Below, one piece after another: positions 1-52,474 of a DNA stretch of 52,474 nucleotides. Below the pieces are notes generated by a model. The model did not search any database, was not told the DNA's origin, and saw only the letters and a list, made by a program, of their open reading frames with translations. The DNA comes from Hydrogenothermaceae bacterium (lineage in GTDB: Bacteria; Aquificota; Aquificia; Aquificales; Hydrogenothermaceae), in NCBI GenBank assembly GCA_015519975.1, contig WIAL01000062.1:1-52474 (forward strand), read 5' to 3'. A program made the translations under genes and the position numbers. Each line of letters starts with the position of its first letter. The stretch's first letter is position 1.

Positions 1-522
1 AGAAAAGAAAATAAAGAAGGAACTCTACTTTCTTTAGTTGGCTTTCAAACAAAATTAAAATATCCAGAGCAAAAAAGAATATTTAGATTAATTCCTGCTT
101 TAAAAGATGCCACATTTGTAAGACTTGGTTCTATTCACAGAAATACTTTTATTCAATCTCAAAAAGTACTACTTCCAACACTTCAGCTTAAGAAAAATCC
201 TAAAATACTTTTTGCAGGTCAAATAACCGGTGTTGAAGGATATGCAGCATCGTCAGCAACAGGAGTACTTGCAGGTATAAATGTTTCAAGAATGGTAGCA
301 GGACTTGAGCCGTTAGTCCCTCCAAAGGAAACCATGCTTGGCGGTCTTATAAATTATATAACATCACCAAAAGATGAACTTCAGCCCATGAATCCAAATT
401 TTGCACTTCTTCCAGACCTTCCAAAAAAAATAAAAGGCAAAAAGCAAAGAAAAGAGGCAAAAGCCAAAAGAGCCATTGAAAAGATGAGGGAGTTTGTGGA
501 GCAAAACTTAGCTACAGTTTAA
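1..522 (+). CDS. trmFO: TrmFO, folate-dependent tRNA (uracil-5-)-methyltransferase, C-terminal part
   Basis: The frame is open from the first base of the window, so the N-terminal part including the FAD-binding Rossmann domain lies outside. The visible 173 residues match the C-terminal half of TrmFO (GidA-related): LRLIPALKDATFVRLG-like core, then the segment LFAGQITGVEGYAASSATG, typical of the family's second flavin-contacting region, then a basic tail. TrmFO uses methylene-tetrahydrofolate and FADH2 to make 5-methyluridine at position 54 of tRNA. The gene ends at TAA 520-522 and is followed by about 110 AT-rich bases without a gene. The family assignment is confident; only the 5' truncation limits it. 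Confidence 0.92.
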   Translation, partial: RKENKEGTLLSLVGFQTKLKYPEQKRIFRLIPALKDATFVRLGSIHRNTFIQSQKVLLPTLQLKKNPKILFAGQITGVEGYAASSATGVLAGINVSRMVAGLEPLVPPKETMLGGLINYITSPKDELQPMNPNFALLPDLPKKIKGKKQRKEAKAKRAIEKMREFVEQNLATV

Positions 523-639
523 AAAATATTCCTTTCAATCAAAAATAAAAAATCAAAAAATTATCCATAAATTAGAACAGTTTATTCTATTTTTTCTTTT
601 ATATTAAATTTCATAAACTATTTCTTGGAGGATTTTAAA

Positions 640-987
640 ATGCCAAAGTTTAAATCACCTTACAAAGTAGCAGACAATTTAATAAAAATTTATGAAGAAG
701 AAGTTATGTTCCCCTACACTATGGATGTGGATACGCTTGTGAAACTTACCGGAAGAAAAAGGAGTTTTAGAGCTTTAGAAAGAAGGTTGTTTCAAAAAGT
801 TTCTGAAATTTTAAAAGGAAAAGGATATTTAATGTTTGAAGTTCCTACTGATGAAAATGATATGGTAGCAATTGCAAAAACAGAATACATTTTGAAAAAT
901 TGGAGATTTTTGGATGAAAGAGATGTAGATAATATAGCAGGCATAGTTGAAGATGAAGAAGATCTTGAAATACTGATAGAGGATTAA
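640..987 (+). CDS. Hypothetical protein, 115 aa
   Basis: Start is ATG 640, chosen because GGAGGA at 627-632 is well spaced; an upstream in-frame TTG at 625 lies inside that ribosome site and is unlikely. The protein is charged and soluble, with a basic N-terminal half (LVKLTGRKRSFRALERRLF) and a very acidic C-terminus (GIVEDEEDLEILIED). No signal peptide or membrane segment is visible. It is followed after three bases by another small unknown gene (991-1422), and the two are probably co-transcribed. I do not recognise the family and assign no function. Confidence 0.7.
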   Translation: MPKFKSPYKVADNLIKIYEEEVMFPYTMDVDTLVKLTGRKRSFRALERRLFQKVSEILKGKGYLMFEVPTDENDMVAIAKTEYILKNWRFLDERDVDNIAGIVEDEEDLEILIED

Positions 988-990
988 TAA

Positions 991-1422
991 ATGGTTGCTA
1001 TAAAGTTTTATGTTTTCAATCAATGCTTAGCTTATAGAAAGGAAATTAGAAAAGCCTGTGAAGTTGTAGATAAAGAAATTCCAAAATATTTTGAAAATTT
1101 TGATTTTGAACTTATTGATGATTTAGATTATGTTGACCTTGATGAAAAAGAAGTTGATGGTGCTGATTTAGAGCAGTTTGTAAAATGGACAATGGTTATA
1201 AAAGGAAATTATGATTTAGATGAAATCAGGGAAATTTTAGAAAAAATTAAAAAAGAATACTGCTATAGAGAGGAAAGCATTCCTTTATACATTTATTATA
1301 AGAAAATTAATAGCCTTGACGAACTTACAAATTTTTTATATGAATCTGCCAAAAGCTTGAGCATTGGAGAAATAATGCCTACTTACATCAGGTTTTGTTG
1401 CAAAGTTACAGAAATTGGGTAG
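991..1422 (+). CDS. Hypothetical protein, 143 aa
   Basis: Start is ATG 991 with AGAGGA at 977-982 overlapping the end of the previous gene, so translation is likely coupled. The protein is acidic in its first half (DFELIDDLDYVDLDEKEVDGAD) and has two cysteines near the C-terminus (RFCCKVTEIG). It shows no membrane segment and no recognised catalytic motif. Codon use looks like its neighbours. The family is unknown to me; the paired arrangement with the upstream 115-aa gene is the only context clue. Confidence 0.65.
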   Translation: MVAIKFYVFNQCLAYRKEIRKACEVVDKEIPKYFENFDFELIDDLDYVDLDEKEVDGADLEQFVKWTMVIKGNYDLDEIREILEKIKKEYCYREESIPLYIYYKKINSLDELTNFLYESAKSLSIGEIMPTYIRFCCKVTEIG

Positions 1423-1462
1423 TATAATAAAAGGAGGTAATTAGTTATGGGGGAGGTTTGAA

Positions 1463-2230
1463 GTGGAAAAAGATAGAAATTTAGGTAAAAATGGTTATGT
1501 TTGGCTTTATGATGAGTTTGATGGAGAATTTTCAAAAAATTTAAGAGAGTTTCTATTAGATACTGTTTCAAATTTTGCGAAAGAAACAATGCCTTATTTA
1601 CGTAATGGATATGACTATCCTTTTGTTTATAAAGAAATGGTTTTATCTCCTGTATTTTTTATGTCGTTAAAACAATCATCAGATACATCTATAGTTTTAG
1701 CAGAATATCCAATAGAAAGAATAAAAAATAAAAGGAAAAAAATAAAAGGACATGGTAGAGTTGATTATCTTATACTACATAAAGATATGGAAATATTAAT
1801 AGAAGCCAAATTTGTTTGGATAAGTTATAAAGCATTAGTAGATAAAGAAAATATACGAGAAGAATTAAAACGAAAAATTAAAGAAGCTTCAAATCAAGTA
1901 AAAAGCATAAATTGGGATGATACTATAAAAATAATAATGATAATAGCTCCTGTATATGTTAGGAAATCATTAAATTCGGAAGAAGAATGCAAAAACTATT
2001 TAAAAAACTTTCAAATAGATTATGATTATTTCAATATAAACAAAAAAGATTATTTTGGGAATATTTTCCAAACTTTATCGGAAAGTTTAGGAAATTATTC
2101 TCAACCTTTTATATTAAGATGGGATATTCCTGCGTTTAAGGATTATTATTATTATTGGGAAGATAAAAATAATAAAATACAATGTAGAGCTTATCCAAGT
2201 ATATTTTTCATAGGTGCAGTTTTAAAGTAA
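1463..2230 (+). CDS. Putative PD-(D/E)XK-type nuclease-like protein
   Basis: Start is GTG 1463, preceded by GGGGGAGG at 1449-1456. The 255-residue protein has a segment fitting a PD-(D/E)XK active site: Asp101 in GHGRVDYLI, followed after a beta-strand-like stretch by Glu114-Ala-Lys116 (ILIEAKFVW). This D-x12-E-x-K spacing is characteristic of restriction-endonuclease-like folds, but it is a short motif and the fold is inferred. The C-terminus is unusually aromatic (FKDYYYYWED). The gene lies three bases before a WYL-domain regulator gene, which suggests a two-gene unit, possibly defence-related. No methyltransferase is nearby. It could also be a non-catalytic member of the fold. Confidence 0.55.
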   Translation: MEKDRNLGKNGYVWLYDEFDGEFSKNLREFLLDTVSNFAKETMPYLRNGYDYPFVYKEMVLSPVFFMSLKQSSDTSIVLAEYPIERIKNKRKKIKGHGRVDYLILHKDMEILIEAKFVWISYKALVDKENIREELKRKIKEASNQVKSINWDDTIKIIMIIAPVYVRKSLNSEEECKNYLKNFQIDYDYFNINKKDYFGNIFQTLSESLGNYSQPFILRWDIPAFKDYYYYWEDKNNKIQCRAYPSIFFIGAVLK

Positions 2231-2233
2231 ATA

Positions 2234-3310
2234 ATGCTTAAACCCTACATTGAAATAATAAAATTTTTACTTGAAAAGAACAGATTTATAAAAACAGCAG
2301 ATATACAAAGATTTTTAGAAAGTCAGGGGTTATTGGAAAAATCTTATAATTCAAACAGAAGGCTTTTACAAAAATATTTAGAAAAATTAGAATATGAAGG
2401 TTATATAGTTAGGAAATACGAAAACATAAAGGGCAGAAAATCTCAAGAATGGAAAATTAACCCTAAAAGTTTCCCAAAAATCGTAGGAATATCAGAAAAA
2501 GAGTTTATTTCACTTCTTATAATGACAAGTTTTATGCCGGATGATTATAAAAATCTAAGTTTTCTATCTGATATAAAAAATATAATCAACAGAACATATT
2601 TTGAAATTACAGACGAAAAAAGGGAAATTATAGAAAATGCTTTTAAATATGTTCCAGAATTCCACGAAAAATTTTCAAAAATTGATAAAGATATACTTAA
2701 TAAACTTTTCAAAGGAATATTTGAGAAAAAATACCTAAAAATCATCTATAAAGATAAATGGAAAAAAATAGCCCCAATTAAAATATTTTTATATCAAGGG
2801 ATTTTATATTTATCAGCTATAAATGAAGAAAATAAAAAAGTAAATCTAAAAATAAGCTGTATAAAAAATGTTATAGAAACTTCTGAAAAACCCAGAGAAT
2901 TTTTTATAAAAAAATACAGAAAGCAAAATTTTGGCTTTGAAGATGAAATGCCTTTTATATTTGCTGTAGACATTCCAAAATGGTATATAAGATGTGAAGA
3001 TTTAAATACTACAAAGATATTAAATACGCAATTTTACGCAGAAGAAAATGGAGAGAATATAAAAGTTTATCTAATAGGATTTACAGGTTTAAGATTTCCA
3101 TCAAGAATGCTTGTTCCACAAATTGAAAAAATTTATGAGTCTGACGAAAAAATTATTAATAAAGCAAAAGAATTTAAAAAAGATTTAAAAGTAAACTATG
3201 AAAACATTACTTTTTCATTAAGAGAAAATTTAAAAAGATTTAATGATTTTATAGAAGAGTTTGAGTATTACTTAGAACAAAGGAATAATCTTCTAAAAGA
3301 TTTTACCTAA
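2234..3310 (+). CDS. WYL-domain transcriptional regulator
   Basis: The 358-residue protein begins with a helix-turn-helix-like region (about residues 1-75: IQRFLESQG, NRRLLQKYLEKLEYEGYIVRK). Around residues 170-215 it has the beta-rich WYL-type core (IIYKDKWKKIAPIKIFLYQGILYLSA). WYL proteins bind ligands such as nucleic acid or nucleotides and often control defence genes. The C-terminal part resembles the WCX extension. It starts three bases after the putative nuclease gene, so the pair is probably one operon. What it regulates cannot be told from the sequence. Confidence is good for HTH plus WYL, low for role. Confidence 0.75.
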   Translation: MLKPYIEIIKFLLEKNRFIKTADIQRFLESQGLLEKSYNSNRRLLQKYLEKLEYEGYIVRKYENIKGRKSQEWKINPKSFPKIVGISEKEFISLLIMTSFMPDDYKNLSFLSDIKNIINRTYFEITDEKREIIENAFKYVPEFHEKFSKIDKDILNKLFKGIFEKKYLKIIYKDKWKKIAPIKIFLYQGILYLSAINEENKKVNLKISCIKNVIETSEKPREFFIKKYRKQNFGFEDEMPFIFAVDIPKWYIRCEDLNTTKILNTQFYAEENGENIKVYLIGFTGLRFPSRMLVPQIEKIYESDEKIINKAKEFKKDLKVNYENITFSLRENLKRFNDFIEEFEYYLEQRNNLLKDFT

Positions 3311-3394
3311 TTCACAACAATTTCATAAATATTGCATTAATATTAAAATAGTATAAATTACAGGCATTAAAATAATATAAAGAGGTGAGATAGA

Positions 3395-3922
3395 ATGCCT
3401 TTCTTAATTAATTTAAAAAATGAGTTTAAAAAAGAAAAATTTATAGAAAGAGATTATGAAATACCTTTTGAAGATTTAGATTTGCCTTCAGAATACAGAG
3501 CGTTGGAAGATGTTAAAGTACATCTGTACATAATTAAAGAAAAAGATGGATATGCCCTTTCTATGGATTTTAAGAGTGGTGTAGATTTAGAATGCGGAAG
3601 ATGTTTAGAGCATTTTGATATGGACTTAAGCGGAACTTCTAATATTTTTCTTTCAAAAAAGAAATTAAAAGGCGGAGAACTTCACGGAGCAGATTTAGAT
3701 GTTAGATATTTAGAAGATGAAGAGCATTTTAATCTGAATGAAGTTGTAAGAGAGGAAATTATAATTAGAACCCCGATGAAGCCTTTATGCGATGAAAACT
3801 GTAAAGGTATTTGCCCAATATGTGGTTCAAACAAAAATGAGAATCCCTGCAGCTGTGAGGCTGAAGAAAGAAGAAAAAATTCACCATTTGCAAAACTTAG
3901 CAAGCTTTTAGAAAACAAATGA
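3395..3922 (+). CDS. yceD: YceD/DUF177 family protein (large-subunit rRNA accumulation protein)
   Basis: The 175-residue protein has the DUF177 layout. An N-terminal beta-rich half leads to a first cysteine pair ([14 protein letters not shown]), and the acidic core ([26 protein letters not shown]) is followed by a cysteine-rich cluster ([16 protein letters not shown] ... CSC) expected to bind zinc. In other bacteria YceD supports 23S rRNA accumulation and is usually followed by rpmF; here it is followed by dtd instead, with an ATGA overlap at 3919-3922. The ribosome site GAGGTGAG lies just before ATG 3395. Confidence 0.85.
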
Positions 3923-4362
3923 TAGCAGTAGTCCAAAGAGTTTCAGAGTCAAAAGTAGAAGTTGACGGCAAAATAGTTGGACAAATTGGAAAAGGTTTAA
4001 ATATTCTTCTTGGTGTTATAAAAGGAGATACACAGGCAGATATTGATAAACTTGTAAATAAGATTGTAAATTTAAGAATTTTTGAGGATGAAAATGGAAA
4101 AATGAACCTCTCTGTTAAAGACATAAATGGAGAGGTTCTTGTTATTTCTCAGTTTACTCTTGCAGGAAATGTAAAAAAAGGAAGACGCCCGAGCTTTGAA
4201 AATGCAGAAAAACCAGACAGGGCTAAACAGCTTTATGAAAAATTTGTAGAAGAAATATCCAAAGAAGTACCTACAAAAACAGGAATATTTGCTGCAGATA
4301 TGAAAGTTTTTATACTAAACGATGGACCAGTTACATTTATAATTGATTCTAAGCAGTTGTAA
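3919..4362 (+). CDS. dtd: D-aminoacyl-tRNA deacylase
   Basis: The 147-residue length and sequence match DTD. The N-terminus is [15 protein letters not shown], the conserved SQFTLAG motif (about residues 75-81) and the NDGPVTF motif near the C-terminus (equivalent to the family's NxGPVT cross-subunit motif) form the active site of the homodimer. The enzyme hydrolyses D-amino acids (and glycine) from mischarged tRNA. It overlaps yceD by four bases (ATGA), so translation is coupled, and its 3' end overlaps the convergent rdgB gene by 14 bases. Confidence 0.95.
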
Positions 4363-4975
4363 TTTTCTCTAAAATAGTTATTAATTTCCTTACAGCCTTT
4401 CCTCTATGGGATATTTTATTTTTCTCTTCAGGTGTTAGTTGTGCCATTGTTTTATCATATCCTTCGGGTATAAAAATAGGGTCGTATCCGAATCCTCCTT
4501 CTCCTACAGGCTTTTTTGCTATTCTGCCGTTGCAGTATCCTTCAGCCCATATTCCAAAGTCTTCAGGACTGTAAAAAACAACAACACTTACAAATCTTGC
4601 CTTTCTATTTTCTTCCCCTTCTAAAAGCCTTAAAAGTTTACTAATGTTTGCTTTATCTTTATTATCCTTTACAGGTTCTTTTCCTCCAAACTCTATATCG
4701 TAAAACCTTGCAGAATAAACTCCCGGGTATCCTCCTAATTCTTCAACTTCAAGTCCTGCATCTTCTGCTATAACAGGTATTTTATAAAATTTTGCATATT
4801 CCTTTGCTTTTTTTATAGCATTTTCCAAAAAGGTTTCTTTGTCCTCTTCAACCTCAATTTTTTCTTTCATATCTTCTAAAGATAAAACTTCAATACCTAT
4901 ATTTGACAAAAGCTGTTTAAACTCTTTTAATTTTCCTTTATTTGTTGTGGCAATTAAAACTTTATCTATTTGCAA
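4349..4975 (-). CDS. rdgB: XTP/dITP diphosphatase (RdgB/HAM1 family)
   Basis: The 208-residue protein begins with the family signature [14 protein letters not shown], followed by [22 protein letters not shown] and [23 protein letters not shown], ending with [10 protein letters not shown]. These segments bind the purine triphosphate and Mg2+. The enzyme removes non-canonical ITP, dITP and XTP from the nucleotide pool. It is transcribed toward dtd, and the two 3' ends overlap by 14 bases. It is divergent from hemH, with a 73-bp shared upstream region. Confidence 0.95.
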
Positions 4976-5048
4976 AATTAAAACCTCTCATAAATTATTT
5001 AAACTTTTATTTTAAAATACTTATAGGCAAAATAAAAATGAGGTTAAA

Positions 5049-5999
5049 ATGAAAAAAACGGCGGTTGTTTTATTAAATATGGGTGGTCCTGACAGCCTTG
5101 AGGCAGTTGAGCCTTTTTTGTATAACCTTTTTTCAGACCACGATATAATTCAAATACCAAGATCTATTCAAAAACCTGTGGCAAAATTAATATCAAAAAT
5201 AAGAGCTAAAAAAACACAGCAGTATTATGAAATAATGGGAGGAAAATCTCCCCAAAAAGAACAAACTCAGGAGCAGGCTGAAGAACTTCAAAAAACTTTA
5301 GGAAACAAATATAAAGTTGTAGTGGCAATGAGATACTGGCATCCATTTACTGAAGAGGCTTTAAATGAGTTAAAAGATGAGAGTTTAGAAAAAATAATAC
5401 TTCTTCCACTTTATCCGCAATTTAGCAAAACAACAACAGGTTCATCTTTTAATGAATTTTTCAGGCAGTTTGAAAAGTTTCAAAAACAGGGATATTTTAA
5501 AAATGTTCCTGTAGAAAAAATTGAAAGCTATCATAACCATCCTATATACATTAAAGCGATGGTTGAAAATATTAAAGAGAGTTTGCCAGATTATAAAGAT
5601 TATTATTTTTTATTCTCAGCACACAGCCTTCCTGAAAAAGTGGTAAAGAAAGGAGACCCTTATCAAGAGCAGATAAAAGAAACTGTGAAACTTATAATGG
5701 AGTATTTTCCTGAAAATAAATACAGTCTTGCATATCAAAGTAAAGTAGGACCTGTTAAATGGCTTGAGCCTTTTACAGATGAGGAAATACAGAGGCTTGC
5801 AAAAAAAGGAATAAAAAAACTTGCAGTCATACCTGTTGCATTTGTGTCTGAACATTCTGAAACCCTTTATGAACTTGATTATCAGTACGGTAAATTGGCA
5901 AAAGAAGCAGGTATTGAAGATTATCAAAGAGTGCCAACATTAAAAACGCATCCGCTTTTTATTAAGACTTTAAAAGAAATTGTAGAGGCTGAAAGTTGA
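5049..5999 (+). CDS. hemH: Ferrochelatase
   Basis: The 316-residue protein matches bacterial HemH. The N-terminus is AVVLLNMGGPDSLEAVEPFLYNLFSD, the porphyrin pocket lies near GGKSPQKEQTQEQA, and the FSAHSLPEK signature around residue 190 holds the catalytic histidine. A second conserved segment is VIPVAFVSEHSETLYELD, whose Glu/His residues take part in metal delivery. It inserts Fe2+ into protoporphyrin IX, the last step of protohaem synthesis. Start is ATG 5049 after GAGG at 5040-5043. Its TGA overlaps the TTG start of the downstream ubiD gene (TTGA, 5996-5999). Confidence 0.95.
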   Translation: MKKTAVVLLNMGGPDSLEAVEPFLYNLFSDHDIIQIPRSIQKPVAKLISKIRAKKTQQYYEIMGGKSPQKEQTQEQAEELQKTLGNKYKVVVAMRYWHPFTEEALNELKDESLEKIILLPLYPQFSKTTTGSSFNEFFRQFEKFQKQGYFKNVPVEKIESYHNHPIYIKAMVENIKESLPDYKDYYFLFSAHSLPEKVVKKGDPYQEQIKETVKLIMEYFPENKYSLAYQSKVGPVKWLEPFTDEEIQRLAKKGIKKLAVIPVAFVSEHSETLYELDYQYGKLAKEAGIEDYQRVPTLKTHPLFIKTLKEIVEAES

Positions 6000-7825
6000 A
6001 ATTAGAGCAGTTTTTAAATGAAGCTAAAAAAAAGGGCTGGTTAAAAATAATAGATGAACCTCTTGATGTAAATCTTGAAATACCTCACGTTGCTTATGTT
6101 GAAGTTAAAAAGCCTGATTCAAAAATACTTCTTTTTACAAATCCTGTAGATAGAGCAAAAAATAGAAAGTATGATATTCCAGTTTTAATGAACAGTTTTG
6201 CAAATTTTGAAGTTGCAGAGTTTATTTTTGCTAAACATCCAGATGAGATAGCAAAAGAGATTGATGAAATTATTCATTTAAAACCTCCAGAAAGTTTAAC
6301 TGAAAAATTATCTTCACTATCAAAACTTTTTAAACTTAAAAATGTTTTCCCAAAAAGATCAAAAAAGCAGGGAAGTTGTCAAGAGATAAAATATTTAGGA
6401 GAAAATGCAGATTTAGATATTATTCCGATTTTAAAAACTTGGCCTAAAGATGTAGGGAAATTTATAACAGCAGGTCAGGTTTATACAAAATCACTTGATG
6501 GAAAGTATCAGAATTTAGGTCTTTATAGAATTCAAAAACTCTCCAAAAATAAACTTATAATGCACTGGCAGGTTCATAAAGATGGAAATCACTTTTTTCA
6601 TGAATATAAAAAAGCAGGTAAAAAAATGCCTGTTGCAATAGCAATAGGAGGAGATCCCCTTTATTTTTGGTGTGGACAGGCACCACTTCCACCTAATTTA
6701 TTTGAACTTCTTTTGTACGGTTTTATTAGAAATGAAAATCCAAAACTTGTTAAATGTTTAACAAATGATATTTATGTTCCTGAAGATGTAGATATTGTAA
6801 TAGAAGGTGAGGTTGATCCTGAAAATTTTGCCCCTGAAGGACCATTTGGAGATCATACTGGCTATTACACTCCTGTTGAGGATTTTCCGGTTTTAGATGT
6901 AAAAGCAATTACAATGAAGAAAAATCCAGTTTATATGGCTACTGTTGTAGGAAAGCCTCCTGTAGAAGATAAATACATGGGCTGGGCTACAGAAAGAATA
7001 TTTTTACCTCTTTTAAAAACAACTACGCCTGATTTAGTGGATTACCACATGCCTGAAAACGGATGTTTTCATAATCTTTTAATAGCAAAAATAAAACCTC
7101 TTTATAAAGGACACGCAAAGCAGATAATGCACGCATTTTGGGGCGTTGGGCAGATGAGTTTTTTAAGAAATGCTGTATTTGTAAATGAAGATGCTCCTTC
7201 TTTAACAGATTATGAAAATCTCGCAAAATATATTTTGAACAGGATTACAGAAAAATCATTTTTAATAACAGAAGGAATTGTTGATCAGCTTGACCATTCA
7301 AGCTATGAGCCTTTAGTTGGAGGAAAATTTGGAATAGACTCCACAGGTAAGGTTGTTGAAAAGAATATAAATGTTTTAAATGATAATGAGCTTTTAGAAA
7401 AAGCAAAAGAAATTGATGAAGATATTACAGATTTAAAGCAATTTTTTACAGATACTGCAAATCCTATAACTGTAATTAAAGTAAATAAAACAAAACCTGT
7501 TAAGGAAGTATTTAAAAAATTAAAACAGTTAAAACAACATTTAAGGATAGTTATATTTGTGGATGATTATATGAACGATTTAAATAACCCTTACATGCTT
7601 GTTTGGAGAATTACAGGAAATTTTGACCCTTTACATGATGTTTGGATAGAAGAAATATGGGGACTTGATGCAACGGCTAAAAATGAAAAAGATGGATATT
7701 TTAGAAAATGGCCGGAAGATGTATTTTGTGATAAAGGAGTTATTGAGACTTTAAAAAATAAAAAAATTATTGATGTTGATGATGGCTTTTTACGTAAGTT
7801 CCAGATAGTAGAATTTGGTGATTGA
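5996..7825 (+). CDS. UbiD-family prenylated-FMN-dependent decarboxylase
   Basis: The 609-residue protein has the UbiD layout, including a conserved PEGPFGDHTGYYTP segment (the acidic residues of the family's E-R-E catalytic network sit here) and the C-terminal DVDI/GKFGIDSTGK motifs. UbiD enzymes decarboxylate aromatic acids using prenylated FMN made by UbiX. In an organism of this type the likely role is in menaquinone synthesis (futalosine branch), but that is inference. Start TTG 5996 overlaps the hemH stop, so coupling is likely. The gene ends only 7 bases before the CRISPR leader 1 homology begins. Confidence 0.85.
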   Translation: MKLEQFLNEAKKKGWLKIIDEPLDVNLEIPHVAYVEVKKPDSKILLFTNPVDRAKNRKYDIPVLMNSFANFEVAEFIFAKHPDEIAKEIDEIIHLKPPESLTEKLSSLSKLFKLKNVFPKRSKKQGSCQEIKYLGENADLDIIPILKTWPKDVGKFITAGQVYTKSLDGKYQNLGLYRIQKLSKNKLIMHWQVHKDGNHFFHEYKKAGKKMPVAIAIGGDPLYFWCGQAPLPPNLFELLLYGFIRNENPKLVKCLTNDIYVPEDVDIVIEGEVDPENFAPEGPFGDHTGYYTPVEDFPVLDVKAITMKKNPVYMATVVGKPPVEDKYMGWATERIFLPLLKTTTPDLVDYHMPENGCFHNLLIAKIKPLYKGHAKQIMHAFWGVGQMSFLRNAVFVNEDAPSLTDYENLAKYILNRITEKSFLITEGIVDQLDHSSYEPLVGGKFGIDSTGKVVEKNINVLNDNELLEKAKEIDEDITDLKQFFTDTANPITVIKVNKTKPVKEVFKKLKQLKQHLRIVIFVDDYMNDLNNPYMLVWRITGNFDPLHDVWIEEIWGLDATAKNEKDGYFRKWPEDVFCDKGVIETLKNKKIIDVDDGFLRKFQIVEFGD

Positions 7826-7832
7826 AAATTTT

Positions 7833-8070
7833 AGTCTGTCGATCGCAGATTTTTAAGCTTTAATTGAGACAAGATCTCAATAAAAAATCGGTAAAAATTT
7901 AAACTTAAGCCTTATATATCAATAGTTTGTCGATCCCTAGGGATTTTTGCAGGATTGGAGGTAGACCGAAAACTAACTTAATTTGACAGCAGACAGAAAT
8001 TTTTGTATATTTAATTTCAGTAAGTAATTTCAAAGTTTACTTGGCAACCGAATATGAAACTATTTTTAGG
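7833..8070 (+). promoter_or_regulatory. CRISPR leader 1
   Basis: The 238 bases directly before the first repeat of array 1 align without gaps to 29816-30053 before array 2, with about 17 differences by hand count (about 93% identity). Outside these blocks the two flanks are unrelated. Conserved internal elements are a hairpin TTGAGA-loop-TCTCAA (7864-7880), a consensus promoter (7983-8011) and the block just before the repeat. Leader 1 also holds a perfect 12-bp palindrome ATCCCTAGGGAT, which has decayed in leader 2. The leader drives transcription and marks the integration end. The 7826-8070 stretch has no gene. Confidence 0.85.
7983..8011 (+). promoter_or_regulatory. Sigma-70-type promoter for array 1
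   Basis: A perfect -35 TTGACA (7983-7988) is followed after 17 bases by -10 TATATT (8006-8011). The predicted start is near 8018, about 50 bases before the first repeat. The same promoter with the same spacing is present in leader 2, which supports it by conservation. Confidence 0.75.
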
Positions 8071-8439
8071 GTTTTTAGCGTACCTATAAGGAATTGAAAC
8101 AAAACTGAATCTCTTTTTGTCTTTGTTTGATTATGTCTGTTTTTAGCGTACCTATAAGGAATTGAAACAGATTTTTCCATCTTCTGTTAGTTTTGCATTT
8201 TCTGTTTTTAGCGTACCTATAAGGAATTGAAACGAATAAATATATTATTCTAATAAATACCCCCTTTATAAGTTTTTAGCGTACCTATAAGGAATTGAAA
8301 CAGGCATTTGAAATTTCTTTCATTTTCCTTCCTATTGCTCGTTTTTAGCGTACCTATAAGGAATTGAAACGGTTTTTCATAAATTCACCACCTCTTTATG
8401 TTTTTGTAAGTTTTTAGCGTGCCTATGAGGAGTTAGAAT
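8071..8439 (+). CRISPR. CRISPR array 1: 6 repeats, 5 spacers
   Basis: Repeats are 30 nt, beginning GTTTTTAGCGTACC and ending GGAATTGAAAC, at 8071-8100, 8139-8168, 8204-8233, 8272-8301, 8341-8370 and a degenerate last copy at 8410-8439. Spacers are 38, 35, 38, 39 and 39 nt. The ATTGAAAC repeat end fits the usual 8-nt crRNA 5' tag made by Cas6. The five intact copies are identical and have A at repeat position 12; the terminal copy has G there and five more transitions. The last repeat plus the leader position shows that transcription runs rightward. Confidence 0.98.
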
Positions 8440-8445
8440 GAAATA

Positions 8446-8474
8446 TTGACAATTCACAAGATTTTACTTAATCT
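8446..8474 (+). promoter_or_regulatory. Possible promoter of the cas operon
   Basis: Six bases after the terminal repeat of array 1 there is a perfect TTGACA (8446-8451), followed after 17 bases by a weak -10-like TAATCT (8469-8474). The cas6 start at 8525 is about 45 bases further on, with GTGGGGA as ribosome site. The -35 is convincing and the -10 is poor, so the call is tentative. Nothing else is seen between 8440 and 8524. Confidence 0.4.
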
Positions 8475-8524
8475 AATCTACAAAAATAATAAAGAGCATA
8501 TATATACCAAAGTGGGGATTTGTT

Positions 8525-9274
8525 TTGAGATTAAAATTAACTCTTTCTTCTGAAGAAGACTATATAAACCTTCCGCTTCATTACAACTTCACACTTCAAG
8601 GTATGCTTTACAAGAGTCTGCCGAAATTTTTATCTGAATTCTTACACGATGTTGGTTTTTTCTATAATGGAAGAAGATTTAAACTTTATACATTTTCAAA
8701 GATACAATCTCCATATTTTAAAATTTATAAAGACACAAAACGAATTAGTTTCAAAACATCTATTACCATTTTTATATCATCTGCTGTTAATGAGATTACA
8801 AAAAGTTTAGGAGAAACTCTCCTTAAAAAGGATATTATAAGACTCGGGAAAAATGAACTTTATTTAGAAGAAATAGAAATATTAACTAATCCCAAAATAG
8901 AAAATACAGAAATAAAAATCAAAACTTTATCACCAATTACGGCTTACCAGACTTTTGAAAAAGAAAATGGCAAAAAATTTTATAAATATTACAACCCTTC
9001 ACAGCCTCAATTTAATGAATTGATAAGAGAAAATGCCAGAAAAAAGTATGAAATCATAACAGGGAAAAATGTAGATAAAGAAGATTTTCCATTTGAGATA
9101 AAACCGTTAAACACAAGAAAAGCATTAATAAAATATAAAGACTTTATGGTAGAAGGCTACGATGGTGAATTCTTAATAAAAACCCAACCTGAAATTTTAA
9201 AAACAATTTACGACGCAGGCTTAGGAGCAAAAAATTCTCAAGGGTTTGGGATGATAGAGGTATGTAATGGCTAA
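8525..9274 (+). CDS. cas6: Cas6, CRISPR repeat endoribonuclease
   Basis: The 249-residue protein has the double ferredoxin-like (RAMP) layout of Cas6. The N-terminus is MRLKLTLSSEEDYINLPLHYNFTLQG, the middle is YTFSKIQSPYFKI, and the C-terminal glycine-rich loop is AGLGAKNSQGFGMIEV. A histidine in LPLHYN near residue 20 is a candidate catalytic residue by analogy with Cas6 proteins. It cuts the repeat RNA to give crRNAs with an ATTGAAAC tag, most likely serving both effector complexes. Start is TTG 8525 after GTGGGGA. It overlaps the next gene by 8 bases and heads the cas operon. Confidence 0.9.
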   Translation: MRLKLTLSSEEDYINLPLHYNFTLQGMLYKSLPKFLSEFLHDVGFFYNGRRFKLYTFSKIQSPYFKIYKDTKRISFKTSITIFISSAVNEITKSLGETLLKKDIIRLGKNELYLEEIEILTNPKIENTEIKIKTLSPITAYQTFEKENGKKFYKYYNPSQPQFNELIRENARKKYEIITGKNVDKEDFPFEIKPLNTRKALIKYKDFMVEGYDGEFLIKTQPEILKTIYDAGLGAKNSQGFGMIEVCNG

Positions 9275-10298
9275 AAAAGAAATTACAATAACTTTTAGGA
9301 CTATAACTCCTCTATGGACTGGGGATGCGTGGCAAGAGGATAGAGAAATTAGACCATCTTCTTTAATCGGCAGCCTAAGGTTTTGGTTTGAAACAATTAT
9401 GTATTTTGCTGATGTTCTTAACGATAAAGATTTCAATCCTCAAAATGGAAGATTTGAAAAAGAAGTTAATAGAAAAGAATTAAGAAATTTCCGACTGAAA
9501 AATGGAAATGATATAAAAGAGATTATCAATCATCTTTTACACGAACAAAAAATTCCTATTTCTTCTGTGATTTTTGGAACTACTAATTGGAGAAGTTTGA
9601 TAGAGATAAAGGATATATTTGACCTAAATAAGTTTAGTGATTATAAATATTATTTGGGAACTTTGAAATTTACTGAATTAAAACATAATGGCAAAATTCC
9701 AACTTGGTATTTCCCAAAAGGTTTCTATGGCAAATTCAAAGTGAAATTTCTTGTAGAAAAGAATATTCTTGATTCCATCTTTTATCCCCTTCTTACATTT
9801 ATGGATAAATATGGTTTTTGGGGTGGAAAGTGGAATATAGGGTATGGAAGATTGAAGGTTGAGAGTGTTGAAGAAAATAATAGTTCAAAAAATAATTGGC
9901 GAAAATCAGATTTTGAATTGCCTAATGGTATTTGTTTTAGTTGGAATAAATTACAAGTTGTAAATGATTTTAACGAGTTAATGCAATTTAGTTATGAAAA
10001 TAGGAAGATTAAAATTTTTGAATATTTTGTTTCTGAAGATAGCTTTGAACAATCTGTTAAAGAATTAATAAAACTCAAAGCACAAAAAAGAGCTAATTAT
10101 AGAAAGGATACTGAATTAAGACACAAAGTTTTTGGTACCACAAAATCACCTCCCAAAAAAGATTTTTTACCTCAAGGATCTAAAAATTTTCCTTATATTA
10201 CGTATACTCCAATAAGAGATAAATTTCCTTATGATTGTGGATTTTTATCTATTGCTGGATTACTAAACTTAGAAGATGAAATCAATGAAGAGCTATGA
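9267..10298 (+). CDS. cmr1: Cmr1-like RAMP (Cas7 group) of the type III-C-like module
   Basis: The 343-residue protein carries the Cmr1 N-terminal signature around residues 11-40: TPLWTGDAWQ, then IRPSSLIGSLRFWFE. A later RAMP glycine-rich loop is FWGGKWNIGYGRLKVE. Cmr1 caps the 3' end of the crRNA side of type III-B/C complexes and sits next to Cmr6. The gene overlaps cas6 and the next RAMP gene, so the module is translated as one operon. The segment beyond residue 215 is lysine-rich and less conserved. Confidence 0.85.
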   Translation: MAKKEITITFRTITPLWTGDAWQEDREIRPSSLIGSLRFWFETIMYFADVLNDKDFNPQNGRFEKEVNRKELRNFRLKNGNDIKEIINHLLHEQKIPISSVIFGTTNWRSLIEIKDIFDLNKFSDYKYYLGTLKFTELKHNGKIPTWYFPKGFYGKFKVKFLVEKNILDSIFYPLLTFMDKYGFWGGKWNIGYGRLKVESVEENNSSKNNWRKSDFELPNGICFSWNKLQVVNDFNELMQFSYENRKIKIFEYFVSEDSFEQSVKELIKLKAQKRANYRKDTELRHKVFGTTKSPPKKDFLPQGSKNFPYITYTPIRDKFPYDCGFLSIAGLLNLEDEINEEL

Positions 10299-11502
10299 AT
10301 CATTAATTGAATCAAATCCAGAAAAAATAGAAGACTTATCTGATTATATAGCTTATTGTAAGTTTTACTTTAAGCCTAAAAGAAAAAAACAAATTAAGTT
10401 TTATAATAATCTTGATGAAATCAAAGAGGATTTTCCATTTCTGACCAAAGGAAATAATTCCAAATATAAATCTAACGATACATTAAAAGATTTTCCTTTA
10501 AATTGGTTGAAAAATGAAATAATTGAAGAAGAAAAATTTATAGATTTTAAAGATGATAACAATATAGAAAAAATAAAACAAATCTCAGGAATTTATGATA
10601 ATCAACAAGATTTAAAAGATTTACACGAATACATTGAAAACCTTCCTAAATACTCCTTTGCTATTTGGTTTAAATTTAAGTTAAAAACCCCTTACTTTTC
10701 AGAAGACGATGATGAATTTTACATAATTCAAAATTCAGTTTTAAAAGAAACCAATTTCAAAGTTCCAATGGTTAGAGGTTCTGCTTGGAAAGGAGCTTTA
10801 GCAAGTGCATTTAGAGAACTGATAAACAAGGATAATGATTTAGACAGAAAAAAAGAAAAAATAGATAGCTTTTTAAGAGTTTTCGGAGCAGGTTCAGAAA
10901 GTGTAAAGGCTATAGAACAAGCTTTATTAAAAGAATCGGGAAGCTTTGAAAAAGCTAAAGAAGGCATTTTATTATTTTTGTTTTTTGAATTAGGATTGGA
11001 AATAACTGGAAAAGATTTACAAAAAGCAAAAAACATAAAAAATAAAAATGATTTAAGAAATTTCATTAAAGATAAACTGTCTAAAAAATTAGAAAATAAT
11101 CAAAAACTACCTATAGAATTCCAAACCCACAAAGGAAGGGCAATATTTTACCCAACATATTTTGATAAATTATCCTTGGAGATAATAAATCCACACGACA
11201 GGAGAAAAAGAGCAGGTAAAAATCCAATTCACTATGAAGTAGTTCCCAAAGAGACTGAGGGGATTTTCCAATTAATCTATATTCCATTTGACGCAATTTT
11301 GAAAACTGATGAAGAAGTAGGAAAAGAATCTGAAGAAGATTTAAAAAATATAACTGATGCTTTGAAAATCTTATCTGAAAAAGGGATAGGAGCTAAAACC
11401 AAACTTGGTTGGGGAAGATTTAAGTTTTTAGATGGTAATCAGAAAGTTTGCTTAAATTCAGATTTAAAATTTCCAGAAGGATGGGAAAGATGTCGGAGTT
11501 AG
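10285..11502 (+). CDS. cmr6: Cmr6-like RAMP (Cas7 group)
   Basis: The protein has about 405 residues. ATG 10285 is preferred over ATG 10276, because AGAAG (10271-10275) abuts 10276 but is nine bases from 10285; the other start adds three residues. RAMP motifs are clear: VPMVRGSAWKGALASAFRE (about residues 155-175), a GRAIFYPTYFDKL strand, INPHDRRKRAGKNPIHYE-VP and the C-terminal glycine loop GIGAKTKLGWGRFK. The order resembles Cmr6. An unusual N-terminal extension of about 130 charged residues precedes the RAMP core. It overlaps cmr1 upstream and cas10 downstream. In type III complexes Cmr6 lies at the crRNA 3' end. Confidence 0.75.
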   Translation: MKSYESLIESNPEKIEDLSDYIAYCKFYFKPKRKKQIKFYNNLDEIKEDFPFLTKGNNSKYKSNDTLKDFPLNWLKNEIIEEEKFIDFKDDNNIEKIKQISGIYDNQQDLKDLHEYIENLPKYSFAIWFKFKLKTPYFSEDDDEFYIIQNSVLKETNFKVPMVRGSAWKGALASAFRELINKDNDLDRKKEKIDSFLRVFGAGSESVKAIEQALLKESGSFEKAKEGILLFLFFELGLEITGKDLQKAKNIKNKNDLRNFIKDKLSKKLENNQKLPIEFQTHKGRAIFYPTYFDKLSLEIINPHDRRKRAGKNPIHYEVVPKETEGIFQLIYIPFDAILKTDEEVGKESEEDLKNITDALKILSEKGIGAKTKLGWGRFKFLDGNQKVCLNSDLKFPEGWERCRS

Positions 11503-14500
11503 ATTTAAATAAATTAAAACAATATAGAGATGAAATTTTAAAAGCAGAAATAGGAGCTTTACTTTTTAATCTTGGAAAGACTCATATAGGGTTTTGGAAA
11601 GAAAAAAAAGAAAATAATCAAAGAGTGTATCAGTATTTCAATGTAGATGATGAAAGTTTTAAAAATATATTTGGATTTAAGCCGTTTACAGAATATAGAA
11701 AATATTATGAACAAGATGGAGACTTAGGGAAATCTCCTTTTGAGCATGAATTAGAAAAATATAATTTGAAAGATTTTATTTTTAACAAAAAAGTAAAATT
11801 TCCTTTTGATATAGACAATAATAAAAATGAAATAACTTGGGTTAGCTTTTTTAAAGGAAATGCTTTAGAAAATAACGAAGATGGTAAAAAATTTATAGAT
11901 AAAATATTCTTTAGAGGTTGCGAGAATATAAATTCTGGAATAGATAAAGGTTCTCCAAATAAACAATTAGAATCACCTTTATGGCTTTCCAACGCTTTTG
12001 GAAGTTTTAAAGAAGAAATAAAAGAAGAAAATTTTGACCAAAGGAGAAGATGTTTTTTTTCTAATCTTGAAAGATTTTTACAAGAGAAAGCTTACCTTCA
12101 AAATCCAAATTGGCAAGGAATTAGGAATTTTGTTCTAAAGGAAATCAAAGATTGGTATTCTCATATTTTAAGCGATAGCCGTTTTCCAATTAACGATATA
12201 ACTCTTTTTGACCAAGCTTATATGACTGCTTCAATGTTTAAGGCGGTCTTAGCACAGCTTGTTATGAATAATTCTAAATTAAATACTTATCAAACCAATC
12301 CATCTTCTATAAAATGGCGTATTTTAGGAATTCAATACGACAAAATGGGTCTAGCAGAAAAAGGATTTAAACTTGCATCTATCAAATGGTATAGGGAGAT
12401 TTCTAAAGAAATAGATGAAGAAATTAAAAAACTCTTAGAAGTTGAATATCCAATAGGAAATGAGATTTATAGAGATGAGACAGGGATTTATTTTATAGTT
12501 GGAGAGGATTTAGGAGAAGATACCAATTCTGGAATAGCAAAACTAAATCAAGGTTTAGAAAAATTAGAGGAGAAAATTTTTAAGATTTTTGACAGGTATT
12601 TAGAAGGAGAAGTTTATCCATATATATCTCTAACAAAAGCTTCAAGAGGATTAATGAATTTATCTACTCTTTTAGAAAAAGCTAAAGAAAACTTTTTGAA
12701 AAGAAATACTGATTTGATCCAATTTCAAAAACAAGAATTAGAAAAATATTTTCTAAAGAAAAAAGTATCAGAAATTGAAGAACTTAGGAACTATCCTATT
12801 GATGAAAACACTGAATTTATATTAAAAAAAGATAAAGAAAAAATTCCTAAGAAATGTGAAAAAGAAGAGGAACTTGAATATAACTTTGCTATAGGTGTTT
12901 GTCCCATTTGTCAAGTAAGATTAATTTTCAAAAGTGATAAATGCAAAAACAATTCACCGACAATTTGTGAAATTTGTGATAGTAGAATACATCACAATCA
13001 AGTTGCTTCTTGGATAGATAATATAAGCGGAGAAACAATTTGGATAGACGAAATCAAAGATAAAAATAATCGTGTTGCTTACATTTCCCTAAAGTTTGAG
13101 CTTGAGGATTGGTTAAGTGGGGATTTGTTGAATAGTTTATTGGGACAAAAAATAAAGTTTCCAATCGGTAATGACTGTAAAAATTATAAAGAACTCATCG
13201 CATATCTATCTGATAATATAAAAAATAATAAGAAACTAAACCAAACTTGTTTAAAAGATTATCATTCAAATATACCTAGTATAGGTTTAAAACAGCTATT
13301 AGAAACATGGTTATTAGAAAGATCAATTGGTCAAAAATGGGAAGAGTTTATAAAATCAAAATTATCTAATCCTAATGCTATTAATTTTGAAAGTAGAACT
13401 ATAAAGTGGAATTTACTAAATAATCAAGATATTGAGTTTTTAGCAGAATTAATTCTCCAATTTCTCTTAAGAAAAAACCCTTTACCTGCAAGACTTAGAA
13501 GAATTTGGGAAACTACACAAGAATTTTTTGAAAAAATTCATAAAAATTTAAATGAAAATTTAGAAATTCCAGAATTGAGAAAGAAAAGATTAGTTTGGGA
13601 AGTCGAATGTAGCAAATTAGAAGGTGAAAAATCTCAAGAACTAGAAGGCAGTAATTTACTGTTTTGGGTGGAAAAGATAACAGATGAGGATTTAACTGAT
13701 TTATCTAAAGCCGAAAAAGAAGAGAAATTAAGACAATCTAAAAAAGCTAAAATTTATCTAATTTCTTCTATAGCAGATTTTATAGAAAAATTTGGAGGAG
13801 ATGAGCTAAAGGAAAAATTAAATAAGAAAGAAATAGATCTAAATGATATAAAGCAATTTCTTCATAGACAAAACTTTGACCTAAATTTAAGGAAATATTC
13901 TGAAAGTAAAAACAAAGGTGAAGGGGATGTTTTAATAACATTAAATTCTGATTCATTATCAGACATACACTCCTATGAACCATATTCTCTCATAACTGAC
14001 ATTTCACCTATCAACTACCAAGTAATCATACCAGCAGAATATTTACCAAGATTTGTTGATAAGGTGATAGAACAATACAACAATGAATTTAAATATGTTT
14101 ATGGAAAATTACCTATTCATATCGGAATAGTAGTAGCTAATTATAAAAGACCTCTATACGTAAACCTAAAAGCATTAAGAAAAATTAGAAGAGATGTAAA
14201 AGATACGGAAAAATTATGGATAAATGAAGATACAGGTAAGTTCTGCCAGCTTCAAAGAGAAAAGTTAAGCTACGCTAAAACTGAGGAAAAAAGAAATGAT
14301 ACAGAAGATTATTACGCACTGTATTTTGATAACAAAAATGAAAAAGATTACAACTTTTATATAAAACCAACTAATAAATGGAAATATTGGATAAGCACTC
14401 TTGATAAATTTCCTATAAATTCAAAAGTAAAAATAATCCCAAACACTTTTGATTTTGAATTTATGGACGCAAATACAAGAAGAAATGATATTTATTATGA

Positions 14501-14885
14501 AGAAAATAAACACTATAAAAGAGTTTTGAAATTAAAATCTAATCGTCCTTATGAATTAGAGGTTTACTGGAATAAGTTTAAAGTTTTCTATGAATTATTT
14601 AAAGAAAAAACTAACACAGCTAAAATGCATAAATTAGTAAGCCTGTTTTATGACAAACTACAAAATTACGATGAAAGATATAATTCACTTTTAGCTTCTG
14701 CAATTATTAATGTTTTAGAACTTAAGAAAAATAAAGATGCCAAAAGATACATTAGCCAAATTTTTGACTTAGATGAAAATGCCTCAAACTTTCAAGAGGA
14801 ATTGTCTAAAAAACTAAATGAAGAAAAACTAAAACTTTTCATAGATATGTTTGAATTCTGGCATACAGCACTTAAGGAGGTTTAA
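11490..14885 (+). CDS. csx11: Cas10 of the Csx11 (type III-C) family, palm probably inactive
   Basis: The protein has about 1131 residues. ATG 11490 is chosen because AGAAGG at 11475-11480 is nine bases upstream; it overlaps cmr6 by 13 bases. A zinc-finger-like CPIC...CEIC pair lies near residues 471-496. A Cas10-like palm segment around residues 845-890 reads IIPAEYLPRFVDKVIEQY, then LPIHIGIVVANYKRPLYV. Where active Cas10 has GGDD before such a segment, this protein reads ISPINYQV, without acidic residues. No HD motif typical of Cas10 nuclease is evident at the N-terminus. Csx11-type Cas10s are known to have degenerate cyclase domains, so this is the large subunit of an RNA-guided complex and not a cOA synthase. 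Confidence 0.82.
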   Translation: MSELDLNKLKQYRDEILKAEIGALLFNLGKTHIGFWKEKKENNQRVYQYFNVDDESFKNIFGFKPFTEYRKYYEQDGDLGKSPFEHELEKYNLKDFIFNKKVKFPFDIDNNKNEITWVSFFKGNALENNEDGKKFIDKIFFRGCENINSGIDKGSPNKQLESPLWLSNAFGSFKEEIKEENFDQRRRCFFSNLERFLQEKAYLQNPNWQGIRNFVLKEIKDWYSHILSDSRFPINDITLFDQAYMTASMFKAVLAQLVMNNSKLNTYQTNPSSIKWRILGIQYDKMGLAEKGFKLASIKWYREISKEIDEEIKKLLEVEYPIGNEIYRDETGIYFIVGEDLGEDTNSGIAKLNQGLEKLEEKIFKIFDRYLEGEVYPYISLTKASRGLMNLSTLLEKAKENFLKRNTDLIQFQKQELEKYFLKKKVSEIEELRNYPIDENTEFILKKDKEKIPKKCEKEEELEYNFAIGVCPICQVRLIFKSDKCKNNSPTICEICDSRIHHNQVASWIDNISGETIWIDEIKDKNNRVAYISLKFELEDWLSGDLLNSLLGQKIKFPIGNDCKNYKELIAYLSDNIKNNKKLNQTCLKDYHSNIPSIGLKQLLETWLLERSIGQKWEEFIKSKLSNPNAINFESRTIKWNLLNNQDIEFLAELILQFLLRKNPLPARLRRIWETTQEFFEKIHKNLNENLEIPELRKKRLVWEVECSKLEGEKSQELEGSNLLFWVEKITDEDLTDLSKAEKEEKLRQSKKAKIYLISSIADFIEKFGGDELKEKLNKKEIDLNDIKQFLHRQNFDLNLRKYSESKNKGEGDVLITLNSDSLSDIHSYEPYSLITDISPINYQVIIPAEYLPRFVDKVIEQYNNEFKYVYGKLPIHIGIVVANYKRPLYVNLKALRKIRRDVKDTEKLWINEDTGKFCQLQREKLSYAKTEEKRNDTEDYYALYFDNKNEKDYNFYIKPTNKWKYWISTLDKFPINSKVKIIPNTFDFEFMDANTRRNDIYYEENKHYKRVLKLKSNRPYELEVYWNKFKVFYELFKEKTNTAKMHKLVSLFYDKLQNYDERYNSLLASAIINVLELKKNKDAKRYISQIFDLDENASNFQEELSKKLNEEKLKLFIDMFEFWHTALKEV

Positions 14886-14886
14886 G

Positions 14887-16077
14887 ATGAGTGAAAACAC
14901 ACAAGAAAATAAAGATATTCAAAAAGAATTAGAAATATTTGCCTTAGCCACTGACCCAATTTACATAGGAACCGGGGGGTATACAATAGGACGAGTTGAC
15001 AATACAATTGTTAGAGACCCAATAACAAACATTCCTAAAATTCCTGGAAGTAGCTTGGCTGGAACGTGGCGGTATTACACTGTTTTGGAAGCTTTAAAAG
15101 ATATAAAAGATAAACAGCCAAGTTGGAGTGAAATAAAAAACAACGAAGGTAATACTATTGGAGAAAAATTAGAAAAAATCGATTGGAAAGGTAGTCAGCC
15201 TGAAGGATGGAAAGGTTTTATAGGGAATCAAATAATGAAAATAACCTGTGCTGGGCAAGATAATGTTCCTCAAGAAGAATTATCTAATGCACCATTTGCA
15301 AAAGATAAAGATGGAAAAACAGGTCACTGCGGACATTGTATTGTCTGTAAAGGATTTGGATTTTCAAAAAGAGACATAAGCTGGCAAGGACAAATATTTT
15401 TCAGTGATTTAAACATTCTATTTTTCCCAGTTTTTACAATAAAAGGAACAAAATGGATAACTACGCGGAGAGCAATAGAAGAGATAGAATTAAAAAATAT
15501 AGAAAATACTGAAGAACAACAGAATCAAAATAGTGAAAATCTATGTTTTGTTTTTGAAAAGCTTGCAGAAGATAAAACTGATGGACATATAAATCATATA
15601 AATTTAGGATGGCTATATTTACCTTATAAATTTGAGAATAATGAAAATTTAAAAATTAAAATTCAAAAAATATTAAATAATTTACAATTCCAAGTTAATT
15701 TACCTCTAAAAGATGTTATTATTGTCCCAGAAGAGCTATTTTCTCATATAGTAAACTCAAACCTTGAAGTTAGAACCTCTGTATCAATTGACCCAATCAC
15801 AGGAGCAGCAAAAGAAGGAGCATTGTTTACTTCAGAAGCAATACCGAGAGGAACTATATTTTATGGAAATATAAGAATTTTTGATAAAAAGGTTTTTGAA
15901 GACATAGACCCTGAGAAAAAATTAAAACCTTTACCAAATCAAAATGAACTTAGCAATGCTTTAAAAGATAGCAAACATTTCTATGAAACCCTTGGTATTG
16001 GCGGAATGACTACAAGAGGCTTTGGGAGATTGAAAATAACTTCTCCTGATTGGAATGAGGAGGATAGAGATGAATAA
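14887..16077 (+). CDS. cmr4: Cmr4-like RAMP (Cas7 backbone subunit) with a cysteine cluster
   Basis: The 396-residue protein starts at ATG 14887 after a perfect AAGGAGG (14874-14880), one base after the cas10 stop. The Cmr4 pattern is clear: PIYIGTGGYTIGRVDNTIVRD, then IPKIPGSSLAGTWRYY, a GQIFFSDLNILFFPV strand, and the C-terminal loop GIGGMTTRGFGRLKI. The aspartate in GRVDNTI is a candidate for the target-RNA cleaving residue, by analogy. A Cys cluster, GHCGHCIVCKGFG around residue 147 plus a Cys near residue 121, may bind zinc. This subunit should form the crRNA-binding filament. Confidence 0.85.
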   Translation: MSENTQENKDIQKELEIFALATDPIYIGTGGYTIGRVDNTIVRDPITNIPKIPGSSLAGTWRYYTVLEALKDIKDKQPSWSEIKNNEGNTIGEKLEKIDWKGSQPEGWKGFIGNQIMKITCAGQDNVPQEELSNAPFAKDKDGKTGHCGHCIVCKGFGFSKRDISWQGQIFFSDLNILFFPVFTIKGTKWITTRRAIEEIELKNIENTEEQQNQNSENLCFVFEKLAEDKTDGHINHINLGWLYLPYKFENNENLKIKIQKILNNLQFQVNLPLKDVIIVPEELFSHIVNSNLEVRTSVSIDPITGAAKEGALFTSEAIPRGTIFYGNIRIFDKKVFEDIDPEKKLKPLPNQNELSNALKDSKHFYETLGIGGMTTRGFGRLKITSPDWNEEDRDE

Positions 16078-16456
16078 TGAAAGATTAGATGTATTAATTA
16101 GTGATTTGTCTTTTAAAATAATTAATGAAATAAATAAATTAGGGAAAAAAGATAAGAGTAAAGCTTTAAATTTAATAGATAAAGCATTGGGTGTTCTTTC
16201 TAATAATGGTGTGTATGCTTATTATGTTTATATAATTTCTCAAAAAAACAGTGAATTTAATAAAATATTTTTGGATACTTTAGAAGGAATTTTCAATATT
16301 GCTAAAAATAAGGAAATATATAATTCAGATAATAGACACCGATATTTTAAAGACATTGCCAATGATATCCACAAACTCCTTTTCCTAAAACAACTATTAG
16401 AAAAAACTCTAATCTATGCAAGATATCATGCAAAAGCATTAGAAGATGGAGAATAA
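16070..16456 (+). CDS. Small helical subunit, Cmr5/Cas11-like
   Basis: The 128-residue protein starts at ATG 16070, supported by GAGGAGGA at 16057-16064. It is predicted to be all-helical, with lysine-rich helices (INKLGKKDKSKALNLIDKALGVL; LLFLKQLLEKTLIYARYHAKALE). Size and position, between the Cmr4-like and Cas5-like genes, match the small subunit (Cmr5/Cas11) of type III complexes, which forms the second filament along the target RNA. Sequence similarity alone is too weak to prove it, so the call relies on context. Confidence 0.65.
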   Translation: MNNERLDVLISDLSFKIINEINKLGKKDKSKALNLIDKALGVLSNNGVYAYYVYIISQKNSEFNKIFLDTLEGIFNIAKNKEIYNSDNRHRYFKDIANDIHKLLFLKQLLEKTLIYARYHAKALEDGE

Positions 16457-16457
16457 A

Positions 16458-17330
16458 ATGGAGTGGTATAAACTTGTCTTTAAACAAAATCAGCCAATAC
16501 ACGTAGGCTCAGCCAAATGGGGAGTAGTTAATGAAACCGATATATTTATCCCCGGTTCTACGATGTGGGGAGCTTTAACTAATTTATACTTACAAGACAA
16601 AAAATCTGAAATAAACACAAACTATGAAAATAAATTAAAAGAAATAGGAAAATATTTTGAAACTATCTCAAACTTTTTTCCAAGCTTTGATGGAAAAACA
16701 CCTTTACAACCAGCTTATCAAAAAGGAGAATTTGGATATTTCTATAAATATAAAGAAGAGTTTATTTCTGAAGATGAATTTAGATTTTACTTTGTAGATA
16801 CACTAGTTCAAACAGCAGTAGAGCCAATAAGTAGAAAAGCAAAAGACGAGAGTTTACACGAACTTGATTACATACTTCCAAAGCCTAAACAAAAATTAGA
16901 AGATTTAAAAGATAATCTTTATTGGATAGGAATTATTCATATAGACAATAATGAATTAGAAAATTTCTTAAAAAGTATAAAAAGCATTTTTGTCGGAGCA
17001 GATGTTAGGTATGGATATGGAGAGTTAGAGTTAGTAAAATGCGAATATTTAAAAGAAGAAGATAAAAGCTTTTGGTGGGTAGATAATACAGATAAAATTG
17101 AGATAAAAACCAATGAACCTATCCCTTATTTTATAGAAGCCGAAGACAATTTAAAAATAGAAGGCGAAGTTCTCCTAATCCCAGAAATAGATTTTAGACA
17201 AAACACCCCTAAACTTACCGATGCCAAATTTTTTGCAAATGTAGGTAGCAAAGTTAAAAACCTTTCACAAAATTTAAAATTAAAGAAAGGCAAATTAATT
17301 AAGGAAAATAGTAATGCTAACAGCACTTAA
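16458..17330 (+). CDS. Cas5-group RAMP (Cmr3/Csx10-like) of the type III-C-like module
   Basis: The protein has 290 residues from ATG 16458, preferred because GGAG (16448-16451) is six bases upstream; an in-frame ATG at 16446 would add four residues. The N-terminal motif QPIHVGSAKWGVVNETDIF is followed by IPGSTMWGALTNLYL, and the second glycine-rich loop is FVGADVRYGYGELEL. These are RAMP features typical of the Cas5-type subunit that holds the crRNA 5' tag. It is the last gene of the type III module, and its 3' end overlaps cas8b by 17 bases, fusing the two modules into one transcription unit. Confidence 0.72.
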   Translation: MEWYKLVFKQNQPIHVGSAKWGVVNETDIFIPGSTMWGALTNLYLQDKKSEINTNYENKLKEIGKYFETISNFFPSFDGKTPLQPAYQKGEFGYFYKYKEEFISEDEFRFYFVDTLVQTAVEPISRKAKDESLHELDYILPKPKQKLEDLKDNLYWIGIIHIDNNELENFLKSIKSIFVGADVRYGYGELELVKCEYLKEEDKSFWWVDNTDKIEIKTNEPIPYFIEAEDNLKIEGEVLLIPEIDFRQNTPKLTDAKFFANVGSKVKNLSQNLKLKKGKLIKENSNANST

Positions 17331-19002
17331 AGATATTGGAGAACTACTTTTAAATAAGGAAAACAAATCTGAAATTGATATTTTACTTGAAAATCCTGAT
17401 AGTAATGGAACATACAAAGTAATCTGGGCTTTGGAGTTTGATAAGGATTTTAATTTTAAAGGAATTTCTGTTGAAGAGTTTAAAGGAGAAAAGCCTTATA
17501 TTTATTTATATAAGTATGGTTCTGCGCGAGGGGCTAACTACTCTCCAACAGGAATTGATAAATCTATTGAAACAAAATTCAATCAAAAAATCATGTTATG
17601 GTTGAAAAATCATAAAAATATCCCAGAAATTCAAAAGATTTACGAAGAACTCAGTAAAAATAAAGAAGAGATAATAAAACAGCTTAAAGAATTAGACTCA
17701 CAGACAAAAGATGGCAAAATTCTAACCCTGAAAATAGATGGGAAATATCTTTATGAAGTTGAGAACCCAGATTTCAAAAAAATCTTATTGGAAGATTATT
17801 TAGCAAAAATTAAAGAAATTTCCAAAAAAGATGCCATTTGTAGCGTTTGCGGTGAGAAAAAAGATGAAGTTTTTACAACATCTTTGATTTACAAATTTTA
17901 CACTCTTGATAAAGAATGCTATATAACATCAGGTTTTAATAAAAAAAATGCATGGAAGAACTTCCCAATATGTCAGGACTGCTTTTTAAAAATAGATTAC
18001 GGCAAAAAGTATGTTGAAAAAAATCTTAAGTTTAAATTTTACGGGAAGCAGTATTATCTAATCCCAAAACTAATTTTAAATACACAGGAAGCACTTGAAG
18101 AAATAAATGAAATCTTATCTATGGAAGCTGGGAAATTAAGTCTTACTAAAGAATCCAGAGCGATTTTAACAGATGATAAAGAAGAAATACTTGAACTTTT
18201 AAAAGACTATAAAGATGTAATCAGTTTTTATTTCTTGTTTTTGAAGAAAGACAATGCAGCTGAAAGGATACTCCTCTTAATAGAAGATGTTTTACCTTCC
18301 AGAATTCACAAAATTTTTGATGTTAAAGCCAAAGTTGATAAAGTCTTTGAACAGGACTATAACTTTGGAAGATTAGTAAAATTTCTCAACGAATTTGATA
18401 AGACACTTCTTGAAGTAGTCGATAAAATCTTTAGAGAAGGAAAAATAGATTTCAAAAGCTTATTACAAATTTTTAATAGGAAAATAAGAGATGAGTTTTT
18501 AAATGGAAACAACTTTTCCTATACAGTAAAAGACGCACTTATGAATGTCAGATTTTTAGAAGAACTTGGGTTAATAAATACAGAGGTAAAAACTATGGAA
18601 GAATCAAGATTTGAAAAAGTTTATGAAAAAGTAGGCAAATCTTTAAACACACCAGCAAAAAGGGGAATATTCTTACTTGGAGCATTAACCCAAATGCTTT
18701 TAAATATTCAAGGGCAAGAAAGAGGAAGCACTCCATTTTTCAAGAATTTAAAAGGTTTAAAAATGAATGAAGAAGATATAAAAGGATTGCTTCCAAAGGT
18801 TATAAACAAGCTGATGGAATATGAAAGATTTGATAGCGGTAAAAGAGAAACCGCAGAAGAAATTGCAAAAAATCTTCTTTCCCAAGAAAAATTTGGTTTA
18901 AGTATTGATGAAATAAACTTCTATTTTACCAGCGGAATGGCTTTATACAAAGAAGTTGCTGATGTGGTTTATAAAAATGAAGAAGAGAGTCAGACTGTCT
19001 GA
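17314..19002 (+). CDS. cas8b: Cas8b (Csh1/TM1802-like), type I-B large subunit
   Basis: The 562-residue protein matches the Cas8b/Csh1 group: an N-terminal region with YLYKYGSARGANYSPTG, and a treble-clef-like zinc site CSVCGEKK (about residue 176) paired with CQDC (about residue 220). Helical C-terminal parts include a Cas11-like helical end (LLGALTQMLLNIQGQERGSTPFFKNL). In the Cascade complex Cas8b recognises the PAM and recruits Cas3. It begins the type I-B module, directly coupled to the type III module. Its 3' end overlaps the MNT gene by 26 bases. Confidence 0.82.
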   Translation: MLTALKDIGELLLNKENKSEIDILLENPDSNGTYKVIWALEFDKDFNFKGISVEEFKGEKPYIYLYKYGSARGANYSPTGIDKSIETKFNQKIMLWLKNHKNIPEIQKIYEELSKNKEEIIKQLKELDSQTKDGKILTLKIDGKYLYEVENPDFKKILLEDYLAKIKEISKKDAICSVCGEKKDEVFTTSLIYKFYTLDKECYITSGFNKKNAWKNFPICQDCFLKIDYGKKYVEKNLKFKFYGKQYYLIPKLILNTQEALEEINEILSMEAGKLSLTKESRAILTDDKEEILELLKDYKDVISFYFLFLKKDNAAERILLLIEDVLPSRIHKIFDVKAKVDKVFEQDYNFGRLVKFLNEFDKTLLEVVDKIFREGKIDFKSLLQIFNRKIRDEFLNGNNFSYTVKDALMNVRFLEELGLINTEVKTMEESRFEKVYEKVGKSLNTPAKRGIFLLGALTQMLLNIQGQERGSTPFFKNLKGLKMNEEDIKGLLPKVINKLMEYERFDSGKRETAEEIAKNLLSQEKFGLSIDEINFYFTSGMALYKEVADVVYKNEEESQTV

Positions 19003-19282
19003 TGAAGAAATTCAAATAATAAAGGAAACAGCAAAGGAAATATTTGGCGAGAGAGCAAAGGTTTATATTTTTGGCTCAAGAGCAAACCTGAATAAAAAAG
19101 GTGGAGATATTGATATTTTTATAGAAACAGATAAAAAAACATATCTCCAAGACGAACTAAAATTTTTAGCTAAACTTGAAATAAAAGGAATAGAAAGAAA
19201 AGTTGATTTGGTAGTAAAAAATCCATATAAAAAAGAAAAAAGTATCTTTAAAGAAGCTAAAGAAAAGGGAGTTTTAATTTGA
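18977..19282 (+). CDS. MntA-like minimal nucleotidyltransferase antitoxin (pair 1)
   Basis: The 101-residue protein starts at ATG 18977 inside the end of cas8b; no strong ribosome site is visible, so coupling to cas8b is likely. The nucleotidyltransferase motif is Gly33-Ser34 ... Asp44-x-Asp46 (IFGSRANLNKKGGDIDIFIE), with a third acidic residue in KVDLVV. MntA-type proteins neutralise HEPN toxins by adding AMP to the toxin's conserved tyrosine. Its stop overlaps the TTG start of the paired HEPN gene (TTGA, 19279-19282). It is one of three such pairs placed after type I-B genes. Confidence 0.85.
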   Translation: MKKRVRLSDEEIQIIKETAKEIFGERAKVYIFGSRANLNKKGGDIDIFIETDKKTYLQDELKFLAKLEIKGIERKVDLVVKNPYKKEKSIFKEAKEKGVLI

Positions 19283-19734
19283 GCGTAATTCAGGAAAATA
19301 TTCAGATTGCAAAGCTTCATTTAGATAGATTAAAAAAAGCGTCGCAAGAAACAAAAGAAAAAAATTTGCTTGAAAATTTTGATATAGATGATTTTGAAAC
19401 GGTAAAAGTGATAGACACATTTATTTTTAGATTTATAAAGCTTCAAGACTACTTAGGACAAAAACTTTTTAGAAGATTTTTAGAAGAGATTGGTGAACTC
19501 TATGAAAATATGAGTTTTATTGATGTTTTAGATAAATTAGAAAAATTAGAAATGATTTCTTCATCAGAAGAATGGATAGAGATAAGAAGGCTTAGAAATA
19601 AATTAACATACGAATATCTTGATGAAACAGAAGAAATGAAAGAAAAAATTAAAATGGCAATGAATAAAATTCCAACTTTAGAAAAAACTATTAAAAATAT
19701 AGAGAAATATTTAAAAGAAAGAAAAATTATCTAA
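19279..19734 (+). CDS. HEPN/HepT-like toxin with altered catalytic motif (pair 1)
   Basis: The 151-residue all-helical protein starts at TTG 19279, overlapping the MNT stop. It resembles the HEPN group with FRFIKLQDYLGQKLFRRFLE, then SSEEWIEIRRLRNKLTYEY. The HEPN RNase motif is RX4HxY; here residues 106-113 read RNKLTYEY, so the histidine is replaced by Tyr111 while Arg106 and Tyr113 remain. Loss of the histidine predicts weak or no RNase activity, although the AMP-acceptor tyrosine is kept. It lies between cas8b and cas7, on the same strand. Confidence 0.8.
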   Translation: MSVIQENIQIAKLHLDRLKKASQETKEKNLLENFDIDDFETVKVIDTFIFRFIKLQDYLGQKLFRRFLEEIGELYENMSFIDVLDKLEKLEMISSSEEWIEIRRLRNKLTYEYLDETEEMKEKIKMAMNKIPTLEKTIKNIEKYLKERKII

Positions 19735-19746
19735 GAGGTGATAAAA

Positions 19747-20652
19747 ATGAGTGAAACAATCAAAAACAGAAGAGAGTATTTATTCCTTTATGATGTATCT
19801 TTCGCAAATCCCAACGGCGACCCAAATGATGAAAATAAGCCGAGAATAGATGAAGAAACAGGAAAAAACATAGTTACAGATGTTAGGCTCAAAAGAACTA
19901 TTAGAGATTATCTTAAAGACTTTGAAGGACTAGAAATATTTGTTAGAGAAATTTCAGATGAAGAAGGAAAAATTCAGGATGCAAAAGCAAGGGCAAAAGA
20001 TTTTGAAAATAATCCTGAAAAAATACTAAAAGAATGTATAGATGTTCGCCTTTTTGGTGGAACCATTCCAATTGAAACAGGAAAGAAAAAAGACAGTTCC
20101 ATTACTTATACAGGCCCTGTCCAGTTTAATATGGGACAGTCTCTTCATAGGGTAAAACTTGAATTCATAAAAGGAACAGGAGCTTTTGCTTCTAAAGAAG
20201 GACAACAACAAAAGACTTTTAGAGAAGAATGGATACTTCCTTACTCATTTATTGCCTTTCACGGAGTAGCAAACGAAAATGCAGCAAAAGATACAGGACT
20301 AACAGATGAAGATTTAGCATACCTTAGAAAAGCAATGTGGGAAGGAACAAAAAATCTGATAACCCGCTCTAAAAACGAACAAATGCCAAGGCTATTGATA
20401 GAAATTGTTTATAAAGATGGCGTTCACTCACACATAGGAGAGCTCCACAGATACATAAAAATAGAGAGCGATAAAAACGATGAAGAGCTAAGAAGTACAG
20501 ATGATTTTATTTTAAATATTGATAAGCTTTTAGAGGTTTTGGAAGAAGAAGCAGAAAAAATAGAAAAAGTTCTTTACAAAAAGGATAGGAACTTGAAATT
20601 AAGCAAAGATTTAAGTTCCGCTAAGGTTCCATTTGAAGAAATGATTTTTTAG
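19747..20652 (+). CDS. cas7: Cas7 (Csh2-like), type I-B backbone subunit
   Basis: The 301-residue protein starts at ATG 19747; GAGGTG at 19735-19740 is its ribosome site, and an in-frame GTG at 19738 lies within that site. The Cas7/Csh2 N-terminal signature is YDVSFANPNGDPNDENKPRID, followed by VTDVRLKRTIRDYL and a glycine-rich YTGPVQFNMGQSLHRV segment. It forms the helical crRNA-binding backbone of the type I-B Cascade. It is separated from cas8b by the first MNT-HEPN pair and from cas5 by the second. Forty-one AT-rich bases follow it. Confidence 0.92.
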   Translation: MSETIKNRREYLFLYDVSFANPNGDPNDENKPRIDEETGKNIVTDVRLKRTIRDYLKDFEGLEIFVREISDEEGKIQDAKARAKDFENNPEKILKECIDVRLFGGTIPIETGKKKDSSITYTGPVQFNMGQSLHRVKLEFIKGTGAFASKEGQQQKTFREEWILPYSFIAFHGVANENAAKDTGLTDEDLAYLRKAMWEGTKNLITRSKNEQMPRLLIEIVYKDGVHSHIGELHRYIKIESDKNDEELRSTDDFILNIDKLLEVLEEEAEKIEKVLYKKDRNLKLSKDLSSAKVPFEEMIF

Positions 20653-20693
20653 ATTTATTTTTTTAACAAAAATTATTAAAAGCTGAGAGAATA

Positions 20694-20987
20694 ATGAATT
20701 TACAGGAAATAAAACAAACATTAAAAGAAAGAATGCCCGAAATAAAGGAAAAATACGGTGTGAAAAATCTATACATCTTTGGTTCTTATGTCAGAGGAGA
20801 ACAAACTCCTGAAAGTGATATTGATATATTGGTAGAGTTTGAGAAAGGTAAAAAGACTTTCAGAAATTATATGGGCTTAAAATTTTATTTAGAAGAGTTA
20901 TTTGGTATAAAAGTTGATCTCGTTATAAAAGAAGCTGTAAGAAAAGAATTAAAAAAATACATCTACGCAGAGGCCGTAAATGTCTAA
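20694..20987 (+). CDS. MntA-like nucleotidyltransferase antitoxin (pair 2)
   Basis: The 97-residue protein has the canonical GSX10DXD motif: Gly30-Ser31 ... Asp42-x-Asp44 (IFGSYVRGEQTPESDIDILVEF), and a third acidic position in KVDLVIKEAVRKELKKYIY. This is the standard MntA partner of DUF86/HepT toxins, which it AMPylates. It overlaps its HEPN partner by 8 bases. It differs in sequence from the MNTs of pairs 1 and 3, so the three pairs were probably acquired separately rather than by local duplication. Confidence 0.9.
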   Translation: MNLQEIKQTLKERMPEIKEKYGVKNLYIFGSYVRGEQTPESDIDILVEFEKGKKTFRNYMGLKFYLEELFGIKVDLVIKEAVRKELKKYIYAEAVNV

Positions 20988-21324
20988 ACGAGAATATAAA
21001 CTTTTCCTAAAAGATATTGTTGAGAATATTGATTTAATAGAAGAATTTACTTCAAATATAGAGAGCGTAGAAGAATTGGAAAACAATAAATTGGTTTTAT
21101 TTGCTGTTTTAAAAGCTTTTGAAAATATAGGAGAAGCAACTAAAAATATTCCACCTGAAATAAGGGAAAAATATCCTTATTTTTGGAAAGAAATATCTGG
21201 TCTGAGAGATGTAATAGCCCATCACTACTGGGGAGTGGATGTAGAAATAATCTGGGATATCATAGAAAATGAACTTGATGAATTAAAAAATTTAACTAAA
21301 AAAATTTTGGAAAATGAACAATGA
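20980..21324 (+). CDS. HepT-like (DUF86) HEPN ribonuclease toxin (pair 2)
   Basis: The 114-residue protein is a short DUF86/HepT HEPN domain with an intact RX4HxY motif: Arg76, His81 and Tyr83 in GLRDVIAHHYWGVD. The segment AFENIGEATKNIPPEIREKYP is typical of the family. The toxin is expected to cleave tRNA or other RNA when not AMPylated. Its stop codon overlaps the cas5 start (ATGA at 21321-21324), so toxin and Cas5 are translationally coupled. That makes it hard to lose one without affecting the other. Confidence 0.9.
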   Translation: MSKREYKLFLKDIVENIDLIEEFTSNIESVEELENNKLVLFAVLKAFENIGEATKNIPPEIREKYPYFWKEISGLRDVIAHHYWGVDVEIIWDIIENELDELKNLTKKILENEQ

Positions 21325-22022
21325 AAATCTTAATCTTTGATATTTGGGGAGAATTTGGACATTTTAAGAAGTTTTACACAACATCTTCACCTTTGACCTT
21401 TTCAGTTCCACCACCAACGGCAATTTATGGAATTTTAGGAGCAATTTTAGGATTATCTAAAAATGATTATTTGAATCATATTAACGGCAGGACAACAAAA
21501 GTAGCCATACAGATTTTGAACCCGATTAAGAAAACAAGAATGACACTAAACTATATAGATACGAAAAAAGCAATAAATTTTCACTTTATAAAGAAAAGTA
21601 GTGGCAGAACACAAATAAAAACAGAGTTTCTTAAAAATCCAGCGTACAGATTGTTTATAAATATGAATAATGAAAACCTTTTCAATCAGCTCATTAAAAA
21701 AGTAAAAAACAGAGAAAATCACTACACAGTTTCTTTAGGACTTGCTAATCTACTGGCAAACTTTTCTTTTGTTGGTCTTGAAGAAGCAAAGCCTATAGAT
21801 ACTTCAAACAAAGTAGATACTGCTATACTTTCAGAAAATATTGAAGAGATAGAAGTAAAAGAAGGAAAAAAATATTTCAAAGAAAAACTTCCAATAGATA
21901 TGAACCTAGATAGAGAACCCTTGGCTTACAAAGATGTAGTTATGGAACTTAACGGCAACAGCCTTGAAGGTAGATTTAAAAATTGTTATAAAGTAAGAAA
22001 TAAAACAATTTCTTTTTTATAA
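21321..22022 (+). CDS. cas5: Cas5 (type I-B, Cas5h-like)
   Basis: The 233-residue protein has the Cas5 N-terminal signature IFDIWGEFGHFKKFYTTSSPLTFSVPPPTAIYG, with GILGAILGL, the region that binds the crRNA 5' tag in Cascade. The downstream YTVSLGLANLLANFSF segment fits the second RAMP half. It begins with ATG 21321, overlapping the HEPN stop. It is followed after two bases by the third MNT gene. Together with cas8b, cas7 and cas3 it makes a complete type I-B set, although scattered among toxin-antitoxin genes. Confidence 0.9.
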   Translation: MKILIFDIWGEFGHFKKFYTTSSPLTFSVPPPTAIYGILGAILGLSKNDYLNHINGRTTKVAIQILNPIKKTRMTLNYIDTKKAINFHFIKKSSGRTQIKTEFLKNPAYRLFINMNNENLFNQLIKKVKNRENHYTVSLGLANLLANFSFVGLEEAKPIDTSNKVDTAILSENIEEIEVKEGKKYFKEKLPIDMNLDREPLAYKDVVMELNGNSLEGRFKNCYKVRNKTISFL

Positions 22023-22024
22023 AA

Positions 22025-22360
22025 ATGAAAAAAACTAAAACTTTATCTTACAAAGATGAAAATATTTCAAAACTTTTAAAGGAAATTATAAATATTTTTA
22101 AAGAAAACATTAAAACTCCTTTTAAACTCTATCTTTTTGGCTCTTTTGCTACAGGAAAAGCAACATACTTTTCAGACATTGACATAGCATTGGAAACAAA
22201 AGGAGATTTAAATGAAAGAGAAATACGAAAATTAAGAGAAAAATTAGAGGATATACGGACTCTTAGAAAGATAGATTTTGTATATCTAACCAAAGCCTCA
22301 AAAGGTATAAGAGACACTGTAAAACAAGAAGGAATTTTGATCTATGAGTTTAAAGAATAG
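22025..22360 (+). CDS. MntA-like nucleotidyltransferase antitoxin (pair 3)
   Basis: The 111-residue protein has GSX10DXD at Gly39-Ser40 ... Asp51-x-Asp53 (LFGSFATGKATYFSDIDIAL), with a third acidic position in RKIDFVYLTKAS. The N-terminus is longer and more basic than in pairs 1 and 2. It overlaps its HEPN partner by 17 bases. The family is the HI0073-like nucleotidyltransferases that pair with HI0074-like proteins, which is exactly the type of the next gene. Confidence 0.88.
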   Translation: MKKTKTLSYKDENISKLLKEIINIFKENIKTPFKLYLFGSFATGKATYFSDIDIALETKGDLNEREIRKLREKLEDIRTLRKIDFVYLTKASKGIRDTVKQEGILIYEFKE

Positions 22361-22661
22361 ATTAAGCGAGCTTGAAAAATGTCTGAAAAAATTTGAACTG
22401 TGCTTTGAGTTAGCATGGAAAACATTAAAGGATTTCCTGACAGAGGAAGGAATTTTATGTAGGTCTCCAAAAAGCTGTTTAAAAGAAGCCTTTTCCATGG
22501 GATTGATACAGGATGAGGAAGAATGGCTTTCAATAGTAGAAGATAGAAATTTAAGTGCTCATACCTACGATGAAGCATTGGCTGAAGAATTATACGACAG
22601 ACTTCCTAATCATCTTAAAGCAATGAAAGATTTAGTAAAAACTATAAAAGATTTTAAATAA
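22344..22661 (+). CDS. HI0074-like HEPN toxin, short N-terminus (pair 3)
   Basis: The 105-residue protein shows the family core FELCFELAWKTLKDFLTEEG, then LKEAFSMGLIQDEEEWLSIVEDRNLSAHTYDE, with an intact RX4HxY motif (Arg68, His73, Tyr75). Relatives I know are longer (about 130-140 residues), with an additional N-terminal helix before the FEFCFELAWK core; here only about 16 residues precede it. It may be a compact or N-terminally shortened copy. A 139-bp gap without a gene follows it. Confidence 0.85.
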   Translation: MSLKNRLSELEKCLKKFELCFELAWKTLKDFLTEEGILCRSPKSCLKEAFSMGLIQDEEEWLSIVEDRNLSAHTYDEALAEELYDRLPNHLKAMKDLVKTIKDFK

Positions 22662-22800
22662 GGATAAAAACGGTATGTCTATGTGATAGATAGTATGTTA
22701 AAATTAAGAGAATTTATATGTAAAAGATAAAACTAAAAAGATATAAATAAATGCGTATTGTTTATAGAGGGAGAATTTTAATTGGAAGGGAATCCTAAAA

Positions 22801-23103
22801 ATGAGGAACTTTATAACTTATAAAGATAAAATTGATGTTTTATTTAATATCTATCGCTATCAAGTAGAAATGTCTAAATTTTATGATCAAAAAGCCCTTA
22901 TTGTATTATCTGTAAATGCTGGTATTATGGCAGCCACTTTATGGAAACTTTTTAAATTTATAAGTAGTTCAAATGAAGATATAGGTTTTTTTATAAAATT
23001 TTTGTTTTTATTTGAAGTAATAATATTTATAGAAACATTAATATTTACTTTTTTAGTGTTGTTCCCACAATTTTTGGATTACATAAATTTAAGGAAAGTA
23101 TAA
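22801..23103 (+). CDS. Short Pycsar-effector-like (DUF5706-like) membrane protein
   Basis: The 100-residue protein has a soluble N-terminal helix (about residues 8-28), then the motif DQKALIVLSVN (Asp29, Lys31, Ala32, Val38, Asn39) running into TM1 (31-51), and TM2 (63-88). The same D-x-K-A-x5-V-N pattern occurs in the protein at 26193-26720, and I associate it with the DUF5706/PycTM effector family. Full-length members have a cytoplasmic loop and a third TM segment after TM2; this one stops at FLDYINLRKV, three bases before the cyclase gene. It may be a minimal effector or a deletion remnant. GGAAGGGA precedes the start. Confidence 0.6.
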   Translation: MRNFITYKDKIDVLFNIYRYQVEMSKFYDQKALIVLSVNAGIMAATLWKLFKFISSSNEDIGFFIKFLFLFEVIIFIETLIFTFLVLFPQFLDYINLRKV

Positions 23104-23106
23104 ACA

Positions 23107-23934
23107 ATGTCTTCTATAAAAGAAATAGAAAGGTTGGTGGACGAATATCAGGATCTTCATAATGAAGATATAGAAACTTTTGTAGAAAATCAAAGGAAAC
23201 TTGCAAAAACAGCACTTGATATTTTTATGAAGATTGCTGAAATCTCTAACTTAAACTTAGGAACTGTGGTATTAGAGTCTACAAGATTTAAAAAAGCGAT
23301 AGAATCAATTCTAGTTGAATCATCTACGTATCAACCTCTTTCTATACCAGAATATGGGAATGTTGAAATCTCAAATACAGAAGGAACTGTAATTTTTGTT
23401 GATATTACAAAATCTACAGGCTATTTTAGAGAAGAGGAAAATTATACAGGTTTTGTTATTTTTAATGCGTATATTCTTTTAGTTAAAACTATAACCCGAT
23501 TAACTGGTGGAGAATTTTTAGAACATACTGGCGATGGAGCAATGATTTTTTATGAATACGAAGATATGATAGAAGATTATAAAAATAACCATAATAAAGA
23601 TGGTATTTGCCACTTCGGGGAATCAACTAATCCTATCTGCTTATACTTTATCGTAAGTGAACATCTCAAAAATTATGCTAAAGAAAAAGATTTATTAGGA
23701 TTTAATAGAGAACAAATTGGAAATTCCAAATATAAAGAACCTTCGTTAGTTCATATAGGTGCTGACTATGGGGAAATATTGGAAGTTAATTTAGGAGACA
23801 TGAAAAAATTAATCTCTAAAACTGTGTGGAATGCGGCAAATAGATGTAAAAATGCAGATAGAGAAGTTGAATATGAAGAAGAAATTTTTGGTGGGAAAAC
23901 TTACCATAAATTACCAATAAAAATATTGGACTAA
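23107..23934 (+). CDS. Class III nucleotide cyclase 1 (Pycsar PycC-like)
   Basis: The 275-residue soluble protein has about 85 helical N-terminal residues, then a class III cyclase catalytic domain. Metal-binding aspartates are Asp99 (VIFVDITKSTGYF) and Asp143 (EHTGDGAMIFYE). The transition-state pair Asn242 and Arg246 lies in VWNAANRCKNAD. An intact set of catalytic residues argues for activity. The substrate (UTP, CTP, ATP or GTP) cannot be read safely. Being sandwiched between an effector-like membrane protein and a second cyclase, it most resembles Pycsar, in which cCMP or cUMP triggers a membrane effector on phage infection. Confidence 0.75.
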   Translation: MSSIKEIERLVDEYQDLHNEDIETFVENQRKLAKTALDIFMKIAEISNLNLGTVVLESTRFKKAIESILVESSTYQPLSIPEYGNVEISNTEGTVIFVDITKSTGYFREEENYTGFVIFNAYILLVKTITRLTGGEFLEHTGDGAMIFYEYEDMIEDYKNNHNKDGICHFGESTNPICLYFIVSEHLKNYAKEKDLLGFNREQIGNSKYKEPSLVHIGADYGEILEVNLGDMKKLISKTVWNAANRCKNADREVEYEEEIFGGKTYHKLPIKILD

Positions 23935-23940
23935 TTTGTT

Positions 23941-24738
23941 ATGGAACTTTGGAATTTTCTTGATGAATTAAAAGAAAAATTAAACGATTTAGAAGATATT
24001 AGAACAGAAAACTACAATACTATAGAACAAGCGATAAATAATGCATATTTAGAAAAACCAACTTGGAACAAAGTTGATAATGTTGTTGCAGTTTTTGCAG
24101 ATTTGAAAAATTCAACACAGATTTCTAATAGAAAAACAAAAAGAGTCTATGCTAAGTTTTTAGAATATACAGGATATCCATTTGTAAAAATCAATGACGA
24201 ATTTAATTCTGAATTTATTGATATAAAAGGAGATGGAGGAATATCCCTTTTTTCTGGTAAATATGCAGAAGTTAGGGCTTTTTTAGCTGCCGAAACATTC
24301 AAAACATTTCAAGAAAAATATGTACGAGAAAAATTCAAAAATAAATATGGCGTAAATCTTTCATTTGGAATCGGAATTTCAAAAGGAGATTTGCTTGTAA
24401 AACGAATAGGGCGAAGGAAAGGAGATAATAATTTTTTTGTATGGGCAGGTAATGCTATCAATAATGCTGCATTGATTTCAAAAGACGTAAAACGCCTTTC
24501 TGATAAAACAGTAATAGGAATTGATGAAAGCATATATAACGTCTTAAATCAAGAAAAGTTTAGGAATTACTTAGTCTATTCTTGTGGATGTCCAAAAGGT
24601 GAAAAGGTTAAACTTTGGAAGAAACATTATGTAAAAGATGAAAGCAATTTCAAATATTACAAAATTGAAAGTGACTGGTGCGAAACACATGGAGAACAAT
24701 ACATAAATGCTGTTTTGGAGATAATCAATGAGTCTTAA
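23941..24738 (+). CDS. Class III nucleotide cyclase 2 (Pycsar PycC-like, altered active site)
   Basis: The 265-residue soluble protein is a second, clearly different cyclase. Metal aspartates are Asp54 (VVAVFADLKNSTQIS) and Asp98 (FIDIKGDGGISLFSG). The signature FVWAGNAINNAALISKDV keeps Asn174, but the position equal to the usual arginine is Leu178. A C-terminal segment (YSCGCPKGEKVKLWKKHY) carries cysteines not seen in cyclase 1. It starts 6 bases after cyclase 1, so the two could form a heterodimer or serve different effectors. Its 3' end overlaps the large membrane protein gene by 11 bases, which points to that protein as its partner. Confidence 0.72.
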   Translation: MELWNFLDELKEKLNDLEDIRTENYNTIEQAINNAYLEKPTWNKVDNVVAVFADLKNSTQISNRKTKRVYAKFLEYTGYPFVKINDEFNSEFIDIKGDGGISLFSGKYAEVRAFLAAETFKTFQEKYVREKFKNKYGVNLSFGIGISKGDLLVKRIGRRKGDNNFFVWAGNAINNAALISKDVKRLSDKTVIGIDESIYNVLNQEKFRNYLVYSCGCPKGEKVKLWKKHYVKDESNFKYYKIESDWCETHGEQYINAVLEIINES

Positions 24739-26125
24739 AAAAGAAGAAGTTGAAAAAGATATTTTTATTCATTTCTCTAAAAAAGAGCTTGAAGATTGTA
24801 AAATTGAAGTATGTGATATTGACGAAATTGTCGGGTGCATTGAAAGATTTGAGGAAGAAAAAATTTGCTGTTATTTATCAAAAGATAGTTTTTATATTTT
24901 ATACTTTGTTTACTTAAAAGATACGAAAGAAGTTTTAGACATAGATGTAGTTTTTGATAAAAAAGAAAATATATTAAATAAATTAAATAAAACTGTTAAT
25001 AAAATTTTAAATACAAATTTTATAAAAACGGATGTATGTGTAGAAATTATTATCTTTGATGATATCAAATTATCTGAAAAGATTCTACAAGTGTTAGATA
25101 AACTTAGAGATAAAATTTTACTTAATAAAGATATCACAGCTATAAAAAAGATTGAAAATTTTTTTACTAATCTGTCTAAAAAGCTCTTTAAAAGATCAGT
25201 TTTGGTTTCTTTTTTTATAATAACCTTTATAACCTATACTACCTTTATAAATTTTTATTTAAATCATATTGGAATACCCTTGGATTTTATAAACGCTCAT
25301 AATTTAGATATTTTTGTTAAATCTATAGTATTTATAACTTTTTCACTTATATATTCAATTTTGACTTTAATACTTGGAACTACAGTTATGTTTGTATTAG
25401 TTATTCTTTTTGCAATTTATTTTCTTATTTATTTGATAAAAGAAATTTTAATAAACATTAATTTACATATAGAAATTTTTAAACTCCATAAAAGCATATT
25501 TTCCTTTAATAAATATTTTCCATTAAAAGATTTAGTATCAACAGTAAAATTTATTTTTCTATTGTTGTTAGCTTATATAATTTTCATGACTACAATATTT
25601 ATATATGCCGAACCTATAGTATTTTTCTCTAAATATACAGGATTAACATTACCAGGTATACATTATCTTGATAAAAACTTTAATGCTAATGTTGCAAAAA
25701 AAGAAATCTTAAAAAATATATATACTTCATCTCCTGACTTAAGATTTATAAAAATTGATAATTCTATAGACGCCTTACAACTTGGGACTAAAAATGATCT
25801 TATTTATTATTACAAAATAAAAGATATAAATAAGATTTTAGAAGATAGTCTCAAGGAAAATATAAAAGAGTGTTATTGTAATAACTTACAAAAATTGGAA
25901 AAGCAAAATAATGGTTTGAAAAGTGAAAACTATAAACTTTTTTATTTATTGTTTTATTTACCAACAGAGTGCGGTATTTATCCATACGAACAAACTTTAA
26001 AAGAAAAACTAAATACTAAGGTAGTTCTTAATACAAAGATTGAAAATTTAGAAGGAAATGAATATGTTAGATATATTAAAAACTTTTGTGAAAAAGAAGA
26101 TAAGGAAAATGAAAGAAAAAAATAA
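24728..26125 (+). CDS. Unrecognised membrane protein, candidate effector of the cyclase cassette
   Basis: The 465-residue protein has about 150 soluble N-terminal residues (acidic, with several cysteines: Cys24, 29, 37, 47 and 48). Four hydrophobic segments follow, near residues 157-177, 196-218, 219-240 and 272-297, then about 165 soluble residues with CYC and other cysteines. I do not recognise the family. It overlaps cyclase 2 by 11 bases and the start of the second Pycsar-effector-like gene by 17 bases, so it is made with them. A role as a cyclic-nucleotide-gated membrane effector or regulator is inference from position only. Confidence 0.65.
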   Translation: MSLKKEEVEKDIFIHFSKKELEDCKIEVCDIDEIVGCIERFEEEKICCYLSKDSFYILYFVYLKDTKEVLDIDVVFDKKENILNKLNKTVNKILNTNFIKTDVCVEIIIFDDIKLSEKILQVLDKLRDKILLNKDITAIKKIENFFTNLSKKLFKRSVLVSFFIITFITYTTFINFYLNHIGIPLDFINAHNLDIFVKSIVFITFSLIYSILTLILGTTVMFVLVILFAIYFLIYLIKEILININLHIEIFKLHKSIFSFNKYFPLKDLVSTVKFIFLLLLAYIIFMTTIFIYAEPIVFFSKYTGLTLPGIHYLDKNFNANVAKKEILKNIYTSSPDLRFIKIDNSIDALQLGTKNDLIYYYKIKDINKILEDSLKENIKECYCNNLQKLEKQNNGLKSENYKLFYLLFYLPTECGIYPYEQTLKEKLNTKVVLNTKIENLEGNEYVRYIKNFCEKEDKENERKK

Positions 26126-26192
26126 TAATTTAAAAGAAGAAAAATTGGAGTTGTTAAAAGAAGCCATTAAAGATACTTAAACAACTATATCT
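26109..26192 (+). other. Detached N-terminal piece of the second Pycsar-effector-like gene (in-frame TAA)
   Basis: ATG 26109, preceded by AAGGA and overlapping the end of the 465-aa gene, opens a 23-codon frame encoding KEEKLELLKEAIKDT-type helix and ends in TAA 26178-26180. The frame is the same as that of the gene starting at ATG 26193, four codons later. In relatives, and in the short effector at 22801, such a helix directly precedes the D-x-K-A motif. The stop therefore appears to interrupt one gene of about 203 codons (26109-26720). Confidence 0.6.
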
Positions 26193-26720
26193 ATGCTTGA
26201 TTTGAAAGCTCGTTTCCTATTAGCTGTAAATCTTGCTATTATTGGTGGCATGCTCTTATTTATAAGAACTGTTCTCAATACGAAGTCAGATCTCAGTTAT
26301 AAGATAAATTTTATCCTCATGGATATATCTATTTTTACTCTCATATTACTGGTTTCTGGCCTAATTATAATATGGAATATATTGATAATATACAAGCTAA
26401 TCTATGATGTTATAAATCCCCGTAATAATCCATTCCAGCAAATTTTAAATGTAGATGAAAAATATAAACAATCCCCTTTTTTCCCAGTTCCTGAAAATGA
26501 TTGTTTTGATTTTGCCCAAGTTAAAAAACAAATAGAGAATTACAATGAAGATGATATAGAAAATATATATATTGTGGAACTACTAAAAGTATCCTATATT
26601 AGGTACCAAAAATTAACAAATCTAAATAAAATAATTTATAACTATTTCAAACGATTATTGATATTTTTAGGAATTTTTATATTTGCTTTCTTTGTAATAA
26701 TAGGCTTTTTAAAGTTTTAA
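26193..26720 (+). CDS. Pycsar-effector-like (DUF5706/PycTM-like) membrane protein, probably interrupted
   Basis: The 175 residues from ATG 26193 begin directly with the motif DLKARFLLAVN (Asp3, Lys5, Ala6, Val12, Asn13), then TM1 (7-25), TM2 (40-68), a cytoplasmic loop with NPRNNPF and SPFFPVPEND, a helix, and TM3 (154-174). This order is what I know of DUF5706 Pycsar effectors, which permeabilise the inner membrane when a cyclic pyrimidine is bound. No ribosome site is seen before 26193, and the missing N-terminal helix lies upstream in the same frame beyond a TAA, so the gene may be a recent pseudogene or be expressed by reinitiation. Confidence 0.65.
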   Translation: MLDLKARFLLAVNLAIIGGMLLFIRTVLNTKSDLSYKINFILMDISIFTLILLVSGLIIIWNILIIYKLIYDVINPRNNPFQQILNVDEKYKQSPFFPVPENDCFDFAQVKKQIENYNEDDIENIYIVELLKVSYIRYQKLTNLNKIIYNYFKRLLIFLGIFIFAFFVIIGFLKF

Positions 26721-26789
26721 CTAATAGAAAGCTTTAAATTTAATACTTTTTCATTTCTAAAATTGTATTATATTAAAATAGCGCTCTTT

Positions 26790-26799
26790 ATAGTACTAT
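26790..26799. promoter_or_regulatory. Palindrome, possible operator of the Phd/RelE pair
   Basis: A perfect 10-bp palindrome ATAGTACTAT sits directly before the AGGAGG ribosome site (26801-26806) of the antitoxin gene, in a 93-bp gap rich in A and T. Phd/YefM-type antitoxins repress their own promoters through such palindromes. The upstream AT-rich stretch (TTGTATTATATTAAAAT, 26763-26779) could supply a promoter, but I see no clear -35 and -10 pair. Confidence 0.4.
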
Positions 26800-26813
26800 T
26801 AGGAGGTTTATTT

Positions 26814-27062
26814 ATGATACTTACCGCAAACGATATAAAGACAAAAGGTATCTCTTTTGTAGAAAAGCTTATTAAAAAATATAATGAAGTTTTTATTACT
26901 GTTAGAGGTAAAAAGAAGTTTGTTATTTTACCTATAGAAGAATACGAAAGATTAAAAGAGGCTGAGTTAGAGAAAATAATCCGAGAAGCAGAAGAAGACT
27001 ATACTCAAGGTAGAGTAATAAAAGAGTCAGCTGAAGATCATTTCAAAAGAATAGGAATATAA
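26814..27062 (+). CDS. Phd/YefM-type antitoxin
   Basis: The 82-residue protein starts at ATG 26814, eight bases after a perfect AGGAGG; upstream in-frame codons lie in the promoter region. The N-terminal DNA-binding fold has MILTANDIKTKGISFVEKLIKKYNEVFITVRGKKKFVILPIEEYERLKEAE, typical of Phd/YefM antitoxins, and a disordered acidic C-terminus (EEDYTQGRVIKESAEDHFKRIGI) would wrap the toxin. It has its own ribosome site and probably its own promoter, unlike the rest of the operon. The toxin gene follows after six bases. Confidence 0.85.
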   Translation: MILTANDIKTKGISFVEKLIKKYNEVFITVRGKKKFVILPIEEYERLKEAELEKIIREAEEDYTQGRVIKESAEDHFKRIGI

Positions 27063-27068
27063 CAGGAT

Positions 27069-27341
27069 ATGTATCAGCTGGTTTTTACTGAAACATATCT
27101 TAAAAGAGAAAAAGCGTTTCTTAAAAAACATAAAGATTTAATCCCGAGATATAAAAAAGTATTAAAACTCCTTGAAATAAACCCACACCATCCATCATTA
27201 AGACTACATAAACTAAAAGGAAAATTCCAAGATAAATACTCTGTTTCAATAACAATGAGCTATCGAATAATTTTGACATTTGCTGTAGTTGAAAATGAAA
27301 TAGTCTTAATAGATATAGGACATCATGATGAAGTTTATTAG
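27069..27341 (+). CDS. RelE/YafQ-family mRNA interferase toxin
   Basis: The 90-residue protein has the RelE/ParE fold pattern: LVFTETYLKREKAFLKKHKDL, HHPSLRLHKLKGKFQDKYSVSI, SYRIILTF, then EIVLIDIGHHDEVY at the C-terminus. The basic and histidine residues near the end fit the RNase site of YafQ-like toxins, which cut ribosome-bound mRNA. It directly follows its Phd-like antitoxin. The last 14-17 bases overlap the start of cas3 (27325/27328), coupling toxin and Cas3 translation. Confidence 0.88.
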   Translation: MYQLVFTETYLKREKAFLKKHKDLIPRYKKVLKLLEINPHHPSLRLHKLKGKFQDKYSVSITMSYRIILTFAVVENEIVLIDIGHHDEVY

Positions 27342-29670
27342 TTCCAACCTCCTTTCCCATCCAGATAGGCTTTTAGAACAACATGTTCAAGGTGTTATTA
27401 AGATAGCTTTAACTTTTTTTGAAAAGGAGAATATTAACGATCAGATTTTAAAAGATATTTTAACTGTTATCACATTTTCCCACGATATTGGAAAATCCAC
27501 AGAGTTTTTTCAGGAATATATAAGAGGAGAGAAAAGCCTACAACACAAAGAAGAAACAAAACATTCTTTACTTGGTGGAGTAGTTGGGCTAATCCTAGCT
27601 GATAAATATTTGAAGCAAAAAAATATTGATAATCCATTTCTTCTCTCACTTTCTTTTATTCTTCCCAAGCGCCACCATTCAAACCTAAAAGATTTTTATG
27701 AAGAATCTATGTCCTTAACAGATGAGAAAATTCAGATTTTGGAAAATCAAATAAATTCAATAGATAAAGAAAAGTTTCAGATATTTTTTGACAATCTAAA
27801 TGTTCCCAATAAAGAAATTCTCCAATTTTCCTTCGATGAGATAGATTTTGAGTATGTGAAACAATTATTGAAAAAAATAAAAAAATTTTTTAGAAAAGAA
27901 CTAAAAAGTAAAAAATCCCTCGATTATTATATCGATACAGTTTTGCTTTTTTCTTTGCTTCTTGACGGGGATAAATCAGATGTTGGGATAAAAACAGATA
28001 AAAATTTGATTTTTAAAGATATAGAAATAGAGCCTGAAATTGTAGGTAGATTTGTTAAAAACTTACAAAAAGATAACAGTCTGATAAACCAGTTAAGGCA
28101 AAAAGCATACACAGAAGTTTCCAACAAAGAAATAGATATAAACCAGAGAATTTACACACTTACCCTTCCAACAGGGCTAGGAAAAACATTAATCTCATTT
28201 AAACTTGCTTTAAAAATCGCCCAAAAGGTTAAAAAAGAAACAGGACAAAGCCTAAAAATCATTTATAGCCTGCCTTTCCTATCAATAATAGAACAAAACT
28301 TTAATGTTTTTGAAAATGTTTTGAAACACAGCGGCATAAATCCTGATAGCTCTATAATCCTTAAACATCATCACCTTACAGGATTTAAATACAAAGAAAA
28401 AGAGAATGAATTTGATTACGATATATCAAGAATCCTTATTGAAGGTTGGAATAGCAAGATAATTACCACAACATTTATGCAGTTTTTCTATTCTCTAATA
28501 AGCAATAAAAACAAAATGATTAGAAAATTTCATAAATTTACAAATTCTGTTGTGATTTTAGATGAAATTCAATCAGTCCCCCATAAATATTGGCTGGTTA
28601 TTAGAGAAATTTTAACTAAAATGGCAGAAAGATTTAACTTTTATGTGATTTTTTCCACAGCTACCCAGCCTTTAATTCTTGGAAAAAACAAAGCTGAAGA
28701 AGTCATTGATTTTAAACCTTACTTTGAAAAGCTAAACAGATATGAAATAAACATTGATAAAAACCCAAAGACTATTGAAGAGTTTTATAACAGTTTAAAT
28801 CTTGCAAAAAACAAAAGACATTTATTTATTTTAAATACGGTAAATGCAGCAAAACAGCTTTACAATTTATTAAAAAAGGATTTTACAGAAGATATTGTTT
28901 TCTTATCAACACATCTAGTTCCAAAAGAAAGATTGAATAGAATAAACCTTTTAAAAAATCAACAGAAAAAAATAGCTGTATCTACACAACTTGTTGAAGC
29001 TGGTGTTGATATCGATTTTGATGTAGTCTACAGGGATTTTGCTCCCTTTGATAGTTTGAACCAATCGGCTGGTAGATGTAATCGGGAAGGAAAGAAAGGA
29101 AAAGGTCAGTTTTATATTTTGAATTTAAAAGATGAAAATGGTAGATTTTATCACTCATACGTTTATGACACTGTTTTAACTCATCTCACTAAAGAGATTT
29201 TAGAAAAAGAAAAGTATGAAGAAAAAGATATTTATAATTTGGTTAACTTCTATTATGAAAAACTCCAGCAGGTTAAATCAGACAAGGTTTCACAGGATTT
29301 ACTTGAAATGCTCTACAGTCTAAAATTTGATGGAGAATATGAAAAAGGAAAAATTAACTCTATTAATGATTTTGTTTTAATTAAAGAATATATTTATAAG
29401 GAAGATGTTTTTATAGAACTTGATGAAGAGGCAAAGGAAATATGGCAAGAGTTTTCAAAAATCTGGAAAATAAATGATATCCTTGAGAAAAAGAAAGCAT
29501 TTGACAGCATAAAAGCTGATTTTTATCAATATGTAGTTTCTGTCCCTATCAAAGAAAACACTCCTAATGTAGAGAATAACTTTTACTATGTCCCAAACTC
29601 ACTGCTTGATGAGTATTACGACCTTGAAACAGGATTTAAGACTAAAGGAAGTTTGTATTTTGAAATCTAG
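27328..29670 (+). CDS. cas3: Cas3, HD nuclease-helicase of type I-B
   Basis: The protein has about 780 residues. ATG 27328 is seven bases from AGGA (27317-27320); ATG 27325 is the alternative. The N-terminal HD nuclease has FSHDIGK near residue 50, HSLLGGVVG and KRHHSN. The superfamily 2 helicase part has Walker A PTGLGKT (about 280), the DEAD-like box LDEIQSVPH (about 411), FSTATQP, and motif VI QSAGRCNREG (about 579). It is recruited by Cascade to nick, unwind and degrade target DNA. It overlaps the RelE-like toxin gene by about 14 bases and ends just before a GC-rich hairpin. Confidence 0.95.
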   Translation: MKFISSNLLSHPDRLLEQHVQGVIKIALTFFEKENINDQILKDILTVITFSHDIGKSTEFFQEYIRGEKSLQHKEETKHSLLGGVVGLILADKYLKQKNIDNPFLLSLSFILPKRHHSNLKDFYEESMSLTDEKIQILENQINSIDKEKFQIFFDNLNVPNKEILQFSFDEIDFEYVKQLLKKIKKFFRKELKSKKSLDYYIDTVLLFSLLLDGDKSDVGIKTDKNLIFKDIEIEPEIVGRFVKNLQKDNSLINQLRQKAYTEVSNKEIDINQRIYTLTLPTGLGKTLISFKLALKIAQKVKKETGQSLKIIYSLPFLSIIEQNFNVFENVLKHSGINPDSSIILKHHHLTGFKYKEKENEFDYDISRILIEGWNSKIITTTFMQFFYSLISNKNKMIRKFHKFTNSVVILDEIQSVPHKYWLVIREILTKMAERFNFYVIFSTATQPLILGKNKAEEVIDFKPYFEKLNRYEINIDKNPKTIEEFYNSLNLAKNKRHLFILNTVNAAKQLYNLLKKDFTEDIVFLSTHLVPKERLNRINLLKNQQKKIAVSTQLVEAGVDIDFDVVYRDFAPFDSLNQSAGRCNREGKKGKGQFYILNLKDENGRFYHSYVYDTVLTHLTKEILEKEKYEEKDIYNLVNFYYEKLQQVKSDKVSQDLLEMLYSLKFDGEYEKGKINSINDFVLIKEYIYKEDVFIELDEEAKEIWQEFSKIWKINDILEKKKAFDSIKADFYQYVVSVPIKENTPNVENNFYYVPNSLLDEYYDLETGFKTKGSLYFEI

Positions 29671-29690
29671 GAGGGAGCTTCTACTCCCTC
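29671..29690 (+). terminator. Hairpin after cas3, candidate terminator
   Basis: A perfect 7-bp stem GAGGGAG (29671-29677) / CTCCCTC (29684-29690) with a 6-base loop begins directly after the cas3 stop. It is followed by AGGAG then TTTTA, so the U-tract is short and displaced. A second 8-bp stem TATTAAGG/CCTTAATA (29717-29724 / 29755-29762) follows. It probably ends the cas operon, perhaps incompletely. No gene of normal size is seen in 29691-29815. Confidence 0.5.
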
Positions 29691-29772
29691 AGGAGTTTTA
29701 TTAAAAGAACAATAAGTATTAAGGTATAAACCTCGTGATCAAATTTTCTCACCTCCTTAATATTAATTGTTT

Positions 29773-29802
29773 CTGTAAAACGTATCTATGAGGAATTGAA
29801 AA
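29773..29802 (+). repeat. Orphan degenerate CRISPR repeat
   Basis: The 3' 22 bases of this 30-base stretch (CGTATCTATGAGGAATTGAA and flanks) match the CRISPR repeat; by hand 22 of 30 positions equal the array 1 repeat. It lies in repeat orientation 14 bases before leader 2, with no leader or spacer before it. It shares the CTATGAGG variant with the degenerate terminal repeat of array 1, so it is probably the end of an older array that has otherwise been lost. Confidence 0.7.
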
Positions 29803-29815
29803 ATTTAAAAATTTG

Positions 29816-30053
29816 AGTCTGTCGATCGCAGATTTTTAAGCTTTAATTGAGACAAAATCTCAAAAGAAAATTGGTAAAAATTCAAACTTTAGCCTTATAT
29901 ATCAATGCTTTGTCAATCTCCAGGGATTTTTGCAGGATTGGAGGTCGACCGAAAATTAACTTAATTTGACAGCAGGCAGAAATTTTTGTATATTTAATTT
30001 CAGTAAGTAATTTCAAAGTTTACTTGGCAACTGAATATGAAACTGTTTTCAGG
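29816..30053 (+). promoter_or_regulatory. CRISPR leader 2
   Basis: Ungapped 238-base homologue of leader 1 (7833-8070), about 93% identical by hand count. The hairpin TTGAGA/TCTCAA and the promoter are conserved, and the last 90 bases before the repeat are the most similar. It drives array 2 and should be recognised by the same Cas1-Cas2 pair encoded just downstream. Confidence 0.85.
29966..29994 (+). promoter_or_regulatory. Sigma-70-type promoter for array 2
   Basis: TTGACA (29966-29971), a 17-base spacer and TATATT (29989-29994), identical in layout to the promoter in leader 1. The predicted start is near 30001, about 50 bases before the first repeat. Confidence 0.75.
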
Positions 30054-30623
30054 GTTTTTAGCGTGCCTATAAGGAATTGAAACATGGAAAAGTATATGAG
30101 TTTAATGTTGTTGTCCATCCGTTTTTAGCGTGCCTATAAGGAATTGAAACAGAAACCGTATAAAGCATCTCCTACTTGAGATAACAATGTTTTTAGCGTG
30201 CCTATAAGGAATTGAAACATATCTAAAAAAACATTACAAGAAACAGAAGAAGAATTGTTTTTAGCGTGCCTATAAGGAATTGAAACTCTAAATCATCTAT
30301 AGTAGTTTTTATCGCTGTCTTTATGGTTTTTAGCGTGCCTATAAGGAATTGAAACGCCTGTGCAGACCATTTACAAGTTAGCTATTTAAAGCCGTTTTTA
30401 GCGTGCCTATAAGGAATTGAAACCAAGCCTAAAATAAATTTCTGGTTTTCTGCCTGAAGTTTTTAGCGTGCCTATAAGGAATTGAAACAGTTTGAATATT
30501 GAATACACATATCAAGGACAAAAACAGGTTTTTAGCGTGCCTATAAGGAATTGAAACGGCTCTTTTCTTTCAACTCCAGCATTTTGGTCTGCTGTTTTTA
30601 GCGTGCCTATAAGGAATTAAATC
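30054..30623 (+). CRISPR. CRISPR array 2: 9 repeats, 8 spacers
   Basis: Thirty-base repeats beginning GTTTTTAGCGTGCC and ending GGAATTGAAAC start at 30054, 30121, 30189, 30257, 30326, 30394, 30459, 30528 and 30594. Eight are identical and differ from the array 1 repeat only by G instead of A at position 12. The last (30594-30623) has a changed 3' end (AATTAAATC). Spacers are 37, 38, 38, 39, 38, 35, 39 and 36 nt. Array 2 is longer than array 1 and lies next to the adaptation genes. No spacer was seen to match elsewhere in the window by eye. Confidence 0.98.
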
Positions 30624-30668
30624 TAGCTTCAAGAATTTGGCTAAGGTTTTGTTCCATGATTATTTCAC

Positions 30669-30764
30669 TGATGAGGTGACAGGTGGAAAATCGGCGTTGC
30701 CAGCGGCGGCTTTGGTTAACCCAATGCCGGTATGAGGGAAAGTAGCCGTCCCTCCACTTCATCG
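30669..30764 (+). ncRNA. Candidate structured RNA (closed stem, two hairpins, loop-loop pairing)
   Basis: This segment is about 55% G+C in roughly 30% G+C surroundings and has no open frame of note. By hand: a 9-bp closing stem GATGAGGTG (30670-30678) / CACTTCATC (30755-30763) with one G-U; an inner stem CGGCGTT (30692-30698) / AATGCCG (30723-30729) with one G-U; a hairpin GAGGGA (30734-30739) / TCCCTC (30749-30754); and pairing of the two loops by CGGCT (30707-30711) with AGCCG (30744-30748). It lies between array 2 and cas4. It matches no riboswitch or ribozyme consensus that I can recall. The strand is taken from its neighbours. The remaining gap 30624-30833 is AT-rich. Confidence 0.55.
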
Positions 30765-30833
30765 TATATGCTTTTGTTATTTATTAAGAGAAAAAAGTTG
30801 AAATTTGATTTAAAGTAAAGTAGTTTTAAGAGC

Positions 30834-31331
30834 ATGGGGGAATTACAAGATATAAACGGAACTTTAATATGGTATTACCACATATGTCCGCGGGAAGTCT
30901 GGCTGATCGGACACGGTATAGAAGCTGATCAGGAAAGTGATTTTCTTTTACTTGGAAGACACATTCACGAAATCTTTTATAAAAGGCAGAAAAAAGAATT
31001 TATGATAGACAACACCATAAAAATAGATATTCTCCCTTCTAAAAAAGTCATCGGAGAAATCAAGAAATCCTCAAAATATATCAAAAGTGCAAAAATGCAG
31101 GTTGCATTTTATCTTTACTATTTGAAACAAAAAGGAATAAACATAGAGGGTGAACTTCTTATACCAGAAGAAAGAAAAAGAGAAAAAATAAAACTAACAA
31201 CAGACTTAGAAAAAGAACTTGAAAAATCTATTACAGAAATTAAAAAGATTTTAAAAATGAATAAACCGCCGCAGCCAAAGAAAATACCGTACTGTAAAAA
31301 TTGTGCTTATAAAGAGATGTGCTGGAGTTAA
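30834..31331 (+). CDS. cas4: Cas4, CRISPR adaptation nuclease with Fe-S cluster
   Basis: The 165-residue protein has the Cas4 pattern: an N-terminal YYHICPREVWL with Cys18, a GRHIHEIFYKR helix, RecB-type nuclease residues in IKIDIL and VIGEIKKSSK (E-x-K), and three C-terminal cysteines (Cys154, 157 and 163 in YCKNCAYKEMCWS). Together with Cys18 these should bind a 4Fe-4S cluster. Cas4 trims prespacers and selects the PAM side during integration. Start is ATG 30834. It is followed after three bases by cas1. Confidence 0.93.
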   Translation: MGELQDINGTLIWYYHICPREVWLIGHGIEADQESDFLLLGRHIHEIFYKRQKKEFMIDNTIKIDILPSKKVIGEIKKSSKYIKSAKMQVAFYLYYLKQKGINIEGELLIPEERKREKIKLTTDLEKELEKSITEIKKILKMNKPPQPKKIPYCKNCAYKEMCWS

Positions 31332-31334
31332 AAA

Positions 31335-32327
31335 TTGAAAAAACCAATATATATTTTCAACGATGGACAGCTTAAAAGAAAAGATAACACACTTTTATTC
31401 ATCAAAGAAAACGAAAAGAAAGTCATTCCTATAAACGCAATATCAGAAATTCACGTATTCGGAGAAATTGATTTAAACAAAAGAGTATTAGAATTTCTAA
31501 CCAAAAATAAAGTGCCTGTATTCTTTTACAATCACTACGGCTACTATATTGGAAGTTTTTATCCAAGAGAATATCTAAATTCAGGTTTGATTATCTTAAA
31601 ACAGGCTGAATTTTATCTAAAACATAAAGAAAGAATGTTTTTAGCAAAAAGTTTTGTTTCAGGTGCTGCTGCAAACATACTAAAAAATCTCAGTTATTAC
31701 AAAAAATCAAAAGAGGAATACATAAAACCTTATATTGAGGAAATTTTAGAAAAATCAAAAGAAATTGATTCAAAAAAAGATATCCCGTCTCTAATGGCAT
31801 TAGAAGGAGAAATCAGAAAGAAATATTATGAAGCATTTAATGTGGTTTTAAACATTGGAGATTTTTATTTTGATAAAAGAACAAAAAGACCGCCTGAAAA
31901 TCCTTTAAATGCCCTAATCAGCTTTGGAAACTCATTGATATACACTACCATTTTATCCCAGATTTACAGGATACACCTTGACCCAAGAATTGGCTATCTT
32001 CACGAAACAAACCAGAGAAGTTTTAGTTTAAATTTGGATCTGGCAGAAATTTTTAAACCGATTATTGTGGATAGAGTTATTTTTAGCCTAATAAACAAAA
32101 ATCAAATTCAACTCAAACATTTTGAAGAAGATATTGATTATACCTACTTGAATGAAAAGGGAAAGCAGATCTTTATAAAGGCTTATGAAGAAAAATTAGC
32201 TACAACCATTAAATATAAAAACTTAGGGAAAGTTTCTTACAGAAAACTGATAAGGCTTGAATGTTATAAACTTTATAAACATTTCTTTGGTGAAGATATT
32301 TATAAACCCTTTGTGGCAAGCTGGTGA
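31335..32327 (+). CDS. cas1: Cas1 integrase
   Basis: The 330-residue protein begins with YIFNDGQLKRKDNTLLFI, the type I-B Cas1 N-terminal beta domain. The metal-binding residues are Glu157 (MALEGEIRKKYY), His223 (GYLHETNQRSFSLNLDL) and Asp235/Glu238 (DLAEIFKP). Cas1 with Cas2 integrates new spacers at the leader-repeat junction. Start is TTG 31335. A single cas1-cas2 set is present for both arrays, so one adaptation machine probably serves the type I-B and type III-C effectors. Confidence 0.95.
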   Translation: MKKPIYIFNDGQLKRKDNTLLFIKENEKKVIPINAISEIHVFGEIDLNKRVLEFLTKNKVPVFFYNHYGYYIGSFYPREYLNSGLIILKQAEFYLKHKERMFLAKSFVSGAAANILKNLSYYKKSKEEYIKPYIEEILEKSKEIDSKKDIPSLMALEGEIRKKYYEAFNVVLNIGDFYFDKRTKRPPENPLNALISFGNSLIYTTILSQIYRIHLDPRIGYLHETNQRSFSLNLDLAEIFKPIIVDRVIFSLINKNQIQLKHFEEDIDYTYLNEKGKQIFIKAYEEKLATTIKYKNLGKVSYRKLIRLECYKLYKHFFGEDIYKPFVASW

Positions 32328-32330
32328 GAC

Positions 32331-32597
32331 ATGTTTGTTATTCTTGTTTATGATGCGAATGAAAAAAGAGTTCAAAAATTTCATAAAGTTTGCAAAAAAT
32401 ATCTAACATGGGTACAGAACAGTGTATTCGAAGGGGAGATTAGCGAAACTACTTTAAGAATTTTAAAGGATGAGCTTAAAGAGATAATGGATGAAAATGA
32501 AGATAGTGTTTTAATTTACAAATTCAGAACTAAAAAGTATTATAATAGAGAAAGCATAGGTATATCAAAACCATCTCACGAGGACATGTTTTTTTGA
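32331..32597 (+). CDS. cas2: Cas2
   Basis: The 88-residue protein has the Cas2 ferredoxin-like signature VILVYDANEKRVQKFHKVCKKYLTWVQNSVFEGEIS, with the conserved aspartate near residue 8 (VYDAN) and the C-terminal SIGISKPSHEDMFF. It forms the central dimer of the Cas1-Cas2 integrase. It lies 3 bases after cas1 and ends the island. An AT-rich hairpin and T-rich stretch (about 32603-32635) on the plus strand within the 3' end of the next, convergent gene could stop transcription. Confidence 0.95.
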   Translation: MFVILVYDANEKRVQKFHKVCKKYLTWVQNSVFEGEISETTLRILKDELKEIMDENEDSVLIYKFRTKKYYNRESIGISKPSHEDMFF

Positions 32598-32611
32598 TAT
32601 TGTATTTAGGT

Positions 32612-33355
32612 CTAAATATCCATTTTTATTTTTTTTCTGACCCTTGCAACTTCATTTAAATCAATATCGGCTTTTATGATACCTTCTTCATCATCCAAAA
32701 ACGCAAGTCTCTCCCCCCATGGGTTATAAATGGCTGAACTTCCTGCATAGGTTATTTTCCCTATTTTGCCTACGGTATCACTTACTATTACAAAAGACTG
32801 CGTCTCAATTGCTCTTGCCTGTGAAAGAACTTCTAGATGCTTTTTTCGTGAAGCTCCCCACTGGGCAGGTACAAGAAGTATTTCCATACCTTTTTTACTT
32901 AAAGTGTAAGAGATATTTGGAAATCTTAATTCAAAACATATCATTATCCCAAGGTTTCCTGCTGAACTTTCTGCTATGTCAAAATTATTTTTTCCTTCTT
33001 TAAAATATTTGTGTTCACCTGTTGGTTTAAAAAGTTTTGCTTTTGCCCTTTTAAAGATGATTTCACCGTTATCTATCACAAAAGCTTTATTGTATATACC
33101 GTATCTTGTATTTTCAGGTAGAGAACCACTTATAACTAAATGTTTTTCATAAGATATCTTTTTAAGTTGCTTATATATTTTAGGAGTCTGTTTTGCATGG
33201 GTAGGTAAATTCTCATTATCAAAGCCGCTGCTGAACATCTCAGGAAGAACAACTATAGAGTTTTTTTCAACCTTGTCTAAATATTTAAAAATTTTTTCTA
33301 GATTTTTATCGACATTCCCAAGGTCTAAATTCAACTGTAGAGAATAAGCTTGCAT
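32612..33355 (-). CDS. Carbon-nitrogen hydrolase (nitrilase superfamily, omega-amidase-like)
   Basis: The protein has 247 residues from ATG 33355, preferred because GGAG (complement of 33365-33368) abuts ATG 33364 but is nine bases from 33355. The nitrilase catalytic triad is visible: Glu in VVLPEMFSSGF, Lys in KAKLFKPTGEHKYF and Cys in GIMICFELRFP. The AQWGASRKKHLEVLSQARAIE segment is typical of omega-amidase or NIT2-like amidases acting on small amides. The exact substrate is unknown. It is convergent with cas2. Confidence 0.88.
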   Translation of the reverse strand: MQAYSLQLNLDLGNVDKNLEKIFKYLDKVEKNSIVVLPEMFSSGFDNENLPTHAKQTPKIYKQLKKISYEKHLVISGSLPENTRYGIYNKAFVIDNGEIIFKRAKAKLFKPTGEHKYFKEGKNNFDIAESSAGNLGIMICFELRFPNISYTLSKKGMEILLVPAQWGASRKKHLEVLSQARAIETQSFVIVSDTVGKIGKITYAGSSAIYNPWGERLAFLDDEEGIIKADIDLNEVARVRKKIKMDI

Positions 33356-33428
33356 TAATGGCATCTCCAGTTTAGTTTTATAAAGGAAAATTTATTATAT
33401 CATTTAAAATGCGTGTTAAAATTTAAAA

Positions 33429-35012
33429 ATGATAAGAAAGTTAAAGATTCTAAAAAGAGCTAAAGAAATAAGTATTCAGCTTTCAAAACTAGGATTCTAT
33501 CATATTTATGAATATTTTAAATTCCTTTTAGGTCTTGAAGTTGATAAAAGTGTAAAACCTCAAAAAATAAGAGAAACTCTTGAGGCTTTAGGCCCCTCTT
33601 TTATTAAATTAGGACAGGTTTTAAGCACCCGTCCTGATATTCTTCCAGAAGAAGTAATAATTGAACTGACAAAACTTCAGGATAAAGCTCCTGAAGTTGA
33701 GTTTAATGAGATAGAAAAGATACTTAATAAAAATTTTGGAAATTATAAAGAGATTTTTGTTTATATAAATCCTGGACCTATTGCAAGTGCTTCTATCTCA
33801 CAGGTACATGAAGGGTTTTTACACACCGGAGAAAAAGTAGCTGTTAAAGTAAAAAGACCCAATATAGAAGATATTATTGAGCTGGACATTGCTCTTTTTC
33901 AGTGGCTTTTTTCTTTTTTGGAAAAACATTCAAAAACCGCAAAAGAGCTTAATTTAAAAGCAATTATTGAAGAATATAAACGAACAATAAGAAAAGAAAC
34001 AAATTTTGAAATAGAAGCCCACTACATTGATATTTTCCGTAAAAATTTCGAAGAAAGTAAAACACTTTATATTCCAAAAAGATATAAAAAATACTGTACA
34101 AAAGATGTCCTTGTTTTAGAGTTCATAGAGGGAATTAAAATATCCCATATAGAAGAGATAAAAAAAAGAGGACTTTCTTTAAAAACCATAGCTGAAAATT
34201 TGACTGATGCTTATTTTAAAATGGTATTTGAAGATGGTATTTACCATGCAGACCCTCATCCAGGAAATCTATTTGTAATGGAAGATGGAAAAATAGCCTG
34301 CCTTGATTTTGGAATGGTTGGAAGGCTTCCATCTCTTTATAAAAAACTTTTGTACGAGCATATATATGCAGTCTTAAATTTTGATGTTGTTTTAGCAATG
34401 AATTTTTATGAAGGTCTTGAGATGATAACACCAAAAACAGATTTAAATAAACTTGAAAATGATGTTATGGATTTTCTGGAAAAGTATTACAATAAAAAAC
34501 TTGAAGAAATTAATTTGAAAGAACTAGTTTTGGATATTTTATATAACATAATAAGAGCAAATTATTTAAGACTTCCTTCAGAGCTTGCATATCTTGGAAA
34601 AACAGCTATAAACTTAGAGGGAACTGTTAGGAAAATTTATCCATCTTACAATCCGACAGAAAGGCTAAAATTTCATCTAAAAAAAGGTATAAAAGATTAC
34701 TTTAAGGAAAAAGCTAAAGATTTAAAACAGATAGGTATACTTGCTTATAATATTCCTTTTAAAATTGAAAATATTTACAGAAAGTTAAATACCGAAAAAT
34801 TAACTATTTCTTTAATTTCTAAAGATTTAGATGAAAAAACAGCTGTCTTAAAAAAACAAGTAAATAAAATTGCTGTTGCTTTAATTGCCGGTTCAATGTT
34901 TGTATCTTCTTCAGTTTTTTATTTGGCAAATAAATCCTTTTATGGAAATACATTTTTAATATTAGCTATAATTTTAACATTCATATTAACAATAAAAATT
35001 TTTAAGGAGTAG
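33429..35012 (+). CDS. ubiB: UbiB/ABC1 (AarF) family kinase-like protein
   Basis: The 527-residue protein has the UbiB hallmarks: KxGQ motif FIKLGQVLSTRPDILP, the alanine-rich loop PIASASISQVHEG replacing the usual glycine-rich loop, the lysine in VAVKVKRP, the HADPHPGNLF and CLDFGMVG motifs, and two C-terminal hydrophobic segments (IAVALIAGSMFVSSSVFYLA; FLILAIILTFILTI) anchoring it in the membrane. The family supports isoprenoid quinone synthesis by ATPase or kinase-like activity on lipids. Its 3' end carries AAGGAG, the ribosome site of hisA. Confidence 0.92.
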   Translation: MIRKLKILKRAKEISIQLSKLGFYHIYEYFKFLLGLEVDKSVKPQKIRETLEALGPSFIKLGQVLSTRPDILPEEVIIELTKLQDKAPEVEFNEIEKILNKNFGNYKEIFVYINPGPIASASISQVHEGFLHTGEKVAVKVKRPNIEDIIELDIALFQWLFSFLEKHSKTAKELNLKAIIEEYKRTIRKETNFEIEAHYIDIFRKNFEESKTLYIPKRYKKYCTKDVLVLEFIEGIKISHIEEIKKRGLSLKTIAENLTDAYFKMVFEDGIYHADPHPGNLFVMEDGKIACLDFGMVGRLPSLYKKLLYEHIYAVLNFDVVLAMNFYEGLEMITPKTDLNKLENDVMDFLEKYYNKKLEEINLKELVLDILYNIIRANYLRLPSELAYLGKTAINLEGTVRKIYPSYNPTERLKFHLKKGIKDYFKEKAKDLKQIGILAYNIPFKIENIYRKLNTEKLTISLISKDLDEKTAVLKKQVNKIAVALIAGSMFVSSSVFYLANKSFYGNTFLILAIILTFILTIKIFKE

Positions 35013-35017
35013 ACATT

Positions 35018-35737
35018 TTGAGCTTAAAAGAGTTTGTAATTCCTGCAGTTGATATTAAAGAAGGAAAAGCAGTAAGGCTTTATAAAGGAGACCCTAATGC
35101 AGTTAAAGTTTACGGGGATAATCCTGTAGAAATTGCAAAAATGTGGGAAGAAAAAGGTGCAAAACATCTTCATATTGTAGATTTAGATGGAGCTTTTGAA
35201 GGAATTCCTAAAAACTACAAAATAGTTGAGCAGATCGTAAAATCTGTAAATGTACCTATTGAATTTGGTGGAGGACTTAGAACTTACGAAGCAGTAGAAA
35301 AAATGATAGAAATAGGAGTCGAAAGGGTAGTTATCGGAAGTTTAGCCTATCAGGATAAAGATCTTTTTGAAAAAATAGTTAATGATTTTCCAAGTAAAGT
35401 AGTTCTTGGAATAGATGCAAAAGACGGAAAAGTTGCAATAAAGGGATGGCTTGAGAAAACAGAGTATTCTCCTCTTGAATTTGCAAAAATGTACGAAAAT
35501 CTTCCTATATGGGGATATTTATATACAGATGTAAATAGAGATGGAGCATTGATAGGACCAAATATTGAAGGTACAAAACATCTTGCAGAAAATCTTTCAA
35601 AACCTGTTATAGCATCTGGAGGGGTTTCTTCTTTAGAAGATGTAAAAAAACTTTATGAGCTTAGAAAATACGGTGTTTATGGTGTAGTTGTTGGAAAGGC
35701 CTTGTATGAAGGCAAAATAAATTTAGAGGAGATTTAG
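35018..35737 (+). CDS. hisA: HisA, ProFAR isomerase
   Basis: The 239-residue (beta/alpha)8 protein has the two HisA phosphate and catalytic regions: [18 protein letters not shown] (catalytic aspartate in AVDI), and [15 protein letters not shown] (second catalytic aspartate), with IEFGGGLRT and [12 protein letters not shown] phosphate-binding loops. It isomerises ProFAR to PRFAR in histidine synthesis. Start is TTG 35018 after AAGGAG (35004-35009). It is followed by trpB2 after one base. No other histidine gene is nearby, as usual in dispersed Aquificota pathways. Confidence 0.95.
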
Positions 35738-35738
35738 A

Positions 35739-37034
35739 ATGAGAAAGATATTTCTTGAAGAATTTGATATGCCCACCCACTGGTACAACATTCTAGCTGA
35801 CTTACCTTTCCAGCTAGAACCACCTTTAGACCCTGAAACTAATCAGCCAATGTCCCCTGGAAAACTAAAAGCAATTTTCCCTGAAAGTCTTTTAGAGCAG
35901 GAAATGTCAACAGAAAGATGGATAGAGATTCCTCCTGAAGTAAAGGATATATATGCTATATGGAGACCAACTCCATTAATAAGAGCAGTGAATCTTGAAG
36001 AGTATTTAGGTACACCTGCAAAAATATTTTACAAATATGAAGGCATAAGTCCTGCAGGAAGTCATAAACCAAATACAGCAGTTGCACAGGCTTATTACAA
36101 TGCAAAAGAAGGAATTAAAAAATTAACAACTGAAACAGGAGCAGGTCAGTGGGGGAGTTCTTTAGCGTTTGCGTGTCAGTATTTTGGGATTGAACCTCTT
36201 GTTTTTATGGTAAAAGTAAGTTATGAACAAAAACCTTACAGAAGAATCCTAATGGAAACATGGGGAGGAAAAGTAATTCCATCTCCAAGTCCATATACAA
36301 AAGTCGGTAAAAAAATACTTGAAGAAGATCCAGACAACCCTGGAAGTCTTGGTATTGCAATAAGCGAAGCAATAGAAAAAGCCCTTGAAGACCCTGATAC
36401 AAATTATTCTTTAGGTAGTGTTTTAAATCACGTACTTTTACATCAGACAGTTATAGGTTTAGAAGCAAAAAAACAAATGGCAAAAATAAAACATTATCCT
36501 GACGTTGTTATAGCATCTGCAGGAGGAGGTTCAAACTTTGCAGGACTTGCATTTCCATTTTTAATGGATAATCTTGAAGGTTCAAAATGTACTAAATTTA
36601 TTGCTGTAGAACCTGCTTCCTGTCCGAGCTTAACTCAAGGAGAATACAGATACGATTTTGGAGACACGGCAGGATTAACTCCTCTTATGAAAATGTATAC
36701 TTTAGGTCATGATTTTGTGCCACCTTCTATACATGCAGGAGGACTTAGATATCACGGAATGTCACCTATAGTTTCAGGACTTTACAAGGAAGGATTAATT
36801 AATGCAGTTTCTGTTCCACAAACAGCAGTTTTTAAAGCAGCTGTAGATTTTGCCAGAACTGAAGGAATAGTTCCTGCTCCGGAGTCAGCCCATTCTGTAA
36901 AAGCAGCAATAGATGAAGCTTTAAAATGTAAGGAAACAGGAGAAAGTAAAGTGATTTTATTCAATTTAAGTGGACATGGATTACTTGACCTTTCAGCATA
37001 TCAGCAGTATTTAGAAGGAAAATTACAGGATTAG
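35739..37034 (+). CDS. trpB: TrpB2-type tryptophan synthase beta chain
   Basis: The 431-residue PLP enzyme is of the TrpB2 kind: longer than TrpB1 (about 400) and with the characteristic N-terminus [19 protein letters not shown]. The PLP lysine lies in [21 protein letters not shown] follows, the phosphate loop is [11 protein letters not shown], and the C-terminus has [10 protein letters not shown]. It joins indole or O-phosphoserine-type substrates with serine to make tryptophan; TrpB2 is often stand-alone in thermophiles. No trpA is adjacent. Confidence 0.93.
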
Positions 37035-37045
37035 AGGTAAGAAAA

Positions 37046-37420
37046 ATGCAGATGATAAATACGGATAATGCCCCTAAGGCAATAGGTCCTTATTCACAGG
37101 CTGTAAAATACGAAAATTTTCTTTTCATATCTGGACAGATAGCAATAGACCCTAAAACTCAGGAATTTATTAATGGAACTATTGAAGAACAAACAAAAAG
37201 AGTCATGGAAAATATAAAGGCTATTTTAGAAGAAGCTGATATGGGCTTTGATAATGTGATAAAAACGACTATTTATTTAAAAGATATTAATGATTTTCAA
37301 AAGGTAAATGAAATTTACGGCTCTTACTTTAAAGAGCATAAACCTGCCAGAGCTACAGTTGAAGTTTCAAATCTTCCTAAAGGTGCTCTAATTGAAATAG
37401 AAGTAATTGCCGGAATTTAA
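37046..37420 (+). CDS. ridA: RidA-family enamine/imine deaminase
   Basis: The 124-residue protein has the RidA pattern: [43 protein letters not shown], and the active-site arginine in [22 protein letters not shown]. It hydrolyses reactive 2-aminoacrylate-type imines released by PLP enzymes, which fits the neighbouring trpB. The ribosome site GAGGT lies at the end of trpB. The 3' end overlaps convergent argC by 4 bases. Confidence 0.94.
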
Positions 37421-38457
37421 GGAAATAAGAGGCTTGTATTTGAAAGCTGCTTTAGATATTTATCTTCTTCAAAACCAGCCATTAAATTAAAGTTTTGAAT
37501 AGCCTGGGAAGAGGCTCCTTTTCCCAGGTTATCTATTGCAGAAATTACAACAGCATATCCTGTATTTTCGTCATAGTCCACGTATATGTCGCAGTAATTT
37601 GTTCCAACTACATGTTTTATATGAGGAGGATTATCTACCACTCTAATAAAAGGTTCATATCTATATTCAAGCCTATAAAGCTCAATTAAATCTTTTTTCT
37701 TTAAAGAGCTTCTAAAATTCACAGTTGATATCATACCTCTAGAAACAGGCAGTATATGTGGTGTAAATCTAACATTTATTTTTCCTTCAGATACTCTTGT
37801 TAAAACATCTTCCATTTCAGGAACGTGTCTATGTTTTGTTGGATTGTAAGCATAAGCGTCACCGAATGCTTCTGGATAGTGAAACTGCTGTTTTAATCCT
37901 CTACCAGCTCCAGATATTCCAGATAAAGCATTTACTACAGCTGTATTTTCTTCTAAAATGCCTTCTTTAACTGCAGGATAAAGAGCAAGTGTTGTTACTG
38001 TAGGATAACATCCAGGGTTTGCAACTAAGCTGGCATTTTTTATATCTTCTCTAAATATTTCAGGAAGACCGTATACAGCTTTTTCTAAAATATTTTCATA
38101 TTTATGCTCAAAACCGTAATATTTTGGATACTGTGATACATCTTTTATTCTATATGCACCTGACAAATCTATTACTTTTTTATTGTTATCTAAAAGTTTT
38201 TTAACAGTTTCCAGTGATGCTTCGTGTGGAAGTGCTAAAAAGTAATAATTTGCTGACGTATAATCTAAACTTTCATCAAAAATAAGGTCTTCAAAAGGGC
38301 TTTTAATAAAAAAAGGGAAAACCTCTTTTAAGGCTTTCCCTGCGTATTGTCTTGATGTTATTTGAACTATTTCTACTTCTTTATAAAGGCTTAATATTCT
38401 TAAAAGCTCAATGCCAGTATATCCAGATGCTCCAGCAATAGAAACTTTAACAGACAT
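37417..38457 (-). CDS. argC: ArgC, N-acetyl-gamma-glutamyl-phosphate reductase
   Basis: The 346-residue protein has the NAD(P)-binding N-terminus [18 protein letters not shown], the catalytic cysteine in [15 protein letters not shown], the [18 protein letters not shown] loop and HRHVPEMED with a substrate-binding histidine. It reduces N-acetylglutamyl phosphate in arginine synthesis. It lies three bases after rpsI on the same strand, so it is probably transcribed with the ribosomal genes rplM-rpsI. Confidence 0.95.
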
Positions 38458-38460
38458 TTC

Positions 38461-38895
38461 TTAACGCTTAGACCATCTGTATTTAGCTCTCGCACCCATT
38501 TGAGCGTATTTCTTACGTTCTTTAACTCTTGCATCTCTAGTCATAAGTCCAGCTTTCTTTAACACAGGTCTTAATTCCGGGTTGTATGCCTCTAACGCTT
38601 TTGCTATTCCATACATTACAGCTTCTGCTTGTGCAGGCTTACCGCTACCTTTTACAGTTGCATAAACATCAAACTTTCCGAGAGTTTCAGTTATAACAAA
38701 TGGCCTGTTTATTTTTGCCATTAATATATCTCTTTCAAAATAATCTTTAGCTTCCCATTCTTTATTTGATGAAGATTTAACAACTATTCTTCCTGTTCCT
38801 CCAGGTATTATCCAAACTCTAGCAACAGCTTCTTTTCTTCTTCCTGTTCCATATTTTGCAGTTTTTGGATCAACTTTCATTAATTTAGCTCCCAA
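38461..38895 (-). CDS. rpsI: 30S ribosomal protein S9
   Basis: The 144-residue protein (from TTG 38895) has the S9 motifs YGTGRRKEAVARVW, VKGSGKPAQAEAVMYGIAKAL and the C-terminal tail KYAQMGARAKYRWSKR that reaches into the ribosomal P site. TTG 38895 is eight bases from a perfect AAGGAGG (complement of 38904-38910); an internal ATG at 38880 with GGGAG upstream is an alternative giving 139 residues. Its ribosome site overlaps the end of rplM. Confidence 0.95.
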   Translation of the reverse strand: MGAKLMKVDPKTAKYGTGRRKEAVARVWIIPGGTGRIVVKSSSNKEWEAKDYFERDILMAKINRPFVITETLGKFDVYATVKGSGKPAQAEAVMYGIAKALEAYNPELRPVLKKAGLMTRDARVKERKKYAQMGARAKYRWSKR

Positions 38896-38908
38896 ATTCT
38901 AAACCTCC

Positions 38909-39361
38909 TTAAAAATTCTTCCACATAGGAACTATTTCATCAATTGGTTTTGGTTTTTGAGCATGATGATTGTGCTCACTTCCTCTATAAACTTTGAGTC
39001 TTTTCATAAATCTTTTTTGAAGTTTATTTTTAGGAAGCATTCTTTCAACAGCAAGTCTAATAACTTCTTCAGGTTTGTTCTCAAGCATCCATTTTAAAGT
39101 TCTTGTTTTTAATCCGCCAGGATAGCCAGAATATGAATGATAAAGTTTAGCTGTTTCTTTATTTCCTGTGTAAGTTATTTTATCTGCATTTAAAACAATT
39201 ACAAAATCACCAACATCCATATCTGGTTGAAAATAAGGTTTATGTTTTCCTCTTAAAACATTTGCTATTAAAGTTGCAAGTCTTCCAAGGGTTTTTCCTG
39301 TAGCGTCAACAACATACCACTGTCTTTCTATTTCATTAACATTTGGACGATATGTTTTCAT
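38909..39361 (-). CDS. rplM: 50S ribosomal protein L13
   Basis: The 150-residue protein matches L13: RQWYVVDATGKTLGRLATLIANVLRGKHKPYFQPD, VVLNADKITYTGNK, HSGYPGG-type SYSGYPGGLKTRT and AVERMLPKNKL. It is an early-binding large-subunit protein. It heads the rplM-rpsI-argC unit. The promoter should lie in the 130 bp between it and the divergent tyrS gene. Confidence 0.96.
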   Translation of the reverse strand: MKTYRPNVNEIERQWYVVDATGKTLGRLATLIANVLRGKHKPYFQPDMDVGDFVIVLNADKITYTGNKETAKLYHSYSGYPGGLKTRTLKWMLENKPEEVIRLAVERMLPKNKLQKRFMKRLKVYRGSEHNHHAQKPKPIDEIVPMWKNF

Positions 39362-39491
39362 TTACAGCAACTCCTTTCCAAAATTTAGTATATACAGAAA
39401 GAATATTATCTAATATATATTTTTTGTTGTCAAATATTTTACCAAAATGTTAAACTAATTTCTAAAATTTAAAGATTTTAGGAGGATTTTT

Positions 39492-40733
39492 TTGAAAAAT
39501 CTTAAGGATTTACCTATTGAAGAGCAATTAAAATATATAAAAAAAGGAACGATTGAAATAATTTCAGAAGAAGAATTAATTGAAAAACTAAAAGAAGGAA
39601 GGCCTTTAATTGTAAAGGCAGGATTTGATCCTACAGCCCCTGACCTTCATCTTGGACATACTGTTTTGCTTCAAAAACTTAGAACTTTTCAGCAGCTAGG
39701 GCACATGGTTTATTTTATTATTGGTGATTTTACCGCAATGATTGGTGACCCATCAGGCAGAGATAAAACAAGACCTCCTTTGACAAAAGAGCAGATTTTA
39801 GAAAATGCGAAAACCTATAAAGAACAGGTGTTTAAAGTTTTAGATCCTGAAAAAACTGTAGTTGTTTTTAACAGCGAATGGCTAGGAGATATGACTGCAG
39901 AGGATCTTATTAGATTAACTGCGAAATACACAGTTGCAAGAATGCTTGAAAGGGATGACTTTAAGAAAAGATTTTCTGAAAATAAACCTATAGCTATACA
40001 TGAATTTATATATCCTCTTTTACAGGCGTACGACTCTGTTGCTATAAAAGCAGATGTTGAACTTGGAGGATCAGATCAGAGGTTCAATCTTTTAATTGGA
40101 AGAGATATACAAAGGGAGTACGGCATAGAAAAACCTCAAGTTGCCATTTTACTACCTCTTCTTGTTGGAACTGACGGCGTTAGAAAAATGAGTAAATCTT
40201 ACGGCAACTACATTGGAATTACTGAACCACCAGAAGAAATGTTTGGGAAATTAATGTCAATACCGGATGAACTTATGTGGGATTACTGGAAACTTTTAAC
40301 TGACCTTACAGAAGAAGAAATTGAAAAAATGAAAGAAGATGTTGAAAAAGGTGTTTTACATCCTATGGATGTTAAAAAAGAGCTTGCAATGTATATTGTA
40401 GAAAGATTTCATTCAAAAGAAGACGCTGTAAAGGCAAAAGAACATTTTGAAAAAGTTCATTCTAAAAGAGAGCTTCCTGAAGATATCCCTGAACCTGAAA
40501 TTGTTATCTCAAGTGAAGAAAAGAAAATACCTTTATATGAACTTGTTTATAAATTAGGGTTTGCTTCATCAAAATCTGAAGCAAGAAGATTAATTAAAAG
40601 TGGTGCAGTTAAGATAGACGGAGAAAAGTTTACAGATTTTAATTTTGAAGTTGATTTAAGTAAGGAGTTTATCTTACAGGTTGGAAAAAGAAAATTTGCA
40701 AGAATAAAACCTGAAAATATTAAAGTTAGTTAG
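39492..40733 (+). CDS. tyrS: Tyrosyl-tRNA synthetase
   Basis: The 413-residue class I synthetase has HLGH ([14 protein letters not shown]), the tyrosine-binding [23 protein letters not shown] segment, KMSKS ([13 protein letters not shown]), and a C-terminal S4 RNA-binding domain ([23 protein letters not shown]-like). The length and motifs match the TyrZ-like subgroup. Start is TTG 39492 after AGGAGG (39480-39485). It is divergent from rplM. Confidence 0.95.
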
Positions 40734-40800
40734 GTTTTGAAATTTATATATAACCGTCTATTATTAAAGTTAATTATAACTTTTAAAGAAGGTGATAAAA

Positions 40801-41412
40801 ATGCCAGCAGTGCTTGAACAAGGTAAAAAAAACGTAAAGCCGTTAAAAGCTGAAAGGTTTAAATATAAGTTTAAAGTCAAAGATGTGGAAAAAATGTATG
40901 AGGCAGGAATCTTTAAGTCTGATGAAAAAGTGGAGCTTTTAAATGGAGAGGTAGTTAAATTGAGTCCAATAGGATTAAAACATGCAATCGTTGTAGATAA
41001 TTTAAACAGAATTTTTGCAAAATTAATTTATCAAGATGAAGAACTTGAATCAAAGTATGATATAAGAATCCAAAACCCTATTTTTCTATCTCAGGAAAAT
41101 CTCCCGGAGCCTGATGTTGCAGTTGTTGATAAATCTTTTAGAAAAGAAAAACAGCACCCTAAGGCAAAACACGTTGAGCTTTTAATAGAAGTTTCAGATA
41201 CAATCATTGAAAAAGACAGGCAGATAAAACTTCCAATTTATGCAAGATATAAAATAAAGCAGGTATGGATAATAGATTTAAATGAAAATCAAATAGAAGT
41301 TTACACAAATCCTTACAAAAAAGAATATCTAAATGTTCAAATATTTCCTCTTGATAAAGAAATAAAAATCTTTAATAAAAAAATAAAAGTAAAGGATATA
41401 TTTAGTGTTTGA
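40801..41412 (+). CDS. Uma2 (DUF820) family PD-(D/E)XK endonuclease-like protein
   Basis: The protein has 203 residues from ATG 40801; the in-frame GTG at 40792 lies in the AAGGTG ribosome site. The Uma2 pattern is present: EAGIFKSDEKVELLNGEVVKLSP, an HAIVVDNLNRIF helix, LPEPDVAVVD (catalytic Asp), then VELLIEVSDTIIEKDRQIKLPIYARYKIKQVWIIDL (Glu-x-Ser in place of the Glu-x-Lys expected). The family has a restriction-endonuclease-like fold but its role is unknown. It overlaps the next gene by 8 bases. Confidence 0.85.
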   Translation: MPAVLEQGKKNVKPLKAERFKYKFKVKDVEKMYEAGIFKSDEKVELLNGEVVKLSPIGLKHAIVVDNLNRIFAKLIYQDEELESKYDIRIQNPIFLSQENLPEPDVAVVDKSFRKEKQHPKAKHVELLIEVSDTIIEKDRQIKLPIYARYKIKQVWIIDLNENQIEVYTNPYKKEYLNVQIFPLDKEIKIFNKKIKVKDIFSV

Positions 41413-41875
41413 TTCTTTAAAAGAATGGACATCTGAGTTTGTTCAGGATTATGGTTATTTAGGAATTTTCTTTATATCTTTTACAGAAAGTATAATTCAA
41501 CCAATTCCTCCTGATCCATTCATTACAGGTGGTACGGCTTTTGGACTTGATATTTTTAAAGCTGCTGTAGTAGCCGCTTTTGGAAGTGTTTTAGGAGCAG
41601 TTGTTGGATATTTTTTAGGAAAATTTTTAGGTGAGCCTGTTGCAAAAAAGCTTTTGAGTGAAAAATACTACGAGAAGGGAGAGCTTTTATTTAGAAGATA
41701 CGGTATTTGGGCAGTTATTATTGCAGGAATTACACCTATTCCTTTTAAGGTTATTTGCTGGCTTGCAGGTATATTTGAAATGCCTATTTTAGGATTTGTT
41801 CTTGCATCTATAGCTGGAAGATTTCCAAGGTTTTTATTTATGGCTGTAGCAGGACATTATTTAGGGCTTTTATAA
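41405..41875 (+). CDS. DedA/YqaA-like (VTT domain) inner-membrane protein
   Basis: The 156-residue protein has several hydrophobic segments and the DedA/SNARE-associated pattern FTESIIQPIPPDPFITGGTAFG, then GYFLGKFLGEPVAKKLL, RYGIWAVIIAGITPIPFKVICWLAG and GRFPRFLFMAVAGHYLG. DedA-family proteins include flippases of undecaprenyl phosphate and phospholipids. Start GTG 41405 overlaps the Uma2-type gene. Its stop TAA overlaps the ATG of the small cysteine gene (TAATG). Confidence 0.85.
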   Translation: MFDSLKEWTSEFVQDYGYLGIFFISFTESIIQPIPPDPFITGGTAFGLDIFKAAVVAAFGSVLGAVVGYFLGKFLGEPVAKKLLSEKYYEKGELLFRRYGIWAVIIAGITPIPFKVICWLAGIFEMPILGFVLASIAGRFPRFLFMAVAGHYLGLL

Positions 41876-42045
41876 TGGAGCGAATAGACTGCAGAAAATG
41901 TAAGTATTTTTATGTAACGTGGGATAAAAACTTTCCATATGGATGTAAATTTTTTGGGTTTAAAAGCAGAAATATGCCTTCTGTAGAGGTTTATAAAGCC
42001 TCAGGTCAAAAATGCTTAAAATTTGAGAAAAAATTAACTAAGTAA
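41875..42045 (+). CDS. Small conserved cysteine protein, 56 aa
   Basis: ATG 41875 overlaps the stop of the DedA-like gene (TAATG), so it is read by coupling. The protein starts MERIDCRKCKYFYVTWD, continues NFPYGCKFFGFKSRNMP and ends GQKCLKFEKKLTK; the four cysteines (positions 6, 9, 24 and 47) fit a small metal-binding fold. I recall close relatives in Aquificota and Campylobacterota, sometimes carried under a misleading uracil-DNA glycosylase name. Function is unknown. It overlaps the convergent sigma-factor gene by 12 bases. Confidence 0.8.
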   Translation: MERIDCRKCKYFYVTWDKNFPYGCKFFGFKSRNMPSVEVYKASGQKCLKFEKKLTK

Positions 42046-42888
42046 GTCTTTTAGATGTCTTTTTGTTGCAAGGGCTCTTATTTTTTTTAGAGCTTTTATT
42101 TCTATTTGCCTTACTCTTTCCCTTGAGATACCAAGTAAATCTCCAACTTCTCTTAATGTTAAAGGTTCCTGTCCGTAAAGACCAAATCTTTTTTCAATTA
42201 TAAATCTTTCTCTTTTTGTTAAATGGGATAATAGCTCTTCAACTTCTTTATGAAGTTCCTCTTTAAGTATATTATCTTCAACATCTTTTGTTCCGTGTTT
42301 TGATATAAAATCTACAAAGAATGTACCTTCGTCAGCATCAACTGGAACATCTAAAGAAACAGAATGTCTTTTCATAAGTAAAAAGTTTTCTATATCTTTT
42401 TCAGATATTTCTAAATTTTCATCTTCTAAATTTGATTTTATCTCTTTATAAGTAGGTTCTCTTCCAAGTTTTTCTTTTAAATCAAGATATACTTTATCTA
42501 TTTTAAAAGCAATATTTGATGTTCTGTGTGGTATGCGTATTAAATCTTTTTGCTGCTGTATTGTTTGAAAAATAGACTGTTTTATCCACCATATTGCATA
42601 GGATATAAATCTAACTCCTCTGTCTGGGTCAAATCTTTTTGCTGCTTCAATTAAACCAATGTTTCCTGCTGATATCAATTCCTGGAATGGAATTCCGTAT
42701 CCTATATAGTTTTTTGCCACATTAATTACAAATCTTAAATTTGCTTTTACAAGTTTATCTAAAGCTTCTTTATCCCCTTCTTTTATTTTTTTAGCGAGGA
42801 TTTTTTCTTCTTCAGGTGTAATAAGTGGAAAATCAGATATTTGTTTTAGATAATATGTAACTCCCTCTTCATAATTATATTTTTTCAT
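42034..42888 (-). CDS. RNA polymerase sigma-70 factor, RpoD/RpoS type
   Basis: The 284-residue protein lacks region 1.1 but has region 1.2 (YLKQISDFPLITPEEE), region 2 (NLRFVINVAKNYIGYGIPFQELISAGNIGLIEAAKRFDPDRG, FISYAIWWIKQSI), region 3 and region 4 with the helix-turn-helix LTLREVGDLLGISRERVRQIEIKALKKIR. The size suits a group 2 (RpoS-like) factor rather than the longer housekeeping RpoD. The target regulon cannot be read from here. Confidence 0.88.
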   Translation of the reverse strand: MKKYNYEEGVTYYLKQISDFPLITPEEEKILAKKIKEGDKEALDKLVKANLRFVINVAKNYIGYGIPFQELISAGNIGLIEAAKRFDPDRGVRFISYAIWWIKQSIFQTIQQQKDLIRIPHRTSNIAFKIDKVYLDLKEKLGREPTYKEIKSNLEDENLEISEKDIENFLLMKRHSVSLDVPVDADEGTFFVDFISKHGTKDVEDNILKEELHKEVEELLSHLTKRERFIIEKRFGLYGQEPLTLREVGDLLGISRERVRQIEIKALKKIRALATKRHLKDLLS

Positions 42889-42928
42889 ACTGTAAACCTC
42901 TTTATGGCTGACGCCTTATTTTAGCATA

Positions 42929-43957
42929 TTATCTACTTTCTATTAAAACTTTTATCGTCTGTATTTGTTTATTTTTTAACACTTTAATTTCTATATTACT
43001 TTTTGGTTTTAATTTTTGGATTTCAAAGGCCAAATCTTGTGGAGTTTTTACAGGCTTTTTGTTTATTTCAAGTATAATATCTCCAATATCAATTCCTGCC
43101 TTTTCAGCAGGTGAGTTTTTAAATACTTTTATTACAACTACACCACTTTTTATTTTTAATTTTTTCTTTGCTTTTTCACTTATAGGCTGTACTAAAACTC
43201 CAAGCCACCCTCTTCTAACTTTTCCGTACTTTAGTATTTCTTTATAAATATTTAGCACAGTATTTATAGGAAGGGCAAATCCTATCCCTTGCCCGGCATC
43301 TATGATGGCGGTATTCATTCCTATAACGTTTCCATTAATATCAAATAAAGGTCCTCCAGAGTTTCCTGGATTTATAGCAGCATCAGTTTGTATATAGTCT
43401 TCATAAGGTGATAATCCTAAATTTCTGTGAAGTGCAGAAATTATACCGAAAGTGTATGTATGTCCTAAATTGTAAGGACTTCCTGCAGATAAAACAAAAT
43501 ATCCTGCTTTTATTTTCGAAAGATTTCCAATTTTTACAGAATATACTCCCCTTAAATTTTTATCTGTTGTTACTTTTAAAACAGCAATATCACTTTTTGT
43601 ATCATATCCAACAACCACAGCTTTTTTCTTTACTTCGTTAAAAAACTTTACGTCCACATTTGTTGATTTTTCAAGTACATGAGCATTTGTAAGTATATAT
43701 ATAAATTTTTCATCTTTGTTTATTACGAAACCTGAACCTAAAGATTCATTTTCTCTGTCTATAAAGTTAAAATCTTTGCTCTGGTTTAGATGAGAAATTA
43801 CAGTAACCAAAGAAGGTTTAGTGTTTTCAATTACTGAAGATATTTTTTCCTGAATTTTTAATATAGGGTCAATTTCTTTTTTTTGAATAGGTTTTTGCTC
43901 TTTATTCTCACAAGATAAAAAAACTATTAACGTTAAGAAAATTAAGATTTTCCTCAT
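42929..43957 (-). CDS. HtrA/DegP-type serine protease, lipoprotein
   Basis: The 342-residue protein begins with a lipoprotein signal peptide (KILIFLTLIVFLSC, lipobox FLSC) and so is exported and lipid-anchored. The trypsin-like domain has the triad His (ILTNAHVLE), Asp (TKSDIAVLKV) and Ser (NPGNSGGPLFD). One PDZ domain follows (GWLGVLVQPI ... AGIDIGDIILEINKKPV). DegP/DegQ-type proteases degrade misfolded envelope proteins. The lipid anchor is less common than a plain signal peptide. It is divergent from glnE. Confidence 0.92.
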   Translation of the reverse strand: MRKILIFLTLIVFLSCENKEQKPIQKKEIDPILKIQEKISSVIENTKPSLVTVISHLNQSKDFNFIDRENESLGSGFVINKDEKFIYILTNAHVLEKSTNVDVKFFNEVKKKAVVVGYDTKSDIAVLKVTTDKNLRGVYSVKIGNLSKIKAGYFVLSAGSPYNLGHTYTFGIISALHRNLGLSPYEDYIQTDAAINPGNSGGPLFDINGNVIGMNTAIIDAGQGIGFALPINTVLNIYKEILKYGKVRRGWLGVLVQPISEKAKKKLKIKSGVVVIKVFKNSPAEKAGIDIGDIILEINKKPVKTPQDLAFEIQKLKPKSNIEIKVLKNKQIQTIKVLIESR

Positions 43958-44018
43958 AAGACTCCTTTAAAAAGCCTAAAATGTATAATAATTATATCAC
44001 TTGCTAAAGGTTGAAATT

Positions 44019-46721
44019 ATGAATAAATTTGAACTTTTAAAAAAAGACTTTCTTGAAAATTTACCACAAGATAAAAAGGATCTTCTTCAAAAACTTTGCT
44101 TTTATTCAAACTGCCTTTGCAATTTTCTTTTTAGAAACGAAAAATATTTAGATTATTTTTATGAAAATTTAGATAAACCTTTGTTGGGCAGGGAAAATTT
44201 AATTAATGAGGCAGTTAAACTTTTAGAAATAGAAAATGAGAATGAGTTTGTTTTAAATCTCACCCGTTTTAAAATGAAACATTTTGGAAGAATTGTTTCT
44301 AAAGATATTTATAATAAACATCCCCTCCCTGAGCTTATGGAAGAATACTCTTATTTAGCCGATGCTACCCTTGAAGCTGCTTTTAAAAGAGCGTGGGAGA
44401 CAGCAGAAAAAAAATACGGAAAACCTTTAGATGACAGCAGTAATCCTGTAAAAGCAAGCGTAATAGGGCTTGGAAAGCTTGGGGGAACTGAGCTGAATTA
44501 TTATTCAGATATTGACATTATGTATATTTACCAGTCTGAGGGTAAAACTGAAAAAGGATATACAAATAAAGAGTTTTTCAGTTCAATGTTTACTAAAATG
44601 ACACAGCTTTTAACAAAAAGAAACATAGAAGGTCAAATGTGGATAGTTGACCTTAATTTAAGGCCAAATGGAAAAAGTGGTTTCATTGCCCATTCACTGC
44701 CTGCACTTGAAATTTATTACTGGACGGCAGGAAGAGTATGGGAAAGGCATATGCTTTTAAAGGCAAGGCACAGCGCTGGAGATAAAAATGTGTCAGATGA
44801 ATTTTTAAAAATGATAAATCCTTTTGTTTATAGAAAATCAATATCTAAAGATGAACTTGATGAAATAATTGAGATGAAAGAATTAATTCAGGAGGAATCA
44901 GAAAAAGGCAAAAAAGAAGAGTTTGATGTTAAAAAAGGCAAAGGTGGAATAAGGGAAATTGAGTTTACAGTTCAAATACTTCAGCTTTTATACGGTGGAA
45001 GATTTAAAGAACTTCAGGAAAGAAGTACATATAAAAGTATTTTCAAATTAAAAGATAAAGGTATCTTAAGTGAAAATGAAGCAGATATACTTTCAAGTGC
45101 TTATATTTTTTATAGAAAATTGGAACATTTAATTCAGATTGAAAACTGCGTCCAAACACAGCTTTTTAGATACAAAGATGCAGATAAATATGCAGGGAAA
45201 ATGGGATTTAAAGATGGAAATGAGCTTTTAAATGTCTTAAATAACCATAGAAAATCTGTAGAAGAGATTTTTAATAGCTTAAATCTTGGAGAAGCTAAAG
45301 AACTTACAATTATCCAAAAATATATTTTTACAAAACATTATGAAGATGAGGTTTTAAATTATTTTAAAGAAATTGGGTTTAAAGATCCTAAGTGGGCTTT
45401 AGAAAGAATTAAAGAAATATTTTTCAGCAAAGATTTTATACTTTTAAGTGAAGATTTTAAACAGGCTTATTTTGATTTTATACCTAAACTTGAGGAAATA
45501 CTAAAAAATTTTCAAGATAAAGAAGATTTTTTAAGAAATTTAACAAAACTTTTAATTCAAGGAAAAATGCTTCCAATATTTGCATCTGCACTTATCCAAA
45601 ATGAAAAACTTGTTGAGTTTATATTAAATATTGCAAAAATTTCAGACTTTTTATCTGATTTAATGGCAAAAGACCCCCAGCTTTTAGATTATGCATTTGG
45701 AGTTGAAGATATTCCAAAGGCAAAAGAAGATTTTGAAAATGAACTTCAAACTATAAAAAATAAAGATTTTCTTGAGAAGTTAAATAAACTTAAAAATATA
45801 GTGCAGGTACTTTCAGCACTAAAATACCTAACCCAATTGCAGCCCAAAGATGCGAAAGAAAGATTGAAAGAACTAAACAATATACTTTCAAATCTTGCTG
45901 ATTTTATTTTAGATAAGCTTTACAGACAAGAATATTCAGAAGGACTTGCAATTTATGGGCTTGGAAAACTTGGAAGTAAAGAAATGAACATTGGTTCTGA
46001 TCTTGATATTGTTTTTGTATTTGAAAATCAGGATATGAAGTTAAAACATGGAAATGTACCTATAAATATTGTTAAATCTTTAACAAAATACACAAAAGAA
46101 GGAATCTTATATCCCATAGACCTTAGGCTTCGTCCTTATGGAAGATCAGGAGAGCTTGCTCCAACACTTAATTTTTATAAAAACTATTTTGATAATGAAG
46201 CCCGCTCGTGGGAAAGGCTTGCATGGACCAAAGCAAGATTTATAACCGGAGATGAGAATGTTAAAAAACAGATGAACGACATTATTGAAGATTTTCTTTT
46301 TTCAAAACCTGTAGATAAAGAATTTTTATATGATGTTCATGAAATGAGAATGAAACTTGAGGGACTTGCAAGTGAGACGTCAGACGAAATAGATATAAAA
46401 CTTGGATACGGCGGAATAGTTGATATAGAGTTTTTAATTCAGATAACTGTATTAAAAAATAAAATAAAAAACAAAACTACTTATGAAATAGTAGAAGGTT
46501 ATTTTCCGCACCTGCTGCAGCATTATTTATTTTTAAGAGAGGTAGAAACAAGACTTAGAATGATAAAAGGAATTGGGATTTCAAAAATATCTAAAAAATC
46601 TCCTCATTTATATCGGGTTGCCCATTCATTTAATATGGAATCTAATGAGCTTTGGAATAAGATTTTAGATACAAGAAAAAAAGTAAGAGAAAACTTTATT
46701 AAAAGTGTGAAGGCCGTTTGA
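44019..46721 (+). CDS. glnE: Glutamine synthetase adenylyltransferase/deadenylase
   Basis: The protein has 900 residues from ATG 44019 (AAAGG eight bases upstream; an in-frame TTG at 44001 is less likely). The two nucleotidyltransferase domains of GlnE are clear: the N-terminal deadenylase SVIGLGKLGGTELNYYSDIDIMYIY and the C-terminal adenylylase AIYGLGKLGSKEMNIGSDLDIVFVF, each followed by an LRLRPYG-like strand (VDLNLRPNGKSG, IDLRLRPYGRSGEL). It reversibly adenylylates glutamine synthetase in response to PII and glutamine. It ends in a terminator hairpin that overlaps its stop codon. Confidence 0.95.
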   Translation: MNKFELLKKDFLENLPQDKKDLLQKLCFYSNCLCNFLFRNEKYLDYFYENLDKPLLGRENLINEAVKLLEIENENEFVLNLTRFKMKHFGRIVSKDIYNKHPLPELMEEYSYLADATLEAAFKRAWETAEKKYGKPLDDSSNPVKASVIGLGKLGGTELNYYSDIDIMYIYQSEGKTEKGYTNKEFFSSMFTKMTQLLTKRNIEGQMWIVDLNLRPNGKSGFIAHSLPALEIYYWTAGRVWERHMLLKARHSAGDKNVSDEFLKMINPFVYRKSISKDELDEIIEMKELIQEESEKGKKEEFDVKKGKGGIREIEFTVQILQLLYGGRFKELQERSTYKSIFKLKDKGILSENEADILSSAYIFYRKLEHLIQIENCVQTQLFRYKDADKYAGKMGFKDGNELLNVLNNHRKSVEEIFNSLNLGEAKELTIIQKYIFTKHYEDEVLNYFKEIGFKDPKWALERIKEIFFSKDFILLSEDFKQAYFDFIPKLEEILKNFQDKEDFLRNLTKLLIQGKMLPIFASALIQNEKLVEFILNIAKISDFLSDLMAKDPQLLDYAFGVEDIPKAKEDFENELQTIKNKDFLEKLNKLKNIVQVLSALKYLTQLQPKDAKERLKELNNILSNLADFILDKLYRQEYSEGLAIYGLGKLGSKEMNIGSDLDIVFVFENQDMKLKHGNVPINIVKSLTKYTKEGILYPIDLRLRPYGRSGELAPTLNFYKNYFDNEARSWERLAWTKARFITGDENVKKQMNDIIEDFLFSKPVDKEFLYDVHEMRMKLEGLASETSDEIDIKLGYGGIVDIEFLIQITVLKNKIKNKTTYEIVEGYFPHLLQHYLFLREVETRLRMIKGIGISKISKKSPHLYRVAHSFNMESNELWNKILDTRKKVRENFIKSVKAV

Positions 46722-46734
46722 ACGGCCTTTTATT
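46710..46734 (+). terminator. Rho-independent terminator of glnE
   Basis: Stem AAGGCCG (46710-46716) / CGGCCTT (46723-46729) with loop TTTGAA that includes part of the glnE stop region, followed by TTATTT. The stem extends into the last glnE codons. The opposite strand lacks a clear T-run, so it acts mainly on glnE. Confidence 0.8.
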
Positions 46735-47003
46735 TAAAACATTGGTTGGTCTAAGTTTACTGCAACAACTTCTTTAACTTCAGGAATTTCCTGTTTTAAT
46801 CTTTGCTCAATACCACCTTTTAAAGTCATTAAAGACATAGCACATCCAGAACACGCTCCCATTAATCTTACATAAACAGTTCCATCTTCACCTATATCTA
46901 CAAGTTCAACGTCGCCACCATCAAATCTTAAAGCAGGTCTTATTTTTTCTAAAACTTCTTCAACTTTAGCTCTATCTATAGTTACTTGATTGTTTTCTGC
47001 CAT
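46734..47003 (-). CDS. Nfu/NifU C-terminal-domain iron-sulfur scaffold
   Basis: The protein has 89 residues from ATG 47003, chosen for the GGAGG just upstream; the frame extends nine codons further without a ribosome site. The NifU C-terminal domain is clear: VEEVLEKIRPALRFDGGDVELVDIGEDGTVYVRLMGACSGC with the CSGC cluster-binding motif, then LKGGIEQRLKQEIPEVKEV. It carries or delivers 4Fe-4S clusters. It is divergent from tmk. Confidence 0.93.
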   Translation of the reverse strand: MAENNQVTIDRAKVEEVLEKIRPALRFDGGDVELVDIGEDGTVYVRLMGACSGCAMSLMTLKGGIEQRLKQEIPEVKEVVAVNLDQPMF

Positions 47004-47087
47004 CTTTATCCTCCAGTTTTTTATTATCAATTATAATTATATACTTAAAGTAATCTTAATTTATGATTTTTACCATAGGGAGATAAT

Positions 47088-47702
47088 ATGAAAGGGGTCT
47101 TTATAACATTTGAAGGAATTGAAGGGGCAGGAAAATCTACACAGGCAAAAAAATTATACGAATATCTTATTAGCAAGGGCAAAAATGCAGTACTTACCCG
47201 CGAACCGGGAGGGACAAAAACCGGAAAAAAAATAAGAGAAATACTTTTATCCCACAGTGATGAAATTTTTCCTCCAAAAGCAGAGCTTTTTTTATACGAA
47301 GCAGATAGGAATTTTCACATACATAATGTAATAAAGCCGTATCTTGAAAAAGGATATTATGTAATATGCGATAGATTTATAGATTCTACCCTTGCCTATC
47401 AGGGATATGCAAGAGGACTAGATGTTCAGCTCATAAAGAGTTTAAATGAAATAGCAATAGAAGGAATAAAACCAGATATAACATTTTTAATCGACATTCC
47501 AGTTGAGATTTCACTAAAAAGAATAGGAAATAAAAAAGACAGGATAGAAAGCGAAAGTATAGATTTTCATAAGAGACTTAGAGATGGTTTTTTAAAAATT
47601 GCTGAAGAAGAAGATAGAATATTTGTAATTGATGGGACTAAGGATATTGAAAGTATTTTTCAAGAAATAATAACTATTTTAAAAAATAAAGGAATAATAT
47701 AG
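47088..47702 (+). CDS. tmk: Thymidylate kinase
   Basis: The 204-residue protein has the P-loop FEGIEGAGKSTQAKKL, the DRx segment LTREPGGTKTG, the DRF motif CDRFIDSTLAYQGYARG, and ITFLIDIPVEISLKRI with the LID. It phosphorylates dTMP to dTDP. It is followed by holB after about 60 bases, a common pairing in bacteria. Confidence 0.95.
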   Translation: MKGVFITFEGIEGAGKSTQAKKLYEYLISKGKNAVLTREPGGTKTGKKIREILLSHSDEIFPPKAELFLYEADRNFHIHNVIKPYLEKGYYVICDRFIDSTLAYQGYARGLDVQLIKSLNEIAIEGIKPDITFLIDIPVEISLKRIGNKKDRIESESIDFHKRLRDGFLKIAEEEDRIFVIDGTKDIESIFQEIITILKNKGII

Positions 47703-47764
47703 ATTTTTATAAAATTTGTGATAACTTATAAAAGTTAAACAAAATTAAAACTAATTTAAACATA

Positions 47765-48706
47765 TTGAAAACAATTGGACACGAAAAAGAAAAAGAGCTT
47801 ATAAGGAAGTATTTAGATAAAAACTTTAGTTCATACAGTTTTTTATTTGAAGGGAAAAGATGTATTGGTAAAAAAATAGTTGCCCTTCAAACTGCAAGGG
47901 CATTTTTATGTGAAAAAGATTATGGATTTGGGTGCGGAGAATGTAAAGACTGTCAACTTGTAAGCAATACAATTAAAAATATTTATGAGAATCAAGATTT
48001 AACGCCTCATCCAAATTTAAAAGTTGTCCTCCCTGAAAACGAAAAAGAGATAAAAATTTCACAAATTCGAGAAATCATAGATTTTTTAAAGCTAAAAACA
48101 GATAAAGGGAAAGCTGTAATTATAGATGATAGTGAGAAAATGAATATAGAAGCAGCAAATGCACTTTTAAAAACCCTTGAAGAGCCCCCTGAAAAAACGC
48201 TTATAATACTAATAGCTGAGAATCATCAAAAGCTCCTTCCTACAATTGTTTCAAGAACTCAGAAAATAAGATTTAAACCTTTGAAAAAAGAAGAAGTTTT
48301 TCAAATTTTAACTTTAAAAGGTGTAGATAAAGAAAAAGCAAAAAAACTTGCTTTACTTTCTGAAGGAAGTTTATGCCTTCCAGAAGCTGTGTTAAATGAT
48401 GAAAACATTTACAAATTGGCAAAGGATTTTTATAACTTACTAAAAACACAAGGGTTCCATCCTGAAGGAATAATAACTTTTGTAGATATTGTAGATAAAA
48501 TAGAATCTGAAAAAATAAATATTCTTTTAGATATAATAGATATATTTTTAAATAAAGCTGTATTAAAAGGTGAGTTTTCTGTTGAATTTTATCAAAATTA
48601 TGTTGAAAATATAAAAGACATAAGAAATGCTTTACAAAAAGGAGTAAAGAAAAAGCTTGCATTTGAGTATTTATATTTCACTCTAAAAGGAGAAAATCAT
48701 GACTGA
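47765..48706 (+). CDS. holB: DNA polymerase III delta-prime subunit
   Basis: The 313-residue protein has the clamp-loader features: HAFLF-like SYSFLFEGKRCIGKK (a degenerate P-loop), a zinc module CGECKDCQLV with an upstream Cys, ISQIREIIDFLKLKTDKGKAVIIDDSEKMNIEAANALLKTLEEPPE, and the SRTQKIRF arginine-finger-like region. It works in the clamp loader complex. Start is TTG 47765 with no obvious ribosome site. It overlaps ricT by 8 bases. Confidence 0.9.
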   Translation: MKTIGHEKEKELIRKYLDKNFSSYSFLFEGKRCIGKKIVALQTARAFLCEKDYGFGCGECKDCQLVSNTIKNIYENQDLTPHPNLKVVLPENEKEIKISQIREIIDFLKLKTDKGKAVIIDDSEKMNIEAANALLKTLEEPPEKTLIILIAENHQKLLPTIVSRTQKIRFKPLKKEEVFQILTLKGVDKEKAKKLALLSEGSLCLPEAVLNDENIYKLAKDFYNLLKTQGFHPEGIITFVDIVDKIESEKINILLDIIDIFLNKAVLKGEFSVEFYQNYVENIKDIRNALQKGVKKKLAFEYLYFTLKGENHD

Positions 48707-49592
48707 TATAAAAGAAAGAAAACAGCATAAGCTGAAAACAGTTCGGATAAGATTTTTAGATACACATAAATTTTCAGAAGTTAATAATGTTCCTTTTAAT
48801 ATAAAAAAAGGTGATTTTATAGTTGTAAAAACAGAAAAAGGTGAAGAACTTGTTTTAGTCCTTGGAAATGCAGTACCTTCAGAAGAAGGGAAAGATTATA
48901 AATTTTTAAGAAAAGCTACAAAAAAAGACATTATTACATTTGATAGAAATGAAGAAGATGCAGAAAAGGGACTGGAAGTTTGTAAAGAACTTGCCGAGAA
49001 GCTAGGGCTTAAAATGAACCTGTTAAAAGCATATATACCACTTGATAGAAATAAAATCATTTTTTATTACACCGCTGACGGAAGGGTAGATTTCAGACAG
49101 CTTGTTAAAGAGCTTGCTAAAAGGCTTAAAATGAGAATAGAAATGAGGCAGGTCGGAGTTAGGGACGGCGTTCAGATGAGCGGTGCTGTTGGGATTTGCG
49201 GAAATGAGTGCTGCTGTTCTTTATTTTTAGATAAATTCGGATCTGTAAATGTAGAAATGCTCGAGGAACAAAGCCTTCCTCCTACTCCTGCAAAATTTAC
49301 AGGTGTTTGCGGGCGTTTAATGTGCTGTCTTGCTTTTGAGATAGATAATTATTCAATAAGAAAGGATTTGCCTGAGATAGGCTCTATTGTAGAGATTGAA
49401 AGTAAAAATTATACTGTGAAGGATTACGACTTTATAAGAGAAGTTATTTATTTTGAAAATGAAGAAGGTGGGACTGTAGAGTTTTCATTTAAAGAACTGG
49501 ATAAGCTTGGGATCGGTCAAAAGCTTGCCTGTGAAAGTAGCTGTGGAGGATGTTCATCAAAAAATATTGTTAAAGAGATGATAGAAGGATGA
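48699..49592 (+). CDS. ricT: RicT/PSP1 C-terminal domain protein (YaaT-like)
   Basis: The 297-residue protein has the PSP1 signature: DRNKIIFYYTADGRVDFRQLVKELAKRLKMRIEMRQVGVRD, then GGIGICG-like AVGICGNECCCSLFL and GVCGRLMCCLAFE, with a further C-terminal CESSCGGCSS cluster. In Bacillus the RicT protein binds Fe-S clusters within the RicAFT complex that stimulates RNA maturation. The holB-ricT pairing is typical. AAAAGGAG precedes the ATG. Confidence 0.9.
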   Translation: MTDIKERKQHKLKTVRIRFLDTHKFSEVNNVPFNIKKGDFIVVKTEKGEELVLVLGNAVPSEEGKDYKFLRKATKKDIITFDRNEEDAEKGLEVCKELAEKLGLKMNLLKAYIPLDRNKIIFYYTADGRVDFRQLVKELAKRLKMRIEMRQVGVRDGVQMSGAVGICGNECCCSLFLDKFGSVNVEMLEEQSLPPTPAKFTGVCGRLMCCLAFEIDNYSIRKDLPEIGSIVEIESKNYTVKDYDFIREVIYFENEEGGTVEFSFKELDKLGIGQKLACESSCGGCSSKNIVKEMIEG

Positions 49593-50566
49593 AAATAAAA
49601 ATGGAAAAAATACCGATTGAAATAGCTAAAAAAACTATTGATGATGAAATTCGGGCTTTGAATGCTTTAAAGGAAAGTATCAATGAAGATTTTGAAAAAG
49701 CTGTAAATATACTGTTAAACGCTTCTGGAAAAGTAATTGTTACAGGAATGGGGAAATCCGGTCTTATAGGAAAAAAAATAGCTTCCACTTTAGCTTCAAC
49801 AGGAACTCCTTCATTTTTTCTTCATCCTGCAGAGGCTCTTCACGGCGATCTTGGGATGGTTTCAAAAGGTGATGTTTTAATTGCAATATCAAACAGCGGT
49901 GAAACACAGGAACTTCTTGCAATTGTTCCTATAGTAAAAAGATGGGGAAATAAGGTTATATCTATAACAAATAATCCAGATTCAAGTTTAGCTAAAGAAT
50001 CAGATGTTCATTTATATCTAAATGTTGAAAAAGAAGCCTGTCCTTTAAATTTAGCTCCAACGTCTTCATCAACAGCTACGCTTGCTTTAGGAGATGCACT
50101 TGCCATAACACTTCTTGAACTTAGAGGATTTACAAAAGAGGATTTTGCAAGATTTCATCCAGGTGGGTCACTTGGTAAGAAACTTATGAAAGTTTATGAA
50201 GTTATGCATAAAGGAGAAGAACTTCCATTGGTTAAAGAAAATTATCCACTAAAAGAAACTGTCATTAAAATGTCTGAAAAAGGCTTTGGAGCTGCAGTTG
50301 TTGTTGATGAAGAAAATAGACTTAAAGGAATTATAACCGATGGTGATTTAAGACGCTTTATAAATAAAGGAAAAAGCATAGATACAAGCTCAACTAAAGA
50401 TGCTATGACACAAAATCCAAAAAGGATTTCTAGGGATAAATACGTTCTTGAAGCTTTAGAAGAAATGGAAAAGTACAATATAACCGTTATGCCTGTAGTA
50501 GAAGATGATAATAAAGTAATAGGACTTGTTCATATACATGATATTTTAAAAAGCGGTGCTATATAA
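49589..50566 (+). CDS. kdsD: D-arabinose 5-phosphate isomerase (KdsD/KpsF)
   Basis: The 325-residue protein has an N-terminal SIS domain (VIVTGMGKSGLIGKKIASTLASTGTPSFFLHPAEALHGDLGM, ISNSGETQELLA), then two CBS domains (MHKGEELPLV...GIITDGDLRR and MTQNPKRIS...GLVHIHDIL). It makes arabinose 5-phosphate for KDO and thus lipopolysaccharide, consistent with a Gram-negative envelope. ATG 49589 overlaps the ricT stop (ATGA); ATG 49601 is a possible alternative. Confidence 0.94.
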   Translation: MKIKMEKIPIEIAKKTIDDEIRALNALKESINEDFEKAVNILLNASGKVIVTGMGKSGLIGKKIASTLASTGTPSFFLHPAEALHGDLGMVSKGDVLIAISNSGETQELLAIVPIVKRWGNKVISITNNPDSSLAKESDVHLYLNVEKEACPLNLAPTSSSTATLALGDALAITLLELRGFTKEDFARFHPGGSLGKKLMKVYEVMHKGEELPLVKENYPLKETVIKMSEKGFGAAVVVDEENRLKGIITDGDLRRFINKGKSIDTSSTKDAMTQNPKRISRDKYVLEALEEMEKYNITVMPVVEDDNKVIGLVHIHDILKSGAI

Positions 50567-50573
50567 AAAATAA

Positions 50574-50593
50574 AGCCCCTCGGCAGAGGAGCT
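50574..50593. terminator. Bidirectional terminator between kdsD and pepA
   Basis: Stem of eight positions 50574-50581 (AGCCCCTC) / 50586-50593 (GAGGAGCT) with one C-A mismatch and loop GGCA. On the minus strand it is followed by CTTTATTTTTT-like U-rich sequence, a good stop for pepA; on the plus strand TTAGTTTA is weaker for kdsD. Confidence 0.75.
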
Positions 50594-50602
50594 TAGTTTA
50601 TA

Positions 50603-52102
50603 CTATTTTGAAGATTTATTTAAAAGTAAAGTTGTAATAGTTCTAACTGGAAATCCTGTTCCACCTTTTGGATGGTAATACCAGCCTGATGTTGTGTGGG
50701 CCGGTCCAGCTATATCTATATGAACCCATGGAGTTTTTTCAGGCACAAATTTTTCTAAAAACAGCCCAGCTGTTATTGCACCGCCGTATCTTGTTTTTCC
50801 AATGTTATGTACATCTGCATTTGGAGCTTTTATATGTTCTCTGAGCATATCGTTAAACGGAAGCTGCCACATCCATTCTCCAGTTTTTTGAGAAAAGTTT
50901 AATACTTCATTTATAGCTCTCTGGTCATTTCCCATAACCCCTGCTGTATATTCCCCAAGGGCAACTACGCAAGCTCCAGTTAATGTAGCCATATCTATAA
51001 TTAAATCAGGATTTTGCTCTGAAGCATAACAAAGAGCATCTGCAAGGGTTAGTCTTCCTTCTGCATCTGTGTTTCCAACTTCTATATTTACTCCGTTTTT
51101 AGCTGTTAAAATGTCATCCGGTCTGTAAGCTTTTCCATCTGGCATATTTTCTGCTGCTGCTATTATTCCGTGAACTTCAATCCCTTCAGGTTTTAGCTGC
51201 CCCAATGCTTTAAATATTCCTAAAACTGCACAGGCACCAGATTTATCTGATTTCATCCATCTCATATAATCCCCGGGTTTTATGTTTAAACCACCGCTGT
51301 CAAAAGTTAGACCTTTTCCAACAAGTGCAACCTTTTCTTTTGGTTTTTTACCTTTGTAAATTATGTGGATAAATCTTGGAGGGTTAGCACTTCCTTTTGC
51401 AACAGCAAGGTATGCTCCCATTCCCATTTTTTCACATTCTTCTTCATCGTATATTTTCACTTCAAGACCATACTCTTTGCCAAGTTCCAGTGCTATTTCT
51501 GCTAATTTTTCAGGATTTATAACATTTGGAGGTGTATTTACTAAATCTCTTGTGAAGTTTTGAGATTCAGCAAGAATTTTTCCAATTTCTACAGCTTTTT
51601 CTGCTTTTGCTTTATTTTTTCTGTTTGTTCTGATATTTAAATTTTTTATTTTAAATTCATCTTTCTTAGATTTATACTTATCAAAAGTATAGCTTCCAAG
51701 AATAACACCCTCTACTACAGCCTGAGCGATATCTTCTTCATTTTCTCTAATATCAACATTTTTGATATCAAAAAGAATTTTATCGGCTTTTAAGCTTTTA
51801 GCAGTTTTTACTGCTGTTGCAGAAATTCTTCTAAATATGTCTAAATCTGCTTTTTTCTTGCTTCCTGCTCCTATCAGCACAATATATTTTGACTTTAATT
51901 TATCAAATGTTGGAACTACTAATGTTCTTCCAACTTCTCCCTTGAATTTTTGTTCTTTTTTAAGTTTTGAAATTGCTCCATCTAGATTTTCATCTAATTT
52001 TGAAACTTCTTCATTTAATTTTTTTTCTTCAGAAAAAACAGGTATAAATAAAGCATCTACTCTTTGGGTGTCTAATTTTCCACTAAAAACTTTTATATCC
52101 AT
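50603..52102 (-). CDS. pepA: Leucyl (cytosol) aminopeptidase
   Basis: The 499-residue protein belongs to the M17 family: an N-terminal macrodomain-like region, then the catalytic domain with GKGLTFDSGGLNIKPGDYMRWMKSDKSGACAV (metal ligands Lys, Asp) and the signature NTDAEGRLTLADAL (metal ligands and catalytic Arg). It is a Mn/Zn-dependent hexameric aminopeptidase. It is transcribed away from aat and ends at a shared terminator. Confidence 0.95.
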   Translation of the reverse strand: MDIKVFSGKLDTQRVDALFIPVFSEEKKLNEEVSKLDENLDGAISKLKKEQKFKGEVGRTLVVPTFDKLKSKYIVLIGAGSKKKADLDIFRRISATAVKTAKSLKADKILFDIKNVDIRENEEDIAQAVVEGVILGSYTFDKYKSKKDEFKIKNLNIRTNRKNKAKAEKAVEIGKILAESQNFTRDLVNTPPNVINPEKLAEIALELGKEYGLEVKIYDEEECEKMGMGAYLAVAKGSANPPRFIHIIYKGKKPKEKVALVGKGLTFDSGGLNIKPGDYMRWMKSDKSGACAVLGIFKALGQLKPEGIEVHGIIAAAENMPDGKAYRPDDILTAKNGVNIEVGNTDAEGRLTLADALCYASEQNPDLIIDMATLTGACVVALGEYTAGVMGNDQRAINEVLNFSQKTGEWMWQLPFNDMLREHIKAPNADVHNIGKTRYGGAITAGLFLEKFVPEKTPWVHIDIAGPAHTTSGWYYHPKGGTGFPVRTITTLLLNKSSK

Positions 52103-52165
52103 TGAAATTTACCTCTTTTGGTATTTAATAATTACTTATTATAAACAATAAAGGTAGTTTTTAAA

Positions 52166-52474
52166 ATGGAGTTTATTGTTTGTGAAAAAAATCCAGATAT
52201 TTATTTTCCAAACCCAAGATATGCTCCAGATGACTTTCCGCTTGCTTATGGTGGAGATTTATCTGTAGAAAGGCTTTTGTTTGCGTATAAAAATGGAATA
52301 TTTCCGTGGTACAGCGAAGGTGAACCTATTCTGTGGTGGAGCCCGAATCCAAGAATGGTATTATTCCCAAATGAGCTAAAAATTCAAAGGAGTTTAAAGA
52401 AGGTTCTGAAAAAGAATAAGTTTGAGATAAAATTTGACACAAATTTTGAAAAAGTGATAGTAAACTGTGCATCT
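52166..52474 (+). CDS. aat: Leucyl/phenylalanyl-tRNA-protein transferase, N-terminal part
   Basis: The frame opens at ATG 52166 (AAGGT ribosome site) and runs off the window after 103 codons. [55 protein letters not shown] is the typical Aat start, with the conserved GIFPWY and WWSPxPR motifs. The enzyme adds Leu or Phe to N-terminal Lys/Arg for N-degron proteolysis. Confidence 0.93.

Follow-up and report, generated by a model that had tools for sequence, protein, structure and literature searches.

The window, by which we mean the whole 52,474-nucleotide stretch of Hydrogenothermaceae DNA that was analysed, carries between CRISPR array 2 and cas4 a GC-rich segment that is very probably a decayed copy of an RNA encoded at the right end of Mu-like phages. 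Our best overall explanation, which we hold with considerable confidence, is that the segment is the relic of a right-end RNA gene from the Mu-like phages of Aquificota and that the intact RNA most likely acts in trans. What looked like a CRISPR control element is thus re-read as debris of a phage inserting at a CRISPR locus. The relevant features of the window, all on the + strand, are listed here.

30054..30557, +, CRISPR array 2, eight intact repeats (GTTTTTAGCGTGCCTATAAGGAATTGAAAC; Rfam CRISPR-DR2)
30594..30623, +, degenerate repeat ending array 2; the relic follows after about 40 bp
30662..30776, +, very probable relic of the phage right-end RNA (R1 cmsearch, blastn)
30665..30678, +, 5' arm of P1; 30669-30678 paired, pairing of the outer 30666-30668 gone
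30682..30686, +, 5' arm of P2; one pair is broken, with GGTGG here against GCTGG in the remaining Hydrogenothermaceae copies
30687..30699, +, loop L2, carrying the kissing partner CGGC at 30692-30695
30700..30704, +, 3' arm of P2, placed by covariation
30707..30729, +, variable hairpin P3, CGGC-U-UUGG / CCAA-U-GCCG; differs compensatorily from every other copy
30734..30754, +, hairpin P4, GAGGGA/TCCCTC; its loop L4 has GCCG at 30745-30748, which kisses L2
30755..30764, +, 3' arm of P1; the last 4-5 pairs of the homologues (CAGTGG) are missing here
30834..31331, +, cas4 (Pfam Cas_Cas4, E 1.8e-56); a neighbor, on the evidence not regulated by the element
31335..32327, +, cas1, intact in the window; the homologous gene is split by a prophage in G000:C43 and G030
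32331..32597, +, cas2

As an earlier note on this DNA had pointed out, the region between array 2 and cas4 stands out by its composition, with 51% G+C at 30662-30776 against about 25-37% in the surroundings. The same interval on the + strand is the whole match of our covariance model R1 (cmsearch, 109.9 bits, E 5e-32), a score that is not independent, since the window sequence is one of the 8 used for R1. Independently of R1, blastn aligned window 30659-30763 with G000:C43 at 91% identity and window 30666-30762 with G007 at 94%. The earlier note could not place the element as a tRNA, an SRP RNA, or a riboswitch, and we reached the same result: ARAGORN detected no tRNA in the window, and none of the Rfam 15 covariance models matched the element in the window or in three intact homologue regions, at the gathering threshold or at E<=10.

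A blastn search of the same genome and 100 relatives yielded five real copies (G000:C43, 91%; G004, 91%; G007, 94% and 88%; G030, 85%), and a pattern scan of viral contigs found two differing copies in tandem on L044. A model built from the first eight copies recovered seven more, all in Desulfurobacteriaceae, another family of the same class, and one further copy was present on viral contig L076. The RNA is therefore represented in Aquificota by 16 distinct copies, 13 of them in 11 of 136 genomes and 3 on two viral contigs, at 1-2 copies per genome. A second model, built from all 16 copies, found no additional copy in the 136 Aquificota genomes, a motif search across 84,980 species confined true relatives to Aquificota, and blastn against plasmid and phage collections gave chance matches only. 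Motif hits in Paenibacillus, Competibacteraceae, Clostridia, and others were rejected, as they had unrelated surrounding DNA and poor model scores, and the weak model matches G120:C112 and G081:C2 were judged to be due to chance. The covariance search in related genomes that the earlier note had advised thus did find homologues with compensatory changes, in the context of phage right ends and not upstream of cas4. The segment also proved to match a mobile fragment, the right-end RNA of Mu-like phages, which the earlier note had named as the kind of result that would speak against its reading.

The intact RNA spans ∼107 nt and consists of a long closing stem, P1, and the hairpins P2, P3, and P4, with a kissing helix between L2 and L4. 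In the 16-sequence alignment, which was fitted to the model and leans towards the structure, 29 of 40 pairs showed two-sided changes; a hand-checked eight-sequence alignment agreed, with 18 of 40. Over the 16 sequences, pairing was kept in 93.3% of cells versus 70% in shuffles, and 166 cells were doubly changed versus 64 in shuffles. None of 500 shuffles reached the observed value on any covariation measure, and pairing fell to 40-60% in slid controls, in which the partner was moved by one to three columns. The kissing helix paired in 100% of cells and included a joint switch from CGGC/GCCG to CGCC/GGCG. It comprises 5 bp in the Desulfurobacteriaceae copies and 4 bp are supported in the window, so that the 5-bp loop-loop pairing of the earlier note is real (CGGC 30692-30695 with GCCG 30745-30748) and one pair shorter there. 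The sequence of P1 is wholly different between groups (CACTGATGAAGTG, GCGGTGGTG, GGTGCGTG, GGGGGATG) with the pairing retained, and P3 has been swapped for unrelated self-complementary hairpins despite near-identical flanks (G121 versus L076; G007a versus G007b). Conservation is highest in L2, P2, the junctions, P4, and L4, and the identity of P3 is just 35%. With outer P1 excluded, 46 cells held G-U and 1 held A-C in the + orientation; because G-U cells exceed A-C cells to this extent, the RNA strand is the + strand, that of the finder. Together, these data show that the structure of a + strand RNA is conserved by compensatory change, and they bear out, over 16 sequences, the pseudoknotted + strand RNA that had been proposed from the window. 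Since it matches no Rfam family tested, the RNA is a new family among the phage-encoded structured small RNAs, a known kind, and it adds to them a covariation-backed kissing pseudoknot carried by Mu-like phages of thermophiles.

Wherever phage DNA adjoins a copy, the phage is Mu-like and transposable and the RNA is found ∼0.2-0.3 kb in from its right end. There it occupies the stretch that separates the terminal repeats from the 3' end of the last late gene, points inward, and is convergent with that gene. A Mu gpF-like head protein (Phage_Mu_F), beside Portal_Mu and a capsid protein, is the product of the final phage gene in C43, G004, and G030. This gene terminates within the 3' arm of P1, and the RNA is oriented oppositely, from the phage end inward. 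The layout is likewise convergent in G117, G121, G129, and L076, as well as in G007b, where the last gene is small and unassigned and belongs to another Mu-like phage. Within the gpF group, all full-length members with downstream DNA in our data carry the RNA, and more distant gpF relatives are without it. Terminal inverted repeats bound the C43 prophage (574-38770), which encodes a MuA-like transposase (Mu-transpos_C and rve; phrog_310, E 2e-99) and a MuB-like ATPase (phrog_296, E 6e-40); MuA-like (phrog_310/Mu-transpos_C) and MuB-like (phrog_296) proteins were found in two different phages. Target duplications of 5 bp were identified in C43 (CTTGG) and G030 (AAAAT). The RNA is likely transcribed from its own predicted promoter: promoter hexamers that would start transcription at the foot of P1 beat shuffles in the Desulfurobacteriaceae copies only (p 0.01-0.03), and those in the AT-rich Hydrogenothermaceae copies were no better than shuffles.

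Some carriers hold more than one copy. The tandem copies at L044:12206-12446 come one from each sequence group, and P3 differs between these co-resident copies. G007 contains a pair of right-end fragments (485 bp; L041:6270-6752 and L042:6543-7026) with 88% identity. They are 40 kb apart, each directly downstream of a tRNA gene (tRNA-Trp and tRNA-Ser), and their RNAs have differing P3 hairpins. The difference in P3 between co-resident copies might be a mark of specificity. Separately, in the G004 phage, the gpF-like gene (L040:785-3229) contains an in-frame interruption of ∼340 residues that resembles an intein (after ...NHHNC, to ...CCWSGNC).

Compared with the phage copies, the window copy is damaged. 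It has six unpaired positions, the maximum in the family and equalled by the remnant in G134, and its defects include a G-G mismatch in P2 and the loss of outer P1. The 9-bp closing stem described earlier is present (30669-30678/30755-30764) as 10 pairs including a G-U, with the outer 4-5 pairs of the homologues mostly lost; the inner stems hold for P3 (30707-30729) and P4 (30734-30754), and the first of them, P2 (30682-30686/30700-30704), is the one broken by the mismatch. Against dinucleotide shuffles, the window sequence alone reached z -1.1, with 22 of 200 shuffles equally good (z -1.4 in a second run), versus z -3.8 to -6.0 and zero shuffles as good for intact copies. The structure is therefore established by the homologues only, the window sequence by itself folding like chance. 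Upstream of the window copy, no promoter signal was recognized and homology to the phage promoters was at chance level, and no phage homology was detected in the flanks on either side. The core is 92% identical to the phage copies and the flanks are unrelated. As the changes in P3 and P4 keep the pairing, the window copy descends from a functional RNA and decayed later.

Because the flanks are without phage homology, the case for a phage-end origin of the window copy draws on the element itself and a parallel in G125, where the phage terminus (TAAAGAAAAAGATGAG) opens an orphan element 20 bp past the last CRISPR repeat. The trailer end of array 2 would have received a phage right end, and the remainder would have been lost by deletion. 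We infer this route from the G125 orphan and from the Mu-like phage DMS3 of Pseudomonas, whose transposition within self-targeting lysogens deletes CRISPR loci (PMC11406979). No convincing protospacers were found in phage sequences for the spacers of window array 2 and of the G125 array, the two arrays compared. Relics are not always dead, since G007a and G125, which lie apart from intact phages, keep an intact RNA. We nevertheless consider it unlikely that the window copy is alive, that is, that the host retained a phage RNA beside the array, for example for superinfection immunity or for tuning the array or cas4-cas1-cas2. The 92% core identity amid unrelated flanks and the pairing-preserving differences in P3 and P4 would suit a living copy, as would the finding of two like-oriented orphans (window and G125) at array trailers and the structural integrity of the third, G007a. 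However, the broken P2 pair, the lost outer P1, the lack of a promoter, and a folding that equals shuffles all argue for decay, and a search with the RNA, which yields only phage right ends, inflates the share of orphan ones.

Six of the 14 copies other than that of the window (tandem L044 counted once) are inserted in CRISPR loci, a count based on few copies, some on short contigs, and with G120, G130, G134, and L044 not placeable. Three of these insertions interrupt cas1, at three different codons, and the 5-bp duplication was confirmed at two.

G000:C43:446-574 and 38739-39635 (L039, L072), cas1/prophage junctions; the prophage is flanked by cas1 residues 1-289 and 291-330, with duplication CTTGG
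G030:C3:26702 and C11:57691 (L043, L111), cas1/prophage junctions; the 5' part of cas1 ends on another contig with the phage left end, with duplication AAAAT
G004:C167:209-463 (L040), cas1 insertion at about codon 249; the left side is missing from the assembly

The other three are in arrays: L076, with ten repeats on the right side in a record without the left side; G121, with two repeats; and G125. The suspicion of CRISPR-like repeats beside G117 did not hold up. Arrays of the searched repeat type occupy well under 1% of these genomes, a figure that leaves aside other repeat types and cas1; with a generous target of 2%, the chance of at least 6 insertions in 14 is about 2e-7. The excess may reflect either targeting by the phage or the survival of only such lysogens. 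With such insertions in cas1 and arrays, the physical disarming of adaptive immunity by a transposable phage, through targeting or survivor selection, becomes a testable case. In the long G125 array (L062:3300-5400), repeats of the left half carry many single-base deletions and the right half is uniform, owing to decay or sequencing error.

What the intact RNA does can be proposed tentatively. That it is a protein-binding, trans-acting RNA is a reading we regard as quite possible, if still short of probable; we put forward a trans-acting small RNA because a conserved core lies among free stems, strand and position are constant, and the layout is convergent. A sigma-70-type promoter of its own would probably drive the RNA, with transcription beginning at the foot of P1. 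P1 and P3 would serve as interchangeable struts around the conserved core (GUGAMAGC, GAAARUCG, the L2-L4 kiss, UAUG, and P4), and this core would most likely bind a phage or host protein, perhaps in the service of lysogeny, transposition, or counter-defense.

Several other roles were weighed against a trans-acting RNA. The last-gene stop codon falls within the 3' arm of P1 in the Hydrogenothermaceae phages, and the element, where a last late gene is present, is always convergent with it, as would be expected of a 3'-end structure, terminator or stabilizer, of the phage late-operon mRNA on the opposite strand. We find this very unlikely, as the G-U to A-C ratio of 46 to 1 in the + orientation would mean dozens of mismatches on the other strand, and a conserved core combined with a kissing pseudoknot exceeds what a terminator needs. 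A phage-borne self-cleaving ribozyme is most unlikely: a kissing pseudoknot and a small invariant core amid freely varying stems form the pattern of small ribozymes, but no Rfam ribozyme family matched. The sharp boundaries of the window element, the two different tandem copies in L044, and the orphan copies could also suggest a self-mobile, MITE-like repeat with the ends CCACTGRTGARGTG...CACYTCATYAGTGG. Such a repeat is exceedingly improbable, because P1 varies completely in sequence with its pairing kept, unlike terminal repeats read by a transposase; moreover, copies with phage neighbors are always at one phage position, there are 1-2 copies per genome, and no target duplications were seen around the orphan copies. 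The leader riboswitch for cas4-cas1-cas2 suggested in the earlier note, or another cis-regulator of these genes, draws on the element ending 58-70 bp ahead of the first cas4 codon. No other copy precedes cas4, however, and in intact phages no same-strand gene follows the RNA at a distance comparable to that of the window cas4, the RNA instead facing the 3' end of a late gene. Cis-regulation of cas4 is therefore excluded for the RNA family, and for the window element, degraded exactly at the parts that would be required, its probability is next to negligible.

The remaining alternatives concern the conflict between phage and CRISPR-Cas. CRISPR loci account for nearly half of the mapped insertions, the C43 prophage contains a separate solitary CRISPR repeat, and RNA anti-CRISPRs do exist: Racrs are prophage-encoded small RNAs that mimic CRISPR repeats (PMC10651486). 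It is nevertheless distinctly unlikely that the right-end RNA blocks the host Cas machinery in this way. Both are small prophage RNAs linked to CRISPR-Cas conflict, but known Racrs are repeat mimics, and four copies of our RNA showed no consistent likeness, sense or antisense, to five host repeats. The CRISPR roles suggested for the element earlier also find no support: it is unlike CRISPR repeats, and its homologues are at the right ends of Mu-like phages. From the joint occurrence of the RNA and a marked excess of CRISPR-locus insertions, one could further suppose that the RNA steers transposition into cas1 and arrays or disarms CRISPR so that such lysogens survive; this is highly improbable, and if true, a phage RNA would be a component of target choice or counter-defense in a transposable phage. 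The solitary repeat, at G000:C43:11483-11512 (L071:3483-3512), adjoins the MuB-like gene and has 2 mismatches relative to the repeat of window array 2; it is a candidate Racr, and a better one than the right-end RNA.

Among known systems, Mu and DMS3 are the natural comparison for the carriers, which share with them MuA/MuB-like proteins, the 5-bp target duplication, and terminal inverted repeats. To our knowledge, neither Mu nor DMS3 has been described as having a structured RNA at its right end. DMS3 deletes CRISPR loci (PMC11406979), whereas the insertions of the Aquificota phages fall within cas1 and the arrays themselves. Type III toxin-antitoxin systems also contain a pseudoknotted small RNA, and the earlier note had considered an RNA antitoxin. 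The right-end RNA, however, has no tandem repeat of the 34-36-nt type and no adjoining toxin gene; its neighbor proteins are Mu gpF, Cas2, Cas4, and products of host genes, with no toxin of the ToxN, CptN, or TenpN type. RNA-based phage immunity, as exerted by the P4 CI RNA and the P1/P7 C4 RNA, relies on a short stable phage RNA. A short stable RNA with its own putative promoter would be a parallel, with no sequence relation in Rfam. The packaging RNA of phi29 (pRNA, Rfam Phage_pRNA), which the packaging motor requires and whose loops join separate molecules into a ring, is about 110-120 nt long, with a long closing stem and hairpin loops that pair mutually. It resembles our RNA in size, closing stem, and loop-loop pairing, a likeness that we treat as a lead only, but there is no Rfam sequence or covariance match, and the Aquificota carriers, Mu-like phages with MuA/MuB-like proteins, belong to a different phage group.

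Elsewhere in the window, at 23941-24738, inside the CRISPR-cas region upstream of array 2, we observed a protein with a weak, above-threshold match to an adenylate/guanylate cyclase catalytic domain.
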